Assembly: GCF_030252425.1 (NCBI RefSeq) | Contig: NZ_CP126994.1 | Span: forward strand, 2,232,001-2,296,000 | Direction: 5' to 3' | From: Acidisoma sp. PAMC 29798 | Lineage (GTDB): Bacteria; Pseudomonadota; Alphaproteobacteria; Acetobacterales; Acetobacteraceae | Length of the DNA stretch: 64,000 nt | In this document: piece by piece, positions 1 to 64,000 of the stretch | Layout: each line of letters starts with the position of its first letter | Numbering within the stretch: the first letter of the stretch is position 1 | Notes under the pieces: model-generated | Seen by the model: the letters and a program-made list of their open reading frames with translations, nothing else | What the model was told of the DNA's origin: nothing | The model's database searches: none | Made by a program: the position numbers and the translations under genes

Positions 1-1794
1 GAAGTCGTCGAGACTTATCTGCACACCATGTTGCCGCAGATCGTCAAGCGTGTCGGTAGCCTGTCTTTCGCCAACGAAAATGACGGTCTCCGTAATTTCG
101 AGGGTGAGACGGCTCGGCTTCACCCCAGCCTCCGCTAGTATACGTTTCACCTTATCGCCGAAACTCCGACTTTGAATCTGCAGTACAGAGACATTGACGG
201 CAATACGAACAGCATTGGGCCAACCGGAGACCTCGTTGCATGCCTCCCGCAAAACCCACTCGCCAATCGAGTGTATCATACCTGTGTCTTCCGCAATCGC
301 AATAACGCTATCGATGGGAACAGAAGCGAAGTCTGGATGCCGCCAACGAAGAAGAGCCTCGAAAGTCGCAACTCGCCCCGTTTTCAAATCAAAAATAGGC
401 TGAAATTCCAGAGCGAGTTCGTTCCGGTGCAACGCCTGCGCGAGTTCGCGCTTGCGTAGTTCCCGCAGGAAGAACTCGTTGCCCATCCCGGGTTCGAAGA
501 AACGATAATTCCCGCGCCCAGCTGCTTTCGCCGCATAGAGTGCCACATCGGCTCGACGTACAAGCTCGTCGCTTGTTAAGCGGCTCTTTGTAAGAGCGAT
601 GCCTATACTGGCCCCAATGGCGATCACTTCCCCGGCCACCTCATATTCGCAGGAGAGAGAGCCCAAAATCGCCTCGGCAAGGGCTGCGATATCGGACGCA
701 CTACCAGGATCGGTTTTAGCGATTACAAACTCGTCGCCCCCGATGCGGCAAACCAGTGCGGTTTTCTCCGTGCAGCGGCGAAGACGCTCCGAGACCGCGA
801 TCAAAACAGCGTCACCGATGGGATGGCCCTTTGTATCGTTCACAGTCTTGAATCCATCAAGATCAAGATAGAGCACAACGATCTCTCGATGGGTTTCTAT
901 TTCTCCTAACATTCGCTCGAGTGCGTGGTAAAATGTTGATCGATTTGCCAAGCCTGTGAGGCCATCGTGCGTTGCAAGGAAAATTATCTTTTCTCGAGCA
1001 CGCTGCTCACCCTCCTCCGCTCTCCGTCGGTCTGAGACATCACGAAGAAACATCGACAGACCTTCATTCGTGGGGAACAGATCAAATTGAAGCCATCGGT
1101 CGAGGGACGCAAAATAGGCTTCAAAATGTTGTGCCTCGCGAACGCCCCCTACAGCCGCCAACTTTTGATCAGCGCCGCTCTCAGCCCAACCGGGTATGAG
1201 CTGCGGCAGAGTCGATCCAAGCGCAAGCTCATTCGTCTCAAACAGGCGCTTGGCTTGTCCGTTGACATAGGTTACGCGCAAGTCCCCAGAAAGCAGGATG
1301 ATGTTATCGGAAGTACTCTCAAGGACATCATGAAGCTTCTGCGCGGCGGCATCGGCCTGATCACGCGCTCTCTTCTCCATCGTCACATCAAGCACAGAAA
1401 CACTGACAAGGATTGTCATCCCAGCCCCATCCTTGACCGGATTGTAGTTTACGAGGACAAACCGTTCTCCGTCATTCGTGTCCTCCGAGATCAAGCGGCG
1501 CTCAACAGGAAGACCGTCTTTGAAAATCTGCCGATACACGGGCTCGATGGCATCGGCAATTTCGGGAACGACCTCTCTCAAGGTTCGACCGAGATGCGCC
1601 TCAATCGGGCGTCGATTGAGCATTGCCATCTGCTCATTGACTTCCACATAACGCAGATCTTGATCAACGAGGCAGAGGGCGATTGGCGCTGACATAAATG
1701 CTGAACGAAGTCTGCTGAGTTCTTCGCAGAGGCGCGCAAGCTTTCCATCAAGACCTTTTTCACGCCGATACACGTGTGGCAGGAACCTTGGCAC
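1..1794 (-). CDS. PAS-PAS-GGDEF-EAL cyclic-di-GMP signalling protein (3' end outside window)
   Basis: One minus-strand frame stays open from about 1794 to the left edge. Translated, it gives a PAS fold (from about 1695), a second PAS fold ending near 1020, a GGDEF domain with the motif RIGGDEF at about 727-747, and the first half of an EAL domain (FEALLRWRHPD near 340-365; NVSVLQIQ near 170-195) that is cut by the window start. Such proteins make (GGDEF) and/or hydrolyse (EAL) c-di-GMP at the inner face of the membrane under control of PAS sensors. Both signature motifs look intact, so either activity is possible. No ATG fits the N-terminus well. A GTG at 1794, with GGAG about 11 nt upstream, is my best guess; the ATG at 1802 is in another frame. 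No transmembrane segment is seen, so a cytosolic sensor is inferred. Confidence 0.88.
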   Translation of the reverse strand, partial: MPRFLPHVYRREKGLDGKLARLCEELSRLRSAFMSAPIALCLVDQDLRYVEVNEQMAMLNRRPIEAHLGRTLREVVPEIADAIEPVYRQIFKDGLPVERRLISEDTNDGERFVLVNYNPVKDGAGMTILVSVSVLDVTMEKRARDQADAAAQKLHDVLESTSDNIILLSGDLRVTYVNGQAKRLFETNELALGSTLPQLIPGWAESGADQKLAAVGGVREAQHFEAYFASLDRWLQFDLFPTNEGLSMFLRDVSDRRRAEEGEQRAREKIIFLATHDGLTGLANRSTFYHALERMLGEIETHREIVVLYLDLDGFKTVNDTKGHPIGDAVLIAVSERLRRCTEKTALVCRIGGDEFVIAKTDPGSASDIAALAEAILGSLSCEYEVAGEVIAIGASIGIALTKSRLTSDELVRRADVALYAAKAAGRGNYRFFEPGMGNEFFLRELRKRELAQALHRNELALEFQPIFDLKTGRVATFEALLRWRHPDFASVPIDSVIAIAEDTGMIHSIGEWVLREACNEVSGWPNAVRIAVNVSVLQIQSRSFGDKVKRILAEAGVKPSRLTLEITETVIFVGERQATDTLDDLRQHGVQISLDDF

Positions 1795-1915
1795 GCATCC
1801 ATTACTCCAGGTATGATATCGGCCAGTCAGGGAGTTCAATATGCTCCTGGGCCACCACTCATCGGTAATGTATACGCAATGGCCATTTCCTGACTACTAT
1901 AATTGAAGGTGACGC

Positions 1916-2080
1916 ATGAAGTCCGCGCTTAAAGTTTTGGTCATTCCAACAACAGGCGAATATGAGCGATTGAGGTACACGCAGAAGCAAGTCATCGGCG
2001 TACCATGGATCAACAGGCGGTTGCAGCGGCGGACTAAAGTCGGAAGTGTCAGGCTCACCGGCCGTGACCATGGTGCATAG
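1916..2080 (+). CDS. possible small protein, 54 aa
   Basis: ATG preceded by GAAGGTGACGC, a plausible ribosome site. The product begins MKSALKVLVIPTTGEYERLR. The opening resembles the start of DUF3846-type proteins (short hydrophobic strand, then PxxGE), but the rest does not follow any family I recognise and the protein is short. It may be a truncated gene left by rearrangement next to the transposase scrap downstream. Confidence 0.25.
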   Translation: MKSALKVLVIPTTGEYERLRYTQKQVIGVPWINRRLQRRTKVGSVRLTGRDHGA

Positions 2081-2150
2081 ATCATAGCCGCATGCCCTGA
2101 GTTAGAGCGACGCTGGGGGCATGTTCTTCATCACTGTGGGGGTAGACGCC

Positions 2151-2201
2151 GTGCCGTTCAAAACCAATTCTGACCGCCGTCACCATATTCCTAAGCAGCT
2201 T
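2151..2201 (+). pseudogene. scrap of IS5-family transposase N-terminus
   Basis: Translation from GTG 2151 reads VPFKTNSDRRHHIPKQ. This closely matches the usual opening of one IS5-family transposase group (MPxKxNxxRRHxIPKQ). The similarity stops after about 16 residues, so only the tip remains. Confidence 0.5.
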
Positions 2202-2618
2202 GGGCTTCCGAGTATGTCCGTCTCGCGCAAAAGCAACTTAGGGTGGCCAGACTTTGGTCGGTTGACGACGTATGCAACACACTGGTCCACCGTAGTACGA
2301 GGACGCCGTCCGATAGTGCTCGCGGATTCAGGACATCCGTCCGGTCCGATCAGTCAGGTCAAACAGTTTTCGCAACGCTGCAACAATCGTCGCTCGATCG
2401 GCTGCAACTGTAGTTCCGTGATCCATACTACCCGGTTTGCCTCAATCCTTTCGGCTGGGAGATGTTTTCCCTTCAGCTTGCACCCGGTTTTCGAGGCGGC
2501 CGCCACCTTTTAACACCATTAGCCGCACGTCGGCCCGTAGCGAGAAAGAAGTTCCTCGTGTCCGTGGCGGACAGCGCCGCCAGCGTGAACGTGCTGTGCA
2601 TATTTGTCGCTGAGCATG

Positions 2619-2657
2619 CCGAGGCGCGGCATTCGGTGCCCGAGTGCCGCGCCTCGG
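2619..2657. repeat. 39-nt near-perfect palindrome (REP-like or terminator stem)
   Basis: Arms of 13 bp (CCGAGGCGCGGCA and its complement) pair perfectly. Inner bases extend the stem to about 18 bp with one T/G mismatch and a 3-nt loop. It lies about 65 bp past the selO stop. No T tract follows on either strand, so it is either a REP-type element or a factor-dependent terminator. Confidence 0.6.
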
Positions 2658-2721
2658 AGGCGACACGCCGCGTGGGAAACCGGCAAGCGAGCCGACTCTG
2701 ACGTCTAACCGAGAGCGGTGC

Positions 2722-4200
2722 CTAAGTCCCACAGAACGTCTGATAAATTCGCGTCGTTGGATCAGGCGCTTTGGCGAAGGGTTCCAGGCCAGGGCGCGCC
2801 TCGTAGGGTTTCGAGAGCACATCCATCAGGGTCTCGAAAGGTCTGAAGTCCCCGGCCTCTGTCGCGGCCTCCAACGCTGCCTCAACCAAGTGATTGCGCG
2901 GAATATAGGCCGGGTTGACCATCTGCATGGCAGCATGCCGCTCGTCCGGCGATGCCGCCTCGTCCAGCAACCGTATGCGCCAGCGGCTTGCCCAGTCATC
3001 ATAGGATGTTGGATCGGCGAAGAGGGCCCGTATCGCCTCGTCATTCTCTGGGCCCAGGGCGGCGCCGGCCAGATGGCGAAAGGTAAGCGTGAAATCGGCC
3101 TTGTTCTCGGCCATGCGCGTGAGAAGATCCTGAATTAGCGCAACGTCTCCGTCGCGTGGCGACAGCAGCCCCGCCTTGCGGCGCAACCCGCCACGATAGG
3201 CCGCCTCGAAACGCGGCGCGAAACCGGCGATCGCTTCTTTCCCTGAAGCGAGCGCCGCATCCTCATCGGAGGCGAGCAAGGGCAGCAAGGTCTCGGCCAG
3301 CCGTGCCATGTTCCAGTAGGCAACGCCGGGCTGGCTGTCATAGGCATAGCGCCCGTGCAAATCGATGGAGCTGAAGACCGTTGCAGGATCATAGGCATCC
3401 ATGAAGGCACAGGGGCCGAAATCGATCGTCTCACCGGAGATCGAGGTATTGTCTGTATTCATGACGCCGTGGATAAAGCCGATGAGCAGCCAACCCGCCA
3501 CCAAGTCTGCCTGACGCGCGACCACCCCGTCCAACAAAGCGCGATAGGGGTTCGCCGCCACCGCCGCCTCGGGATAGTGACGGGCGATGGCATAATCCGA
3601 CAGCGTCTTCACCGCATCCGTGTCACCCTGCGCCGCGAAATACTGGAAGGTGCCGACGCGGAGATGGCTGGCGGCAACCCGGGTCAGGATGGCACCCGGC
3701 GGCATTCCCTCGCGCCGCACCGTCTCGCCGGTCGTGACGGCGGCGAGCGCTCGTGTTGTCGGCAGGCCAAGGGCGGCCATCGCCTCACTCACCAGATATT
3801 CGCGCAATACCGGCCCGAGCGCCGCCCGGCCGTCACCACCCCGCGAAAAGGGCGTGCGGCCCGCACCCTTCAACTGGATGTCCCGCCGCTGCCCGACCGG
3901 GGTCACGATCTCACCGAGCAGAATGGCGCGACCGTCGCCGAGCTGGGGTACGAAATTGCCGAATTGATGACCGGCATAGGCCTGGGCTAGGGGTTGCGAC
4001 CCCTCCGCCACGCGGTTGCCGGCGAGGATCTCGACGCCTTCGGCGCTCGCGAGTTCCGCCGCATCCAGCCCGAGGTCCTTGGCCAAGGCGACATTCAGCC
4101 GCACGAGCCGGGGTGCGGCCACTGGCGTCGGCGCGAGCGGCGCGAAGAAGCGTGGCGGCAAGCGCGCATAGCTATTGTCGAAAGGCAACCGGACGGCCAT
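2722..4200 (-). CDS. selO: SelO family protein adenylyltransferase (YdiU)
   Basis: 492 residues, the normal length for bacterial SelO, a pseudokinase-fold enzyme that transfers AMP from ATP to Ser/Thr/Tyr of target proteins and has been linked to redox stress. Seen here: YAGHQFGNFVPQLGDGRA near residues 95-113, the glycine-rich QLKGAGRTPFSRGGDGRA just after, and GVMNTDNTSISGETIDFGP with the metal-binding Asn/Asp residues. The tail ends FCGT, with the cysteine near the C-terminus typical of the family. The frame is open further upstream, but the start at 4200 fits the family N-terminus (MAVRLPFDNSYARLPPRFF) and has AGGAG 8 nt before it. It stands alone; the palindrome at 2619-2657 may end its transcript. 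Confidence 0.93.
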   Translation of the reverse strand: MAVRLPFDNSYARLPPRFFAPLAPTPVAAPRLVRLNVALAKDLGLDAAELASAEGVEILAGNRVAEGSQPLAQAYAGHQFGNFVPQLGDGRAILLGEIVTPVGQRRDIQLKGAGRTPFSRGGDGRAALGPVLREYLVSEAMAALGLPTTRALAAVTTGETVRREGMPPGAILTRVAASHLRVGTFQYFAAQGDTDAVKTLSDYAIARHYPEAAVAANPYRALLDGVVARQADLVAGWLLIGFIHGVMNTDNTSISGETIDFGPCAFMDAYDPATVFSSIDLHGRYAYDSQPGVAYWNMARLAETLLPLLASDEDAALASGKEAIAGFAPRFEAAYRGGLRRKAGLLSPRDGDVALIQDLLTRMAENKADFTLTFRHLAGAALGPENDEAIRALFADPTSYDDWASRWRIRLLDEAASPDERHAAMQMVNPAYIPRNHLVEAALEAATEAGDFRPFETLMDVLSKPYEARPGLEPFAKAPDPTTRIYQTFCGT

Positions 4201-5969
4201 GCGATGAACTCCTGACTCGACATGGACATCGGCTGACTGCCGCTGCGATGCAAGGATAGCCAGCGAATGATCAAGGCAAGCCGTAACCGCAAAGGTCGAA
4301 CCCAGCCAGTTCAACTCTGGCCGCCACTGTAGCTGTGGCCGCCGTTTTCGCAGATGGCAGTCTCGTGGCCGTAGCGGCTCTTGGGATGCTTGGTCGGGCT
4401 GTGGACCTCGACCCGACCGTCGGCGATAGTGTCGGCTCGTGTCACCTGCGCCAAGGCGAACGTTGCCAGCAGTAGCGCCAAGACTAGAACGACCAGCAAG
4501 ATTTGGAGGCAACTAATAATTCCACTATCTGTTACGAATTCGAACCGGAGCTCAAGAGTTTGGTTGCCAGCGAGCAATTCATCTAACCGGGCGTGACCAC
4601 CCGAGGTTGTGTCCGAATACCTATCTCTCGTTGGTTGGGCCGTGACAGGGCACAGTGAGAAGGCGACAAGGCGACTTTCGTGTCGCCCGAGACTTTGACC
4701 CTCAAACCCACGCTGATGCAGCCCCACTATTGCCAGATGTGGCGATCGATCGGCGTAACTTTGGTGGAACAGCGAAGGCGCCGGCATCAAGTCGGGTTGC
4801 GATGAGCGGCCAACGAACTGGTAAGAGCCGCTCTCGCGTGGAGCGCTAGTACAGTTTGCGCGTTGTTGAAACCCTCCGGTCATGGGAAGCGTGCGACAGA
4901 TCGCTGCGCCAACTAATCTGCCAGCAGTGCAAAGAGTCGCTCCGCTTCGCGTTTGCGCGTGACGTCGTAGCGTCCAGACATTTGTCTTCCTATCGGCATA
5001 ATGGCGGCACCGAATAGGAGCGCTGGCGGGCTAGTGTATGGCCAAACGGTGAAATCCTTGGCTTCTCGAGCATCGTTGAGCAATGATTATCGAGTAGGAG
5101 CAATTAAAGTTTTGGTTGAGTTAGCCCTCCCGTGGAGCGGGGCGGGCAGGCCTCAAAGCAGCCTGATCACAAAACGGGCAACTCCAGTCTAAGCCTCAAG
5201 TGAGGCTACCTGCGTTACGGTGGTACAACCTACGGTTCGTGGTGTAATCACTCTGAGCGAAGGACACCCCGGTGAGCGCGCATACCGAACAGAACACTTC
5301 CCATCTCATGGGTATGTGGAATGGAGTTCTTTATCGTATTGACCCCGATGCTCCCGGCGGCAGGGTTGAAATAGCGCCGCCGAAGCTGCCGATGCGATCA
5401 GTCGAGACTCGAGTCGAAGCCACCCCGATGGTAAGTGCAGCGCGTTTGGTGGCTGCAGGCCGAGAGCCGATCGCGAGCCAGGCAGCAGATGATGCCTCCG
5501 CGACGGCCGCCCTACTATTCAAACGCGATGGTTCGGACACCCTTCGCCCCGGCCATCCCGATCTATGGGCACTCCTGGTCGCGGGTACGAGCCTCGATGG
5601 ATGTTCTTATCAGACGGAGTAGCCGGCGGTCGGTACCGTCCAAGATCGCCGGCTCGATACTTGGAGCCCCTGCCCAAGCTTAGATGTTGTCCTTAGTCGT
5701 GATGTCTCCTGGCAAGTGCAACGCCAACAATGAGCTTCCGCACGCTGCGAAAATGTGCCCATTTCGTCAGCCATTAGATTGCGGCTCATCTCCCGCAACT
5801 TTAGCTAGGCAGCGATCACCCGCTCATCGAATCAGTGATAGCCGTCGTTTGCGAACGAGTGCGCTGCTTCTCCTCCCAACCCTACTTAGATCGACCGGAA
5901 CCTGGACCAAGCCGCTCAGTTGAGCCGAGCGCTGCTTGCACCTTTGGCGATAAGCGCTATGTGCGCAGG
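4201..5969. other. 1.77-kb stretch with no confident gene
   Basis: A minus-strand frame at 4311-4883 encodes a hydrophobic, signal-like stretch (LVVLVLALLLATFALAQ) near its end but has no usable start in front of it and an implausible N-terminal half. A very short minus ORF sits near 4915-5000. The only candidate I list is the ORF at 5272-5622. Nothing else was recognised. Confidence 0.5.
5272..5622 (+). CDS. hypothetical protein, 116 aa
   Basis: GTG start with weak GAAGGA 8-9 nt upstream. The first half looks protein-like (HLMGMWNGVLYRIDPDAPGG); the second half is alanine-rich and low in recognisable features. There is no signal peptide, membrane segment or known domain. It may be real, or a chance open frame in GC-rich DNA. 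Confidence 0.3.
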   Translation: MSAHTEQNTSHLMGMWNGVLYRIDPDAPGGRVEIAPPKLPMRSVETRVEATPMVSAARLVAAGREPIASQAADDASATAALLFKRDGSDTLRPGHPDLWALLVAGTSLDGCSYQTE

Positions 5970-7339
5970 ATGAGCAGCACGCCTTTCCAGATGGTCCGAC
6001 GGGCCTGATACCCTCCCTTGCCGGTTGGACCGGCGGCACGGTTAGCATTGGTGTGACCGGCCTCGCGCGGGCGGGAAAGACCGCGTTCCTGACATCGCTG
6101 GCGGCGAACCTCCTGGCTATGGGAGCGGGCCAGCCCACTCTGCCCGCGCTCGCGGCTCGGTTGGGTGGTCGCCGCCTGAGCGTGTCATTGGCCGAAACCG
6201 GTGCTTCCGCAATCCCACGCTTCGATTATGGCGCCCATCTCGACGCGCTGGCAGCCGAGCCGGCCGCTTGGCCCGCGCGCACCGGAGCGGTGTCTTTGCT
6301 GGCACTGGATCTGTCCGTGCCTCGTGCGGGGCTCGCTGGGCAATTTCCGGCGCGGCGCCTAAGACTGGAGTTTTTGGACTATCCCGGCGAGTGGCTGCTG
6401 GATCTGCCACTATTGCGCACGAGCTTTTCTGATTGGTCGGAAAGCGCGCTTCGCCGTTTGGAAAATCAACCCTTGGCGCAGGACTTCCTTGCGTTCTCCA
6501 TGGCACTTCCCTCGGGCGCTCGGCGGGACGAGGCGTTGGCGGCTACGGGCCACCGCCTCTATCGCAGCATGTTGCACCGGCTGAGGGACGAGGCCGGCTT
6601 GGCCTATCTCCAACCTGGGCGGTTCCTGATGCCCGCGCCGGGTCCAGAGCCGCCTTGGGTCCAGTTCTTTCCCCTGCGCGGAACGGGTGGTCTGGTCGGC
6701 CTTCTTGAGGAGCGCTACAGCGCTTATGCCAATGCGGCACGGCAGGATCTGGTTTCGCCACTCTTCGGCAAGCTCGATCGTCTGGTGATCATGGCTGATC
6801 TGTTGACGGCTCTCGCTTCAGGGCATGACGGCTTCGCGGACACGCAGGCGGCGCTGTCCGCAGCTGCCGGCGCCCTGCGCTGGCAGTCTTCCTGGATGGA
6901 AAGTGTGACGGCGCTCCTCTCCCTGCGCTGGCCACCGCCGGTGATCCGTCGCGTCGCCTATGCCGCGACTAAAGCCGATCACGTCGCCGCACGGCAACGG
7001 GGCAACCTCCGCAACCTGATGAAGGTGCTCACAGGACGGGAGACGGAGATGGCCTCAGACTATTTCGCCCTCGCCTCGATCCGGTGCACGGAGGATGCGA
7101 TCTGGCAGTTGGGCGGCCGCAGCGTGTCGGCGGTACGCGGTCGAGTGGCAGGTCAGGGCGTCGCCCTTTCGTATCCGGGCGAGGTCCCTGACCAGCCGCC
7201 GGATAACGCCTTTTGGTCGCATACGTTCTTCGCGCTGCCTGAATTCGAGCCGACTCGCCTGCCTGATGCGCGGCGGGTCGGCATGCCTCAGATCGAGCTC
7301 GACGCGCTGCTTGCCTTCCTGCTGGACGACGTGTTGTGA
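5970..7339 (+). pseudogene. ycjX: YcjX-family P-loop GTPase-like protein (DUF463), apparent frameshift near the start
   Basis: The main frame gives about 428 residues from GTG 6053 and carries the P-loop GLARAGKTAF, LEFLDYPGEWLLDLPLL (Walker-B/G3 region) and the conserved end of DUF463 proteins. These are stress-linked P-loop NTPases almost always followed by ycjF, as here. The GTG start would cut off the first beta strand. In-frame homologous sequence (LIPSLAGWTGGTVSIGVTG) continues upstream to about 6005 without a start codon. An ATG at 5970 opens MSSTPFQMVRRA and then hits TGA at 6006. Adding one C in the run at 6004-6005 would join the two into a normal N-terminus. This is either a true 1-nt deletion or a sequencing error. 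It overlaps ycjF by 4 nt (GTGA). Confidence 0.8.
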
Positions 7340-8208
7340 CTCGACCGCCCCGCCTTCTGATCGAGGATCCCACAGGGCCGCGACTGGATCCGATGATGCC
7401 TGTCGTGGAGGTGACCACCGATCCGACGCCGCGCGCCTCCGGTCTGACCCTTGCCCTGTCCGGTGTGGCAGTTCTGGCAATCGGTCTGGCGGGGCTGCAA
7501 ACCGGCAATTTCGTCGCGACCCAATTCGACCGCGCCGCTTGGCTGGGCTGGCTGACGCTTGCGGTTGCTGTATTGGGCTTTGGCCTTCTGCTGGCGGCGG
7601 CTTGGCGGGAGCTGAGCGGCCTTTTTGCCCTGGGCCGCGTCGATCGATTGAGGAACGCATTGGGGAGTGGCGATGCGCGTCGCATTCATGCGGCGGCACG
7701 TCTTTGGGCCGCGACTATGCCGGAAGCCGCGACCCTGATACCGGCCATCGATGCCGCGAACGATCCCGACGCCATTCTGGCCTTGTTGCGGGCCGGGCCA
7801 GTCGCCGCAATGCGCGCCCGCAGCGATGCGCTAGGGCGCAACGCCGCCTTCCAGACGACGGTCGGAATTGCAGCCACCCCGTCGCCCGCGCTCGTCGTGC
7901 TCCTGGTCGCCTGGCGCGGCGTGCGGCTGGTGCGCCAGGTGGCGGCGCTGCACGGGATGCGCCCAGGGCTGTTGGGCACCTTGGGCCTGCTCCACCGCAC
8001 GATGCTGGCCGCAGGCCTCGTGGCCGGTTCGGAGGCCGCAATCAATGCCGCCGCTCATGCCGTGCTCTCAAATCCTCTGCTGGCCCATGCCATAGGCGAT
8101 ATGGCAGGCGCAGGCGTCGCGGCCCGGCGAATGATATTGCTGGCGCGTGCGACGGCCGCCGCTTGCACGCCCCTCGGTGCCGCCCGCGATACGGACACGA
8201 CCTTTTGA
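7336..8208 (+). CDS. ycjF: YcjF / DUF697-family inner-membrane protein
   Basis: 290 residues starting with GTG inside the ycjX stop (GTGA overlap), so translation is probably coupled. After a short cytosolic N-terminus there are two hydrophobic segments (about residues 35-55, LTLALSGVAVLAIGLAGL, and 66-88, WLGWLTLAVAVLGFGLLLAAA). The C-terminal region has the DUF697 helices (FQTTVGIAATPSPALVVLLVAWRGVRLVRQVAALHG). The family is the constant partner of YcjX; its biochemical role is unknown. If ycjX is truly broken, translation of this gene could suffer. Confidence 0.85.
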   Translation: MTRPPRLLIEDPTGPRLDPMMPVVEVTTDPTPRASGLTLALSGVAVLAIGLAGLQTGNFVATQFDRAAWLGWLTLAVAVLGFGLLLAAAWRELSGLFALGRVDRLRNALGSGDARRIHAAARLWAATMPEAATLIPAIDAANDPDAILALLRAGPVAAMRARSDALGRNAAFQTTVGIAATPSPALVVLLVAWRGVRLVRQVAALHGMRPGLLGTLGLLHRTMLAAGLVAGSEAAINAAAHAVLSNPLLAHAIGDMAGAGVAARRMILLARATAAACTPLGAARDTDTTF

Positions 8209-8341
8209 GACAAGGTGCCACCAAAGGACAGCATGATCGCCAATGGCTGTTTTCTAAGAACGACGAAGCATCAGGACCGCTTGCTCCCTTGCGCTCCGAT
8301 CCATCAGCCTCAACATGAATGGCTTCGACTAGGAGAGCGAT

Positions 8342-8527
8342 ATGCGCCATCTACTGACCGCTGCACTGATCCTGGGCCTGGCCACGTCCAGCGCCTATGC
8401 CGCCCAGTGCCGCGACAGCGCAGGCAAGTTCATGAAGTGCCCGCCGCCCATGAGCAAGGTTGTCCATTGCCGAGACCACTCAGGGAAGTTCGTGAAGTGT
8501 TCGATGCCGGGAGCAAAACCAGCCTGA
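8342..8527 (+). CDS. small secreted protein with duplicated CRD-x2-GKF-x-KC motif
   Basis: 61 residues with a clear ribosome site (AGGAG about 6 nt before the ATG). Residues 1-20 (MRHLLTAALILGLATSSAYA) form a classical Sec signal peptide with an AYA cleavage site. The mature part of about 40 residues contains the same motif twice: CRDSAGKFMKC and CRDHSGKFVKC, with a PPPMSK linker between. Four cysteines in two equal pairs suggest two disulfide-closed loops in the periplasm. I know of similar short alphaproteobacterial proteins but no function. It follows ycjF by about 130 bp on the same strand. Confidence 0.75.
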   Translation: MRHLLTAALILGLATSSAYAAQCRDSAGKFMKCPPPMSKVVHCRDHSGKFVKCSMPGAKPA

Positions 8528-9130
8528 GATTAGTGGTTAGTACTAAGAGCATTCTCTCCCGCTGACTGGCCAACCGCGACACTTTAGGTGAATACGCGAC
8601 ATGTTTGGGTGAGCAGCGAAACTGACGACATAGATGCGGTGAACTCTGCTAAGTGGCTTCTCTATTCTTCGACCGTGTGGACAGCCGTAGCGGACACCAA
8701 CCAGTCTTAGACGACGTTTCCGAAGATCGCCGCGCATCTCGGCGGCGTTACTTCGGTCGAACGGCTAACTGTCGATGAATTGATCGTTGCCCTCTGCGTG
8801 ATTTCGGCGATGTTCTCGGGCCGTCTGGGAGTTCGGGATCGGACGGAGATGGTCGAAGATCAGGTTTCTCCTGAACTTCGCCGTAGATGCAGTTTGGACG
8901 TTTGCGCCTCCCTATTGTGGTTAGCGGTCTTCCTATGAGCCGTTCCTGATCTGGGCATTAGGCGCCGGCAATATACCTGATTTACTCTTTGTCCGGCCGC
9001 CTTTGGTTCAAAGACCATCGTCGAGATCGCAACTCATGATCGGCTACTCGGATTTGCCCCGGCTCCAATTCGGATGAGCACCACCCATATACAAGTTGAC
9101 CAGCAAGATAATGCTGGCAAAGGAGGCGTC
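8528..9130. other. 600-bp gap, no confident gene
   Basis: An open stretch near 8709-8937 (plus strand) translates to a protein-like segment (LTVDELIVALCVISAMFSG) but has no start and no family match; it could be a decayed gene end. No promoter or RNA structure was identified. Confidence 0.4.
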
Positions 9131-9433
9131 ATGCTCAGCTCGATCGAATTGTACAGAAGTTCCAATGGCGACGTGTGGCATCTGCTTCATGAAGTCGGTG
9201 ACGGTCTATGGATCGTCAGGCACCAGGCGAACCTGCCTTCCGGTGGAGTTGCCACCGACATGGACGTGCTGGACTTCATGAGCCAGAGCAGCCACGGCCC
9301 GGAACATGACGTGCTTAAGAAATTGCTCCTGGAGGGAGATGACCTCTGGCTGGAATCGGGACAGCATCCCGACACCGCTGTTGCAAGCACAGTTGATCAT
9401 CACCCGGTGCAGTCGTCTGTTCTCCCAGATTGA
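9131..9433 (+). CDS. conserved hypothetical protein, 100 aa
   Basis: The start at 9131 is set by a near-ideal ribosome site (AAAGGAGG, 4 nt spacing); an in-frame ATG at 9074 lacks one. The N-terminal half, MLSSIELYRSSNGDVWHLLH, followed by VRHQANLPSGG and a GPEH motif, matches a short protein found repeatedly in alphaproteobacterial genomes. It has no known function, and no membrane segment or signal peptide is visible. The C-terminal tail is poorly conserved-looking. Confidence 0.7.
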   Translation: MLSSIELYRSSNGDVWHLLHEVGDGLWIVRHQANLPSGGVATDMDVLDFMSQSSHGPEHDVLKKLLLEGDDLWLESGQHPDTAVASTVDHHPVQSSVLPD

Positions 9434-9544
9434 GGCGAGCAATAGCCTACCGAGTTCGGCCGGTGCGCCACCGAGGCAAGTTTCTCCCAGAGAGAGGGCT
9501 GGACAGGCGCTCCATCGCGCAGAGCGAAAGATCCTTCACTCGTG

Positions 9545-10084
9545 TTAACCTGCGGGAACCGCTTTCTTTCTGCCTCGTTGATGGGCCTTGAAGACTGTCA
9601 CTTCCGGCTTTGCCTCAGGTTGGGTTTCCGCCGCCTCGATCTCTGCGGGTGTGGCCGCCCCTGGAACAGCCTGTTTGTTGTGCAGCTCTTTCGTCCCCAG
9701 GCCGCTGGTTTTCGCTAAATCCGAACGCCGCGCCGAGTAACTGGGAGCCACCATGGGGTAGGTGGCAGGCAGGTGCCAGCGCTTGCGATACTCATTCGGC
9801 GTCATGCCATAGGCCGTCCGCAAATGCCGCTTGAGCATCGTCAGTTTCAGCCCGTCTTCCAGACAGATGATGTAGTCAGGAAAGACCGACTTCTTGATTG
9901 GCACGGCCGGTGCTGGACGCCCCTCGACAGCTGTTGGGACGTTCTGACCAAGATTGCCGAAGGTCGTGTAGACGGTCCGGATCAGTTCCGGCAGCATTTC
10001 CGAGGAGAGGGTATTTCCCGAGACGTAGGCCGAGACGACGTTGGTCACCAAGACAATCATGGCTGGTTGTGCGTCGGTCGTCAT
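9545..10084 (-). CDS. mucR: MucR/Ros-family transcriptional regulator
   Basis: 179 residues from ATG 10084 (a longer frame to 10165 lacks a ribosome site). The N-terminal helices (VTNVVSAYVSGNTL...ELIRTVYTTF) and the prokaryotic Cys2His2-like zinc finger (CLEDGLKLTMLKRHLRTAYG, then YRKRWHLP) are both present, as is the YPMVAPSYSARRSDLAK segment typical of the family. MucR proteins bind AT-rich DNA broadly and silence or regulate exopolysaccharide, motility and horizontally acquired genes. The C-terminal tail is longer than usual and ends in a basic RGRKKAVPAG. The location beside foreign DNA is notable but proves nothing. Confidence 0.88.
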   Translation of the reverse strand: MTTDAQPAMIVLVTNVVSAYVSGNTLSSEMLPELIRTVYTTFGNLGQNVPTAVEGRPAPAVPIKKSVFPDYIICLEDGLKLTMLKRHLRTAYGMTPNEYRKRWHLPATYPMVAPSYSARRSDLAKTSGLGTKELHNKQAVPGAATPAEIEAAETQPEAKPEVTVFKAHQRGRKKAVPAG

Positions 10085-10231
10085 GATTGGCTTTCGGTCC
10101 TCTTGGGTTGACCACGCAGGGGCAGTGGAAGGGTGGATCTGGAAGGTGATTAGGTCGTCTTGCAAGCAGTCTAGTAGACCTTGGTTGCGTCTCAGCTCGA
10201 CGGCTGCGTGTTCAGTCTGGCGGTGCCAGTC

Positions 10232-10681
10232 TCAAGATAATGGCACCAGGAGGGCCTGCTCGCTCGACGCCAACAAGCTTAATTCTTCGAGGAAGCTCCC
10301 CAGACCGCCGTCATCGACGAACTGCGTTGCTTGGGTGAGAGGCACCCAGAGCCGTTTACGCTCAGTGTCCTCCTTCCAAGAGCCATGGTGCTGCGAGACA
10401 TCCAAGCGGAACACCGTGACGTCACATGGCACCACCTGCCCTGACGGCAGTCGCTTAGTCGATCGATAGCGTCCGAGCGGCACGTCTGCGATCGTGCCGG
10501 ACACGCCCGCTTCCTCCAAAGCCTCAAGTGCCGCAACCGAGGAGGGCGTCATCTTTTTTTCAGGATGACCTTTGGGGATGATCCATCGACCAGTGCCGCG
10601 CGAGGTGATCAACAGGACCTGGAAACGTCCTTCACGTCCTGTCACGGGCAGCGCCGCATATTGCTGGAGGATTTGAGACAT
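10232..10681 (-). CDS. Nudix hydrolase
   Basis: 149 residues. The Nudix region runs from about residue 33 (WIIPKGHPEKKMTPSSVAAL) through EALEEAGVSG. The second half of the box (EALEEAG) is intact; the first Glu and the Arg of the classical GX5EX7REUXEEXGU pattern are Met and Leu here. Rhizobial Nudix proteins of the diphosphoinositol-polyphosphate type also begin WxIPKGxP and vary at the first Glu, so the protein may still be active on a nucleoside- or inositol-diphosphate-like substrate. No operon partner. Confidence 0.8.
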   Translation of the reverse strand: MSQILQQYAALPVTGREGRFQVLLITSRGTGRWIIPKGHPEKKMTPSSVAALEALEEAGVSGTIADVPLGRYRSTKRLPSGQVVPCDVTVFRLDVSQHHGSWKEDTERKRLWVPLTQATQFVDDGGLGSFLEELSLLASSEQALLVPLS

Positions 10682-10784
10682 CTAGACATCTGACACGAGA
10701 TCGCTCGCCATGCCAAATAGCAAAAGCGACATACCCGTTGAATTGCGCTCCGCGATCTTCGGATCATCGACCACAAAACTCAAG

Positions 10785-10888
10785 ATGATCAAACGGCAAA
10801 GGTATGGGCCCGCAAACCTGGATCTGCTTCGAGCACGCCTTTGTCAGTGGGATTTCCTGGCGAGCTGCATCAAAAATTCGCAAGAGCC
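10785..10888 (+). pseudogene. C-terminal remnant of ISL3-family transposase with IS end
   Basis: Plus-strand frame TKLKMIKRQRYGPANLDLLR is the hallmark C-terminus of ISL3-family transposases. The same segment, better preserved, occurs at about 23783-23866. The following bases, ending at GAGCC 10884-10888, resemble the ISL3 end at 23896-23900. Only the last ~35 codons and the right end survive. Confidence 0.65.
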
Positions 10889-11306
10889 GAAGTCGTACCC
10901 CCATGTAAATCGGGGCTACAGCCCTGATAAGGTGCCCATCTTTGCTCCATGGGTGGGTTCTCGTAGGAGCCGAGTGGGACCCCACCCCAAGGGATAAGCC
11001 ATTGCGATTTCAACATGTTATGTTAAATTCAGAGACGGTCCCGCTTCGATTCTGAAACACATGCCGCCGGTCTTCGCACTCGGCGCCCAGGATCATGCGC
11101 GCTATACGGCGGTGGGTGAGGCGGACAACTTCGTGTTGTTGTTCCGGAACCCTGAATGGGATGGAATCGGTCTTTGATCGATCGGCATTCCCATCTGATC
11201 GTCATGGCTTACGAAGGCATGCCAGCCACGTCTCGCCTTCGGGACGGGAGGAAGACGTAGATTCTATGCCTTCGCATAGCATGACGATTTTCTGCGCGTA
11301 GCGCCG
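10889..11306. other. gap with foldback element, no gene
   Basis: A plus-strand fragment (KHMPPVFALGAQDHARY...) is open to a stop near 11178 but has no start; it may be a gene remnant. The 91-bp foldback at 11198-11288 is listed separately. Confidence 0.45.
11198..11288. repeat. 91-bp nested foldback (large inverted repeat)
   Basis: Outer arms at 11198-11220 and 11266-11288 are complementary over about 23 bp, beginning with a perfect ATCGTCATG and including GAAGGCAT. Inside, ACGTCT (11228-11233) pairs with AGACGT (11253-11258). The whole could extrude as one long hairpin. It lies just past the end of the dehydrogenase operon, so it could act as a transcript end or be a small non-coding mobile repeat. 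Confidence 0.65.
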
Positions 11307-12086
11307 CTACTGCGCCAGGAAGCCGCCGTCGACGGCGAGCGTGTGGCCAGTGATCATGCCGGCAGCGGGGCTGGCGAGGAAGGCGATGGCGTAGGCGACG
11401 TCCTCCGCTTCCGCGAGGCGACCGAGGGGCGTGACGGCCTGGATGCGGGCCATGAGTTCGGGGCTTTCCTCAAGCTGGCCGATGAAACCCGTGCGCGTCC
11501 AGATGGGTGCGACGGCGTTGACGCGGACGTTGTGGGGCGCCCACTCGACGGCGAGTGCGCGCGTCATGTTCACGATGGCGCCTTTGGTGGTCTGGTAGGA
11601 AATGTTCGGATAAAGGCCACCGCCGGACAAGCCCATGATCGATGCGGTGTTGACGATGACGCCCCCTGCCCCACCCCGGATCATGAGGGTGGCCGCCGCC
11701 CGCGCGCAGAGGAAGGCGCCGGTCATGTTGACGGCGACCACCGCATCCCAATCCGCGAGGGAGAGCTCAAGCGACGGTTTGCGGATCGCGCGGCCGGCGT
11801 TGTTGATGAGGATATCGAGCCGGCCTACCTTTGCGTCGATTTGCGCGAAGGCGGCGTCGACGCTCGCTTCCTTCGCGACATCCAACTCAAGGCCGAAGGC
11901 GACGTCCGGCCCGATAGCCGTTGCGGCCTCAATCGCCGCCGCTCCGTCCCGGTCCGTGACGACGACACGGCAGCCCATGGTGACGAGGAGTTTCGCGGCA
12001 GCAAGGCCGATGCCGTTGGCGCCGCCGGTGACGGCCGCAACGAGACCGTCTGCCCGAAAGGGCGCAGGAATCGGCTTATCCGTCAT
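11307..12086 (-). CDS. SDR-family dehydrogenase (second of pair)
   Basis: 259 residues, classical short-chain dehydrogenase/reductase. Cofactor motif TGGANGIG near residues 20-27, NNAG near 94, catalytic Ser in TASIMGLSGG and YxxxK (YQTTK), then the NVRVNAVAP motif. The Asp after strand 2 (VVVTDRDG) favours NAD(H). It overlaps the preceding SDR by 4 nt (ATGA), is the last gene of the minus-strand sugar operon, and probably oxidises a hydroxyl of the imported sugar or its acid. The exact substrate cannot be read from sequence. Confidence 0.88.
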   Translation of the reverse strand: MTDKPIPAPFRADGLVAAVTGGANGIGLAAAKLLVTMGCRVVVTDRDGAAAIEAATAIGPDVAFGLELDVAKEASVDAAFAQIDAKVGRLDILINNAGRAIRKPSLELSLADWDAVVAVNMTGAFLCARAAATLMIRGGAGGVIVNTASIMGLSGGGLYPNISYQTTKGAIVNMTRALAVEWAPHNVRVNAVAPIWTRTGFIGQLEESPELMARIQAVTPLGRLAEAEDVAYAIAFLASPAAGMITGHTLAVDGGFLAQ

Positions 12087-12856
12087 TGCGCCAGATAGCC
12101 GCCGTCGACAGGCAGGACGACGCCGGTGACGAAGGACGCTTCATCGGAGGCCAGGAACAGGATCACGCGCGCAACCTCCTCCGGCTGGCCGAGGCGGCCG
12201 ATGGGGTGCATCGCCTTGACGCCGGCAATATAGGCTTCTGACAGCTTCTTCACCGCTTCCGTCGCGATGGTGCCCGGTGCCACGGCATTGACGCGGATAT
12301 TGCGCGAAGCCAGTTCGACCGCGAGATGCTTGGTGATGCCGGAGGCGACGAATTTCGCCGGGCCGTAGACCGCCTGGCTCTTCTGCCCGGCCTCGCCGGA
12401 GATGGAGGAAAGGCAGACGATCGATCCACCGCCGGAGGCGAGCATCGCCTCGGCTGCGTATTTGCAGGTCAGGAACATGCCGCGCCCATCGATCGCCATG
12501 ACATGGTCGAAGTCTTCCGCCGTGGCCGTCAGCAGGTCAAGTTCGGGAATGATGCCGGCATTGGCGACGAGGATGTCGATGCGGCCATACGCCTCCACCG
12601 AGGCCGCGACCATGGCGCGGGCGTCCTCCGTTTTGGAAACATCGCCGACGACGGTGCGGACATCGGCGCCGGAGGCTGCGAGGGTGGCACGCAATTCCTC
12701 CAAGCGTGCCGCGTCGATATCGTTAATGATGAGCCGTGCACCTTCGGCCGCGAATAGCACGGCGGTCGCGCGGCCGATGCCGTTGGAGGCGCCGGTGACG
12801 AGTGCTGCCTTGTTCTTCAGGCGGCCGAGACCGGGGGAAACCTTATCTGCGCACAT
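12083..12856 (-). CDS. SDR-family dehydrogenase (first of pair)
   Basis: 257 residues. TGASNGIG cofactor site near residue 21, NAG as VANAG, catalytic Ser in LSSISGEAGQ, YGPAK active site, NIRVNAVAPGT. Asp at the end of strand 2 (IINDIDA) suggests NAD. It lies 16 bp downstream of the permease gene and overlaps the next SDR by 4 nt, so it belongs to the same transcript. The pair differ in sequence enough to act on different substrates or successive steps. Confidence 0.88.
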   Translation of the reverse strand: MCADKVSPGLGRLKNKAALVTGASNGIGRATAVLFAAEGARLIINDIDAARLEELRATLAASGADVRTVVGDVSKTEDARAMVAASVEAYGRIDILVANAGIIPELDLLTATAEDFDHVMAIDGRGMFLTCKYAAEAMLASGGGSIVCLSSISGEAGQKSQAVYGPAKFVASGITKHLAVELASRNIRVNAVAPGTIATEAVKKLSEAYIAGVKAMHPIGRLGQPEEVARVILFLASDEASFVTGVVLPVDGGYLAQ

Positions 12857-12872
12857 GGTCTTGGATTCCCCG

Positions 12873-13859
12873 TTAGGATTTGCGACGTTTTTGGTTGAGG
12901 CTGTCGATCAGCACGGCGCCGAAGATGACGGCACCCTGGATGAACTGCACCCAGAAGGGCTGAACGTTCTTGAGCGTCAGGCCGTTGTTGATCAGGCCGA
13001 TGATGAGCACGCCCAGCAGCGTGCCGAGAATGCTGCCCTTGCCGCCGAAGAGCGACGCGCCGCCAATGACGACGGCGGCGATGGCGTTGAGTTCGAGGCC
13101 AGTGGCCGCGATCGGCTGCGCGCTATCGAGCCGCCCGGCCAGGATGACGCCGCCGAGCCCCGCGCAGGCGCCGCTGATGATGTAGACGATGGAGAGTGTG
13201 CGGATGACGGGAATGCCCGCCAACCGCGCTGCATCGCGGTTGCCGCCGACGGCGTAGACCTCCGCGCCGAAGACGCTGCGCGCCAGCACAAGACCCGCCA
13301 CGAGGAAGAGTCCGAGCGTGATGAGGGCCGCGACCGGAAACGGCCCGATATTGCCGCCGCCGATATTGTCGAACGCGTCCGGGAAGGAAAAGATCGTGTT
13401 GCCGTTGGTGACGATGAAGGCGAGACCGCGCGCCATAGCCAGTACCGCGAGGCTGACGATAAAGGGGCTCATGTTCAAGGTCGTCACCGCGAAGGCGATG
13501 AAGCCGCCGGACAGGGCGCCGATGCCGATGCCGATGAGCACGGCAATCGGCACGGGCACATGCGCATTCAACGCAAGGCCCGCCATGACGCCCGTGAAGG
13601 CCACGACCGAACCGACTGAAAGGTCGATGCCGCCGGTGACGATGACGAAAGTCTCGCCCACCGCGACGATGCCGATCAGCGAGCTGGCGAGCAGGATGGA
13701 GAGCAGATTGGCCGAGGTCAGGAACGAAGGCGTCGTGATCGCGAGATAGAGGGAGATCGCCACGAAACCCACGACAATGGTGAGTTCATTGACCGCGCGG
13801 GTGAGCGAGGTCAGCCCGAAGCGGCGGTTGGGGGTGTCGGGCGTTTGCGCGGATGTCAT
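12873..13859 (-). CDS. ABC sugar transporter permease (RbsC type)
   Basis: 328 residues with about eight to ten hydrophobic helices and the BPD_transp_2 signature VAVGETFVIVTGGIDLSVGS near residue 75, plus VFGAEVYAVGGNRDAARLAGI (cytoplasmic coupling loop) in the second half. The start at 13859 (MTSAQTPDTPNRRFG) has AGAAGG just upstream; the longer frame to 13994 would overlap the ATPase gene and adds an unlikely N-terminus. One gene is present, so it would work as a homodimer with the two-domain ATPase upstream. Confidence 0.9.
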   Translation of the reverse strand: MTSAQTPDTPNRRFGLTSLTRAVNELTIVVGFVAISLYLAITTPSFLTSANLLSILLASSLIGIVAVGETFVIVTGGIDLSVGSVVAFTGVMAGLALNAHVPVPIAVLIGIGIGALSGGFIAFAVTTLNMSPFIVSLAVLAMARGLAFIVTNGNTIFSFPDAFDNIGGGNIGPFPVAALITLGLFLVAGLVLARSVFGAEVYAVGGNRDAARLAGIPVIRTLSIVYIISGACAGLGGVILAGRLDSAQPIAATGLELNAIAAVVIGGASLFGGKGSILGTLLGVLIIGLINNGLTLKNVQPFWVQFIQGAVIFGAVLIDSLNQKRRKS

Positions 13860-13887
13860 CGGAAGCCTTCTGTTCTGGAGCCGTTCG

Positions 13888-15375
13888 CTAGCCGAGGGCC
13901 GCGAGCTGCATGATCCGCTCCTGGCTGAATTCCGCCTTCGGCACGGCGCCGACGAGGCGACCGGCGCGCATGACGAGAATCCGGTCGCAGACACCGAGCA
14001 ACTCGATCATGTCCGAGGACACGACCAGGATCGCAGCGCCCTGCTCGGCCAGTTCATTGATGAGACGGTAGACCTCGACCTTCGCGCCGACATCGATGCC
14101 GCGCGTCGGTTCGTCGAGGAGAAAGACCTTTGGATGCGTGGTCAGCGCCCGGCCGAGCACGACCTTCTGCTGATTGCCACCGGAGAGTGACTGCACGCGC
14201 TGGCGGATGCTCGGCGTGCGGATGCGGAGGTCCGCGACCGACTTTTCGGCCAGCTTGTCGATACGGCCCTGGGCAAGAATGGTCCGTAACCAGGAGAGTT
14301 TCGTGAGCGTCGACAATGCGACATTGCTGCGGACTGTAAAGGGCATCACCAGGCCCTCCCCTTTCCGGTCCTCGGGCACGAGCGCAACGCCGGCGGCGAT
14401 GGCGTCGCGCGGGGAGCGGATGCGGGCTTCGCGTGACAGAACGCGGACGCGGCCTTTGGTCGTTGCGAGGGCGCCGTAGATGGTCTTGAGCACCTCCGTC
14501 CGGCCGGCGCCGATCAGGCCGCCGAGACCGACGACCTCGCCGGCACGGACCTCGAAGGAGACATCCTCGAAGCGGCCTTCGGAGGTAAGGTTTTCCACTT
14601 CCAGCAGCACCTTCCCGAGGGTGGCAACCCGGGCGGGAAAGAGCGCGTCGATCGGCCGGTTGACCATCGCCTGGATGAGGTTCGCCTCGGTCCAATCCTT
14701 GGCCGGGCGGGTCTCGACGGCCGCACCATCCCGCAGGACGGTCACGCGGTCGCAGATTTCGAAGACCTCTTCAAGATGATGGCTGATGAAGACGAGGCCG
14801 ACGCCCGCGTCCCGCAAGGTCTTGATGGTCGCGAAGAGGATACGCTGCTCGGCCGTGGTCAGCGTCGCGGTCGGCTCGTCCATGACGATGACCCGCGCTT
14901 CCCGCGACAAGGCGCGGGCGATTTCCACGAGTTGCTGCTGGGCGATACCGAGATGGCGCACGCGGGTCTGCGGCGCGATGGCGAGGCCGACACGCTCCAG
15001 CAGCCGCTTGGCGTCGCGGTTCAGCGCCGCGCGACGCACGCCGCCCAGGCGGCCGCTGGGCAAATTACCGAGGAAGATGTTCTCGGCGACCGACCGATCA
15101 GGAATCAGGCTGAGTTCCTGGTGGATGACGATGATGCCGGCGTCGAGCGCATCGCGCGGATTGCGCGGTACGAAGGGCACACCTTCCAGACGCAGATTGC
15201 CTGCGTCCGCCGGGAACACGCCCGCCAGGATCTTCATGAGCGTGGACTTGCCGGCGCCATTCTCACCGACGATGCCCAGTACCTCCCCCTTGTCGAGGAA
15301 GATGCTAACATCGGACAGTGCCTTGACGCCGGGAAATCCCTTGGAGATGTCTTGCATCTCCAGAAGACGTAACAC
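13888..15375 (-). CDS. ABC sugar transporter ATP-binding protein, two cassettes (RbsA/XylG type)
   Basis: 495 residues, the usual length. First cassette: Walker A GENGAGKST (about 36-44), LGIAQQQLVEIARAL signature region, Walker B VIVMDEPTATL. Second cassette: degenerate Walker A GLIGAGRTE, intact signature LSGGNQQK, Walker B VFLLDEPTRGIDVG. This asymmetry, with one canonical and one degenerate site, is normal for the family. It energises the permease gene 28 bp downstream and follows the binding-protein gene by about 33 bp. Confidence 0.92.
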   Translation of the reverse strand: MLRLLEMQDISKGFPGVKALSDVSIFLDKGEVLGIVGENGAGKSTLMKILAGVFPADAGNLRLEGVPFVPRNPRDALDAGIIVIHQELSLIPDRSVAENIFLGNLPSGRLGGVRRAALNRDAKRLLERVGLAIAPQTRVRHLGIAQQQLVEIARALSREARVIVMDEPTATLTTAEQRILFATIKTLRDAGVGLVFISHHLEEVFEICDRVTVLRDGAAVETRPAKDWTEANLIQAMVNRPIDALFPARVATLGKVLLEVENLTSEGRFEDVSFEVRAGEVVGLGGLIGAGRTEVLKTIYGALATTKGRVRVLSREARIRSPRDAIAAGVALVPEDRKGEGLVMPFTVRSNVALSTLTKLSWLRTILAQGRIDKLAEKSVADLRIRTPSIRQRVQSLSGGNQQKVVLGRALTTHPKVFLLDEPTRGIDVGAKVEVYRLINELAEQGAAILVVSSDMIELLGVCDRILVMRAGRLVGAVPKAEFSQERIMQLAALG

Positions 15376-15408
15376 GATGCTACGAGCCCTGTGTGAGGCG
15401 GTTCCGGA

Positions 15409-16425
15409 TCACTGGCTGACCTGATCGCCCCAGAGGCCGTAGGCCTTGGCTTCCGGGCTATCGATATTGGCCTTGGTCAGCAGCATATGCGGCCAGAACT
15501 GATGCGCCGGGATGCTCGCCTTGTCGCCGTGCAGATAGGCTTCGACATAGGCGACCGACTGTTCGGCCATTGTGAGTGGGTTCTGCGACATCGTAGCGTC
15601 CATCTGGCCCTTACGGATCAGCGTCAGCCCCTGCTCGGTGCCGTCGATGCCGATAACGACGATGTGCTTGGGGTTGCCGATGGGCACGAAGCGGTTGGCC
15701 TGATGGATGGCGCGAACGGCGCCGACGGCGTTGTCGTCATTGCCGTTGAAAATCGCATCGATATCGTTGTGCGCGGCGAGAAGTTGCGTGGTGATGTTGA
15801 AGCCCTTGTCGGCGTCGAAGTCGGCGGCCTGGCGGGAGACGAGCTTGAGGTCGGGGTTAGTCTTCTGTAGCAACTCGAACTCGGTCGCGAAGCCTTTCTC
15901 GCGCTCGTCGCCGGCAGTGGTGCCGAGCAGGCCTTCGAGATCGACGACATTGCCCTTGATCGAGCCATACCGCTGCTTGAGCTGCGCCGCGATGAAGTCA
16001 GCACCCTCCTTGCCGAGCGCCTCGTTGTCGGTCTCGAGGAAGTTCACCTGGCAGCCGCCGCAGGCAGCGCCGCGATCGAGCGTGAAGACGGGGATGCCTT
16101 TCTTATTGGCTTCCTTGACAACCGGCACGATGGAGTTCGCGTTGATCGGATTGAGGATCAGGGCCGCGACATGCTGGTTAATGAGGTCGGTGACCTGGTT
16201 GGTCTGCGTATTCGCATCGCCATTCGCGCTGGTGTTGATGAGATGAAGGTTGGGATGCTTCGCGATCCCCGCCTTCACGCCCGCCGTCATGCCCTGAAAG
16301 AAGGGGTTGGCGAGAGTCGCGACGCTGAGGCCGATGGTGTAGTCGGCGGCATGTGCGGCCGGTATGGCGAATGCAAGACAGGAGACGGACAGCGCCGCCG
16401 CAAGCTTTTGTTTGAACGTCATCAT
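15409..16425 (-). CDS. ABC sugar transporter periplasmic binding protein (RbsB type)
   Basis: 338 residues. Signal peptide MMTFKQKLAAALSVSCLAFA, ending IPAAHA-A. The mature part follows the Peripla_BP_4 pattern: IGLSVATLANPFFQGMTAGV, LDRGAACGG in the hinge, VIGIDGTEQGLTLIRKGQMDATMSQNP near the C-terminus. The start at 16425 is chosen for AGGGGAA 7 nt upstream; longer starts reach 16488. It captures a small sugar or polyol for the adjacent ATPase and permease. The operon enzymes (DenD, lactonase, SDRs) suggest a sugar acid, lactone or polyol ligand. Confidence 0.9.
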   Translation of the reverse strand: MMTFKQKLAAALSVSCLAFAIPAAHAADYTIGLSVATLANPFFQGMTAGVKAGIAKHPNLHLINTSANGDANTQTNQVTDLINQHVAALILNPINANSIVPVVKEANKKGIPVFTLDRGAACGGCQVNFLETDNEALGKEGADFIAAQLKQRYGSIKGNVVDLEGLLGTTAGDEREKGFATEFELLQKTNPDLKLVSRQAADFDADKGFNITTQLLAAHNDIDAIFNGNDDNAVGAVRAIHQANRFVPIGNPKHIVVIGIDGTEQGLTLIRKGQMDATMSQNPLTMAEQSVAYVEAYLHGDKASIPAHQFWPHMLLTKANIDSPEAKAYGLWGDQVSQ

Positions 16426-16511
16426 GGCATTTCCCCTAGGCATTGACTTTTGTTTTTCTAATGCAGGCTTTGATAGCTTAGACAGCACCTTACGGCACCG
16501 TCAACGTCGCC

Positions 16512-16757
16512 TCATGGCCGCATAGCGCCCGCCGTATTCAGATAGAGTGAATAGACGGATGTGCTGGCCGTCATGAAGAGTCGATCGCCTTTCTTGCCGC
16601 CGAAACACAAGTTCGCGCAGCGTTCCGGCAAATGGATTTTCCCAATCAAGTCGCCGTCGGGCGCGTAGCAGCGTACGCCGTCTTCCGCCGGATCCGCCCA
16701 ACCGGTCAGCGGCCCGAGCGGCAGGGATGCGGGGTTGCCGAAGGAATGGCCGGTCAT
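16512..16757 (-). pseudogene. truncated SMP-30/gluconolactonase-like gene
   Basis: Only 81 codons, against about 290-300 for the family. The ATG abuts the denD stop (TAG-ATG). The first ~25 residues run directly into the C-terminal end of an SMP-30 lactonase: DGVRCYAPDGDLIGKIHLPE, NLCFGGKKGDRLFMTASTSV, YLNTAG. The central beta-propeller blades and metal-binding residues are missing, so an internal deletion of about 600 bp is inferred. The remnant cannot be an active lactonase, although it is still in frame within the operon. Confidence 0.75.
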
Positions 16758-17744
16758 CTAGTGGGCTCTCGTCTGCGTGGCATTGTGTTTGACGAAAGCC
16801 TCGATCACGCCATTGAAGTCAACGTCGTGCGTGAAGCCGAGACGGTGCGCGAGATCCGCGGAAAAATCTCCGGGCCAGGAATTGACGATGTTTTCCACCC
16901 TCGGGTCTGGCCGCATATGGACGCGGTCTGCGACGGCGTCTCCGCCGACGACGCGCAGCGCGCGCAGCATCTCGGCGACCGTGATGGACAGGCCGGGCAT
17001 GTTGATGACACGGTCGCCGCCAAGGTCAGACGCCGGCAATTCGTGGCCGTGCAGGATGTTCTGGATGGCCTGCTCCGGCGACATCAGCCACAGCACGGTG
17101 TCGGGCGAAACCGGGCAATCGGCGTCCAAGCCGTTGAGTGGTTCGCGGATGATGCCGCTCGCGAAACTCGGCGCGGCGCTATTGGGCTCTCCCGGACGCA
17201 CGACGATGGTCGGCATCCGCAGGCTGCGGCCGTCGAGGTAACCCCGCCTGCTGTAGTCGGCGAGCAGCAGATCATTGATCGCTTTCTGAGTTCCGTAGGA
17301 GCTTTGCGGCTTCCACACGTAGCTGTCCGGCACGACGGCCGGCATGGAACCGCCGAAGACCGCGACAGAACTGGTGATGACGAGCTTGGCGCCGGGAGCG
17401 GCGTTTCGGATCCGCTCCATCACCACGCGCGTCGCATCGACGTTGATGCGCATGCCGAGATCAAAATCCTGCTCGGCCTGACCGGAGACGATGGCGGCGA
17501 GATGCACAACGCTTGATGTGTCACCGTCGATCAGCTTTGCGATCTGCGCGGGGTCGCTGACATCGCCGGTTACGGCAATGACACGCTCATCCTGAAAGCC
17601 GCTCGGCTCCGCCCTGTCGAAGGCGAAGATCTGCGTAATCGGACCCGACACGCCGTCGGAGCCGGTCAAATGGCCACGCTTCAGAACGGCGGCGATGAGC
17701 CGCTGCCCAAGAAGGCCGGCGGCTCCGGTAACGACAAGACGCAT
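16758..17744 (-). CDS. denD: NAD-dependent epimerase/dehydratase-family D-erythronate dehydrogenase (DenD type)
   Basis: 328 residues, extended SDR fold. TGAAGLLG at residues 7-14, GDVSDP with LAAIVSG, TSSVAVFGG, active-site YGTQK, and RMPTIVVRPGEPN typical of DenD. Characterised DenD enzymes oxidise D-erythronate to 2-oxo-tetronate using NAD+ as the first step of tetronate degradation; the later OtnK/OtnC enzymes are not in this window. It is the first gene of the minus-strand operon and faces the GntR regulator. Assignment to this branch is by motif pattern; other aldonate substrates are possible. Confidence 0.82.
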   Translation of the reverse strand: MRLVVTGAAGLLGQRLIAAVLKRGHLTGSDGVSGPITQIFAFDRAEPSGFQDERVIAVTGDVSDPAQIAKLIDGDTSSVVHLAAIVSGQAEQDFDLGMRINVDATRVVMERIRNAAPGAKLVITSSVAVFGGSMPAVVPDSYVWKPQSSYGTQKAINDLLLADYSRRGYLDGRSLRMPTIVVRPGEPNSAAPSFASGIIREPLNGLDADCPVSPDTVLWLMSPEQAIQNILHGHELPASDLGGDRVINMPGLSITVAEMLRALRVVGGDAVADRVHMRPDPRVENIVNSWPGDFSADLAHRLGFTHDVDFNGVIEAFVKHNATQTRAH

Positions 17745-17830
17745 CCCAATTTTCTCCGAACCGGTCTATGTCGCCTTCAAGCTGTATAACACCTTTACCG
17801 GCTTCGCGGATGAGCGCAAGGCAAATTTTA

Positions 17831-17847
17831 CTGCTCTAGCAAAGCAG
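17831..17847. promoter_or_regulatory. candidate GntR operator between denD and its regulator
   Basis: CTGCT and AGCAG form a 5-bp inverted repeat with 7-bp spacing (6 of 7 in the extended arms) in the 132-bp divergent intergenic region, about 30 bp upstream of the regulator start. Position and symmetry fit an auto-regulated GntR site; there is no independent support. Confidence 0.3.
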
Positions 17848-17876
17848 CTATGGTCGCCCGACAGCGGAGGATGGAC

Positions 17877-18629
17877 ATGGCCAAGAGCCCTCGCAGCCGG
17901 ACTGATCACCTCACCGAGGCGCTGCGCGCGCGGATCGGGCGGGGATTGTTTCCAGTCGGCTCGAAGCTGCCGTCCGAGCAGGCGATTGGGCTGAAGTTCC
18001 AGGTCAGCCGCACCGTTGTGCGCGAAGCGGTGACGCGGCTGAAGGCGGACGGGCTGATCGAGACCCGCAAGGGTACCGCCGCGCGTGTAAGGGCCGCGAG
18101 CCCGACCTCCGACAGTGGCGTTTCCTTGCCGCGGTCGATCGACGGCCTTTTGGGCTTCCTGGAGGTACGGCGGCCAATCGAGGCGGAGATGGCGGCGCTG
18201 GCGGCGGAGCGGCGGACGGAGGCACAATGTGCGGCCATCGAAGCGGCCCTGCTTGCCATTGATCGCGCCCAGCAGGAATCGGGCACGGGCGTCGAAGAGG
18301 ATTTGCAGCTTCATCTCGCGATCGGCCGTGCGACGTCCAACGCCTATTGGAACCAGTTCGTGGGTCTCTTTGCGGAGCCGATGCGCGCGGCGATCCGGCT
18401 GACGCGGGCGAACGAGGCGCGGCGCGTCGATTTCGCCTCAGCGGTGGCGGTGGAGCATCAGCGTATCTATGAGGCGATCCTGGAGCAGAATTCGGACGCG
18501 GCGCGGGCAGCGGCGCATCGCCATGTCGAAAACGCGGCGACGCGCGTGCTGCTCGCCGATCGGGAGTTCTGGCAGGAAGAGGGTGGCGCGTTGGCGGAGG
18601 ATTGGGCGGCGCAGGACCGAATCGATTGA
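17877..18629 (+). CDS. GntR/FadR-family regulator of the sugar-acid operon
   Basis: 250 residues. N-terminal winged helix: LTEALRARIGRGLFPVGSKL, LPSEQAIGLKFQVSRTVVRE, then LKADGLIETRKGTAA. C-terminal FCD domain with helices carrying D/H ligands (EEDLQLHLAIGRATSN, VEHQRIYEAIL). GGAGG lies 6 nt before ATG 17877 and touches the alternative ATG at 17871. It is divergent from denD and so probably represses the operon until the sugar acid binds the FCD pocket. Confidence 0.88.
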   Translation: MAKSPRSRTDHLTEALRARIGRGLFPVGSKLPSEQAIGLKFQVSRTVVREAVTRLKADGLIETRKGTAARVRAASPTSDSGVSLPRSIDGLLGFLEVRRPIEAEMAALAAERRTEAQCAAIEAALLAIDRAQQESGTGVEEDLQLHLAIGRATSNAYWNQFVGLFAEPMRAAIRLTRANEARRVDFASAVAVEHQRIYEAILEQNSDAARAAAHRHVENAATRVLLADREFWQEEGGALAEDWAAQDRID

Positions 18630-18633
18630 GCCG

Positions 18634-19602
18634 TCACACCGCCAGATGCGCGTGCCGCCTGCGATAATCGGCGGGCGTCACGCCGACCTGACGCACGAAG
18701 GCGCGTCGCAGAGTGTCCGCGTCGGTGAAGCCACAATGGGCCGCGACCTGCTTTGGGGTTTCGCGCCCTTCCTCCAGCAGCCGCCGCGCGACGGCGATGC
18801 GCGTCGTTTCGACCCAGACGGCGGGCGTGACGCCAAGTTCGCTCCGAAACAGCCGCGCGAAATGGCGCGGACTGAGACCCATGCGATAGGCGAGAGCGGC
18901 GACGCTGTGGTCGGCCGCCGGGTTGGCGGCGACCCAGCGCTGTACTTCCTGCAGGGCCGAGCGCCCGACCGGCGCCGCTTCCTCCTTGCGACTGAACTGC
19001 ATCTGGCCGCCGGGCCGTTTGAAGAACATGACGAGTTGGCCAGCGACCTTCATGGCAATGTCGCGGCCGACATCCTCCTCGACAAGGGCGAGCGCCAGAT
19101 CGAGCCCGGCGGTCACGCCGGCGGCGGTGCGGAGACGGCCGTCCCTGACATGGATCGCGTCTTCTTCGACTGTGACGGCGGGGTATCGTCGGGAAAGTTC
19201 CGCGGCGACGGCCCAATGCGTCGTCACGCGCCGCCCGTCGAGCAGGCCAGTTTCCGCGAGCAGGAAGGCGCCAGCGCAGACCGAACCGTAGCGCCGCGTT
19301 GCGGGCGCGGTGCTGCGTAGCCAGTCCACGACGGTGGCATCGGGCGTGACGACGGCGGCATGCGGGCCGCCGGCGACGAGGAGCGTGTCGATCTTCTCGG
19401 CCAGCGGATCGCCGATAACGTAATCGGGCACCAGCCGCGTCGAGGACGAGCTGCGGATATAGCCGGGCGCGCTTGCCACGATGAGAAGACGGTACACGCC
19501 CCTGCCCGCCTGCACGTTCGCCTCAGCGAAGACGTCGACCGGGCCCGAAACGTCAAGCAACTGGACGTCCGGCATGGCAACGATGGCGATGGTCCTGGCC
19601 AT
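18634..19602 (-). CDS. GlxA-family transcriptional regulator (DJ-1/PfpI plus AraC HTH)
   Basis: 322 residues. Residues 1-190 form a class I amidotransferase-like DJ-1/PfpI fold with the nucleophile-elbow SVCAGAFLLAETGLLDGR. Residues 215-318 hold two AraC helix-turn-helix motifs (HSVAALAYRMGLSPRHFARL and TPKQVAAHCGFTDADTLRRA). Such regulators often sit next to the gene they control. The HD hydrolase starts 119 bp away on the other strand, so that gene is the likely target. The stop lies 4 bp from the GntR stop (convergent). Confidence 0.88.
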   Translation of the reverse strand: MARTIAIVAMPDVQLLDVSGPVDVFAEANVQAGRGVYRLLIVASAPGYIRSSSSTRLVPDYVIGDPLAEKIDTLLVAGGPHAAVVTPDATVVDWLRSTAPATRRYGSVCAGAFLLAETGLLDGRRVTTHWAVAAELSRRYPAVTVEEDAIHVRDGRLRTAAGVTAGLDLALALVEEDVGRDIAMKVAGQLVMFFKRPGGQMQFSRKEEAAPVGRSALQEVQRWVAANPAADHSVAALAYRMGLSPRHFARLFRSELGVTPAVWVETTRIAVARRLLEEGRETPKQVAAHCGFTDADTLRRAFVRQVGVTPADYRRRHAHLAV

Positions 19603-19720
19603 AGGCTTCCCGGCGTCTGGATCGGCGTCACTTTGGCAGATATCGTCGGATCACGTCAATTGCTGCCGGAACCGGGCGCGGTTAGATTCTGGTTCAGCTA
19701 AATTCATCGGAGAGACGGAC

Positions 19721-20362
19721 ATGTCGTTGATTATAGAAGGCGTCAGCATCCCGGACAGCGGGCTGGCGCGCGCCATCACGGAGGTAGTGAGGGATACGGA
19801 ATCGCCGCTGCTGTTCCATCATTCCAGCCGTGTCTTCTACTGGGGTGCGCTGTCCGGAAAACATCGGGGCCTAGCCTTCGATCTGGAGCTTCTTTATGCG
19901 GGCGCAATGTTTCATGACATGGGGTTGGTGCATCAGCACAGCAGCCATGACGAGCGGTTCGAGGTGGATGGCGCGAATGCGGCGCGGGACTTCCTACGTG
20001 GCTACGGGATTGCTCAGTCCGACATTGACACCGTCTGGACGGCCATCGCCCTGCATACGACGCCGGGTATTCCCAAGCACATGCACCCCGTCGTCGCCCT
20101 CGTCACCGCCGGCGTCGAGATGGATGTGCTCGGCCTGACCTATCCTGAGTATGACGAGGCCGAACGCCATGCGGTGGTCCATGCCCATCCGCGCACGACG
20201 CATTTCAAGGAGCACATCATCCAGGCGTTCTACGACGGCATCAAGCATAAGCCGGACACGACGTTCGGCAATGTGAAAGCCGACGTCATCGCCGACAAGG
20301 AGCCGACGTTCAAGCGCGGCAATTTCTGCAGCGTGATCCGCGGGTCGGCCTGGGCGGGGTGA
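19721..20362 (+). CDS. HD-domain hydrolase, cyanamide-hydratase-like
   Basis: 213 residues, start set by GAGAG upstream and the family N-terminus. Metal-binding pattern: FHHSSRVFYWG, then the HD pair in GAMFHDMGLVHQH, then a distal LHTTPGIPKHMHP. This layout matches the cyanamide hydratase/Ddi2-like HD group, which hydrates nitrile-like or unrelated small substrates. There is no phosphodiesterase-specific motif. It is divergent from the GlxA-type regulator. The IS6 end begins 8 bp after its stop, so the gene just escaped interruption. Confidence 0.82.
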   Translation: MSLIIEGVSIPDSGLARAITEVVRDTESPLLFHHSSRVFYWGALSGKHRGLAFDLELLYAGAMFHDMGLVHQHSSHDERFEVDGANAARDFLRGYGIAQSDIDTVWTAIALHTTPGIPKHMHPVVALVTAGVEMDVLGLTYPEYDEAERHAVVHAHPRTTHFKEHIIQAFYDGIKHKPDTTFGNVKADVIADKEPTFKRGNFCSVIRGSAWAG

Positions 20363-20369
20363 GGCGCCC

Positions 20370-20628
20370 GGCTCTGGTGCAAAGATTCTCTGGCGTGGCA
20401 TTGTCTTGCGTCGCGGTTGAGGCAAGGTGGAACGGTGGCTAGTGTCTGGGCTTGGACACGCTGTTTAAGGGTCGGCATTGTGATCGAGAGATCATCATCC
20501 TATGCGTTCGTTGTTATCTCCGCTTCAAGCTTAGCTTTCGCGACCTAGGTAGTTGAGATGATGGCAGAGCGTGGGCTGCCGCTGGCGCACACCACGATCA
20601 TGCGTTGGGTGCGGCACTACGCGCCGGG
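20370..20628 (+). pseudogene. 5' remnant of an IS6-family element (left end and transposase N-terminus)
   Basis: Begins with an IS6-type end (GGCTCTGGTGCAAAG). The N-terminus is recognisable in two frames: LFKGRHCDREIIILCVRCYL followed by RFKLSFRDL, a stop, then VEMMAERGLPLAHTTIMRWV and RHYAP after a frameshift near 20545. The rest is replaced by ISL3 sequence at about 20629. Confidence 0.75.
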
Positions 20629-21231
20629 TTCCAGCGCTGCCATTCAAGTTGCTGATCGCTGGCACCTGATGGAGAACGCCAGCGCCGCATTCCTGGACAC
20701 GGTGCGCCTGTCGATGCGCGCCGTCCGACATGCCTTGGGCGCGGCGACGATTGATCCGGCCCTGCTGACCGCAGCCGAACGGCTCCAGTATGAGGGTTTT
20801 CTGCGGCGCGAGGACACCCTGCGGCAGATCCTGGAGCTCAAAAAGGCCGGGTCCTCGATCAAAGAAATCGTTCGTCGCACGCGGCATAGCCGCAAGCTGG
20901 TGCGCCAGACCCTCCGGGGTGGCCACGGTGACGTCTTCCGTATTCGTCAAAGCTCCCTGGAGCCTTACCTGCCTGTGATGGATGTCGAGTGGGCGTCGGG
21001 CTGTCGCAATGGCGCCGAACTCTGGCGCAGGCTCGTGGATCAGGGCTTTCGCGGGTCGCTGCGCGTCGTCAGCGAATGGACAACCCGGCGTCGGCGCGCG
21101 GATCAGATGCAGGTACAGGGCCTCCGGAAGGCGCCCTCTGCCCGCACCTTGGCCCGATTGATGGGCATAGGGCGCGATCACCTGACCAAGGCAGACACCG
21201 TCATTGTTGCCGCCGTCGAGGCGGGAGTACC
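20629..21231 (+). pseudogene. internal part of an ISL3-family transposase
   Basis: In frame with the IS6 remnant by chance: AAIQVADRWHLMENASAAFL, then RTRHSRKLVRQTLRG and RGSLRVVSEWTTRRRRADQ. The N-terminus is lost and the frame ends where the IS66 end (GTGAGCGTCCGGTGAGC) begins. The matching C-terminus lies at 23723-23869, beyond the inserted elements. Confidence 0.75.
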
Positions 21232-21320
21232 GTGAGCGTCCGGTGAGCTGGTTTTGTTTAGGTGCGAAATTAGCACAAGTTACGTCACAGATGATTCATT
21301 TGTGACGTAACAGGGTACGA

Positions 21321-21707
21321 ATGGCCAAGGTTGAGATCCTGACGGGCGCCGAGCGACAACGTCGATGGTCGACAGAACTGAAGCTTTCGATATTGCAGGA
21401 AGCATTTTGCGCAGATGGCACCGTTTCTGATGTTGCGCGCCGGCACGACGTTCTTCCGCAGCAGATATACGCATGGCGAAGGAAGTTCTCGCGGCCCAAA
21501 TTAAAGTCTCCGGAAATCGCATCGTTCATCCCCGTTTCGCTCATCGGAGCGTTGGAAAGCTCCAGCGAGGGCTCCAAGCGAAGTGGTGGCCGGTCGAGAT
21601 GCAAAGACGTTGAGATCGTCCTGAAGAATGGTCGCCTACTCAGAATTGCAGCGGACATGGATCTCGAGGTGCTGTCGTCGCTTGTTGCTTGTGTGGAGGC
21701 AGCATGA
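21321..21707 (+). CDS. tnpA: IS66 accessory protein TnpA
   Basis: 128 residues. Helix-turn-helix region WSTELKLSILQEAFCADGTV with ARRHDVLPQQIYAWRRKF, and the C-terminal VEIVLKNGRLLRIAADMDLE typical of IS66 OrfA. It overlaps tnpB by 4 nt (ATGA). Confidence 0.88.
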   Translation: MAKVEILTGAERQRRWSTELKLSILQEAFCADGTVSDVARRHDVLPQQIYAWRRKFSRPKLKSPEIASFIPVSLIGALESSSEGSKRSGGRSRCKDVEIVLKNGRLLRIAADMDLEVLSSLVACVEAA

Positions 21708-22051
21708 TCGGACTTTCTGGGAATGTGCCGGTTTATCTGGCCTGCGGCGTGACCGATATGCGGCGTGGCATTGATGGGCTTTCTGCGATGGTCAAGGCGG
21801 TGATGAATGAAGCGCCGGGGTCCGGCGCCGTCTTTGGCTTCCGCGGGAAACGTGCTGATCGGATCAAGCTTTTGTGGTGGGATGGCCAAGGCTTCTGCCT
21901 GTTCTACAAGGTTCTTGAGCGTGGATATTTTCCTTGGCCGACGGCTAAAGACGGCGTTGCCCATCTGACGCAGGCTCAGATGTCCATGCTTATTGAAGGG
22001 ATCGATTGGCGTCGTCCGGCATGGACTTCGGCTCCCGCTCGAACCGGATGA
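21704..22051 (+). CDS. tnpB: IS66 accessory protein TnpB
   Basis: 115 residues from ATG 21704 with GGAGG 4 nt before it. Conserved motifs VYLACGVTDMRRGIDGLSA, FGFRGKRADRIKLLWWDGQG and RGYFPWP identify the IS66 Orf2 family. It appears intact. Confidence 0.9.
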   Translation: MIGLSGNVPVYLACGVTDMRRGIDGLSAMVKAVMNEAPGSGAVFGFRGKRADRIKLLWWDGQGFCLFYKVLERGYFPWPTAKDGVAHLTQAQMSMLIEGIDWRRPAWTSAPARTG

Positions 22052-22120
22052 AGCCTTATTTGCGGGGAAATCCAGCCAAAATACTGGTACTCCAAGTGCA
22101 AATCGGCTAGGTTTGCGGGC

Positions 22121-22481
22121 ATGGAAACGACGCCGCTGGACAGTCAGCCCGAGCTATTAGCATTGCGCATGCTCGTCGCTGATCTGGCGGCGAAACTCAG
22201 CGAGCAAGAAGCTGAAGTCAGCAAGCGCGACTCAATTATTGGGCTTCTGCGCGCACAGTTGGAACTGCTCCGTCATCGGCAGCACGGCGCGTCTTCGGAG
22301 AAAATAGACCGGCAGATCGAGCAGTTCGAACTGATGCTAGAGGAGATCGAGGCTTCCCGCGCCGAGGGTGAGGCGCGTTCTGGAAAGCTCCCTTTGCCGG
22401 AGCTGGACGGCGCATCCGAGAAGCCGAAGCGCAAACCATTGCCCGACGGCCTTCTAACGGAAGAGCGGGTCTATGCAGCAC
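22121..22481 (+). pseudogene. tnpC: IS66 transposase TnpC, N-terminal 120 codons only
   Basis: N-terminal leucine-rich coiled coil (LLRAQLELLRHRQHGASSEK) of the IS66 transposase. The frame runs into the left end of the IS3 element at 22482 and stops at 22516. The catalytic DDE core is absent. Confidence 0.85.
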
Positions 22482-22507
22482 TGAGCTGCTGCCGGTTTGG
22501 TGGACAC
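22482..22507 (+). repeat. IS3 left inverted repeat
   Basis: 26 bp, exact complement of 23697-23722. Confidence 0.93.
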
Positions 22508-22543
22508 CGAGATTAAGGTGTTTCGCGAGATTGGAGGATGCAA

Positions 22544-22834
22544 ATGACGCGACGACAGTTCAGCCGGGAGTTCAAGCTGGAGGCGGTCCGGCTAGTTAAT
22601 GAACGTGGGATTTCATTGGTGCAGGCCAGCCGGGACCTGGATGTGGGCGAAAGCATTCTGCGACGATGGATCAAGGAGGTTACCTCGGATCCTGGGCAGG
22701 CATTTCCGGGCCAGGGCCAGCTCAAGCCGGATCAGCAGGAGATAGATCGTCTGCGGCGTGAGGTCGCAAAGCTCAAGGCGGAGCGCGATATCCTAAAAAA
22801 AGCCGCGGCCTACTTCGCGAGGGAGTCGATATGA
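22544..22834 (+). CDS. IS3 OrfA (helix-turn-helix protein)
   Basis: 96 residues from ATG 22544 (GGAGG 6 nt upstream; an ATG at 22538 touches the same site). HTH MTRRQFSREFKLEAVRLVNE with DVGESILRRWIKE, then a leucine-zipper-like IDRLRREVAKLKAERDILKK. It overlaps orfB by 4 nt in the -1 frame. Confidence 0.9.
   Translation: MTRRQFSREFKLEAVRLVNERGISLVQASRDLDVGESILRRWIKEVTSDPGQAFPGQGQLKPDQQEIDRLRREVAKLKAERDILKKAAAYFARESI
22795..22802 (+). promoter_or_regulatory. A7G slippery site for -1 frameshifting
   Basis: Run of seven A followed by G near the end of orfA, with orfB in the -1 frame. This is the usual arrangement for making the IS3 OrfAB transposase. Confidence 0.7.
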
Positions 22835-23691
22835 AATTCGGCTTCGTGGCGAAGCATCGAGGGATTTGGCCGGTGCGGTGGCTTTGCGAGGCGCTCGGTG
22901 TCTCACGCAGTGGATTCCACGCCTGGCTCACCCGATCGCCCAGCGCTCGGGCACGCAGCGACGAAATTCTCGGCGCGCACGTCAAGGCCAGCTTCGTCGG
23001 CAGCGACCGGACCTATGGCGCCCGGCGCGTCTGGCATGACGTCCTGGCCGAGGGTGACGTGTGTGGCTTGCACCGCATTGAGCGGCTCATGCGCGAGCAA
23101 GCCTTACGGGCCCGACCGCGCCGCAGAGGCCTGCCATCCGACAAGGGCGAGCGGAACGAGGCGGCTGCCAACGTGCTGGACCGCCAATTCGTAGCTACAG
23201 CACCGAACCAGAAGTGGATCGCCGACTTCACCTATCTTTGGACGGCAGAAGGTTGGCTCTACGTGGCTGCCGTCATTGACCTTTTCTCGCGTCGTGTCGT
23301 GGGCTGGTCGATGAGCGTCACGATGACAGCTCAGTTGGTGGCCGACGCGTTAATGATGGCGATCTGGCGCCGCGGCAAACCAGATGCGTTGATGCATCAT
23401 TCGGACCAGGGAAGCCAATACAGCAGTGAACAGTTCCAGAAGCTCTTGGCAGATCATAACGTTAGTTGCAGCATGAGTCGGTCAGGGAATGTCTGGGACA
23501 ATGCGGCAATGGAGAGCTTCTTCTCCTCGCTGAAAACTGAGCGAACAGCCCGCAAGGTATATCGCACGAGGGACCAGGCTCGAGCCGACGTATTCGACTA
23601 CATCGAACGGTTCTATAATTTACGCCGACGCCACTCGACCATCGGCTATCTCAGCCCTATGGAATTCGAGCGGAACAAAGCGTCAGGCTAA
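22831..23691 (+). CDS. IS3 OrfB transposase (DDE integrase core)
   Basis: 286 residues. HTH_21 region RSGFHAWLTRSPSARARSDE, then the rve core with the catalytic triad in WIADFTYLWT, HHSDQGSQYSS and DNAAMESFFSSLK. It ends RRHSTIGYLSPMEFE as usual. Intact, so the element may still move. Confidence 0.92.
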   Translation: MKFGFVAKHRGIWPVRWLCEALGVSRSGFHAWLTRSPSARARSDEILGAHVKASFVGSDRTYGARRVWHDVLAEGDVCGLHRIERLMREQALRARPRRRGLPSDKGERNEAAANVLDRQFVATAPNQKWIADFTYLWTAEGWLYVAAVIDLFSRRVVGWSMSVTMTAQLVADALMMAIWRRGKPDALMHHSDQGSQYSSEQFQKLLADHNVSCSMSRSGNVWDNAAMESFFSSLKTERTARKVYRTRDQARADVFDYIERFYNLRRRHSTIGYLSPMEFERNKASG

Positions 23692-23696
23692 GGTGC

Positions 23697-23722
23697 GTGT
23701 CCACCAAACCGGCAGCAGCTCA
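23697..23722 (-). repeat. IS3 right inverted repeat
   Basis: 26 bp, exact complement of 22482-22507. Confidence 0.93.
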
Positions 23723-23900
23723 ATGGCCGCGATCCGGGCCGCCATCATCGAGCCCTGGTCGAACGGCCAAACCGAAGGTCAGATCACCAAGCTCAAGCTC
23801 GTGAAGCGCCAGATGTATGGCCGCGCAAATCTCGATCTGCTCGAAGCACGGCTGATCGGCGCTGCATGACACTGTCCATCAGCGAAATTGCGTCAGAGCC
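23723..23900 (+). pseudogene. C-terminus and right end of the interrupted ISL3 element
   Basis: Frame MAAIRAAIIEPWSNGQTEGQ, ITKLKLVKRQMYGRANLDLL, EARLIGAA, then a stop at 23869. The right end (…GCGTCAGAGCC) closes at 23900. It completes the fragment at 20629-21231, minus the deleted middle. Confidence 0.75.
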
Positions 23901-23970
23901 CCACTTGGGAGCCGATGCACAGCTTGACGAGTACGTTGGCCGTTTTGTGCACCGTGCAGCGCTGATGCCG
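23901..23970 (-). pseudogene. IS256-family transposase remnant, downstream half
   Basis: Minus-strand RHQRCTVHKTANVLVKL is a hallmark segment of IS256 transposases. The intact IS66 at 23971-26668 separates it from its upstream half at 26677-26721. Removing that element and one copy of its 8-bp duplication restores a continuous frame. Confidence 0.7.
23963..23970 (+). repeat. 8-bp target duplication, left copy
   Basis: TGATGCCG immediately left of the IS66 end; identical to 26669-26676. IS66 elements make 8-bp duplications. Confidence 0.9.
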
Positions 23971-24025
23971 GTAAGCGTCGGCCAATGGCCGCGGTCGTAG
24001 CGGTTTGATCGGCTTCAGCGTTGGA

Positions 24026-25621
24026 TTATGGTTTCCATCGCCATGGCAGAAGCTCATCGATCCTGTGAATAGGATGGTCGGCGATCCTTCCGATGATATC
24101 GGTTAAATAGGCCTGAGGGTTGATGCCGTTCATCTTGGCCGTCTCGACGATCGTGTACATGCAGGCGGCGCGCTGTCCGCCAGCGTCAGAGCCGCAGAAC
24201 AGGTAATTCTTTCTTCCGAGGACCGGAGGTTTCATGGCGCGTTCAGCGGCGTTATTGCTGATCTCGAGCCTGCCATCCGTGACGTAGCGGGTCAGCGCTT
24301 TCCAGCGTGACAGGGTGTAGCGGATTGCCTCGGCGAGAGAGCTCTTGCCGCTGATCCGGAGGAGCTCTGTTTCGAGGAATTGCTTGAGCTGCTCCAACAG
24401 TGGCTCGGCGTGTTCTCGCCTTGCGAAGGCGCGCTGGTCGGGCGGCTTTCCGCGGATGTGCCCTTCGACGGCGAACAGAGCCGCGATCCGGTGAAGAGCT
24501 TCAAGGGCGATCGGCGACCCCGTTTGATGGTGCACGTCGTAGAAGTGCCGCCGGGCATGGCTCCAGCATGCGACCTCGACCAGCGGGGCGTCACCCAGTG
24601 GGGTCGTCGGCTTGTAGAACCGGGTAAATCCGCCGTAGCCGTCGGCATGCAGGAACCCACGATAGGAGCCGAGCAACGCTTCCACATGGACGCCCTTCCG
24701 GTCTGCCGAGTAGTGGTAGAATGCCGCGGGCGGCACATCCGATCCCCAGGGCCGCTCGTCCCGCACCGCGACCCAGAGCCGTCCCGTCCTGGTCTTGCCC
24801 AGACCCGGCGAGAGCACCGGAACCGTAGTGTCATCGGCATGGACAGCGACGCCCGCACGGACATGACGACCGATGGCTTCGGCAAGAGGCGCCAGCAGGA
24901 ACAACGCCTGTCCTATCCAGTCGGCGAGTGTCGAGCGGTCCAGTTCCACCCCTTCACGGAGGCTGATCCCCGCCTGGCGGTGCAGTGGGATGTGGTCGCA
25001 GTATTTCGACACGACGACATGGGTGATCAGTCCCGGCCCCGGGCGCCCGCGCTCGATCGGCAGCGTGGGCATCGGCGCCTGGACAATCGTCTCGCAAGAC
25101 CTGCAGCTCAGCTTGGGGCGAAGATGCCGAATGACCTTGAAGCTGGATGGGACGTATTCCAGCACATCACGCTCGTCCTGCCCGATGCGGCTGAACACGG
25201 TGCCGCCGCAGCCCGGGCAAACCCCGACTGGGTCGTGGGTGACGATTTCACGGGGTAGATGCTCGGGCAGCGGCTTGCGCACCGGATGTCTGCGCTCGGC
25301 GGCACCAGGTCGACCATGCAGGGCCGTGACAGCCGCTCTGGCCCGGGCTTCACTTTCGCCCGCATCCTCTTCGAGGTCGCCGATCAGGAGTTCGAGCTGC
25401 TCGATGTCTCGGTCAAGCTTCTCGGAAGACTGTCCGAACCGTGCCCGCCGGAGCTTGGCGAGCTGCATCTTCAGCTTCTCGATATGGAGCGCCTTCGCAT
25501 GGATTTCTGCCGCGTTGGCAGCGATCTCGACGTCCTTGCGCGCCAATTCCGCCTGCAGGGTTTCAGCAAAAACCCGCAACGCATCTGGATCTGTCGGGAG
25601 AGGATCACTCGCCAGGGACAT
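24026..25621 (-). CDS. tnpC: IS66 transposase TnpC
   Basis: 531 residues. N-terminal coiled coil (EKLDRDIEQLELLIGDLEED), zinc-ribbon-like CPGCGGTVFSRIGQDERDVL with LSCRSCE, then the DDE core with VHADDTTVPVL, HADGYGGF, CWSHARRHFYDVH, the conserved ISNNAAERAMKPPVLGRKNY and the C-terminal LPW. Full length and intact, so the element is potentially active. Confidence 0.93.
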   Translation of the reverse strand: MSLASDPLPTDPDALRVFAETLQAELARKDVEIAANAAEIHAKALHIEKLKMQLAKLRRARFGQSSEKLDRDIEQLELLIGDLEEDAGESEARARAAVTALHGRPGAAERRHPVRKPLPEHLPREIVTHDPVGVCPGCGGTVFSRIGQDERDVLEYVPSSFKVIRHLRPKLSCRSCETIVQAPMPTLPIERGRPGPGLITHVVVSKYCDHIPLHRQAGISLREGVELDRSTLADWIGQALFLLAPLAEAIGRHVRAGVAVHADDTTVPVLSPGLGKTRTGRLWVAVRDERPWGSDVPPAAFYHYSADRKGVHVEALLGSYRGFLHADGYGGFTRFYKPTTPLGDAPLVEVACWSHARRHFYDVHHQTGSPIALEALHRIAALFAVEGHIRGKPPDQRAFARREHAEPLLEQLKQFLETELLRISGKSSLAEAIRYTLSRWKALTRYVTDGRLEISNNAAERAMKPPVLGRKNYLFCGSDAGGQRAACMYTIVETAKMNGINPQAYLTDIIGRIADHPIHRIDELLPWRWKP

Positions 25622-25686
25622 GCCACCATTGTACCGGACCCGGCCACTCGGGTACAGCCTTTTCAGCGCGGCGAAGGCAGTTTCCG

Positions 25687-26040
25687 CTAAACCGCGACCG
25701 GCGTGCGTGGCGCCTCCGGTGCGACCGTCCGGCGCCAGTCAATCGCCTCGATCAGGAGAGCCATCTGGGCGGGCGTCAGAACCATCCCGCCATCGACGAT
25801 CGGCGGCCAGATGAAGCGGCCGCGTTCCAGCCGCTTGGCAAAGAGGCACAGGCCCGAGCCATCGTAGTAGAGGATCTTCAGGTAGTCGGCTCGCTTGCCG
25901 CGGAAGATGAAGACATGGCCCGAGAAGGGATCGACGCCCAGGATCGGTGCCACCTGGGCCGCGAGACCATCGAACCCATAGCGCATGCTGACAGGACGAC
26001 ACGCCAGGTAGACCCGCGTGCCCGCGGCAACCTGGATCAC
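25687..26040 (-). CDS. tnpB: IS66 accessory protein TnpB
   Basis: 117 residues with VYLACRPVSMRYGFDGLAAQ, FIFRGKRADYLKILYYDGSG and GRFIWPP. It overlaps tnpA by 4 nt (ATGA) and ends 65 bp before tnpC starts. Confidence 0.92.
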   Translation of the reverse strand: MIQVAAGTRVYLACRPVSMRYGFDGLAAQVAPILGVDPFSGHVFIFRGKRADYLKILYYDGSGLCLFAKRLERGRFIWPPIVDGGMVLTPAQMALLIEAIDWRRTVAPEAPRTPVAV

Positions 26041-26609
26041 GATAGGCTCCGCAGCACGGCCAGCACGCGGCGGAGCGCCCCATCATCGACGGTCGCATCC
26101 ACCCGCAGTGTCGTGCCGCCCGCCATGTCGATCTCGATGATGCTCGGTCGCTCATCCCTGTCGCGCCGCGGAACGGCCCCCCGGGGCCGCCGCGAAACCT
26201 TGGCAATGTCCATGCCGAGCGTCGATGTGCCGCGGGCCTCGGTAGATGGCTGAACCTTGGGCTTTGGAGGTCCGACAATCCCGAGCGGGATGAAGGTGAC
26301 CGGCACCTCCACGGGGGCCGCCTCTACGGTGTCCGGCCGCCTGCGCCGCGATGGGACAGAGGATGTCACCATCGTTTGTGCCTTCGCCATCCGGCGCCAT
26401 CGATAGATGAGGCTGACGTGGATACCGTAGCGATGCGCTAAGTCTGGAGCCCGGACCCCTGGGCCAGATGATTCCGCCACGACCCGTGCGCGAAAGGCCG
26501 CGCTATAAGCTGGCCGTCGTTCAGAGACGATCTCGATCCGAGACTCAGAAGTTGCCACAGTGGCTGCCACAGTCGCAGCTTCAGTGGTTGAGATTCTCTC
26601 GCTGTCCAT
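26037..26609 (-). CDS. tnpA: IS66 accessory protein TnpA
   Basis: 190 residues. HTH core AYSAAFRARVVAESSGPGVR with RYGIHVSLIYRWRRM. It has a longer, Pro/Arg-rich middle than the TnpA at 21321 and ends VDDGALRRVLAVLRSL. First gene of the element, 59 bp from the right end. Confidence 0.88.
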   Translation of the reverse strand: MDSERISTTEAATVAATVATSESRIEIVSERRPAYSAAFRARVVAESSGPGVRAPDLAHRYGIHVSLIYRWRRMAKAQTMVTSSVPSRRRRPDTVEAAPVEVPVTFIPLGIVGPPKPKVQPSTEARGTSTLGMDIAKVSRRPRGAVPRRDRDERPSIIEIDMAGGTTLRVDATVDDGALRRVLAVLRSLS

Positions 26610-26668
26610 ACAACAGAAGAGAGCGAAAACCCTTCATTCGGACAAGGCGGCCATCACCGGTCGCTTAC

Positions 26669-26676
26669 TGATGCCG
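26669..26676 (+). repeat. 8-bp target duplication, right copy
   Basis: TGATGCCG directly after the IS66 right end; matches 23963-23970. Confidence 0.9.
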
Positions 26677-26721
26677 CGTGGTCGGCGACACCTCGTCGAG
26701 TGCCTTCCAGAAGCCCTATGG
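26677..26721 (-). pseudogene. IS256-family transposase remnant, upstream half
   Basis: Minus-strand GFWKALDEVSPTTRH, which joins RHQRCTVHKTANV across the IS66 insertion. It is truncated on the other side by an IS3 remnant. Confidence 0.65.
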
Positions 26722-26985
26722 CAGTCGATTGGCCGCTCTCGGTGCCATCGCGTCCATGAGCCGGACGGGCTGCGGCTACGATAATGCGCCAACGGAGAGC
26801 GTCTTTCATACGCTCAAGGTTGAGCTCGTACGGTACCGACGGTGGAACACCCACGACGAAGCGCGGCGCGATCTGTTCGCCTATATTGAGGGCTACTACA
26901 ATCTCCAGAGGATCCATTCCGCCTTCGGATACCTCACTCCCGACCAAGCCGAGCAGATGGCAGCCTGAACCTGTGTCCACGCAAT
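26722..26985 (+). pseudogene. C-terminal remnant of a second IS3-family transposase
   Basis: Reads YGSRLAALGAIASMSRTGCG, DNAPTESVFHTLKVEL (carrying the last catalytic Glu), HSAFGYLTPDQAEQMAA, stop at 26968. This is followed by an IS3-like end (TGTGTCCACGCAATTGGGGG). The N-terminus and the first two catalytic Asp residues are gone. Confidence 0.8.
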
Positions 26986-27023
26986 TGGGGGAAGATCGAG
27001 GGCTTCCTCCCGCTGCCCCAAGG

Positions 27024-29273
27024 TCAAATCCTACTGGCTTCCTTCAACGAAAACTCGAGATTGAGTCCTAATCCTTCGTGGGTTTCAATGCCGGTGGCAA
27101 AATACTCGTAGATTGGGTCGGTGAGGGAGTTCCCAAAGGTGAATCTGGCATCGGCAATGTGCCAGGACCGCTTAATTCTCAAATCCGTCACGCCTACGCG
27201 TGTAATAGCGGTTTCCGGCGAGCCGACAAGACCGATCATGTTATAGACGGCAAGGCTCGCGAGTGTCTCGACAGTCTCGTTCTTCGGCAGCCCTGAAACG
27301 AAATCCAAGGCCGCCGTGAGCAAGCTCAGACCCGCCTGCCTTGGCGAAAGACGTTCGGTCGAGATCCTCCAACTTCCCGCTATCAGAGGTAGTGGTCTGA
27401 CGGCGACGCCGTGTTCACCCGACGGAAGTCCAGGTCTTGTGACCTGAACCTCCTCGGAACCCAGGTTGACGGCAGCGAATTTCTTCGGAAATCCGTAAAC
27501 CTCCCGGCCGGCGGCGGTGGCTACGTCGTTGTCGAGATAAATCGCAAGCGGGAATATGCCGAATCTCGGTTTACGGCCGGATATCATCGAGATGTCAGCT
27601 TCGCGCACAAGAGCGGCTATGACACACTCGTTGTAGGCATAAACGGCTCCGGTCGTGTCATGGTCGGCGCTGACATGGCCGTGATGGAACACGCTCAGTA
27701 GGACCTGATTTTCAAAACGGGGCAGCAGGATCAATCCAGGGGGGAGTTCGGCTTGTACGCGCGAACAATGGCTTGGCAGCAGGAACGCTGAAGCGACCAC
27801 GCTTTTAAAGCGGTATGGCGGAGGCAAAACAAGAGAATGAGTCCGCGGCATCGCTCGGCGCATAGGTGCAGCAGCCAGAATGGACTTTTCTGTAGCGCCA
27901 TCGCAAATAAGCTGCGCCGCTTTGAGACCCGATTCGGTCGCCGCATCGACGCACGGCAATGGAAACGAGTTTTTAATCCATGCCCCCGCAAGAAACAGAT
28001 TTGAAATGGGACTCTGCACGGTGGGCCTGAGGGCGAGCTGACCCGGAATGGTCAACGGGTAGCGATGGACCGCCGCGTCATTTCTGCGTATCACGACGTG
28101 CTGCTCTGCCGGATCGTGGGAAATAGTAAATCCAACAGTGCGTAGATCTTGGAAGAACTTATCTTTCAGATCATCATCGCTCCAGCTCTCATAACCTGAT
28201 TGGGGTCCCGTGGCCATGATCTCAAATGGCAGCGGCCGATTGCCGGCCTTCCCGCGCACGCGGGTCATCGGCCCTAAGATACTGAACGGCGGAGGTAAGC
28301 CGTTGACGATTGTATCTATGTAAGCCGGAATCGGGTCTTCCTTGAACCAGGCCTGGATCGACATGCTCGATACAGTGGTCAGGCTATGAATCTGCTTGAA
28401 ATAGGGCAGCGCTTCAAGGCCGCCCAGCTTAAGCGATTTGAAGTCCTCCAACCCGAGGGCAAGGATGAAACTGTCGCCGTTCTCAGTGAGGACTTCGCCC
28501 GTTTCCGTATTCTCCATGAGGACGTGACTGATCCGGTCTCCGGCGGGCGTGGGCTGCACATCCGTCAGTCGATGCTTAAGATGAAGTCTTCCGCCCAGTT
28601 TCTGAAAATACTCCACGAGTGGCATTATGATCGCATCCCGCGACGGGAAATTGAAAAACAGGAGACCAGGTCTCTTGAATATGCGATATAGGGAACTGAT
28701 GCCCACCGTCGCGGAGAGATGATGTGGCTCATTGAAGCCGGCGTCATAGAATTGCTGCACGAAGTTACTTTGCAGTATGGATTCGGGCAAACCGATCAAC
28801 CGCCCATACTCGCGGAGGTCGAGCGCGTCATATTTATCCAGCGAACTGAATCCTCGCAATTTCACGTCATAGATGATCCTGGCAATAGCGGGGAGTACTT
28901 GGCGTAGAGAGATCTTTTCGGAGGTACTAAAGCCGCTATACGTCAGAAAAAACGTTCTTGGATGAAATTTACGGATTGCTCCCCGCTCGAAGACAAAGAT
29001 ATGCTTTGGAGCGCGGGTAAAGTTGCTTAGGGCATCGGCCCTTTTGAGGAGCGGCAGAATAGATTCGTAAAAGTCAAAGAGAGAGTGAAGACCGTGCTCT
29101 ATCGGATAGCCATTTTCATCCCAACTCGCGAGTTGCCCACCGAGTAATTTATCGTCAGCCGCTGTATAAAGGTCCACGTCTAATCTTGGGGAACGCTCTT
29201 TGAGTGCGATGCCAGCGGCCAAGGATGCGATCCCGCCACCCACAATGACAATGCGGCGTGCCTCAACGTCCAT
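27024..29273 (-). CDS. fusion of FAD-dependent desaturase-like oxidoreductase and acetoacetate-decarboxylase-like domain
   Basis: 749 residues. Residues 7-455: flavin amine-oxidase/carotenoid-desaturase fold with dinucleotide site IVIVGGGIASLAAGIALKER, second FAD motif (GGQLASWDENGYPIEHGLHS) and C-terminal FAD clamp (NLFLAGAWIKNSFPLPCVDA, ATESGLKAAQL). Residues ~480-749: an ADC-superfamily domain with VYAYNEC (Glu ~549) and GREVYGFPKKFA, whose Lys pair (~597-598) matches the Schiff-base lysine position of acetoacetate decarboxylase. Known ADC-fold proteins decarboxylate beta-keto acids or do aldol/dehydration chemistry; the desaturase fold oxidises lipophilic C-C bonds. The linker is a ~25-residue basic segment. 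No signal peptide or clear membrane helix. The gene is isolated between IS debris and visibly more AT-rich than its neighbours, suggesting transfer. The single ATG at 29273 has a poor ribosome site. The reaction is not predictable; a two-step oxidation and decarboxylation is my inference. Confidence 0.87.
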   Translation of the reverse strand: MDVEARRIVIVGGGIASLAAGIALKERSPRLDVDLYTAADDKLLGGQLASWDENGYPIEHGLHSLFDFYESILPLLKRADALSNFTRAPKHIFVFERGAIRKFHPRTFFLTYSGFSTSEKISLRQVLPAIARIIYDVKLRGFSSLDKYDALDLREYGRLIGLPESILQSNFVQQFYDAGFNEPHHLSATVGISSLYRIFKRPGLLFFNFPSRDAIIMPLVEYFQKLGGRLHLKHRLTDVQPTPAGDRISHVLMENTETGEVLTENGDSFILALGLEDFKSLKLGGLEALPYFKQIHSLTTVSSMSIQAWFKEDPIPAYIDTIVNGLPPPFSILGPMTRVRGKAGNRPLPFEIMATGPQSGYESWSDDDLKDKFFQDLRTVGFTISHDPAEQHVVIRRNDAAVHRYPLTIPGQLALRPTVQSPISNLFLAGAWIKNSFPLPCVDAATESGLKAAQLICDGATEKSILAAAPMRRAMPRTHSLVLPPPYRFKSVVASAFLLPSHCSRVQAELPPGLILLPRFENQVLLSVFHHGHVSADHDTTGAVYAYNECVIAALVREADISMISGRKPRFGIFPLAIYLDNDVATAAGREVYGFPKKFAAVNLGSEEVQVTRPGLPSGEHGVAVRPLPLIAGSWRISTERLSPRQAGLSLLTAALDFVSGLPKNETVETLASLAVYNMIGLVGSPETAITRVGVTDLRIKRSWHIADARFTFGNSLTDPIYEYFATGIETHEGLGLNLEFSLKEASRI

Positions 29274-29877
29274 GGAATAGGCAGAGCAAAGGATGCGATG
29301 GATCGACCCGGTTCCAAGGGTTCACAACGTCATACGCCCGACCACGTCTAGCCTCCCTAAATGCTTTCAGCCCGCCTCCAATGCGCAAGAGAGCGATGAA
29401 TGCAGGAAAGCATAAAAATCATCTGAGTAATATGCCATATCGAGGCATTTGCCCGCTGTCCACAAGATGGCTGGAATTTTGGCATCGGCGCCATGGCGTT
29501 ACCTTTAGGTACGGCTTCCACTGTGGCCATGACTAGGAATGACCAGACCACTTCCGTCACAAACCTCTTCCAATGTGATACGGTGGAGCTCACGGCGTGA
29601 GACCGCTTGGAGCAGGCGCGCGTCACGCTAGCGCTTGCAGCGCAAACCGCGGGTCATACCGATACCCATAGGCTCCCGGAGCCTTACCAGGACGATCCGG
29701 GGGCCAAGGTCAGCTACAAGCTGATATCAGCCAGCAATCGGTCGATGTTGGCATTCTGCTCGGCCGTAACTTCGTCTATCGGCGCTCTAGGATGGAAGAA
29801 TTCCAAGCCTTGACGAGGCATTGTCACGTTAACTGGGGAAGCCCAGGCGTAGCCCGAGCGCAGGTATAGGGGAGCGA
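29274..29877. other. 600-bp gap upstream of the FAD-ADC fusion
   Basis: Relatively AT-rich near 29390-29480 and likely to contain the fusion gene's promoter, though I could not pick clear -35/-10 boxes. A minus-strand frame near 29714-29870 (YAWASPVNVTMPRQGLEFFH, AEQNANIDRLLADISL) looks like the C-terminal end of a real protein without its start; family not recognised. Confidence 0.4.
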
Positions 29878-30205
29878 TCACCCAACGCTTTGCGCGCTCG
29901 TGTCCTGTGTCCACTTCTTGAAGGCTGTTGCACACGCAGCACGATAGCGGCTCGCTGTCATCAGATGGCGCCTTGGGCGGAAGTTCCCAGAGATGAAAGC
30001 GTGAACGGTCAGGAAACGCTGTGCCTGGCGCATCGACTTGAATCGCTGCATCTGCCGCTCTCGCCTTCGGGTCGGCCGATGCGAGTTCTCAGCGCGGTTG
30101 TTCAGGTAGCGGCTCGCTCGATGCTCGACGTTCGGGAGCAGTTCACGCTTTGCCACACCGTAGCTCTTTAGCTTGTTTGTTATCAGGACACGCGGCTCAT
30201 ACTCA
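29878..30205 (-). pseudogene. C-terminal half of an IS6-family transposase
   Basis: Minus strand reads PRVLITNKLKSYGVAKRELL, then HRASRYLNNRAENSHRPTRR, RERQMQRFKSMRQAQRFLTV. These are the conserved C-terminal motifs of IS6-family enzymes, including the catalytic Glu region RAENSH. The N-terminal half is replaced by the IS5 element starting at 30206. Confidence 0.8.
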
Positions 30206-30214
30206 GAGTGCCGT

Positions 30215-30553
30215 TCAAAACCATGATGTGAGTAAGCGACTACAGATGATAGAGCACGCGAGCAAGGTGAAGGCGAGATAAATATCGGTACTGCGTTCGT
30301 AACGGACCGTGAGACGGCGAAACCGAGAGATCCAGGCGAAAGTCCGATCGACGACCCATCGGTGTTTTCCCAGATGAGCGCCGCTCTCGATGCCTTTTCT
30401 AGCGATGCGACGTTTGATGCCGCGTTGAGTGCAGGCTCGGCGATAGCGCATGTAATCGTATGCTTTGTCAGCGTGGAGTTTGCTCGGGCGGCGTCGTGGG
30501 CGTCCCCGCTTGCCGCTGATGGTCGGAATGGCGTCAAGGGGTGGCTCGAGCAT
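30215..30553 (-). pseudogene. IS5-family transposase, C-terminal ORF
   Basis: 112 codons from ATG 30553, but homology continues upstream in the same frame (TTGPSPTERGRPGTKRHIVT, DRQGIPLAVLLSGANLHDSR) to the C6T6 run at 30678-30689. Contains KLHADKAYDYMRYRRAC and HRWVVDRTFAWISRFRRLTV, the last with the catalytic Glu replaced by Asp. A slip on the homopolymer could be the programmed frameshift of this group, but a second shift near 30690-30700 with missing sequence makes the gene look dead. Confidence 0.75.
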
Positions 30554-30703
30554 CCGGCTGTCGTGAAGATTAGCGCCACTCAGCAGGACGGCGAGTGGAA
30601 TACCCTGTCGATCCGTGACGATGTGCCGTTTTGTGCCGGGGCGCCCGCGTTCCGTGGGGCTTGGCCCTGTCGTTTCACCCCCCTTTTTTCGGCAATGGAC
30701 GCG

Positions 30704-30973
30704 CTATCCATGCAGGCACGGCAGCAACTCACGATGCAGACCGTCCCATATGCCGGCCATCTGCCAGTCCCGAAGACGTCGCCAGCAGGTCACGCCAGAC
30801 CCGCGCCCCATCTCTTGAGGCAGCATCTCCCAGGGAATGCCGCTCAGCAGAACGAACATGATCCCAGTCAGGGCGGCGCGATCGGAAACACGCGGGCGAC
30901 CGCCTTTCGGATGCAAAGGAACGAGCGGTTCTATCAGCGCCCACAGATCGTCAGAAACAACAGGAGAAGCCAT
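30704..30973 (-). pseudogene. IS5-family transposase, N-terminal ORF
   Basis: 89 codons: VSDDLWALIEPLVPLHPKGG, RPRVSDRAALTGIMFVLLSG, IPWEMLPQEMGRGSGVTCWR. This is the DUF4096-like N-terminus of IS5/IS427 transposases. It ends ELLPCLHG at a stop where about 15 residues of the usual sequence before MDSAS are missing. Confidence 0.8.
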
Positions 30974-31066
30974 ACAGCTTCATCCCTCATTCAGCTCTCG
31001 CGTACAAGGGTTTTGAAAGGCGCTCTTAGCTAATGTTTTGATCTATCAACTTTGTTCGCCCTGGTA

Positions 31067-32095
31067 TCACGTTCTTGCTGGTTTAGCAACTGCTGAAACC
31101 CTCATATCGACGATATGATAGCGCCCGCGACCTGTCACTTTAGCCACATACAAAGCGTTGTCCGCAGTGAGCAAACTGGCGTCGAGACCGTAATCTCCAC
31201 GAACTATTGCAACCCCGATGCTAACACCGATTTCGGGAGAATGATCGTCAATTTGATAAGGACGTCCAATCGCCATAACAAGATCGCGGGCCAGGTTTTC
31301 GGCCGTCGACATGATGCTAATGCCATCACGTAGAACGACGGCGAACTCATCTCCCCCGAGCCGAGCTACATGGGCTGCCGCGGGTAGGCTGATTTGAATA
31401 CGATCGGCGACTTGCTTAAGCAAGGTATCTCCAACGGCATGCCCAAGTCGATCGTTGATATTCTTAAAGCCATCGAGATCAAGATAGAACAGAGCGATAT
31501 GGGATTCATCGCGCGTCTCCTCCAGCATTTCCTGCAGGCGTCGACGGTTACCAAGACCAGTGAGTGGATCGTGCTTGGCCAGAAACTCGATCTGGGCATT
31601 CCGCTCCGCTAGCGCAATTTGGCGCGTGCGGGCCTCGAGAAGCTCGACCACCGTTGCTGCCAAGGCCGCTAGAATAGACCTATCATTTATCGAAAACTCC
31701 TGGTGCGATTCTGTATCGAGAACGCATAACGACCCGACGCATGCACCTGATGGAGCAACCAGGGGAGCTCCAGCATAGAATCGAAAATGTGGGGGCATGG
31801 CAACAACGGGCGCGTTCAGGAAGCGTGGATCCCTTGACGCATTAGCTACCACAAAAACTTCATTACTGCGGATTGTTTCATTACAAAACGCCGTGCTACG
31901 CGGCATTTCGGTTGCATCGACTCCGAACTTCGATTTGAACCAAAATCGATCATGATCAACGAATGAAAGCGTGCAGACCGGCAACCCAAAAATGGATGCC
32001 ACTAGTTTGGTTATGCGATCGAAATTCGGCTCGGGAAGCGTATCGATAATATCGTAACGTTGCAAGGCGATCTCTCGCCGTTTTTCTTCGTCCAT
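31067..32095 (-). CDS. GAF-GGDEF diguanylate cyclase
   Basis: 342 residues. GAF domain from about 20 to 155 (LPEPNFDRITKLVASIFGLP, FVDHDRFWFKSKFG, CVGSLCVLDTESHQ), then GGDEF from about 170: HDPLTGLGNRRRLQE, FYLDLDGFKNINDRLGHAVG and the active-site RLGGDEFAVVLRD. No EAL domain and no membrane segment; a cytosolic c-di-GMP synthase sensing a small ligand through GAF is inferred. No RxxD inhibitory site is evident in the expected place. It stands alone between an IS5 and an IS6 element, with an AT-rich upstream region at 32100-32240 that may hold its promoter. Confidence 0.9.
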   Translation of the reverse strand: MDEEKRREIALQRYDIIDTLPEPNFDRITKLVASIFGLPVCTLSFVDHDRFWFKSKFGVDATEMPRSTAFCNETIRSNEVFVVANASRDPRFLNAPVVAMPPHFRFYAGAPLVAPSGACVGSLCVLDTESHQEFSINDRSILAALAATVVELLEARTRQIALAERNAQIEFLAKHDPLTGLGNRRRLQEMLEETRDESHIALFYLDLDGFKNINDRLGHAVGDTLLKQVADRIQISLPAAAHVARLGGDEFAVVLRDGISIMSTAENLARDLVMAIGRPYQIDDHSPEIGVSIGVAIVRGDYGLDASLLTADNALYVAKVTGRGRYHIVDMRVSAVAKPART

Positions 32096-32247
32096 TATTT
32101 CACAGAATGTTATTTAAGCAAAATTGCAAATTAACTCAGCATAAAGAGAAGGATCTTACAATATATTAGAGTTTACCGATAACGGTGCTGGCCATTTTTA
32201 TTTTTCTATAACAACATTGTGATATCGACTTTACCGATCACTGGATG

Positions 32248-33223
32248 GGTTCTGTCAGCTCTCGCGCCAGAGATCTTGTCTTTGGCAAGGGGCACGTCGG
32301 GATTTACGCGTTCTGCATAATGTTGAGCGCAATGAAGGTTGCTTTGGCGAAGCGGGCGCGGCGGAGAGAGGCGGAGACGATCTGGTTGTGACGGCGACGA
32401 GGGCGAAGAAGAGTGCGGAGTCCCATTGTCCTCGGCAGAAGCGATCGGCAGCCTCGTGGCTTTTTAAGCCCCCGCATACATCGGATCCTACCTTTGATCT
32501 CGCGATGGTCCTGTTCAAGGCGATTATTCAGATAGACACTGGTCCGGTGCTGCACGGTCTTGCCCAGCACGATGCGGATCGCTCTCGGGTAGGAGCCATG
32601 ACCGTCTGTCGTAACCAGATCCGGCCGAATGCCCATGGTCGCCCGCGCCGAGCGGAAGAAGGCCTTGGCCGCCTGCATGTCGCGATGCTCGCTCAGCATC
32701 GCGTCGATCAAGTTTCCGTCCCGGTCGATTGCCCGGTAGAGGTAGCACCACCGGCCGCGGACCTTCAGATAGGTTTCGTCAACATACCAGCTGACGCCGG
32801 CTGCGCGCCGGGTCCCGTGACGCCGTTTGCGCAGCGCGTTACCCATGATGGGCAACAGCTTCACCTCCCAGTCGCGGACGGTCTCGTGGCTTATCTCGAT
32901 CCCGCGCGACGCCATAATCTCGCTCAGGTCCCGCAGCGTCAGCCGGTAGCGCAGCCGGCAGAACCCCACGAAGGCGATGATGTCGCTCGGCAGGCAGGCC
33001 CGGTTCAGCACCCCACCGCTGCGCTCGTTGAACTGCCGCCCGCAATCGCGGCATCGGTATCGCCGGTAGCCTCGTGCCGTGACCTCCCGGCGTTCATTTA
33101 CCGCCGACGAGCCACAGCCAACGCAATCCATCCCGGCGCCCCTACCTATCGTCCAACGCTCAGTTTACCCGTTTGGTAGAGACATCCAACATTTCCGCTC
33201 GTGGCGCGAGGACTGACAGAACC
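32248..33223 (-). mobile_element. IS6-family element, 976 bp, inserted in another IS6
   Basis: Ends GGTTCTGTCAG-CTCTCGCGCCA at 32248 and its near-identical complement ending at 33223. The right flank continues a different IS6 transposase remnant. I see no 8-bp duplication. A second partial copy of this element is at 43888-44134. Confidence 0.85.
32304..33131 (-). pseudogene. IS6-family transposase with zinc-ribbon N-terminus and two compensating frameshifts
   Basis: 275 codons. N-terminal zinc ribbon (CVGCGS, YRCRDCGRQFNERSGGV), HTH LTLRDLSEIMASRGIEISHE, DDE core with VDETYLKVRGRWCYLYRAID, TTDGHGSY and RLEQDHREIKGRIRCMRG. After this the expected KSHEAADRFCR lies in another frame: an extra base in the run at 32461-32465 shifts out, and a missing base near 32420-32430 shifts back, giving KKPRGCRSLLPRTMG in between. 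The partial copy at 43888 shows the normal version (AAERFCREHGELRNLLRPRR). The catalytic triad is upstream of the damage, so activity is uncertain. Confidence 0.82.
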
Positions 33224-33376
33224 GATCGGATACGCGACATATCAGCGGACCGCCAATAGGATCACGTCCCGCTCGAAGTGACTGCCCTTGAACTCGATCA
33301 TCACATGCTCGCCGCTGAAACCCTCGCCGGCAAACATGCGCCAAGCGGATCGGTCGGCCAAATTTGCGACAGAACC
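33224..33376 (-). pseudogene. 5' end of a second type of IS6 transposase, with stop codon
   Basis: Minus strand reads HVMIEFKGSHFERDVILLAV, R, stop, YVAYPI. The stop (TGA) replaces the usual Trp. It ends at an IS6 terminal repeat (GGTTCTGTCGCAAATT) at 33376. About 100 bp are shared with 37209-37325. Confidence 0.75.
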
Positions 33377-33896
33377 CGCATACCTCCCTTTTGTTTACAT
33401 TTTCTGATCGCTTTTCTTCTTAAGACTCGAAGGGCGATATGTCTCTACAGGATCCACGAGTTTGACTGTGCCGCGCATGCGCATCCTGCGAAGCGGCATT
33501 GTCAATGCCTGAAATAGGGTGTTCATTCCCTGGCCCTGTGACAATGATAGCCGAGTGCAGGTTTGATAGCTCGCGCGGATTTCGTAAAGCCTACAAAGCA
33601 TTAAACATGGTTGCGGATTATGATCAGGGATCGCCTTCAACTGGCCGAAACTTGGGGTTCCACCTTCAATGCCGAGAATACTGTCCGCGTAGTAGAAGAC
33701 GTGGAAACTGACCGGGTTATAATTTAGCTGGCGTGAACTGTCGTGACGAAGCCGATTCTTTCTGAAGATAAATGATTTCACGGCTGCGTTACGGACGTGA
33801 TCCTTTCTTGGATCTCGATTAAGTCTTCAATTACTCCGGCACGAGCCGACGATCCGCTCGCTGCCCTTTGGCTAGCCTTGAATGTGGGACAATGCA
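33377..33896. other. 520-bp gap upstream of the ClC gene
   Basis: No gene recognised. A minus-strand frame (33395-33781) has no family match. Presumably it contains the ClC promoter, which I could not locate with confidence. Confidence 0.45.
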
Positions 33897-35765
33897 ATGA
33901 CCGATAACTCCACTGTGCGAGACTTACCTGACCACATGGCATCGTCCGTCGAAACATCCACCCGCCCACCTAAGGCACTTCCCGGTCGGGAGGAGCCCGA
34001 GGCGAACCGGCTCAGTCTCCTACCACTCTCCCTTCTCGCCCTCATCGTCGGTGTAATCACTGGTGTTGGCGCCGTTGTTTTCCGTGGTCTCATCGGGCTG
34101 GTCCACAACGTCATGTTCCTTGGACACTTTGACTTTGCCTACAACGCTAGTCTTTTTACACCTGCAAGTCCCTGGGGGCCTTGGGTGATCCTCGTCCCAG
34201 TGATTGGCGGTATGGGTGTTACCTGGATCGTCTCAAACTTCGCGCCAGAAGCCAAGGGCCACGGCGTGCCTGAGGTAATGGACGCTATCTACTATAAACG
34301 TGGCATCATACGGCCGGTCGTGGCGCTCGTTAAATCAATCGCGTCGGCACTCGCCATCGGGAGTGGGAGCGCCGTAGGACGAGAGGGACCGATTATTCAA
34401 ATAGGCTCCGCGCTCGGCTCTACCCTTGGGCAAATGATCCGTATGCAGGCTGGCCAACGCATCACGCTTGTCGCTGCGGGCGCGGGCGCCGGTATCGCCG
34501 CCACGTTCAACACGCCGATTGGCGGCGTCCTGTTTGCAACGGAATTGATGCTACCCGAAATCAGTGTAAATACGTTTTTGCCGGTCGCGGTCGCAACAGG
34601 TACCGCCACTTTCATTGGCCGACTCTTCTTCGGATCCCAGCCCGCGTTCAGTGTTCCTACAAGTCTTGCGGCAATTCCGAACGAGCCCAGCAGCGTGTTG
34701 ACCCTCGCGTTGTATGCCCTCTTGGGTGCTTTCATCGGCTTGTCGGCGGCGTGCTTCATTCGTGGTCTGCACTGGGTCGAAGACGGCTTTGACAGGATTC
34801 CCGGGCGCTATACCCGCCATGCCCTAGGAATGCTGGTCGTCGGGATCATGATGTACATCCTCTGGCTCACGGCTGGACACTACTACACAGAAGGAGTTGG
34901 CTACTCGACTATACAGGCCACACTGTATGGCCACATCACGTCGGCACCGTTTCTTATACTCCTTTGCGTCTGTAAGCTTTTGGCCACTTCGATTAGCTTG
35001 GGTTCGGGTTCGTCCGGCGGTGTATTTTCCCCATCTCTCTACATTGGTGCGACGCTCGGCGCTGCCTTTGCCTCCATTGTGACGATGCTGTTTCCCGGCG
35101 CTCCCGTGAGCCTGCCAGCCTTCGCGATGGTAGGCATGGGCGCCATGGTCGGAGGCGGCACAGGTGCGGCAATGACCGCCGTAACGATGATTTTCGAGAT
35201 GACGCGGGACTATAACATCGTTCTGCCGATGATCCTGGCCGTCGCTCTCGCCCTCGGTGTGCGGCGGATGGTGTCACGTGAAAACCTCTATACATTGAAG
35301 CTCGTTCGGCGCGGCCATCCGATACCGAAAGCGCTGCATGCCAATATGTTCCTTGTGCATAGTGCTGCCGACATTATGGAACGAGACTTACTCGTCCTCG
35401 AGGAGACCGTCCCTTTTGCGACCTTTGCCGCAATGGCGGCTTCACAAGGCGGTTTGCAGCATGTCGTAGTGACACGTGAGGGCGTCATCGTTGGAGGATT
35501 GCATGTGGGCGTCGATCTTCGTCTCGCACTCCAGACTACGCCTCCCGACGTCACGCTGAAGGAACTTATGCAAAAGAGCTTCACGATCGTTAGAGAGACC
35601 AATGTCGCCTTCGATGTGATCACCATGATGGGAAGAAAGCATGCAAGTATGGCCATCGTCATTAGCCAGGTACATGATCATGAGCCGCAGCGCGTGCTAG
35701 GAGTTATCACCAAGGAGCACGTTGCAGACACAGTAATGCGGAGTATCGAAATCTATCCTAGTTGA
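33897..35765 (+). CDS. ClC-family chloride channel/antiporter with C-terminal CBS domains
   Basis: 622 residues. ClC core with about 10 or more hydrophobic segments from residue 40. Selectivity/gating motifs: GSGSAVGREGPIIQIGSALG (GREGP carries the gating Glu), GVLFATELMLPE, and GSGSSGGVFSPSLYIGATLG (GGxFxP). The C-terminal ~130 residues (SAADIMERDLLVLEE..., LKELMQKSFTIV...) form a pair of CBS domains, which often bind adenine nucleotides and tune transport. Of the in-frame starts, 33897 has GGGA at proper spacing; 33882 has none. Whether it is a Cl-/H+ exchanger or a channel cannot be settled, but the gating Glu is kept. A small acidic protein gene follows by 33 bp. Confidence 0.9.
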   Translation: MTDNSTVRDLPDHMASSVETSTRPPKALPGREEPEANRLSLLPLSLLALIVGVITGVGAVVFRGLIGLVHNVMFLGHFDFAYNASLFTPASPWGPWVILVPVIGGMGVTWIVSNFAPEAKGHGVPEVMDAIYYKRGIIRPVVALVKSIASALAIGSGSAVGREGPIIQIGSALGSTLGQMIRMQAGQRITLVAAGAGAGIAATFNTPIGGVLFATELMLPEISVNTFLPVAVATGTATFIGRLFFGSQPAFSVPTSLAAIPNEPSSVLTLALYALLGAFIGLSAACFIRGLHWVEDGFDRIPGRYTRHALGMLVVGIMMYILWLTAGHYYTEGVGYSTIQATLYGHITSAPFLILLCVCKLLATSISLGSGSSGGVFSPSLYIGATLGAAFASIVTMLFPGAPVSLPAFAMVGMGAMVGGGTGAAMTAVTMIFEMTRDYNIVLPMILAVALALGVRRMVSRENLYTLKLVRRGHPIPKALHANMFLVHSAADIMERDLLVLEETVPFATFAAMAASQGGLQHVVVTREGVIVGGLHVGVDLRLALQTTPPDVTLKELMQKSFTIVRETNVAFDVITMMGRKHASMAIVISQVHDHEPQRVLGVITKEHVADTVMRSIEIYPS

Positions 35766-35798
35766 GGCTGCAAGGAAATTTGCATTAGGAGAGTACGA

Positions 35799-36152
35799 AT
35801 GCCGGTTCTGATGCCGCAGGTACATTGGCCAAAAGAGCTTCAGGAAGAAGGCCCGAATCAAGATCCTTCGATTTTGCTGGGCGGCGCAGCCGAGATCGGA
35901 GGTACGAGTTACCGCATTCACGCGATGAGGATCAATCTGGATGGCCTGGAACCCGATTTTCAAGCGGATGTCGAAGAGGCCGTCTACGCGGAATACCGGA
36001 TCGACGTTATATTCGAAGAGCTGATCTTCCTTGACGATTTCGACGGATCCTCTACTCTTTCTTTGGATACTGGAAACTATATCCTCTGGATGAATCCCGT
36101 CTCATCGGCTTCACGTGCAGAAGACTTGTACGATGGTTGTAAGAAAACCTAA
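35799..36152 (+). CDS. acidic hypothetical protein downstream of the ClC gene
   Basis: 117 residues, good ribosome site (AGGAGAG about 6 nt before the ATG). No signal peptide or membrane segment. Rich in Asp/Glu (DADVEE-like clusters: DFQADVEEAVYAEYRIDVIF, EELIFLDDFDGSSTLSLDTG), ends DLYDGCKKT. I do not recognise the family. The 33-bp gap after the ClC stop suggests co-transcription, so it may be a partner of the transporter or its CBS domains; this is inference from position only. Confidence 0.65.
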   Translation: MPVLMPQVHWPKELQEEGPNQDPSILLGGAAEIGGTSYRIHAMRINLDGLEPDFQADVEEAVYAEYRIDVIFEELIFLDDFDGSSTLSLDTGNYILWMNPVSSASRAEDLYDGCKKT

Positions 36153-36315
36153 CGACACGAACAGAGCGTTATACCAAAGCTCCTTTGACCGCGATCGCAA
36201 CGCCCATTCCCGGGAGTCGATCGAGATAGTTGTCCAGGTTTGGTCGGTGAGCTTGTTCCAGCGTAGCAGCAGTGGTCGACTGTATGCGCTTCGGGGGGTT
36301 TATGTATCTTTCTAA

Positions 36316-37208
36316 GGCTCTGTTGCAGACTTTGGCTTTGTCCGTCGGGATGGGGTTCGAGCAAGGGAGCGAGGTCTGCCATGTCGGACTTCAAGGGGCG
36401 TCATTTTGAGGGTGAGATCGTGCTCTGGGCGGTCCGGTGGTATTGCCGCTATGGGGTGAGCTATCGCGATCTCGAGCAGATGATGGGCGAGCGCGGCGTC
36501 TCGGTCGATCATTCGACGATCTACCGCTGGGTTCAAAGTTATGCGCCTGAGATGGAGAAACGGCTGCGCTGGCAGTGGCCGACGCCGCGCTCGACAAGCT
36601 GGCGCGTCGATGAGCCCTACGTGAAGGTCAGAGGCCAGTGGGCCTACCTGTACCGGGCCGTCGACAAGCACGGGAACACGATCGACTTCTATCTCTCGCC
36701 GACACCCAATACTGCGGCGGTGAAGCGCTTCCTAGGCAAGGCGATGAACGGCTTGAAAGACTGGGAGAGGCCCACGGTCATCAACACCGACAAGGCGCCG
36801 ACCTACGCCATCGCCTTGGCCGCGCTGAAGAAGGAAGGCAAATGCCCGGATGCGACGCTGCATCGACAGGTCAAGTATCTGAACAACGTCATCGATGCTG
36901 ACCACGGCAAGCTCAAGCAGCTGATTCGGCCGGTCCGCGGCTTCAAGACGCGGAAGACGGCTTATGCAACGATCAAGGACTTCGAGGTGATGCGGGCGCT
37001 CCGCAAGGGACAAGCATCGGCCTTCAACATCACGCGCGACATTCGCGGCGAAGCCCGCATTGTCGAGCGCGCCTTCGGTCTTGGCGCCTCGGCCCTCGCC
37101 GAGGTGTTCCAGCTTGTCCGCGAACAGCTTGATCTAACGGCAGCGTAACAAGCCAACTGACCCGATTGGCCGCTTAACGCGCCCGTCGCCAAAGATTGGA
37201 ACAGAGCC
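36316..37208 (+). mobile_element. IS6-family element, 893 bp
   Basis: Ends GGCTCTGTTGCAGACTTTGG at 36316 and its complement with three mismatches at 37208. One intact transposase. No 8-bp duplication; the right flank is another IS6 remnant, so neighbouring copies have recombined or the insertion hit an older element. Confidence 0.88.
36381..37148 (+). CDS. IS6-family transposase
   Basis: 255 residues. FKGRHFEGEIVLWAVRWYCR start, HTH SVDHSTIYRWVQSYAPEMEK, DDE region with SWRVDEPYVKVRGQWAYLYR, INTDKAPTYAIAL and KYLNNVIDADHGKLKQLIRP. Two changes from the usual pattern: Pro for Thr in VDETYVKV, and Asp for Glu in the N-N-x-I-E stretch. The third catalytic residue should therefore be checked. Otherwise full length. 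Confidence 0.9.
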   Translation: MSDFKGRHFEGEIVLWAVRWYCRYGVSYRDLEQMMGERGVSVDHSTIYRWVQSYAPEMEKRLRWQWPTPRSTSWRVDEPYVKVRGQWAYLYRAVDKHGNTIDFYLSPTPNTAAVKRFLGKAMNGLKDWERPTVINTDKAPTYAIALAALKKEGKCPDATLHRQVKYLNNVIDADHGKLKQLIRPVRGFKTRKTAYATIKDFEVMRALRKGQASAFNITRDIRGEARIVERAFGLGASALAEVFQLVREQLDLTAA

Positions 37209-37325
37209 AATAGGATCACGTCCCGCTCGATTTGACTGCCCTTGAACTCGATCATCACATGCTCGCCGCTGATAACACCAGCAGGCAAACATGTGCCAGG
37301 CGAATCGGTCCGTCAAATTTGCAAC
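37209..37325 (-). pseudogene. second copy of the IS6 5' remnant
   Basis: Minus strand SGEHVMIEFKGSQIERDVIL matches the remnant at 33224-33376. The outer end is decayed (AAATTTGCAACAT rather than AAATTTGCGACAG). The following 37326-37589 shows nothing recognisable. Confidence 0.7.
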
Positions 37326-37589
37326 ATCTGTGGACGCCCCCACGGGAGCAAGGAAAATCGTTTGGAATGAGTTGCGCGTAGGTTGGGTGCTGACATCTGT
37401 CCGGCCTCTGATGCGGCCATTCATCTGCCGCGGGCCCGTATGGGAGTTCGCGAACCAGGTCCAAATCAGAACCGCGTGCTCGAGGCACATTGTTGCAAAC
37501 TGGCTTCCTGATCCCGTCTCTCGACCCTTGCGCCATACATTCCTTCCGACCGCCCCTACGCCCTCGACGCCCCCACGATCGCGGGCAAG

Positions 37590-38615
37590 TTACACCGCCG
37601 CGACCGGAGCTCTGTAGACCCCGCCCTTTGCCAACAGCGCCCAAACGATCCGGGCTGTCTTGTTGGCCAATGCCACAGTCACTAGCATCCGTGGCTTGCG
37701 CGCCAGCATTCGCGCGAGCCACGACCCTTCCGCAGCGCCCCTCATGCAGGCTTGGCGCACGACGGCGCTACCTCCGATGATGAGCAGGCGGCGTATCGTT
37801 CGCTCACCCATCTTCGAGGTCGCGCCTAGGCGCTGTTTGCCGCCGGTCGATCTCTGCAACGGCGTCAGACCGAGCCAGGCAGCAAAGTCGCGGCCGGTTC
37901 TGAACGTCTCAACCGGCGGCGCGAGCGCCACGATCGCTGTAGCCGTAATAGGGCCAACGCCTGGTATCGTCATCAATCGGCGCGCGACGGGGTCTTCCTT
38001 GGAACGTAGACCGATCTCGCTGTCCAGGACGGCAATGTTCTCCTCCAGCGACCTCAGGGTTGCAATGAGGACCTTTAAAACGGCGCGTGCACTCTCAGGC
38101 AAATGGCAGTTCGGGTCCTCGATCTGGTCGATCAGCGTCGGCATATGCGTTGCTCCTTTGGCCACTACCCAGCCGTACTCCGTCAGGTGCCCCCGTAGAG
38201 CGTTGATGCATTGCGTGCGCTGGCGCACCAGCACGTCCCGCGCTCGAAACACGACGCCACTAGCCTGTTGCGCTTCGTCCTTGACCGCAACGAAACGCAT
38301 GCTCGGCCGTTGGGCCGCCTCGCAAATCGCCTCGGCGTCGGCGGCGTCATTCTTTTGCCGCTTCACAAACGGTTTGACGTAGATCGGCGGTATTAATCGG
38401 ACTGTATGGCCTAGCTTCGCGATCTCTCGCCCCCAATGATGCGCGCCACCGCAAGCCTCCATTGCGACCAGGCACCGAGGTTGAGACTGAAAGAACTCGA
38501 TCAGCTTCGTCCTGGTGAGCCTCTTGCGGAACAAGACATGCCCCGACGCATCCGCCCCGTGAGCCTGGAACACCTGCTTCGCTATATCCAAACCGATCGT
38601 GCTAACCTCCGACAC
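37590..38615 (-). CDS. IS110-family transposase (DEDD type)
   Basis: 341 residues from GTG 38615 with an excellent GAAGGAGG site; the longer frame to 38801 is spurious. N-terminal RuvC-like DEDD domain: STIGLDIAKQVFQAHGAD, CLVAMEACGGAHHWGREI, KRQKNDAADAEAICEA. C-terminal transposase_20 domain: RLMTIPGVGPITATAIVAL, FAAWLGLTPLQRSTGGKQRL. IS110 elements lack terminal repeats, so borders are not marked. It sits just upstream of the GntR/PLP/ABC cluster. The four acidic residues look intact; possibly active. Confidence 0.92.
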   Translation of the reverse strand: MSEVSTIGLDIAKQVFQAHGADASGHVLFRKRLTRTKLIEFFQSQPRCLVAMEACGGAHHWGREIAKLGHTVRLIPPIYVKPFVKRQKNDAADAEAICEAAQRPSMRFVAVKDEAQQASGVVFRARDVLVRQRTQCINALRGHLTEYGWVVAKGATHMPTLIDQIEDPNCHLPESARAVLKVLIATLRSLEENIAVLDSEIGLRSKEDPVARRLMTIPGVGPITATAIVALAPPVETFRTGRDFAAWLGLTPLQRSTGGKQRLGATSKMGERTIRRLLIIGGSAVVRQACMRGAAEGSWLARMLARKPRMLVTVALANKTARIVWALLAKGGVYRAPVAAV

Positions 38616-38784
38616 GGACGCCTCCTTCAAGTGGTTGATCAACACCTCCACTTTGGCACATCGATGCCGTCGGGGGGCGTCCACCCCATCAGAACCGGAA
38701 CGGCAGGGGACGGCGGAACAGCGTTGACCGGTTCCCTCCCCTATGCTTTGGTAGGGCTGTCGGACCAATTCGCAGGAACCGCAC

Positions 38785-39507
38785 TTGACGCTGAGCCCCA
38801 TTCAGACCGAGACGCGCTATTTCGCTGTCCTCAAGACCCTTGCCGCCTTCTCCATGGAGAGCGGGCTCCAACCCGGTGACCGCTTGCCGACGGAACGCAT
38901 GCTTGCGGAAAAACTCGCCGTCAGTCGCGGGACGATCCGCGAAGCGCTCAAATGCTGGGAGAGCCTTGGCATCGTCGAGATGCGAAAGGGCTCCGGCAGC
39001 TACCTGCTGCGCCCGGTCTCGCCGCAAAGCCTGCACATGCCACTGACCGTGGAGGGGCGGGACATCGCCACCCTCCTGCATATGCTGGATGTGCGCCGAG
39101 CCCTCGAGGCGGAGGCTGCTGCTATTTGCGCGGAACGCGCCACGGCGGCGGAGATCGGGACCATCCAATCGCACCTCGAGGCAATGGAGCCAGTCTTTTT
39201 CGGCCCGGTTGATATTTCCGCTGAAGCCGATTGGGCTTTTCATCGTTCGATCATCGACACCGCCAACAATCCGCTGATCACACAGATCGTCGACGGTCTG
39301 CGGAGCCTCATGCACCGCTTCTGGGAACAACCCCTGGGCATTGTCAATTTTGGTCATGCCAGTTTCCCCTTTCATCGCGCGGTCTTCGATGCCATCGCGC
39401 AGCGGGATGCGCGGGCCGCACGTGAGCAGACGATGAATCTTCTCGAAACGGTGCGCGCGGACCTGCTGCGCGGGGCGGTGGCGCGAGAGGTTGCGACAAA
39501 TGTTTGA
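38785..39507 (+). CDS. GntR/FadR-family regulator of the PLP-enzyme/ABC cluster
   Basis: 240 residues from TTG 38785 (AGGAA about 8 nt upstream). Winged helix: LQPGDRLPTERMLAEKLAVS, RGTIREALKCWESLGIVEMR, KGSGSYLLRP. FCD domain with DVRRALEAEAAAICAERATA, WAFHRSIIDTANNPLITQI and HRAVFDAIAQRDARAAREQT. It overlaps the start of the PLP-enzyme gene by 8 nt and so shares its transcript. Likely an auto-regulated local repressor responding to the amino-acid-like or sulfur substrate handled by the cluster. Confidence 0.88.
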   Translation: MTLSPIQTETRYFAVLKTLAAFSMESGLQPGDRLPTERMLAEKLAVSRGTIREALKCWESLGIVEMRKGSGSYLLRPVSPQSLHMPLTVEGRDIATLLHMLDVRRALEAEAAAICAERATAAEIGTIQSHLEAMEPVFFGPVDISAEADWAFHRSIIDTANNPLITQIVDGLRSLMHRFWEQPLGIVNFGHASFPFHRAVFDAIAQRDARAAREQTMNLLETVRADLLRGAVAREVATNV

Positions 39508-40708
39508 ATCGCCTCCAAGCTTCGCGGTGCCGGCGCATCCCGCCCGTGCCAAGCGGCTCGCCGAGGTCGCGACCTTGCTGGCGCATGATGAAGACCTGCC
39601 GCTCGACCCGGTCGTTCCTCCCATCTACCAAACCTCTCTGTTCACGTTTCGTCGCTATCAGGACATGGAGGAAGCCTTCAGCGGTCAGGTGCGGCGCCCG
39701 GTCTACAGCCGTGGTGATAATCCAACGACCATGGAATTCGAAAAACGCATCGCGCAGTTGGAGGGCGCGGAAGAATCGCGCGCCTTCTCCTCTGGCATGG
39801 GCGCCATCAGTGCAACGGTTCTGGCGCTGCTCCGTTCCGGGGACCGCCTCTTGGCGGTGCGTCACATCTACAGTGATACGTTCCGCCTGTTTCAACGCCT
39901 GCTACCAAAATTCGGCATCATGGTGGACTATGTGGACGGGACCGATACCGAGGCGGTGATACGCAGCCTGCCTACCGCCAGCATGCTCTTCCTCGAAAGT
40001 CCAACCTCGATGGTCTTCGAACTGCAGGATCTGCCCAAATTGGCCGCCGCCGCGCGGGCGCAGGGTGTGGTCACGGTTCTTGACAATTCATGGGCAACGC
40101 CCGTGTTCCAGCAGCCTCTACTGCACGGAGTTGATCTCGTTCTACACTCCGCTTCGAAATATATTGGCGGCCATTCGGATACTGTTGCTGGCGTGGTCTC
40201 CGGCAGCGCCGCATTGATCCAGCAGATCAATCAGACGACCTATTCGATGTTTGGCGCCAAGCTCTCCCCCTTCGAGGCTTGGTTGCTGCTGCGCGGGCTG
40301 CGGACACTGACCCTGCGCCTGCCGCGCCACGAAGCCAGCGCCCTCGCAATTGCGGATCGCCTGCGCCAGCACCCTCTGGTTGACCGCATCCATCATCCTA
40401 CCTTCTCCAACCACCCAGGCCGGGCAACTCTGCTCGGTTCGACCGGCCTGTTCTCCTTCGAAGTCGACGAGAGCGTCGACGTGCCGGGATTCATCGACGC
40501 CTTGAAGCTGTTTCGTATCGGCGTGAGTTGGGGCGGCCATGAAAGCCTTGTCGTCCCGGCCATGGCTAGCCTGCACCAGACGCCCGACTATAACGCGCTT
40601 GCCCGGTTTTCGGTGAGTCCGCGACTGATCCGGCTGCACGTCGGTCTCGAGGACGTCGAGAGTCTTTGGTCCGATCTCGAACAGGCGTTGACACAAGCAA
40701 CCCTATAA
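39500..40708 (+). CDS. Cys/Met-metabolism PLP-dependent enzyme (cystathionine beta-lyase-like)
   Basis: 402 residues from ATG 39500 (GAGAGG 9 nt upstream; a TTG at 39491 is less likely). Fold-type I pattern: VVPPIYQTSLFTF, RPVYSRGDNPTTMEFEKRIA, LEGAEESRAFSSGMGAISAT, TVLDNSWATPVFQQPL, and the PLP lysine in LHSASKYIGGHSDTVAGVVS. C-terminal SWGGHESLVVP and RLHVGLEDVE. This resembles MetC-type lyases, but the family also includes gamma-synthases and lyases. Embedded between a GntR regulator and an ABC importer, it probably breaks down the imported compound rather than acting in methionine biosynthesis. Confidence 0.88.
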   Translation: MFESPPSFAVPAHPARAKRLAEVATLLAHDEDLPLDPVVPPIYQTSLFTFRRYQDMEEAFSGQVRRPVYSRGDNPTTMEFEKRIAQLEGAEESRAFSSGMGAISATVLALLRSGDRLLAVRHIYSDTFRLFQRLLPKFGIMVDYVDGTDTEAVIRSLPTASMLFLESPTSMVFELQDLPKLAAAARAQGVVTVLDNSWATPVFQQPLLHGVDLVLHSASKYIGGHSDTVAGVVSGSAALIQQINQTTYSMFGAKLSPFEAWLLLRGLRTLTLRLPRHEASALAIADRLRQHPLVDRIHHPTFSNHPGRATLLGSTGLFSFEVDESVDVPGFIDALKLFRIGVSWGGHESLVVPAMASLHQTPDYNALARFSVSPRLIRLHVGLEDVESLWSDLEQALTQATL

Positions 40709-40722
40709 AAACGAGGAACTTC

Positions 40723-42027
40723 ATGAAGAAAACACCCGGTTGCCGACTGAAGGGGCTCTTGAAGGTAGCGACTGCATCTTTGATTCTTGGCGTGCTCTCG
40801 CGACCGGTCTGGGCCGACACCACGATCAAGGTCGTTGAGGTCATCCCCAGTCCGGCGCGCACCGCGCTGCTCCAGCAGGAGTTTGCATCCTTCGAGAAAA
40901 GCCACCCGGGGATCAAGATTCAGCTGATATCTCTGCCTTGGGCAGAGGCCTTCGAGAAGTTTCTCAATATGGTACAGGCCGGGGACACGCCGGACATTGT
41001 GGAGATGCCGGATCGCTGGCTTGGTCTCTATGCCAACAACGACCAGTTGCTCGACCTGACAGCTGATTTCAAAAATACGCCCGCTCTTGCCAATCTGAGT
41101 AGCCGTGCCCTGCAGTTCGGTTCTGCGGTGCATGACAAGCTCTACGAAATTCCCTATGGTTTTTACGTGCGTGGCCTATTCTGGAACAAGAATCTCTTCG
41201 CCCAGGCAGGTCTTTCTGCACCACCGGCGACGCTTGCCGACTTTATTTCCGACGCCAAGAAGGTCTCGGCCTTGCCCGGCAAATACGGCTATTGCATGCG
41301 CGGTGGGCCAGGCGGATTTTCCGGCATCACGATGTTCATGAATACGATGGACGGACAGCCGGGCTATTTCCACCCTGACGGGACCTCGACCATGAGCGAT
41401 CCCGGCTCAATCCAGGGTCTCCAGCTCCTCGCGACCATGTACAAGGACGGCTCCGCACCGCCCGACAGCGTGAACTGGGGCTTTAACGAGATTGTGGCCG
41501 GCTTCGATTCCGGCACCTGCGCGATGCTTGACCAAGACCCCGACGCCCTGATCGGCATCGCCGGCAAGATGAATGCGGATGATTTTGCCGTGGCTCCCAT
41601 CCCGGTCGGGCCTGGCGGCAAGGCTTACCCCACGCTCGGATATGGTGGTTGGTCAATCTTCGCCAATTCTCCGCATAAGGATGCGGCTTGGCAGTTGCTC
41701 TCCTTCATGGTCTCGCTCGATAACAATCTCGCCTGGTCCAAAGTCGTCGGCACACTGCCGATCTATAAGGACGCCGAACAGAACCCTCACTTTCAATCGG
41801 ACAAGTTCAAGGGCTGGTTCACTGAGTTGAGCGACTCGTCGAAATATGTGCTGGTGACGCCGCCCACCTATCTGGAAGGTTTTGGCGATCTCTACGACAA
41901 TATCTCGATCAAGACCTTCCAGCAGGTTCTGCTGGGGCAGCGCACGGCAAAGGATGTTGCCGATCAATGGGCGTCTTATCTGACGGACCAGCTCAAAGCC
42001 TATAAAGCGCATCAGAGCGCGAACTGA
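40723..42027 (+). CDS. ABC importer substrate-binding protein (family 1)
   Basis: 434 residues. GAGGAA 6 nt before ATG 40723. Signal peptide over residues 1-31 (LLKVATASLILGVLSRPVWA-D). SBP_bac_1 features: LQQEFASFEKSHPGIKIQLI, MVQAGDTPDIVEMPDRWLGL, LYEIPYGFYVRGLFWNKNLF, YGGWSIFANSPHKDAAWQLL. These proteins usually carry sugars or sugar-like solutes. The two permeases follow directly. The neighbouring PLP enzyme makes an amino-containing ligand conceivable. No cysteine after the signal, so it is a free periplasmic protein rather than a lipoprotein. Confidence 0.9.
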   Translation: MKKTPGCRLKGLLKVATASLILGVLSRPVWADTTIKVVEVIPSPARTALLQQEFASFEKSHPGIKIQLISLPWAEAFEKFLNMVQAGDTPDIVEMPDRWLGLYANNDQLLDLTADFKNTPALANLSSRALQFGSAVHDKLYEIPYGFYVRGLFWNKNLFAQAGLSAPPATLADFISDAKKVSALPGKYGYCMRGGPGGFSGITMFMNTMDGQPGYFHPDGTSTMSDPGSIQGLQLLATMYKDGSAPPDSVNWGFNEIVAGFDSGTCAMLDQDPDALIGIAGKMNADDFAVAPIPVGPGGKAYPTLGYGGWSIFANSPHKDAAWQLLSFMVSLDNNLAWSKVVGTLPIYKDAEQNPHFQSDKFKGWFTELSDSSKYVLVTPPTYLEGFGDLYDNISIKTFQQVLLGQRTAKDVADQWASYLTDQLKAYKAHQSAN

Positions 42028-42033
42028 ACGGCA

Positions 42034-42951
42034 ATGCAGCCGGCCGTCGCGCATAATCCGTTGGGATCGGGCCTCGCTGCCCGATCCCTGAGACGGACGG
42101 CAGAGCCTTGGCTCTATCTGAGCCCGGCCCTCGTCATCCTCGTCCTTGTCCTGTTTGTGCCGCTCATCATCGGCATCAGCTATTCTTTCCGCCGCTTCAC
42201 GGCCTTCCGGTCGAGCTATGTCGGGCTCGGCCAATATCGCACCATGCTGCACGACCCAGCACTCGGCCAGGCTCTGATCAACACGGTGTGGTGGACAGCC
42301 GGGAGTCTGGTCTTCCAGTTCCTGCTCGGCCTTGGTCTTGCCCTCGTGCTGAACCGGCGCTTCGCCGGGCGTTCCGTAGTCCAGGCGATCGTCTTTCTGC
42401 CTTGGGCCGTGCCAAGCTTTCTCGCGGGGTTGACCTGGGCCTGGCTGTTCAATCCCATCATCGGACCAATTCCGCATTGGCTATACCACCTCGGCCTTCA
42501 GGCTCAGCCGCGCAATATTCTCGCCAACCCCCATCTTGCCATGTGGGGGCCAATCATCGCGAATATCTGGTTTGGCGTGCCATTCTTTACGATCACCTTG
42601 CTCGCCGCCCTAAAATCGATCCCGGGGGACCTCTACGAAGCGGCGGCCCTGGATGGGGCGACTGTCTGGCAGCGCTTCACGCGCCTGACGGTGCCGTTCC
42701 TGGCGCCGACGATTGCGATCACCGTCATGCTGCGAACGATATGGATCGCAACCTTCGCAGATTTGATTTTCGTCATGACGGGCGGGGGGCCGGCAGGCTC
42801 CACCAACACGGTCGCCACATACATCTATGTCAGTGCATTCCGCGCCATGGACAAAGGCTACGCAGCCGCCGTGGCTGTTCTTCTGCTGCTTCTCCTGGTT
42901 GCCTATGCTCTTGTGTTGATTGGCATGCGCCGGCGGTTGCTCCCACAATGA
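42034..42951 (+). CDS. ABC importer permease 1 (MalF/UgpA type)
   Basis: 305 residues, about six membrane helices; first helix PWLYLSPALVILVLVLFVPL. EAA coupling loop LYEAAALDGATVWQRFTRLT near residue 205 with the conserved EAAxxDGA core. It starts 6 bp after the binding-protein stop and overlaps permease 2 by 4 nt (ATGA). Confidence 0.9.
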   Translation: MQPAVAHNPLGSGLAARSLRRTAEPWLYLSPALVILVLVLFVPLIIGISYSFRRFTAFRSSYVGLGQYRTMLHDPALGQALINTVWWTAGSLVFQFLLGLGLALVLNRRFAGRSVVQAIVFLPWAVPSFLAGLTWAWLFNPIIGPIPHWLYHLGLQAQPRNILANPHLAMWGPIIANIWFGVPFFTITLLAALKSIPGDLYEAAALDGATVWQRFTRLTVPFLAPTIAITVMLRTIWIATFADLIFVMTGGGPAGSTNTVATYIYVSAFRAMDKGYAAAVAVLLLLLLVAYALVLIGMRRRLLPQ

Positions 42952-43799
42952 TCAAATCGGTTCCATTGCGTTACAGGCGTCTATCAAGCGGCGCGGGCCT
43001 TTACCTCGCCGTCGCGGCCTATGTCGTCTTCGCGCTGTTTCCGATATTCTGGACACTCAAGATTTCGGTGACGCCGACAGCGCTACTCTATACGCAAGGC
43101 GCGACGATCTGGCCCGCTCGGACCACGTTCCACAACTATGTCGCGGTGCTTCTGACCACGGACTTTCCGCGTTTCTTTCTCAACAGCATCCTGGTCTCGG
43201 GCGCGACCTCGCTGATTGTGACCGTGCTCGCGTCTGCCGCAGGCTACGCCCTGTCGCGCTTTCGCTTTCGCGGCAAACAGGCGGTGGCCTTTCTCCTCCT
43301 GCTAACCCAGACCTTTCCTTTGGTCATGGTCATCCCGCCCATTTACCGCATCATGGGCAGCCTGCATCTCACCAATAGTCTCGGCGGACTCGTGATCATC
43401 TATGTCGCCTTCAATATCCCCTTCGCGACCTTCCTCATGCAGACCTTCTGCGACGGCGTGCCGCGTGATCTGGAGGATGCCGTGCTAATAGACGGCGGCA
43501 CACGCTTGCAGGCTTTGACGCGCGTTATCCTGCCGCTCACTTTGCCAGGTATGATGGCGACGATCGGGTTCGTGTTTACGGCGGCCTGGAGCGAACTCCT
43601 TTTTGCGCTGATGCTGATCGACGATCCCAGCCGCATGACCTTTGCCGTCGGGCTGCTCTCCTTCATCGGCAAATTCGACGTCGATTGGGGGCAGATGATG
43701 GCGGCCTCCATGCTGGGACTTGTGCCGGCCTGCCTCTTCTTCCTGCTGCTTCAGCGATACCTTGTCGAGGGATTGAGCGCGGGCGCGGTCAAGGGGTGA
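42948..43799 (+). CDS. ABC importer permease 2 (MalG/UgpE type)
   Basis: 283 residues, about six helices. EAA loop DLEDAVLIDGGTRLQALTRV near residue 178 (variant EDAxxIDG). Start ATG 42948 inside the permease 1 stop; a longer open frame from 42108 is a shadow of permease 1. No ATPase gene follows: 89 bp downstream an IS6 scar begins, so the cluster is missing its energy subunit here. Confidence 0.9.
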   Translation: MIKSVPLRYRRLSSGAGLYLAVAAYVVFALFPIFWTLKISVTPTALLYTQGATIWPARTTFHNYVAVLLTTDFPRFFLNSILVSGATSLIVTVLASAAGYALSRFRFRGKQAVAFLLLLTQTFPLVMVIPPIYRIMGSLHLTNSLGGLVIIYVAFNIPFATFLMQTFCDGVPRDLEDAVLIDGGTRLQALTRVILPLTLPGMMATIGFVFTAAWSELLFALMLIDDPSRMTFAVGLLSFIGKFDVDWGQMMAASMLGLVPACLFFLLLQRYLVEGLSAGAVKG

Positions 43800-43887
43800 T
43801 ACCGCCCTTGCCACCGCATCGCACAGGCCTTTCTGAGCATAATTTTCGTGCCTGTAAATGTTTCCGAGCAAATGGTAAATAAAGGCG

Positions 43888-44134
43888 GTGGCGCGCACCA
43901 AAAGCCGTAGTTCGGAGGAGAACCATGACGCTGCCGAGCGTTTCTGCCGAGAACACGGGGAACTCCGCAATCTTCTTCGCCCCCGTCGGCGTCACAACCA
44001 GATCGTCTCCGCCTCTCTGCGCCGCGCCCGCTTCGCCAAGGCAACAAGCATTGCGCTCAACATCATGCAGAACGCGTAAATCCCGACGTGCCCCTTGCCA
44101 AAGACAAGATCCCTGGCGCGAGAGCTGACAGAAC
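43888..44134 (+). pseudogene. 3' end of an IS6 element (second copy of the 32248 element)
   Basis: Codes for AAERFCREHGELRNLLRPRR, RHNQIVSASLRRARFAKATS, IALNIMQNA and ends GAGCTGACAGAACC at 44134, matching the 32248 end. Only the last ~190 bp of coding sequence and the terminal repeat remain. It lies between permease 2 and the next transporter, stopping 3 bp before the stop of the gene at 44138. Confidence 0.82.
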
Positions 44135-44137
44135 CCT

Positions 44138-44977
44138 TTAGGTGCTCTGCTGCTTCGCCCGGCTCACGATCTGGGTGGGGCTGACAAAGCGAAGCGCGAT
44201 CAGCAGCCAGATGAGCGTGGTCACCATATAGACCACGGCCATGACGTCCACCTCCTGCCCGGCGCGAACGCCCGAGGCGAAGACGGCGTAATAGAGCGCC
44301 ACCACCAGCGTCTGGCTGGTCGGCCCCGAGGTCAGAAAGGTCAGCTCGAACATCGCGATGGTGCGTACCAGCACCAGCAGCAGCGCGGCCAGCACGCCGG
44401 GCAGCAGCAAGGGCGCCAGGATGCGCAGGAACAGGCTGGTGGTGGAGGCGCCGAAGACCCGCGCCGCCGCCTCGATCCGCGGATCGATCTGCTCGATGAA
44501 GGGGATCATCACCAGGATCACGAAGGGAATCGCCGGCACCAGATTGGCGAGGATCACACCCGCCAGGGTGCCGCCGAGGCCGACGCGGTAGAGCAGCGTC
44601 GCGAGTGGAATGCCATAGGTCAGTGGCGGCACCAGCAGCGGCATCAGAAAGACCAGCATCGCGGCGCGCTTGCCGGGAAACTCCCGCCGCGCCATCGCAT
44701 AGGCGGCGGTGACACCCAGCAGGCCGGAGATCAGGACCACGGCGCCCACGACCTCGAAAGTCGCGACCAGGATATCGGTGAGCTGAAACTCATCCCAGGC
44801 ATCGCTATACCAATGCGTGGTGAAACCGGCCGGCAGCCAGGTGCCGAACCAGCGCGTGGAGAAGGAGTCCACCACCACGACGGCGATCAGCGCCAGCAGG
44901 TTGAGGATGAAGACCACCACCACGGCCCAGACCGCCATGCGCCATAGTCGGCCGCCGAGGCCATTGTCGCGGATCAT
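44138..44977 (-). CDS. ABC importer permease (PotC type) of the uronate cluster
   Basis: 279 residues, six predicted helices; first VWAVVVVFILNLLALIAVVV. EAA loop QIDPRIEAAARVFGASTTSL near residue 175. Pairs with the PotB-type permease by ATGA overlap. The last gene of the minus-strand operon; its stop is 3 bp from the IS6 end. Confidence 0.9.
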   Translation of the reverse strand: MIRDNGLGGRLWRMAVWAVVVVFILNLLALIAVVVVDSFSTRWFGTWLPAGFTTHWYSDAWDEFQLTDILVATFEVVGAVVLISGLLGVTAAYAMARREFPGKRAAMLVFLMPLLVPPLTYGIPLATLLYRVGLGGTLAGVILANLVPAIPFVILVMIPFIEQIDPRIEAAARVFGASTTSLFLRILAPLLLPGVLAALLLVLVRTIAMFELTFLTSGPTSQTLVVALYYAVFASGVRAGQEVDVMAVVYMVTTLIWLLIALRFVSPTQIVSRAKQQST

Positions 44978-45852
44978 CCTTTCGTCCCCCCGACGGGGCC
45001 ACGATAAAACAGGCTGCGGCTGGCGAGGACCGCGACCACGATCACCAATTGCACCGCGCCCATGATCATCGCGATCGCCGAGCCGAGGGAATAATCGTAG
45101 CGCTCGAAGGCCGCCTGATAGGCGGCGATCGAGATCACATGCGTGCTGCCCGCAGGTGCGCCGAGCAGAACGGCCGAAGGGAAGACCGCGAAGGCCTGGA
45201 CGAAGGACAGGCAGAAGGTGACGGCCAGACCCGGCGCCAGCAGCGGCAGGAAAATGCGCATGAAGCGCGCCCGCGCCCCGCCCCCCAGCGTCGCCGCCGC
45301 ATGTTCCAGCGCCGGGTCGATACCACTGACATAGGAGAGGGTGAGCAGGAAGGTGAAGGGAAACCCGGTGAGCAGCAGGGAGGCGAAGACGCCCCAGTAA
45401 TTATTGGTCAGCACGATCGGATGGGCGGTGAGGTGCAGCAGCATCAGCCCGCGATTGAACCAGCCGCGCGGCCCGAGATAGGTGAGCAGCCCCTGCGCCA
45501 CCAGCACGGTGCCGAGCGTCATCGGCAGCAGCAGGATCGTCGTCAGCCAGCGCTGCCGGCGCATCAGCCGCACCCGGAAGGCGACCGGCACGGCGATGAG
45601 GAGAGTGAGCAGCGTCGTCGGCAGGGCGAGCTTGAGGGTGTTCCAGATGGTTTCGCGCAGGAAAGGATCGGCGAAGAATGTCTGGTAATTGGCATAGAAG
45701 CGGCCAGCCTTGGGCGCGAGCGAGACCGCGAGCCCGAAGGCGAAGGGGTAGACGAACAGGGCCACCAGCGCGAGCAGCGCCGGCAGCACGAGAAGCGTGA
45801 TGCCATCGACCCCGCGTGCCGCGAGGCGAAGACGAAACGCCGTCCCCGTCAT
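44974..45852 (-). CDS. ABC importer permease (PotB type) of the uronate cluster
   Basis: 292 residues with six helices. EAA-like loop SGIDPALEHAAATLGGGARA near residue 180, then RFMRIFLPLLAPGLAVTFCL. It overlaps the ATPase gene by 4 nt at its start and the PotC-type gene by 4 nt at its end, so translation is coupled across the operon. Confidence 0.9.
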   Translation of the reverse strand: MTGTAFRLRLAARGVDGITLLVLPALLALVALFVYPFAFGLAVSLAPKAGRFYANYQTFFADPFLRETIWNTLKLALPTTLLTLLIAVPVAFRVRLMRRQRWLTTILLLPMTLGTVLVAQGLLTYLGPRGWFNRGLMLLHLTAHPIVLTNNYWGVFASLLLTGFPFTFLLTLSYVSGIDPALEHAAATLGGGARARFMRIFLPLLAPGLAVTFCLSFVQAFAVFPSAVLLGAPAGSTHVISIAAYQAAFERYDYSLGSAIAMIMGAVQLVIVVAVLASRSLFYRGPVGGTKG

Positions 45853-46904
45853 GCGGCAGTCTCATCGAAAACCAGGATCTGATGCGGCAAGGCGCCGAGC
45901 GCCACGGGCTGCCCCGGGGCGACGCGCGTATCGCTGCGAAAGAAGACATCGGTTCCGTCGGCTGTGGTCGCGGTGCCGAAGAACGCGCGGCCACGGTATT
46001 CGATGATCTTGACCGTTGCGGGCAGGCCCTTCGCCACCACCACGAAATCCTCCGGCCGCACCATCAATGTCAGGGTCTGGCCAGGCACCACCGGATGGCG
46101 CGACAGCACTTCGATCCGGCCACCGGCGGCCTCCACACTCACGCGCCCATCCTGAACCGCGACCGCGCGGCCGGTGATGCGCGTGCGAAACCCCATGAAC
46201 TCGGCAACGTCGCCATGCAGCGGGCGCTCATAGAGATCCTCGGGCGAGCCGGTCTGGCGGATCAACCCCTCCCGCATCACCACCACGCGGTCGGCCATGG
46301 ACAGCGCCTCATCCTGGTCGTGGGTGACATAGATGGTGGTCGAGCCGATGGCCTCATGGATGCGGCGGATTTCGGCCCGCATCTCCAGCCGCAGCTTGGC
46401 GTCGAGGTTGGAGAGCGGCTCATCCATCAGCACCACGGGTGGCCGCACCACCACCGCGCGGGCAATCGCCACACGCTGCTGCTGGCCGCCCGACATCTGG
46501 CCGGGCAGTTTCTCGGCCTGGGCATCGAGGCGCACGAGGGCCAGCGCCTCATCGATCCGGATGGCGGCCTCGCCCTTCGGCACTTTCCGCATCGCGAGGC
46601 CGAAGCCGATGTTCTTCCGCGCACTCATATGCGGAAACAGCGCGTAGCTCTGGAACACCATGCCGAAGCCACGCTCTTCCGGCGGCAGCTGGTCGATGCG
46701 ACGGTCGCCGAGCTGGATGCTGCCGGCGGTCAGCGGCATCAGCCCGGCGATGCAGTTGAGCGCCGTGGTCTTGCCGCAGCCGGAAGGACCGAGGAGCGCG
46801 AGGAACTCGCCCGGCTCGATCGCGAGATCGATGCCCCGGAGCGCGGCATAGCCGCCGAAATCCCGCCGCAAACCGTCGAGCCGGAGCGTGCCGACGCCGG
46901 CCAT
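45849..46904 (-). CDS. ABC importer ATP-binding protein (PotA/FbpC type)
   Basis: 351 residues. Walker A GPSGCGKTTALN near residue 40, Q-loop FQSYALFPHMSARKNIGFGL, signature MSGGQQQRVAIARA, Walker B PPVVLMDEPLSNLD, H-loop YVTHDQDEALSMADRV. The C-terminal TOBE domain (from about residue 245, e.g. VMVRPEDFVVVAKGLPATVK) marks the polyamine/iron/phosphonate/sugar ATPase group. The ATG directly follows the binding-protein stop (TAG-ATG). It is also the only complete single-cassette ATPase near the 40.7-43.8 kb importer, so it could in principle serve both. Confidence 0.93.
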   Translation of the reverse strand: MAGVGTLRLDGLRRDFGGYAALRGIDLAIEPGEFLALLGPSGCGKTTALNCIAGLMPLTAGSIQLGDRRIDQLPPEERGFGMVFQSYALFPHMSARKNIGFGLAMRKVPKGEAAIRIDEALALVRLDAQAEKLPGQMSGGQQQRVAIARAVVVRPPVVLMDEPLSNLDAKLRLEMRAEIRRIHEAIGSTTIYVTHDQDEALSMADRVVVMREGLIRQTGSPEDLYERPLHGDVAEFMGFRTRITGRAVAVQDGRVSVEAAGGRIEVLSRHPVVPGQTLTLMVRPEDFVVVAKGLPATVKIIEYRGRAFFGTATTADGTDVFFRSDTRVAPGQPVALGALPHQILVFDETAA

Positions 46905-48077
46905 CTAGCCTTTGCCCGCGCCGATGCGCTGATCCCACAACTGAAAGGCCGTGACCATGTGCTCCGCGTCCAGCGGCACGTCCATCGGATTGCTCGCGAT
47001 CCAGGAGTCATACTCCGGTCGTCCGAAGGTCTTGATGGCGTCTTGCGACTCCGCAGGTGCCATGGCGAGGGTGACGCCGGCGACCGCCGGGCCGGGATAG
47101 AAATAGCCCTGATCATAGGCATAGGCCTGCTGCGTCTTGCCCAGCATGAAGCCCATGAGGTTGATCAGCACATCCCGCTTTTCGTCCGACACGCCTTTGG
47201 GAATCACCATGTAATGGGCGTCGGTCACCCAGTGGAATCCCTTCAGCGCCGCAATTTTGGCCTCCGCCGGCACGATCCCGAGGGCGCGGGGATTGATGTC
47301 CCATCCTGTGGTGGAGACGATGATGTCGCGCGTGCCGTCGCTCAGCTCCTTCATGGTCTGGGACGTGCCGCCCGGATAATATTCGATGTTCTCGCCCAGG
47401 GCCTTGAGATAGCTCCAGGTCTTTTCCCAGCCTTTGACCGGGTCGCGCGGATCGCTGTCGCCCAGAAGATAGGGCAGGCCCATCAGCCAGGTGCGGCCCG
47501 GCCCCGAATTGGCGGGGCGCGCATACATGAACTTGTTCTTGTTCTGCCCCGTCCAATCCAGCAAGTCCTGCGTCGTGGCCGGCGGTGTCTTGACCGCATC
47601 GGGCGTATATTCCAGCAAAGGACCGGAGGGATAATAGCTGACGACGACCCCGTGATTCTTCGCAATCGCCTGCATCTTCCAGGCCTGCGGCAAAAGGATG
47701 GCCTGCAGATTGGGAAGTTCACCCAGATAAGGCGTCAGATCCATCCAGATGTCCTGGCCGATGCCGGCGGACAGCGCATCCGTGCCGGTGAGCACCAGAT
47801 CGATATCCATCTGTCCTGCCTGCTGCTGCGCCTTGATCTTGGCAGGAAGTTCCGGCGCCGGCGCCTTGGTGAAAACGAAGCGGGATACGGCGCCCGGCCG
47901 CGCGCTGCGATAGGACTGGAAGGCCTTCTGCGTCAAAGCCAGATTGCCCGCGACATCGACGATGGTGATCGTCACGGGGCTTTTCGGGAGCGGCAAGGCC
48001 GCCCTGGCTTTTCCCGACAAAGCCGCCGCAACCGCGACCCCGCCAAGCCCGCCGAGAATGTCTCTCCGATAGACCAT
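46905..48077 (-). CDS. ABC importer substrate-binding protein, probable Tat substrate
   Basis: 390 residues, AGGAGG upstream. N-terminus MVYRRDILGGLGGVAVAAAL has a twin-arginine start followed by a weak hydrophobic stretch ending near KARA-AL, so Tat export of a folded protein is likely. The mature part is a family 1/PotD-like binding protein (APAPELPAKIKAQQQAGQMD, YLGELPNLQAILLPQAW, EYDSWIASNPMDVPLDAEHM). The ligand is unknown; clustering with uxaC points to a uronic acid or uronate-containing compound, although this transporter class is better known for polyamines, iron or phosphonates. Confidence 0.85.
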   Translation of the reverse strand: MVYRRDILGGLGGVAVAAALSGKARAALPLPKSPVTITIVDVAGNLALTQKAFQSYRSARPGAVSRFVFTKAPAPELPAKIKAQQQAGQMDIDLVLTGTDALSAGIGQDIWMDLTPYLGELPNLQAILLPQAWKMQAIAKNHGVVVSYYPSGPLLEYTPDAVKTPPATTQDLLDWTGQNKNKFMYARPANSGPGRTWLMGLPYLLGDSDPRDPVKGWEKTWSYLKALGENIEYYPGGTSQTMKELSDGTRDIIVSTTGWDINPRALGIVPAEAKIAALKGFHWVTDAHYMVIPKGVSDEKRDVLINLMGFMLGKTQQAYAYDQGYFYPGPAVAGVTLAMAPAESQDAIKTFGRPEYDSWIASNPMDVPLDAEHMVTAFQLWDQRIGAGKG

Positions 48078-48142
48078 GCTGCGTTCCTCCTGGTTTCTGC
48101 CGTTCCGGCCACGCGCCTTGGCGGCGTCTTGTTCATCGACAG

Positions 48143-49543
48143 TCAGAGTTTGTAGGCGGTCTTCACCAAGCGATAGGCGAGGTCGTGGGCGATCTCATGC
48201 GCCTCCTCCTCCTCCAGCCGATGGTCGGCGACGAGGCGGGCGAGGAAGGCGCAGTCGCAGCGCCGCGCCATGTCGTGGCGCGCGGGAATGGACAAATAGG
48301 CGCGCGTATCGTCGTTGAAGCCCACAGTATTCGCGAATCCCGCTGTCTCCGTCGTGAACTCCCGGAAACGCCTCATGCCTTCGGGGCTGTCGAAGAACCA
48401 CCAGGGCGGCCCCAGGCGAAGGGCCGGGTAATGCCCGGCCAGCGGCGCCAATTCGCGGCCGTAGCTGGTCTCGTCCAGCGTGAACAGAATGAGGGTCAGG
48501 CGCCGATCATTGCCGACGGCATCGAGCAGCGGTTTCAGCGCATGCACGTAATCCGTCGCGGTTGGAATATCCGCGCCCATGTCGGTGCCGAAGCGCGCGA
48601 AAAGCTGCGGATTGTGATTGCGATAGGAACCGGGATGGATCTGCATCACCAGCCCATCCTCCGTGCTCATCCGCGCGATCTCGGTCAGCATCTGGGCGCG
48701 AAACAGCTCCGCCTCGGCCGGGGTTGCGCCGCCGCGTGCCACCGTGTCGTACAGCCGCACAGCGTCGGCGTGGCCGATATCGGCGGTGGCCGCCGTCGGG
48801 TGCCCATGGTCGGTCGCGGTTGCGCCCAGGGTCTTGAACACGCCACGACGGATCCGATGGGCGTCCAGATAGCCATCCCAGGTCATGGGCGTGGCGGTGA
48901 CGCTGGCAAGGAGCGCGAGATTATCCAGGAAGCCCGCGCGCTCGGGATCGACGACGAAGTCCGGCCGGTAGGCCGGGATCACCCGCCCCGACCAGCCCGA
49001 GGTTTTGATGGCGCGATGCGCGGCCAGATCGCTGAGGGCGCCGTCCGTGGTGGCGATGACCTCGATATTGAAGGCGTCATACAGGGCGCGCGGGCGAAAT
49101 TCCGGTCGCGGCAAGCAGTCCGCGATGCGATCGTACAGTCGATCGGCATTCGCCTCGTCCAGGCGCTCGGTGACGCCAAAGATATCCTCAAGCGCCTGTT
49201 CGAACCACAGCCGCGTCGGCGTGCCGCGAAACAGCGGGAAGTGCTGTGCGAAGACCCGCCATACGGCCCGGCTATCGGCCTCGGTTGGGCCATCATCCTG
49301 CCGCGCGATGCCCAGCGCCTCCAGTGACACCCCCTGGGAATAAAGCATGCGGGTGACGTAATGGTCGGGCTTGACGAAGAGCGTCGCCGGATCGCCGAAA
49401 GGGGTATCCTCCGCATACCAGCGCGGGTCGGTATGCCCATGGGGCGAAAGGATTGGGAGTTTGGCCACACCGTCATACAGCCGCCGCGCGATAGCGCGGG
49501 CCTCGGCCTCGATCGGAAAGAGCCTGTCAGGATGAAGAGCCAT
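48143..49543 (-). CDS. uxaC: glucuronate isomerase
   Basis: 466 residues, normal length. Metal-binding ILSPHGHTDPRWYAED near residue 33, ATTDGALSDL, VMQIHPGSYRNHNPQLF with MGADIPTATDYVHALKPLL, and FNDDTRAYLSIPARHDMARR near the end. UxaC converts D-glucuronate to D-fructuronate and D-galacturonate to D-tagaturonate, the first cytosolic step of hexuronate breakdown. The later enzymes (UxuB/UxaB, UxuA/UxaA, KdgK) are not in the window. It is first in an operon with the importer (66-bp gap). GGGAG lies just before the ATG. Confidence 0.94.
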   Translation of the reverse strand: MALHPDRLFPIEAEARAIARRLYDGVAKLPILSPHGHTDPRWYAEDTPFGDPATLFVKPDHYVTRMLYSQGVSLEALGIARQDDGPTEADSRAVWRVFAQHFPLFRGTPTRLWFEQALEDIFGVTERLDEANADRLYDRIADCLPRPEFRPRALYDAFNIEVIATTDGALSDLAAHRAIKTSGWSGRVIPAYRPDFVVDPERAGFLDNLALLASVTATPMTWDGYLDAHRIRRGVFKTLGATATDHGHPTAATADIGHADAVRLYDTVARGGATPAEAELFRAQMLTEIARMSTEDGLVMQIHPGSYRNHNPQLFARFGTDMGADIPTATDYVHALKPLLDAVGNDRRLTLILFTLDETSYGRELAPLAGHYPALRLGPPWWFFDSPEGMRRFREFTTETAGFANTVGFNDDTRAYLSIPARHDMARRCDCAFLARLVADHRLEEEEAHEIAHDLAYRLVKTAYKL

Positions 49544-49592
49544 GATGCTCCCGGTTGGGATCGTCTCTTATGCGCTTGCCGCACCGTGAAAC

Positions 49593-49610
49593 TGATATAT
49601 TAATATGTCA
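49593..49610. promoter_or_regulatory. palindromic candidate operator for the uxaC-linked GntR regulator
   Basis: TGATATATTAATATGTCA reads the same on both strands except at two positions. It is AT-rich in a GC-rich setting, lies between divergent uxaC and gntR, and covers the gntR ATG at 49605. Size and symmetry fit a GntR operator controlling both genes. Confidence 0.55.
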
Positions 49611-50324
49611 AGCATGGAGATTCCCCGCAGCATGGAAGCCGGAGCCCTGGGCGATATCGAACGCGTGGCGCGCGTCACCACGGCGACCGCCATCTACAAG
49701 CAATTGCGTGGGGCAATCGTGGGGATGGAGTTGCTGCCGGGCACCCCGCTTCAGGACAAGGTCCTGTCCGCGCGCTTCGCGGTCAGCCGCACGCCGGTGC
49801 GGGAGGCGTTGATTCGCCTGGGCGAGGATGGGCTGGTGGATATCTTTCCCCAGTCTGGCACCTTCGTGTCCCGCATCGACGGCGCCGCCGTGCCCGAGGC
49901 GCTGGTGATCCGTCAGGCGCTGGAAGGCGTCACCGCGTCACGCTTGGCGGAAAACGCGAACCCGGCCGCCCTCGCGCGGCTGGACGCGGTGATCGGCGAC
50001 CAGATCTTCGTCGCCCATCGCGGCGATACAGCGGCCTTCCATCAGGCGGATGAAGTCTTCCATGAAACCATCGCCGCCCTGTCGGGCCTCCCCGGCATCT
50101 GGCGCCTGCTCAGGCAGGTCAAGGTGCAGATCGACCGCACCCGCCGGCTGACCCTGCCCGTCCCTGGGCGAATGCTCCAGGTCGTGGAGGAGCATCGCAC
50201 GATCCGTGATGTCATCGCCCTGCGCGATCCCAAGGCAGCGCAGGATGCCATGACGCGGCACCTCAGCGCCGTTCTGCCCGATCTCCAACGGCTGCGAGGG
50301 GCGCATCCCGACTACTTCGTCTGA
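49605..50324 (+). CDS. GntR-family regulator of the uronate cluster
   Basis: 239 residues from ATG 49605; ATGs at 49614 and 49632 are alternatives because no clear ribosome site precedes the first. Winged helix: TAIYKQLRGAIVGMELLPGT, PLQDKVLSARFAVSRTPVRE, ALIRLGEDGLVDIFPQSGTF. FCD ligand domain with FHQADEVFHETIAALSGLPG and VVEEHRTIRDVIALRD. Divergent from uxaC with the palindrome between them, so it is probably a uronate-responsive repressor like UxuR/ExuR. Confidence 0.88.
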   Translation: MSSMEIPRSMEAGALGDIERVARVTTATAIYKQLRGAIVGMELLPGTPLQDKVLSARFAVSRTPVREALIRLGEDGLVDIFPQSGTFVSRIDGAAVPEALVIRQALEGVTASRLAENANPAALARLDAVIGDQIFVAHRGDTAAFHQADEVFHETIAALSGLPGIWRLLRQVKVQIDRTRRLTLPVPGRMLQVVEEHRTIRDVIALRDPKAAQDAMTRHLSAVLPDLQRLRGAHPDYFV

Positions 50325-50413
50325 GCGGGCTACCTCGATACGGTTCGGTCACAAATGGCACGCCGTTTGCGTCGTGTCCTGGGCAACGCGGCACGACCGG
50401 GGATGGAGTGGAC

Positions 50414-50743
50414 ATGGAATCGGCTTCCTCGAATGTCGAACTCGTCTCGGTCACGAAGCGCTACGGCACCACGGCGGCGGTCTCGGACATTTCGCTGCGC
50501 ATTCCCAAAGGCTCCTACTGCTGCCTGCTCGGGCCATCGGGCTGCGGCAAGACCAGCACGCTGCGGATGAGCGCGGGGCATGAGGCGATCAGCGAAGTCG
50601 ACGTCATCATCGGCGGCGTCAATGTCGGTGACCTGCTTCCGGTGAATAGTGTAACGCCCTGGACCGTTTATCCCCCCAAACCCACCTCGAAACGTCGTTT
50701 TCCCTGGTACCCGCCTGCCAAATGCGTTACACTTCTCCCGTGA
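50414..50743 (+). pseudogene. N-terminal fragment of an ABC transporter ATPase
   Basis: Starts MESASSNVELVSVTKRYGTT with GGAG upstream and has Walker A CLLGPSGCGKTSTLRM, but the expected Q-loop, signature and Walker B are missing. Similarity ends around VDVIIGGVNVGDLLPVN (about 50640). After that the frame runs through an 86-bp inverted-repeat-bounded segment into unrelated sequence and stops at 50743. It looks like the 5' end of a second PotA-like gene cut off by an insertion or deletion. Confidence 0.8.
50648..50733. repeat. 86-bp segment bounded by 10-bp perfect inverted repeats
   Basis: AGTGTAACGC (50648-50657) and its exact complement GCGTTACACT (50724-50733) flank a short non-coding stretch exactly where the ATPase homology stops. 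It could be a small non-autonomous element or paired recombination sites. Confidence 0.45.
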
Positions 50744-50745
50744 CT

Positions 50746-51036
50746 ATGCCCCAACAGCCGAAATTACCGCGGCCGACCCCCATCCAGCTCGCGCTCTTCG
50801 CGGAGGAAGCCGCCCTCGTCCGCATCCAACCCGAGCGGAACATGCAACGGTTCTACCGCATGGAGGTTTCCCGCGATCTTTTCGGCCGGGCTGTGCTGGT
50901 CCGCCATTGGGGGCGGCTTGGCACGCGCGGTCGCCAACGCCTCGACCCCTATCCCGATCCTGGCGCCGCCATCAACGCCTTGGCTGCGATCCTGCGGGCC
51001 AAGCGCCGTCGCGGCTACCAGGATCGTCGGTCATGA
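50746..51036 (+). CDS. small WGR-domain protein
   Basis: 96 residues. After a Pro-rich start the whole protein is one WGR domain: VRIQPERNMQRFYRMEVSRD, LFGRAVLVRHWGRLGTRGRQ with the signature W-G-R, and a basic tail (RAKRRRGYQ). WGR domains bind nucleic acid in PARPs and bacterial MolR-like regulators. Stand-alone versions are common in alphaproteobacterial accessory DNA and their role is unknown. ATG 50746 is preferred; an ATG at 50722 lies in the inverted repeat. Confidence 0.82.
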   Translation: MPQQPKLPRPTPIQLALFAEEAALVRIQPERNMQRFYRMEVSRDLFGRAVLVRHWGRLGTRGRQRLDPYPDPGAAINALAAILRAKRRRGYQDRRS

Positions 51037-51683
51037 CCCCCAAGCCGATCCTGCCCAAGACCCTTTAAGCGAAGAACCCGGCGGGTAGTGCACCCTAGCC
51101 GTTGGGTACTGAGGGCCTTTTGGAAATCGTATGTTGGGCTTAGCTTCGTCAAGCCAGCGTTTTAAGCACCGCGATGTACTAAATGTGGGTGCCGCGAGCA
51201 CGCGATCACTTGATCTAGGCGGTCTCACGAACTTTGCAGTCTCGGAGCGCATGAAAGCAAGCGAAGGCCGTCTTCGTTTGGTTGAGATGCTCCATATCGA
51301 GCCCAATCAGATCCGAGCGGCGCGAGGCGCGCCAGCGAAACAGATGCCGAAGAGTCCCCGACCGCGAACGCCGGCCGTATCGTCGTTGCAGCGCCGAAGC
51401 ACGCGCTGGGCATCCGCCGTGATGATCTGGCTATGGAACGGCGTAGGGGGCGCACCATCAGTGCTGTCAACGCCGTTTAAGATTCCTCAAAAGTGCCGAA
51501 GTAAATTCTCCAGTTTTGCCGGCTCGGCGTCTGCGCCCGCACTCATATGGAAAGGCTCGACGGTGATGGCTAAGCCACGGGTCGTATTTTGACAGTAGCT
51601 TGCCCATCGACATCTCTAAAGACAACACGCGATAATGACGCTTATCGCGTATTGACGGTCCCGACGTCACTTGTGACGCCTCA
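51037..51683. other. 650-bp gap, no confident gene
   Basis: A plus-strand frame (51131-51592, 153 codons) has a helix-turn-helix-like beginning of the type MxxPNQIRAAR and then no sensible continuation; a frameshifted regulator remnant is possible but unproven. Confidence 0.4.
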
Positions 51684-52580
51684 GAGACCGTTTGAGAATG
51701 GTTGTGGCGGCCCGGTCCGGTGTGATTCAAGCTTGGAATGTGGACCCGAGAGAATCGAGGCCGGATGGCCGACATCGCCCGCAAGACCAAGCGGTATCCG
51801 ACTGACCTGACTGACGCCGAGTGGGAGCGTATCCAGCCGCTGTTGCCCAAGCCGCCCAAGCGCGGCCGCAAAATCAGCGTTGACTTGCGCGAGATGCTGA
51901 ATGCGATCCGCTATCTGGCGCGCAGTGGCGGTGGCTGGCGCATGCTGCCGATCAATTTCGGCCCGTGGCAAACCGTCTACTGGTGGTTCCGGCGGTTCGT
52001 CCGGCGCATGTAGTTCCAGACCATTCACGACGTGTCGCTCATGCTCGACCGCGAACGTGTCGGACGTGAAGCCAGCCCCACGGGCGGCGTGCTCGACAGC
52101 CAGACGGTGAAAGCGCCCCACGCTCAAGCGCGAGGCTATGACGCCAACAAGAAGATCGTTGGTCGCAAGCGCCACATCGCCGTCGATACCGACGGACGTT
52201 TGCTGATAGTCAATCTGACCACGGCGGACATCTCCGACAGCGCCGGAGCACAGGCCATCCTCGACGCTGTCCGCAAGCGCTGGTCTTGGCTCAAGCATCT
52301 GTCTGCCGATGGCGCCTATGACCGCACCAAGCTGCTCGACAAAGCTATGTTTCGGGACTTCGTGCTGGAGATCGTACGTCGAACCGACAAAGACCCGGGC
52401 TTCAAAGTGTTGCCGCGGCGCTGGGTCGTAGAACGCACTTTCGGCTGGATGACACGCTGGCGCAGGCTCGTGCGCGATTACGAGACTCGCCTCGATGTAT
52501 CCGAAGCCATAATCCACGTCGCCATAGGCAGCCTGTTCTAGCGGCGGATCGCCCATAGCCGACCTTTCTCAAACAGACTC
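51684..52580 (+). mobile_element. IS5-family element, 897 bp, inactivated
   Basis: Ends GAGACCGTTTGAGAA at 51684 and its imperfect complement closing at 52580. Flanks are TCA on the left and TTA on the right, the same T-N-A pattern as at 30206. Single transposase frame with an internal stop. Confidence 0.83.
51765..52541 (+). pseudogene. IS5-family transposase with internal amber stop
   Basis: One continuous frame (MADIARKTKRYPTDLTDAEW ... RRFVRRM) interrupted by TAG at 52011-52013 and then resuming FQTIHDVSLMLDRERVGREA, VLDSQTVKAPHAQARGYDAN, KKIVGRKRHIAVDTDGRLLI, VVERTFGWMTRWRRLVRDYE. The catalytic Asp and Glu motifs lie after the stop. A TTG to TAG change would explain it. Without suppression no transposase is made. 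Confidence 0.87.
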
Positions 52581-52660
52581 TTAGGAATATCGCATAAGCA
52601 TTGATGCCGTATTCAGTTCCATCGGCGAGCGTCCTTGCGTCACGAGCAACGTCCAGGCCC

Positions 52661-53311
52661 TTAGGCGCTGAGGCGACGAAGAGCAGATCGATTCCTCACC
52701 TCTATTAAGCGAGATGTCGTCATTTGTATGAGTGACTCCCTTTCAAGCTTAGAGAAGGTTCTCGAGATCGTTTCCACCGTCAGGCCCAGGTAGTCCGCAA
52801 TGTCTTGTCGGCTCATGGCGAGCACGATGACCGTAGGGTCCGGTGAACGTCCCACCCACTCCATCAGGAAGGCCGCAACTCGTTCGGTCGCAGTCTTGCG
52901 GCCGAGGAGAATTGCGTGATTCCGGGCTGTCGTAACTGTCTGCATCGCGTAGGAGAACAGCCAGTTGGAGGTCATCGTGTCCGTCGACATCTTCGCTTCA
53001 ACGCCATTCCAGCGGTATGAGACGATATTACAATCCGACAGGGTCTCCGCACACAGTGTATGCGATCGTGCAGGCTCGAGACCAAACAGCTGCCCCTCCG
53101 TATGGAAGCTATCAACTAGACGGCGGCCGTCCTGCAAGACGCTGGACATGCGCACAACGCCGGAGCGAACTTCATAGAAGAAGTGGGCTTCGTCACCCTC
53201 GTCATAGATGCAGCGACCCTGTCGATAGTGACGAAGAAATCCGGCAGCGGGGGCCCCCGCGGACCGGACATCCCGTCTCGTCGCTAACGCGCGATGCTCT
53301 TGAACCGGCAC
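52661..53311 (-). CDS. Crp/FNR-family regulator (FixK-like)
   Basis: 216 residues from GTG 53311 with TAGGAG 8 nt upstream. Cyclic-nucleotide-binding fold (YRQGRCIYDEGDEAHFFYEV, RSGVVRMSSVLQDGRRLVDS, FHTEGQLFGLE) and C-terminal HTH (MSRQDIADYLGLTVETISRT, FSKLERESLIQM). The E--S-R recognition helix is that of FNR/FixK proteins that read TTGAT-N4-ATCAA boxes. No N-terminal cysteine cluster, so it is not an oxygen-sensing FNR itself but a FixK-type regulator under other control. No target gene is obvious next to it. Confidence 0.88.
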   Translation of the reverse strand: MPVQEHRALATRRDVRSAGAPAAGFLRHYRQGRCIYDEGDEAHFFYEVRSGVVRMSSVLQDGRRLVDSFHTEGQLFGLEPARSHTLCAETLSDCNIVSYRWNGVEAKMSTDTMTSNWLFSYAMQTVTTARNHAILLGRKTATERVAAFLMEWVGRSPDPTVIVLAMSRQDIADYLGLTVETISRTFSKLERESLIQMTTSRLIEVRNRSALRRLSA

Positions 53312-53905
53312 GACTGGTCTCCTAAACGTGAATATGGTTCAAGATCTGCAGAAAGCTGGCCACGACTGTGAGCGCCCTGGCTTGTCCAAAGCGTCTGGTC
53401 TGCGTCCGCATCACAATTATGTCGCTTACCCAAAGCGCATGCGGCCGCAATTAGTAAGTGGCACACGGCAGCGCGTTAAGGCAGGTTCGGAATCTACCCA
53501 TGCGGCTGCCTCATCCGCTAAGGGCGCCGGAAGAGCGACTCGCTCCGCGATGGGATTTGAGGTCTGTGGCGAGGATAGCCCGCAGGAAGTTTGCGTCGTC
53601 GATGGAAACTGTCGAATCAGACCACAATCGCTAAATTGAGCAGCTAATGATCGAGAGGCCGGCGATCGCTCTCGAACTCGAGCAGCTGGCCGTCAGACGA
53701 GACGCCGTTGCACAATCGCGGATTAAGCAACGCGCCGATGGCCGCGAACACGACACGACGCCCGCGGATATGCTTGCATCCCGTCTGAAAAGCCTCCTTG
53801 GTCTGTCTCGGTCGCCTTACCGCAGAGCGCGCCCTGATCGACATGTGCGTCGACGAGCTGTAGACGCGTGGAAGGCCCCTAACGCAGCCTCAACCAGAGG
53901 CCGCG
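53312..53905. other. 600-bp gap, no confident gene
   Basis: Open frames on both strands (for example 53328-53639 and 53647-54054 plus) lack family resemblance and plausible composition. No RNA or repeat recognised. Confidence 0.45.
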
Positions 53906-54295
53906 TCACTGCGTTTGCTGGATTTGGAGTTCCACGCGTCGTCCCATTACGCCCTTCGATAATGTCGGTCCGCCGATCTTTATTTCGATTCGTTGACGCG
54001 ATATCCCGTCAGCGATCAATCTATCCGTCACCCTTTGCGCTCGGAGCTGACTGAGGTCCTGGTCTGCTAGCGCACTCCCAAGGACATCCGAAAAGCCGGT
54101 GACGACGATCCGCGCATTTGAATTTGGAGCTGCCGCCTTGGCAGCCGCCATGATGACGATCGTGGCCGAGGGACCAATCGCACCCGACCACTCTTCAAAG
54201 AAGACGATGTAACTCGGTTCGAACTGCGCAGCAGCCACTGCCAGCGGGGCACTGAGCGCCGATGCCAAAGCGAGAAGGATCAAGCGGCGATGCAT
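53906..54295 (-). CDS. small OmpA-like periplasmic protein
   Basis: 129 residues. Signal peptide MHRRLILLALASALSAPLAV ending AVA-A. The rest is one OmpA-C-like fold: SYIVFFEEWSGAIGPSATIV, IVVTGFSDVLGSALADQDLS, LRAQRVTDRLIADGISRQRI, then MGRRVELQI. The usual peptidoglycan-contact residues (TD...R in HTDxxG...N..LS..RA) are partly changed (GFSDVLGS, LSQLRAQRV). It probably binds the cell wall as a free periplasmic protein; no lipobox. Confidence 0.8.
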   Translation of the reverse strand: MHRRLILLALASALSAPLAVAAAQFEPSYIVFFEEWSGAIGPSATIVIMAAAKAAAPNSNARIVVTGFSDVLGSALADQDLSQLRAQRVTDRLIADGISRQRIEIKIGGPTLSKGVMGRRVELQIQQTQ

Positions 54296-54590
54296 CTGTT
54301 TGTTTCCTTATCAGCCTATGTCCGCTTTTGACGATATGACATGTGGCGGGACGACACGACCCGTCAAGGGTTTGTTTCAAATTAGTGGCAGCGGTCGTGA
54401 CCACGACTTTAATTCGTTGATGACAGGCGAAAGAAACTCGCCGCGCGGCCCGTTCGGCCGCCACTGATGTCGCAGGTCGGCAGCATAGGTAGTTTCCGAT
54501 GCTGCCATAAACGTCGTGTGGTCATTAGTCATAGTGGCGAGCTTGGGTGGAGGAAGATTCCAACTGGGCTGGTCCTAAGGAGAAATGCCC
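54296..54590. promoter_or_regulatory. upstream region of the ene-reductase/grpE/dnaK operon
   Basis: 295 bp between divergent genes. It holds a 14-bp near-palindrome GTCGTGACCACGAC (54394-54407) that could be an operator. I could not identify a convincing sigma-32 type promoter, which would be expected if the operon is heat-inducible. AAGGAG lies 8 nt before ATG 54591. Confidence 0.35.
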
Positions 54591-55694
54591 ATGATCGATC
54601 AAAGTGCTTTATTTTTCCGTATTGATCTTGGCAACATCATCTTGCGAAACCGCGTGGTGATGGCGCCGTTGACCCGCAGCCGCGCCGGGAAGCACGACGT
54701 TCCGGGTCCATTAAACGCAGAGTATTACGCGCAACGGGCAAGCGCAGGACTCATTATCAGCGAAGCCACAAATATTACTCAGCAAGGCAAGGGTTATGCC
54801 TTCACGCCAGGCATCTATACGCAAGCGCAGGTCTACGGGTGGCATTCCGTGACGCAAGCCGTGCACGCCGCCGGCGGTCGCATCTTCTGCCAGCTTTGGC
54901 ACGTCGGCCGCATCAGTCATCCGACTCTTCAGCCTGATGGTGGGTTGCCGGTCGCGCCCTCGGCCGTCAAGCCGATCGGCCAAGCCTATACAGAGAGCGG
55001 CTTTGCCCCGCTCGTCACACCGCGCGCGCTTGAGACAAGCGAGATACCTGGGCTGATTGCCGACTACGTGCATGCGGCCGAAAGCGCCAAGGCCGCTGGC
55101 TTCGACGGCGTGGAGGTGCACGCGGCCAATGGCTACCTCCTAGAGCAGTTCATGCGACGCAAGACCAATCTTCGTACGGATAACTACGGCGGTAGCATCG
55201 AGAACCGGGCGCGATTGACGCTGGAAGTTACCCGCGCGGTGGCCCAGGTGTGGGGTGGCGACCAGGTTGGTATCCGGCTTTCCCCCGTTAGTCCCGCCAA
55301 TGATATGGAGGGAGCCGCCGATGACGCGCAGGCGCTTTATGAGCATGTCGCAAACGGTATAGACCATCTGAAGCTCGGCTATATGCACATCATAGAGGGC
55401 GCGACGCAGGGTCCTAGGGACAACATTGCATTCGACTACGCCGCGCTCAAGGCCAAGTTCCGCGGTCTTTACATGGCCAACAATGGCTATGACCTGCAAC
55501 TCGCCGTGACTGCACTCGCTTCCGGCAGGGCCGACCTCATCGCATTTGGAAGAGCCTTTATTACCAACCCCGATCTGGTGGAGCGGCTACGATCGGGAAG
55601 CCCCCTTGCGCCCTCTATCGATACCTCTCTCTGGTATGGTGGTGGTGCCCACGGCTACACGGATTACCCCACGACAATCGCGACAGCGGCATGA
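54591..55694 (+). CDS. Old Yellow Enzyme-family alkene reductase (NemA type)
   Basis: 367 residues. TIM-barrel flavoprotein: RNRVVMAPLTRSRA, ISEATNITQQGKGYAFTPGI, FCQLWHVGRISHP, FDGVEVHAANGYLLEQFMRR (HxxN substrate-binding pair), NYGGSIENRARLTLEVTRAV, LIAFGRAFITNPDLVERL. These NADPH/FMN enzymes reduce activated C=C bonds in enals, enones, maleimides and nitro compounds. ATG 54591 is preferred over 54585 on ribosome-site spacing. It overlaps grpE by 4 nt, an uncommon partner that ties it to a chaperone operon. Confidence 0.92.
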   Translation: MIDQSALFFRIDLGNIILRNRVVMAPLTRSRAGKHDVPGPLNAEYYAQRASAGLIISEATNITQQGKGYAFTPGIYTQAQVYGWHSVTQAVHAAGGRIFCQLWHVGRISHPTLQPDGGLPVAPSAVKPIGQAYTESGFAPLVTPRALETSEIPGLIADYVHAAESAKAAGFDGVEVHAANGYLLEQFMRRKTNLRTDNYGGSIENRARLTLEVTRAVAQVWGGDQVGIRLSPVSPANDMEGAADDAQALYEHVANGIDHLKLGYMHIIEGATQGPRDNIAFDYAALKAKFRGLYMANNGYDLQLAVTALASGRADLIAFGRAFITNPDLVERLRSGSPLAPSIDTSLWYGGGAHGYTDYPTTIATAA

Positions 55695-56197
55695 GCGACA
55701 TCATTCCCGAAGGGACCGACGACGTCGCGGACCTGCGCGACCGTTGGCTGCGGGCCGAAGCCGAAATCGCAAATGTGCGAAATCGTGCCAGACGGGACGT
55801 CGACGATGCCCGTCAACATGCGGTCCAAAAGTTCGCCATCGATGTCGTCGAAGGGGTCGAGAACCTCAAGCGCGGACTCGATAGTCTTCCGCCAATCAGT
55901 GGAGGCGAGCAGGCGATTACGACGGTCCTTCGCGACGGCTTCGCCGACATCGACCGCAGCTTTGTAGCTTTGCTGAAGCGCCATGGCGTTACCCGAAAGG
56001 AAGCGTTGGGGGCCGTTTTCAATCCTCACCTGCATCAGGCGATGGTTGAACAGGAAACCAGCGCCGCATCTCCCGGGACGGTCATCAAGGTGCTCTCCTC
56101 GGGCTGGATGTTGCATGGGCGCCTTTTACGACCAGCGATGGTCGTTGTGGCGAAGGCTCCATCCTCCACAACGACACCGCAGGGGAAAACCCCTTAG
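55691..56197 (+). CDS. grpE: GrpE nucleotide exchange factor
   Basis: 168 residues. Long coiled-coil helix (DLRDRWLRAEAEIANVRNRA, RRDVDDARQHAVQKFAIDVV), then the beta domain (KEALGAVFNPHLHQAMVEQE, GTVIKVLSSGWMLHGRLLRP, AMVVVAKAP). It drives ADP release from DnaK. Starts inside the ene-reductase stop (ATGA) and lies 48 bp before dnaK. Short and alanine/serine-rich at the C-terminus but complete. Confidence 0.93.
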   Translation: MSDIIPEGTDDVADLRDRWLRAEAEIANVRNRARRDVDDARQHAVQKFAIDVVEGVENLKRGLDSLPPISGGEQAITTVLRDGFADIDRSFVALLKRHGVTRKEALGAVFNPHLHQAMVEQETSAASPGTVIKVLSSGWMLHGRLLRPAMVVVAKAPSSTTTPQGKTP

Positions 56198-56245
56198 CGT
56201 AAGCGGACGCCCGTCGTGTCCGTAGCAAATCAAAAGGTACGCACC

Positions 56246-58150
56246 ATGAGCAAAGTCATCGGCATCGACCTCGGCACCACCAACTCTTGCGTCGCCATCC
56301 TCGAAGGGCGGGAAAGCAAGGTGATCGAGAATAGCGAGGGCGCGCGGACCACGCCCAGCATGGTTGCCTTCGCGGATAATGGCGAGCGTCTGGTGGGTCA
56401 GGCTGCCAAGCGGCAGGGCATCACGAACCCGACCAATACCCTATACGCCATCAAGCGTCTGATCGGTCGTCGCTACGACGACCCTCTGGTTGGCAAGGAC
56501 AAGACCTTGGTCCCTTACGCCATTGTTTGCGGTGACAATGGAGACGCCTGGGTCGAGGCACGCGGTGAGGAATATTCGCCGAGCCAGATTAGCGCCTTCA
56601 TTCTCATCAAGATGAAAGAGACCGCCGAAGCCTATCTGGGAGAGAAGGTGACGCAGGCGGTGATCACCGTTCCCGCCTATTTCAACGATAGCCAGCGACA
56701 GGCGACCAAGGATGCTGGCCGTATTGCCGGCCTGGAGGTTTTGCGCATCATCAACGAGCCGACAGCGGCTGCGCTGGCCTACGGCATGGACAAGAAACAT
56801 GCCGGAAAGGTTGCCGTCTACGACCTAGGCGGCGGCACCTTCGACATCTCGGTGCTGGAAATCGGCGATGGTGTCTTTGAAGTGAAGAGCACCAACGGAG
56901 ATACCTTCCTTGGCGGCGAAGACTTCGATGCCCGCGTCGTTGACTATCTCGCCGAGGAATTCAAGCGCGCACAAGGCATTGATCTGCGCATCGACAAGCT
57001 CGCCCTGCAGCGTTTGAAGGAGGCGGCGGAAAAGGCCAAGATCGAGCTTTCCTCGGCAAAAGAGACCGAGATCAACCTGCCCTTCATTACTGCCGACGCC
57101 TCAGGCCCCAAGCACCTCGTGGTGAAGCTGACACGCGCCAAGCTTGAGAGCCTGGTCGACGATCTTGTTGATCGGACGATGGAGCCCTGTCGCGCTGCGC
57201 TGAAGGATGCCGGCATCACGGCGAGTGAGATCGATGAAGTGATCCTGGTCGGTGGCATGACCCGTATGCCTAAGGTCATCGAAGCTGTTAAGCAGTTCTT
57301 CGGCAAGGAGCCGGCCCGCAACGTCAACCCTGATGAAGTCGTCGCTATCGGTGCGGCCGTTCAGGGCGGCGTACTCCGCGGTGATGTCAAGGACGTGCTG
57401 CTGCTGGACGTCACTCCGCTGTCTCTTGGCATCGAGACGCTCGGGGGGGTGTTCACCCGCTTGATCGACCGAAACACGACAATTCCGACCAAGAAGAGCC
57501 AAGTCTTCTCGACCGCCGACAACAACCAAAGTGCTGTGACCATCAAGGTCTTCCAGGGCGAGCGCGAGATGGCGTCGGACAACAAGGTGCTCGGGCAGTT
57601 CGACCTCATGGGGATTCCCCCTGCGCCGCGCGGGGTGCCGCAGATTGAGGTCACCTTCGACATCGACGCCAATGGGATCGTCGCCGTGCAGGCCAAGGAT
57701 AAGGCCACAGGCAAGGAGCAGCAGATCAAGATCCAATCGACCGGTGGATTGTCGGATGGCGAGATCCAGAAGATGGTCGAGGAGGCGGAGATCAATGCGG
57801 TCGCTGACAAACAGCGTCGGGCTTTTGTCGAGGCCAAGAACCACGGGGAAGCGCTGGCGCATCAGGTAGAGAAGACGCTGACGGAGCATGCGGCGACGCT
57901 TGGCGCCCAGGAAAAGGCCGAGGCCGAGGCCGCCATCGTTGGCTTACGAGCCGCCATCGCCGGCGATGACGAAAAGGGCGTCAAGCAGGCGAGCGAACAC
58001 CTGACGCAAGTGGCCATCAAGATCGATACCGCTGCACAGGCCGGCGCTTCGGCAACTCCCGGATCTGAGGGCGCATCTGGCCAAAAGCCGGACGATAAAG
58101 TGATGGACGCGGAATACGAAGAGATTGGTGATCAGAAGCGATCGGCGTAG
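56246..58150 (+). CDS. dnaK: Hsp70 chaperone DnaK
   Basis: 634 residues from ATG 56246 ([20 protein letters not shown]); an in-frame start at 56216 would add ten residues. ATPase domain motifs [20 protein letters not shown] and [20 protein letters not shown], substrate domain ([40 protein letters not shown]), and the typical C-terminal [12 protein letters not shown]. No dnaJ follows: a terminator-like hairpin comes 16 bp after the stop. Since most alphaproteobacteria have a dnaK-dnaJ locus elsewhere, this may be a second, mobile or stress-dedicated copy paired with its own grpE. Confidence 0.95.
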
Positions 58151-58165
58151 CAGCCAGCCTCAGGC

Positions 58166-58191
58166 GGCGGCGAACCACCGCGTTCGCCGCC
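58166..58191. terminator. hairpin between convergent dnaK and NRAMP operons
   Basis: Perfect 10-bp stem GGCGGCGAAC / GTTCGCCGCC with a 6-nt loop, 16 nt after the dnaK stop and directly abutting the stop of the minus-strand gene at 58192. There is no long T tract, so it may work in both directions with help or only weakly. Confidence 0.65.
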
Positions 58192-58407
58192 TTACCGCAG
58201 TGACACCACGAATGTATAGACGACCAGACCGGAGACGATCAGGACGCAGACGCGGAGCACCCACAGCGCCGCGTTGGTCCCTCTCCCTATGACGTAACGC
58301 GGCAGCGGTTGAGACGAGGCGGCGACAATTTGATCCGGCTCAAGCGCGAAGAGCAACTCCTCGTCCGGATGCCCCTCGGTCATCTTCTGGAGTTTCGTGT
58401 CTGCCAA
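58192..58407 (-). CDS. small single-pass membrane protein
   Basis: 71 residues, ATG 58407 three bases after the NRAMP stop, so co-transcribed. Acidic N-terminus (TEGHPDEELLFALEPDQIVA), then one helix near the C-terminus (ALWVLRVCVLIVSGLVVYTF). Family not recognised. Its position suggests an accessory protein of the metal transporter. Confidence 0.6.
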   Translation of the reverse strand: MADTKLQKMTEGHPDEELLFALEPDQIVAASSQPLPRYVIGRGTNAALWVLRVCVLIVSGLVVYTFVVSLR

Positions 58408-58410
58408 AGT

Positions 58411-59772
58411 TCAGCCGCCCCAGCCGGTCAACGAGTTGACGAAGGCCACGATCGCATAGCCCACGCCCGCCAGCGTCACGAGAATCGTGATCAGCACGGC
58501 CACAAAGTTTGTGGTGCGCGCGTTCACCCGAGCGCCCATGAGATCACGGTCATTCGCCATCATGAGCAGAAAGATCAGCGCCGGCGGCATCAGCACGGTG
58601 GCCAGAAGATTGGCATTCAGGGCGATCGCGAGAAGCGGCACGCCTGGGATCAGCACGATCGCCCCAGCCGCCAGAGCCATTCCAAGGTTCGCCGCATAGA
58701 ACAATGGGGCAGACTGGATCGACCGATTGAAGCTGTGCCCAGCGCCGCCGACAACCTCACCTACGGCATAGGCCGTGCTCGCCGATATCGTCAGCATAGC
58801 TACGGCTCCTGCTTCTATCAGCCCGAGGGCAAACAACGCGGCCCCGGGCGGCCCGATCAGCGGCCGCAAAGCCTCAGCATATCCTGTGCCACTCAGAAGT
58901 GCGCTCGTGTCTATATGGTGGGTGAACAGCACCGAGGCAGCGATGACGGCGGCACATCCTGCGATAGCCGCCAGGATCGTGCCGATGAATGTGTCCAGAC
59001 GGCCCTGACCGATATCGCGCGGCGTGAGACCCTTGTCTACCGACGCGCTCTGCTGAAAGAACAGCATCCATGGCGTCACCGTCGCGCCGATGTTGGAGGC
59101 GAGAATGAGCAGGAACGTCTGCAACGAACCATGGGGAAAGGGCGTCCAGGTCACCATGGCACCGGCGATCGAGCCAACGGAGGGATGCGCCATGACCGCC
59201 ACCACCACGAAAACTAGATTGAACAGAACCAGCCCCATGGTGAACCGCTCCCATCGCCAGTAGCGGCCGCCGCACGTGCTAACCGCGACCAGCAGAACGG
59301 CGAAGGCGACCGACAGGATCGGAGGGATGCCAAAATACGCCATGCCGACCCGGATCGCTATGATCTCCGTGATCAAGGTGACCAGGTTGGTGACGACGAG
59401 ATCACCCGCCGACAGCCACCCCCAGAACGGTCCGAACCGCTGAAAAATCAGCTCCCCGTAGCCACGATGGGTCACGGCACCCAACCGCATCGCCATTTCC
59501 TGCACGACATAGGCGGCGAAGAACGTCAGGGCGATAAAGGGAAGAAAAAAGCCGATGCCATAGGTCGCCCCGGTCGCGGCATAGGACAGCATGCTGGGTC
59601 CGTCGTTCTCGCCAAGCATCGCGAGCACCCCGGGTCCTGTCAGCAACCAAAGCAGCATTGGGGCCCGCCCCTTACGGCGGGCATCGAGAACGCGCAGGCG
59701 GTCCTTCGAGCGGCTCAAATCTTCGGGCGTGAGCGCACGTTCTGGATCGGTAGAGTGGCTGGGTGTCCCCAA
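58411..59772 (-). CDS. NRAMP-family metal transporter, variant motifs
   Basis: 453 residues, eleven or more hydrophobic segments. The first helix carries GPGVLAMLGENDGPSMLSYA where classical NRAMP proteins have a DPGN metal-binding turn, and the sixth has NIGATVTPWMLFFQQSASVD where they have an A-x-x-M-P-H motif. It keeps the family layout but changes key metal ligands, placing it with NRAMP-related divergent transporters. Manganese, iron or magnesium uptake is possible; selectivity cannot be read here. Followed by the small membrane-protein gene. Confidence 0.85.
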   Translation of the reverse strand: MGTPSHSTDPERALTPEDLSRSKDRLRVLDARRKGRAPMLLWLLTGPGVLAMLGENDGPSMLSYAATGATYGIGFFLPFIALTFFAAYVVQEMAMRLGAVTHRGYGELIFQRFGPFWGWLSAGDLVVTNLVTLITEIIAIRVGMAYFGIPPILSVAFAVLLVAVSTCGGRYWRWERFTMGLVLFNLVFVVVAVMAHPSVGSIAGAMVTWTPFPHGSLQTFLLILASNIGATVTPWMLFFQQSASVDKGLTPRDIGQGRLDTFIGTILAAIAGCAAVIAASVLFTHHIDTSALLSGTGYAEALRPLIGPPGAALFALGLIEAGAVAMLTISASTAYAVGEVVGGAGHSFNRSIQSAPLFYAANLGMALAAGAIVLIPGVPLLAIALNANLLATVLMPPALIFLLMMANDRDLMGARVNARTTNFVAVLITILVTLAGVGYAIVAFVNSLTGWGG

Positions 59773-59874
59773 TGCACGTCTTTCCTAATGATGCGGCGCG
59801 AGCACGATGGCGCTATCTTACGCCACGGCTGAAGAACCCCACGATTCACGGAATACTTTAAGGGCGGAAAGCCG

Positions 59875-60882
59875 TCAGCCGGCGGAATACCGCTCGAGAA
59901 TGCGCAGATAGTTGGCGCGTGTATAGATGCTGCGGTCTTTACTGTGCACCCAACTCAACAGCCCACGCATTTCATTGAGGTTGGCGAAGTCCCGCGCCTC
60001 CATCCAAGCCTCGAGTCCAGTCACAAGAGTGCCCACAGTGTCGATCCCGCCGTGCAGAACGGCGGATGTCGTCATCGCCACATCCGCGCCCGCGAGAATA
60101 CATTTCACGACATCAGCCGAGCTTGCCACGCCGCTTGAGGCGGCGAGGCTCGCCTCCGTCCGGCCGGCGAGGATCGCGGTCCATAGCAGCGGCAATCGAA
60201 GCTCCGCCGGGGTGCTAAGTTCCAGCGTGTCAGTCAGCCGCAGGCCCACCAAATCGAAATCGGGTTGTAACAGCCGGTTGAACAACACAAGGCCGGCCGC
60301 CCCCCGCTCGACCAGCCTGTTGGCGAAGTGGCCGATGGAACTCAGATAGGGTGTCAGCTTGATGGCTATAGGGAGTGCCACGGACACGCAGACGGCCCCC
60401 ACGATGTCGATGTAACGCGCCTCGACGTCGTGCCCGGATTCCAACAGGTCGGTGGGCACATGGTACATGTTTAGCTCGATCGCCGCCGCGCCCGCCTGTT
60501 CGATTCGTTTGGCATAGTCGATCCAGCCAGCCCTGGACGACCCGTTGAGGCTGGCGATGACAGGGATCGCGACGGCGTCACGGGCACGGCGCACGAAATT
60601 CAGGTAATGCTCCGGGCCAAGGCCGTAGGGACTGCTGATGGAGGACGGGAAATAGCTCTGCGCCTCGGGTGAACTATTCGCATAGGCGCCCATCAGCGTG
60701 TCATGCGCCTCCGCCTCGGCCTCGATCTGTTCCTGAAACAACGACGGCAACACGACCGCCGCCGCACCGGCGTCCTCCAGCCTCCGGATATTGTCGAGCT
60801 TGCTGTTCAACGGCGAGGCCGAGGCCACGACGGGATTCTTCAGGGCAAGGCCAAGGTAGCTCGTCGCCAGGGATAGGGTCAT
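59875..60882 (-). CDS. dihydroorotate dehydrogenase-like flavoprotein
   Basis: 335 residues, FMN-binding TIM barrel of the DHOD/PreA group: LSLATSYLGLALKNPVVASA, IPVIASLNGSSRAGWIDYAK, AAAIELNMYHVPTDLL, IAIKLTPYLSSIGHFANRLV, GAAGLVLFNRLLQPDFDLVG. Such genes often directly follow nifJ. Here the start codon shares one base with the nifJ stop (TGATG). The usual catalytic Cys/Ser loop of pyrimidine-pathway DHODs is not evident, and no pyr genes are nearby, so a redox role linked to ferredoxin is more likely than pyrimidine synthesis. Confidence 0.85.
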   Translation of the reverse strand: MTLSLATSYLGLALKNPVVASASPLNSKLDNIRRLEDAGAAAVVLPSLFQEQIEAEAEAHDTLMGAYANSSPEAQSYFPSSISSPYGLGPEHYLNFVRRARDAVAIPVIASLNGSSRAGWIDYAKRIEQAGAAAIELNMYHVPTDLLESGHDVEARYIDIVGAVCVSVALPIAIKLTPYLSSIGHFANRLVERGAAGLVLFNRLLQPDFDLVGLRLTDTLELSTPAELRLPLLWTAILAGRTEASLAASSGVASSADVVKCILAGADVAMTTSAVLHGGIDTVGTLVTGLEAWMEARDFANLNEMRGLLSWVHSKDRSIYTRANYLRILERYSAG

Positions 60883-63800
60883 CAGACGGCCCCCGCCGCA
60901 CGCAGGGAATCGGCGCGGAATCGGGTGCCATCATAGCCGGCGAGTTCCTCGTATTGGCTGTATTTCGCCGTCACCGCCGCCTGCGCCGCGGCCATGACCT
61001 CCTCGGCCTCGGCCGGCCGCGTAGTGGCAAGGGATCGATAGCGCAACTCGTTATAGGCGTAGGATTTCAACGGAATGCGTGGGCGCGGGCTGTCGAGGCG
61101 GAAGGGGTTTTCGCCCACGGTCCGCATTTCCGGATTGAACCGGAATAGCGGCCAATAGCCACTGGCCGTGGCCAGATCCTGCTGCTGCATCCCAAGGCGC
61201 ATGTCGATGCCGTGCGCGATGCAATGGCTATAGGCGAGGATGATGGATGGTCCGGGATAGGCCTCAGCTTCGCGGAACGCCTGCAGCGTGTGCTGTGGGT
61301 TGGCCCCCATCGCGACCTGTGCGACGTAGACATTGCCGTAGGCGATCATCTGTAGCCCAAGATCCTTGCGGGGGGTCCGTTTGCCGGAGGCGGCGAATTT
61401 CGCCACTGCTCCAAGCGGCGTGGCCTTCGAGGCCTGGCCACCGGTGTTAGAATAGACCTCCGTGTCGAGCACCAACACGTTGACGTCGCGGCCGGTCGCC
61501 AGAACATGGTCGAGGCCGCCATAGCCGATGTCATAGGACCAGCCGTCGCCACCCACGATCCAAATGCTGCGGCGCACGAGGCTGTCAATCACCGACAGCA
61601 TATTGAGCGCCGCCGGGTCATCCTGCATCGACAAGAGCCGCGTTTTGAGTTGCGCCACCCGAATGCGCTGGGCGCGGATTTCGGACTCCGCGATCTGCGG
61701 TGCCTTGGCGATGGCCTCGGTCAGCTCGGTGCCGACAATCGGCGCCAAGGCGGCGAGCTGGGTGAGCGCGATCTCGAGGTGCTTATCGGCCGCCAGGCGG
61801 AAGCCGAGGCCGAATTCGGCATTGTCCTCGAACAGGGAGTTGGACCAGGCAGGCCCCCGACCCTCGGCATTCTTCGTCCAGGGCGTCACCGGCAGGTTGC
61901 CGCCATAGATCGACGAGCAGCCGGTTGCGTTGGCGATCTGCAGCCGATCGCCGAACAACTGGCTGAGCAACTTGAGGTACGGCGTCTCGCCGCATCCGCC
62001 GCAGGCACCGGAGAACTCGAACAGGGGCTGCAGGAACTGTACGCCGCGGACATCGGCGAAATCCACGCGCGCGCGATCATTGACCGGCAGGGTCTCGAAG
62101 AAGGCGATGTTCTCTCGTTCGGCTTCCAGCAACGGGGCCTTGTCCACCATGTTGATAGCGCGGGTATCGGGCTTGCGCGGGCTCAGCGCAGGGCAGGCCT
62201 CAACGCAGAGGCCGCAGCCGGTGCAGTCCTCGACGTAGAATTGCAGCGTGAAGCGTGCCTCCGGATAGCCGCGGGCGTTGACCGGCGCGGATTTGAAACT
62301 GTCCGGCGCGTCCACGAGCTTGTCCTCGTTATAGTATTTGGCGCGGATCACGCTATGCGGGCAGACGAAGCTGCACTGGCCGCATTGGACGCAAAGGTCC
62401 TCGCGCCATTCCGGCACGATCTCCGACACGTTGCGCTTCTCATACGCACTGGTGCCGGAGGGAAAGGTGCCGTCGGCGGGCACGAGGCTGACGGGGATTT
62501 CATCACCCAGACCCTCAAACATGCGAGCGGTGAAGTTGCGGATGAAATCCGGTGCATCGGCCCGGACCTGCACGGCAAGCTCCCGCGTGCTGGTTACCTG
62601 GGCGGGGACCGTGACCTCGCTCAACCGCGCCAAGGTGCCATCCACGGCGGCGAAGTTCTTGTCCACCACGCTCTGGCCCTTGCGGCCATAAGATTTGAGG
62701 ATGGACGCCTTGATGTGTTCGATTGCCTTGTCGCGCGGCAAGACGCCTGAAATGGCGAAGAAGCAGGTTTGCAGGATGGTGTTTGTGCGACCTCCAAGCC
62801 CGACTTCCCGCGCAACCGCCGAAGCATCGATCGCGAATAGACGCAGCTTGCGGTCGATGATCGTACGCTGCACCGGGCGTGGCAGCTGCGCCCACACCTC
62901 GTTCGCCGGGAACGGTGCGTTCAGCAACAGGGTAGCGCCGGGGGCTGCGAGGCGCAGCAGGTCCTGCCGCTCAAGCGCCGCGAATTGGTGGCAGGCAACG
63001 AAGCTGGCCTGGGCGATTTGATAGGGCGCATGGATCGGTTCGGGTCCGAACCGCAGATGCGACACCGTCTGCGCGCCGGACTTGTGGCTGTCATAGACGA
63101 AGTAGCCTTGGGCGTAGAGTCCCGCATCTTCCGCGATGATCTTCACGCTGTTCTTGTTGGCGCCCACGGTGCCGTCCGCCCCCAGCCCATAGAACACGGC
63201 GCGAGTGACGTTCGGCTGCTCGATCATGAAGCTTGCGTCGATCGCCAGACTTGTATGCGTCACGTCATCAATGATGCCGAGGGTGAAGCCGTTCCGGGGT
63301 TTGGCGGCCAGCAACTCGTCGAGGGCGGCCTTGGCCATGGCTGGGGTGAAGTCCTTGGACGATAGGCCGTACCGGCCGCCGATGATGCGGGGCATCACGG
63401 CCCGCTCACCGCTGGCCACGGCGCCAGCCAGGGCCGCGACCACGTCAAGGAACAGCGGCTCGCCGATGCCACCCGGCTCCTTCGTGCGGTCAAGCACGAC
63501 GATGCCGCGCACCGTGGCCGGCAAAGCCGCCAGCAGATGGGCTACGGAGAACGGCCGATAGAGCCTCACCTGCAGCACGCCGACCTTTTGGCCCTGTTCG
63601 CGCAAGGCGGCGGCGGCGGCGCGCGCCGTTTCGGCGCCCGAGCCCATCAGGATCATGAGCCGATCCGCGTCCGCCGGACCTTCATAGTCGAACAAGTGGT
63701 AGTTCCGGCCGGTCATTGCGCCGAACCGCAGCATTGCAACGTCGACGATGCCGGGAACCCGGTCGTAATAGACGTTCACCGCTTCCCGCGCCTGGAAGAA

Positions 63801-64000
63801 CGTGTCCGGGTTCTGTGCAGTGCCGCGAATGAAGGGGTTCTCCGGGCTCAAGCCGCGTGCACGATGGGCGCGCACCAAATCGTCATCGATCATCGAGCGG
63901 ATCTCGGCATCGCTCAACAGATCCAGCGTGTTGAGTTCATGCGAGGTACGAAATCCGTCGAAGAAATGCACGAAGGGGACGCGGGCCTCCAGCGTCGCCA
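60882..64000 (-). CDS. nifJ: pyruvate:ferredoxin (flavodoxin) oxidoreductase, 5' end outside window
   Basis: At least 1039 residues; the frame is open to the right edge, and the family is about 1170-1200, so the first ~150 codons are missing. Visible: domain II/III (ADRLMILMGSGAETARAAAA), the gamma-like region, two 4Fe-4S motifs (CVQCGQCSFVCPHSVIRAKY and CTGCGLCVEACPAL), the third cluster cysteines in CGGCGETPYLK, and the TPP site VGGDGWSYDIGYGGLDHVLA ... NTGGQASK. The enzyme oxidises pyruvate to acetyl-CoA and CO2, giving low-potential electrons to ferredoxin or flavodoxin. Oxygen-sensitive homologues imply low-oxygen growth or nitrogen fixation. Confidence 0.95.
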   Translation of the reverse strand, partial: ATLEARVPFVHFFDGFRTSHELNTLDLLSDAEIRSMIDDDLVRAHRARGLSPENPFIRGTAQNPDTFFQAREAVNVYYDRVPGIVDVAMLRFGAMTGRNYHLFDYEGPADADRLMILMGSGAETARAAAAALREQGQKVGVLQVRLYRPFSVAHLLAALPATVRGIVVLDRTKEPGGIGEPLFLDVVAALAGAVASGERAVMPRIIGGRYGLSSKDFTPAMAKAALDELLAAKPRNGFTLGIIDDVTHTSLAIDASFMIEQPNVTRAVFYGLGADGTVGANKNSVKIIAEDAGLYAQGYFVYDSHKSGAQTVSHLRFGPEPIHAPYQIAQASFVACHQFAALERQDLLRLAAPGATLLLNAPFPANEVWAQLPRPVQRTIIDRKLRLFAIDASAVAREVGLGGRTNTILQTCFFAISGVLPRDKAIEHIKASILKSYGRKGQSVVDKNFAAVDGTLARLSEVTVPAQVTSTRELAVQVRADAPDFIRNFTARMFEGLGDEIPVSLVPADGTFPSGTSAYEKRNVSEIVPEWREDLCVQCGQCSFVCPHSVIRAKYYNEDKLVDAPDSFKSAPVNARGYPEARFTLQFYVEDCTGCGLCVEACPALSPRKPDTRAINMVDKAPLLEAERENIAFFETLPVNDRARVDFADVRGVQFLQPLFEFSGACGGCGETPYLKLLSQLFGDRLQIANATGCSSIYGGNLPVTPWTKNAEGRGPAWSNSLFEDNAEFGLGFRLAADKHLEIALTQLAALAPIVGTELTEAIAKAPQIAESEIRAQRIRVAQLKTRLLSMQDDPAALNMLSVIDSLVRRSIWIVGGDGWSYDIGYGGLDHVLATGRDVNVLVLDTEVYSNTGGQASKATPLGAVAKFAASGKRTPRKDLGLQMIAYGNVYVAQVAMGANPQHTLQAFREAEAYPGPSIILAYSHCIAHGIDMRLGMQQQDLATASGYWPLFRFNPEMRTVGENPFRLDSPRPRIPLKSYAYNELRYRSLATTRPAEAEEVMAAAQAAVTAKYSQYEELAGYDGTRFRADSLRAAGAV

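Follow-up and report, generated by a model that had tools for sequence, protein, structure and literature searches.

A fused FAD-oxidoreductase and acetoacetate-decarboxylase-fold gene among insertion sequences in Acidisoma sp. PAMC 29798, and related fusions in other bacteria

Introduction

We know of no acetoacetate-decarboxylase (ADC) domain in either 15-cis-phytoene desaturase or HpnE. The oleate hydratase CLA-HY, which belongs to another flavoprotein family, requires FAD. In the Lactiplantibacillus cla pathway CLA-HY is paired with CLA-DC, an ADC-family enzyme that, in the linoleate pathway of lactobacilli, is described as isomerising a double bond in a 10-oxo fatty acid (PMC13365329, PMC11719350). 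The Schiff-base residue of acetoacetate decarboxylase is given as Lys115 (PMC4520260).

In the window, by which we mean the whole 64,000-nucleotide stretch of the Acidisoma sp. PAMC 29798 genome analysed here, one gene joins an FAD module to an ADC-fold module. A preliminary description of this DNA called the architecture undescribed. This stands for the open-licence papers searched, where no description of an FAD-ADC enzyme was found (looser results being judged by title and the start of the abstract), but not for nature at large: the architecture occurs in many genomes, and in both domain orders.

Results

The fusion gene and its modules

Features are given in window coordinates, with strand and the basis of each assignment:

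24026..26609, minus: IS66-type element (Pfam DDE_Tnp_IS66, HTH_Tnp_1)
24026-25621, minus: TnpC of the IS66-type element (Pfam)
25687-26040, minus: middle frame of the IS66-type element (named from position only)
26037-26609, minus: TnpA-like frame of the IS66-type element (Pfam)
26678..26968, plus: IS3-type integrase, C-terminal piece (rve_2/rve_3)
27024..29273, minus: FAD-ADC fusion gene, 749 aa (single frame; Pfam)
27027..27818, minus: acetoacetate-decarboxylase-fold module, residues 486-749 (Pfam ADC, 54 bits)
27483..27485, minus: Lys597, the Schiff-base lysine position, motif GREVYGFPKK (alignments)
27627..27629, minus: Glu549 of the YxE motif (alignments)
27879..29273, minus: FAD module of phytoene-desaturase/HpnE type, residues 1-465 (Amino_oxidase, TIGR02731, HpnE, 5mog)
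29878..30973, minus: transposase pieces upstream of the fusion gene (IS240-type DDE; IS4/5 DUF4096) (domain scan)

The fusion gene (27024-29273, minus strand) is a single ORF of 749 codons with an ATG start and no internal stop. Its flavin and ADC modules each score above their Pfam cut-offs, supporting the two-domain, 749-residue frame of the earlier claim, and the motifs quoted with that claim lie where they had been placed. Pfam Amino_oxidase (PF01593) matches residues 17-455 with 88.2 bits (gathering cut-off 19.8), the dinucleotide-binding motif of that family being present, and NAD_binding_8 matches with 36.2 bits (cut-off 21.9); the recognisable motifs are GGGIAS, GGQLASW, EHGLH and a C-terminal GAW...PCVDAATESG. 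Scores against more specific NCBIfam models are much lower than their equivalog cut-offs: 86.3 bits of 569.4 for 15-cis-phytoene desaturase (TIGR02731), 74.7 of 283.05 for hydroxysqualene dehydroxylase (HpnE, TIGR03467), and 76 bits, again far under the cut-off, for zeta-carotene desaturase. The FAD half therefore falls within the superfamily and passes the test of none of these enzymes. Its closest PDB sequence is rice phytoene desaturase (5mog, residues 7-458, E 3.7e-18).

For the ADC segment, a score against the ADC profile had been set beforehand as a test: PF06314 matches residues 498-605 with 54 bits, above its gathering cut-off of 29.8, over the first half of the profile only (positions 28-118 of 238). 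The closest PDB sequence is ADC 3c8w (residues 569-608, E 0.0027). No Pfam family matched the last ~140 residues, and by sequence the C-terminal half of the module appears to have diverged beyond detection. A separate, canonical ADC gene is found in the same genome (G000:C1:2476481-2477194, L001; 225.9 bits).

Relatives with the same two domains

Searched as a single sequence, the window protein gave no match in plasmids or phages at E<=1e-5, and nothing confirmed in the first scan of genome contigs or in viral contigs; at E<=10, 44 plasmid records gave partial matches only, and six of these regions were opened. Among 398 sampled genomes of the phylum, its ADC half had no match but its own at E<=1e-6. 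Such searches are too blunt to judge uniqueness, and the idea of a fusion unique in nature, drawn from their silence, was dropped because a broader scan shows many fusions.

With an ADC profile, 48 of 398 genomes of the phylum proved to carry ADC. Of four long frames then inspected, three (G426, G536, G739) are ordinary ADC genes with chance extensions, and one (G628) genuinely fuses FAD and ADC in 972 aa and adjoins a large frame read as a cyclase from its sequence. The G628 protein aligns with the window protein at BLASTP E 2e-12 (25% identity over 402 columns, which take in the ADC part and the last stretch of the FAD part), and as a query it gave three matches, itself included, at E<=1e-25 in 299 genomes of the phylum, and 11 plasmid records. 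Among the latter, a Qingshengfaniella plasmid encodes a fused protein covering 97% of the query, annotated "NAD(P)-binding protein" and followed by an annotated cyclase; Azospirillum and Catenovulum plasmids carry FAD and ADC genes as unfused neighbours; and the gene next to the Rufibacter plasmid relative encodes a hypothetical protein that no Pfam family matches.

The broad scan of genome contigs, with an alignment of the window protein and five relatives as query, gave 346 candidates, of which 203 were confirmed and the best 80 analysed, at cut-offs of 40 bits for FAD and 25 bits for ADC. These 80 are dominated by Alphaproteobacteria, many records are metagenome bins, one of the loci (L103) is probably identical with L040 (G397), which has a contig of equal length, and the set may favour fusions because the confirmation query includes an ADC half. 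FAD precedes ADC in one stop-to-stop frame in 51 of the best 80 loci; the order is reversed in nine (seven Shewanella, two Myxococcota; one of the nine, L097, is weak, with ADC at 28 bits); the two are same-strand neighbours in 12; and no ADC was seen in eight, one of them (L075) cut by a contig end and at least four with long flanks on both sides. The architecture is thus not unique, 60 of the best 80 loci being fused (51 FAD-ADC and nine ADC-FAD). Fused or same-strand paired genes together make up 72 of the best 80, and by deposited names they fall in six phyla: Pseudomonadota 58, Myxococcota 6, Planctomycetota 3, Actinomycetota 3, Gemmatimonadota 1 and Spirochaetota 1. Linked loci occur in at least two separate FAD clades, one of 22 rows and one comprising L040 and L125. 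None of 119 Planctomycetota genomes matched at E<=1e-12, a threshold that misses such relatives, since the fused Rhodopirellula protein, from one of the 119, matched at 6.3e-12. In five loci (L107, L108, L129, L142, L045) another FAD gene of this family, lacking ADC, lies beside or near the FAD-ADC gene or pair.

Is the window protein one of this family?

The window protein carries FAD and ADC in one chain, as the broad family does, and on sequence grounds we regard it as a long-branched, compact, stand-alone, IS-flanked relative of that family. It may be an early member. An alternative is that it arose as an independent fusion, a compact HpnE/phytoene-desaturase-like gene having joined an ADC-like gene, convergently with the broad family. 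We consider this a real possibility, though somewhat short of an even chance. The FAD half scores 195 bits with a profile of seven compact, stand-alone Myxococcota proteins and 92 bits with the profile of the 22-row FAD-ADC clade, a comparison that leans because the Myxococcota set was picked for its similarity to the window protein. Stand-alone relatives of the FAD half were found in eight of 140 Myxococcota genomes at E<=1e-12, and none of the eight has an ADC match within the fetched flanks (one, L178, sits at a contig start), as independent fusion would have it.

The later phylogenies, weakly, and the ADC half lean against it. A first FAD tree left the window protein at an unresolved fork, but with the Myxococcota proteins added it is placed, weakly and on a long branch, beside the 22-row, mostly ADC-linked clade (UFBoot 89, SH-aLRT 81). 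In the ADC tree its neighbours, again weakly and across a long branch, are 15 rows of FAD-ADC partners (SH-aLRT 81), the ADC parts of six alphaproteobacterial fusions lying elsewhere. Grouping with the stand-alone Myxococcota proteins was not rejected (p-AU 0.197 and 0.236). By profile score the ADC half is nearest to the FAD-ADC partners (12 sequences, 45.7 bits), against 30.8 bits for the six alphaproteobacterial proteins and 28.2 for canonical ADC.

Active-site residues and predicted structures

The lysine by which PF06314 proteins are recognised, the counterpart of Lys115, is Lys597 here: it is invariant in all 21 rows of an alignment of the window protein with 20 chosen fusion relatives, and in a 43-row alignment as well. 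Gly589 is invariant in the aligned relatives and the YxE motif at Glu549 is common among them; Glu549 is in register with Glu788 of the Rhizobium relative in the 43-row alignment, MAFFT setting the motif one column off in the 21-row one. Lys598 is a lysine in two of the 21 rows only (the window protein and L070). The glutamate near position 549 and the Lys-Lys pair singled out in the preliminary description are thus all present, but the pair fails as a family feature, the second lysine being shared by one relative in 20.

The structure model of the window protein is poor, with a mean pLDDT of 43.4. That of the Rhizobium hainanense relative is better (pLDDT 84.4, pTM 0.71), with low confidence at residues 695-714, between its two parts. 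Against the PDB, the top Foldseek match of this second model is phytoene desaturase 5mog (E 2e-16); for its second part, ADC 3bgt ranks 32nd (1.3e-10, TMt 0.63) and MppR (4jmd) 37th. Amino-acid, polyamine and protoporphyrinogen oxidases are numerous in the same list, and an oleate hydratase stands at rank 26; being so rich in other flavin amine oxidases, the list fixes the fold of the Rhizobium relative and not its chemistry.

Neighbouring genes in the broad family

An all-against-all clustering of neighbours was noisy, and was replaced by a Pfam tally and by searches seeded with five cyclase/kinase-AAA frames, one of them (L108) from the 80-locus set itself. In 52 of the best 80 loci (L067-L146), a frame at most 700 bp away matches class III cyclase- or Ser/Thr kinase-AAA proteins (E<=1e-10, down to 66 bits), across six phyla by deposited names, and such a neighbour was also noted at L035, L044 and L047. 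Of the 52, the matches lie at 46 of 51 FAD-ADC fusions, four of 12 pairs, two of eight loci without ADC and none of nine ADC-FAD fusions. In a rough control of 11 loci at other ADC genes (L050-L060), only L054 matched, weakly (47 bits). The tally, over 93 neighbour frames from 26 loci (92 hand-picked from 145 called, plus a cyclase-like frame of L068; the 53 left out include some cyclase-like ones), is headed by AAA_16 (13), with adenylate/guanylate cyclase at 8 and protein kinase at 4. In the window, no frame matched the cyclase/kinase-AAA seeds at E<=1e-10.

A FadL/TodX-type porin lies near the Azospirillum genes, and in G643 (L048:8409-15983) a one-strand run comprises an FAD oxidoreductase, a hypothetical protein, a polyprenyl synthetase, a saccharopine-dehydrogenase-like gene and two frames judged ADC-like by eye, with no Pfam match at E<=0.001. 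The porin and the polyprenyl synthetase hint at lipids, each in one locus and neither by the window gene. Small proteins that by eye resemble phage tail-collar proteins recur near the module in Rhodobacterales (L089, L099, L100 and others).

Genomic setting and probable acquisition

The fusion gene is flanked on both sides by transposase genes or pieces (IS66, IS3-type, IS240-type and DUF4096 of IS4/5). Downstream, the IS3-type integrase piece begins 55 bp beyond the stop codon and the IS66-type element follows; upstream, the next non-transposase genes encode a GAF-GGDEF protein and a CLC channel. The former, a diguanylate cyclase gene (window 31067-32095), is also AT-rich and lies amid transposase pieces; the latter, a chloride channel gene with a CBS match (window 33882-35765), is within the same IS-dense stretch. 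No pathway genes adjoin the fusion gene. Its GC content is 54.1%, versus 61% in the rest of the window, and GC3 is 0.60 and 0.61 in its two halves. Among 395 sampled genomes of the order it was matched at E<=1e-20 in its own alone, the 394 others including three of the same genus. Recent gain is the simplest reading, in agreement with the earlier view of a lone, AT-richer, IS-boxed and probably acquired gene.

The same setting would suit a silent passenger, an intact gene stranded unexpressed amid IS elements: it is isolated, with transposase pieces around it and no match in the 394 other genomes, and its strand has no promoter-like matches where shuffled sequences give 1.9 per region. Both the 749 stop-free codons and the even GC3 of the two halves run counter to this, and we think it unlikely.

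Discussion

In this gene a phytoene-desaturase/HpnE-type FAD module shares one chain with an ADC-fold module in which the Schiff-base lysine is retained. Our tentative reading, which we hold at rather less than even confidence, is a bifunctional enzyme for a lipophilic substrate, which it would first desaturate or isomerise with its flavin and then process at a keto group through Schiff-base chemistry. The FAD module would take or move a hydride on a long lipophilic substrate (isoprenoid or fatty), giving desaturation or a double-bond shift; the ADC module may form an imine between Lys597 and the keto form, which it would then isomerise, condense or decarboxylate; and a shared intermediate would pass between the flavin chemistry and the imine chemistry. 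That the modules are fused in either order, and lie side by side on one strand, in many lineages is an argument for two steps on one intermediate. Several points count against the bifunctional reading: we infer both substrate and activity, the top Foldseek match leaving the chemistry unfixed; the last ~140 residues have no ADC match by sequence; the lipid-related neighbours occur in one locus each, none of them next to the window gene; no ADC was seen in eight of the best 80 relatives; and, at E<=1e-6, the window ADC half found no match other than its own among 398 sampled genomes of the phylum.

Along the lines of the preliminary description, an FAD dehydrogenase might supply a beta-keto acid decarboxylase of the classical kind, and the lysine pair that the window copy retains in GREVYGFPKK favours this. 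It seems improbable to us: the second lysine is absent from 19 of 20 aligned relatives, and other reactions are known for ADC-fold enzymes (CLA-DC, and MppR, a fold match). By analogy with CLA-DC, a double-bond isomerase role for the ADC part is at least as plausible as oxidation followed by decarboxylation or aldol chemistry, an order that is itself a guess. Another possibility is that the FAD module alone is catalytic and the ADC-fold part serves as a chaperone or regulatory domain that binds a lipid or an imine; a variable Lys598 and the lack of any score in the second half of the ADC profile would fit, but invariant Lys597 and Gly589 and a common YxE motif count against it, and we give it little credence. 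We think it unlikely that sequencing error merged two genes, given a frame open from end to end and the many fused relatives.

So often found beside the module, the cyclase/kinase-AAA-like gene hints at a link between the product and signalling. Perhaps FAD-ADC proteins provide the enzyme of a lipid signalling module that is widespread and undescribed: they would make or remove an oxidised or isomerised lipid, the adjoining cyclase- or kinase-AAA protein would sense it and convert it into a second-messenger or phosphorylation signal, and the window gene would be a mobile, sensor-free derivative. We regard this scheme as speculative and, taken whole, rather doubtful.

Joined in both orders, and neighbours where unjoined, the two folds would mark a two-step reaction of several bacterial phyla for which no description was found in the papers searched. 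With a real two-part gene and the same design across many groups, we see here a sign of an unstudied lipid-modifying activity and not a one-off oddity.

Comparison with known systems

The best sequence relatives of the FAD module are 15-cis-phytoene desaturase (5mog, TIGR02731), including the plant and cyanobacterial enzymes, and HpnE (TIGR03467), which share its FAD motifs; the desaturase is also the best fold match of the Rhizobium relative's model. The window protein nevertheless scores far below both equivalogs (86 of 569 and 75 of 283 bits). With PF06314 (3bgt, 3c8w; MppR 4jmd) the ADC module has the Schiff-base lysine and YxE in common, and the Rhizobium relative's model matches the family in fold; the window module differs in that only its N-terminal half scores, that it is fused to an FAD module, and that the second lysine is gone in 19 of 20 relatives. 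The Lactiplantibacillus cla pathway, as its sources describe it, brings an oleate hydratase and an ADC-family enzyme to bear on one fatty-acid intermediate and so offers a precedent for FAD-ADC, but through separate proteins, with a separate dehydrogenase in between. A further comparison is with the broad FAD-ADC family itself (Qingshengfaniella, Rhizobium, Roseovarius, Rhodopirellula, Shewanella), in which a Rhizobium has the FAD-ADC order and Shewanella sp. ANA-3 the ADC-FAD order: its FAD module is longer (~690 aa, versus ~465 in the window protein), its members are 21-24% identical to the window protein in the 21-row alignment, and they often, though not universally, lie by a cyclase/kinase-AAA-like gene, which the window lacks, but they have the same two domains in one chain.
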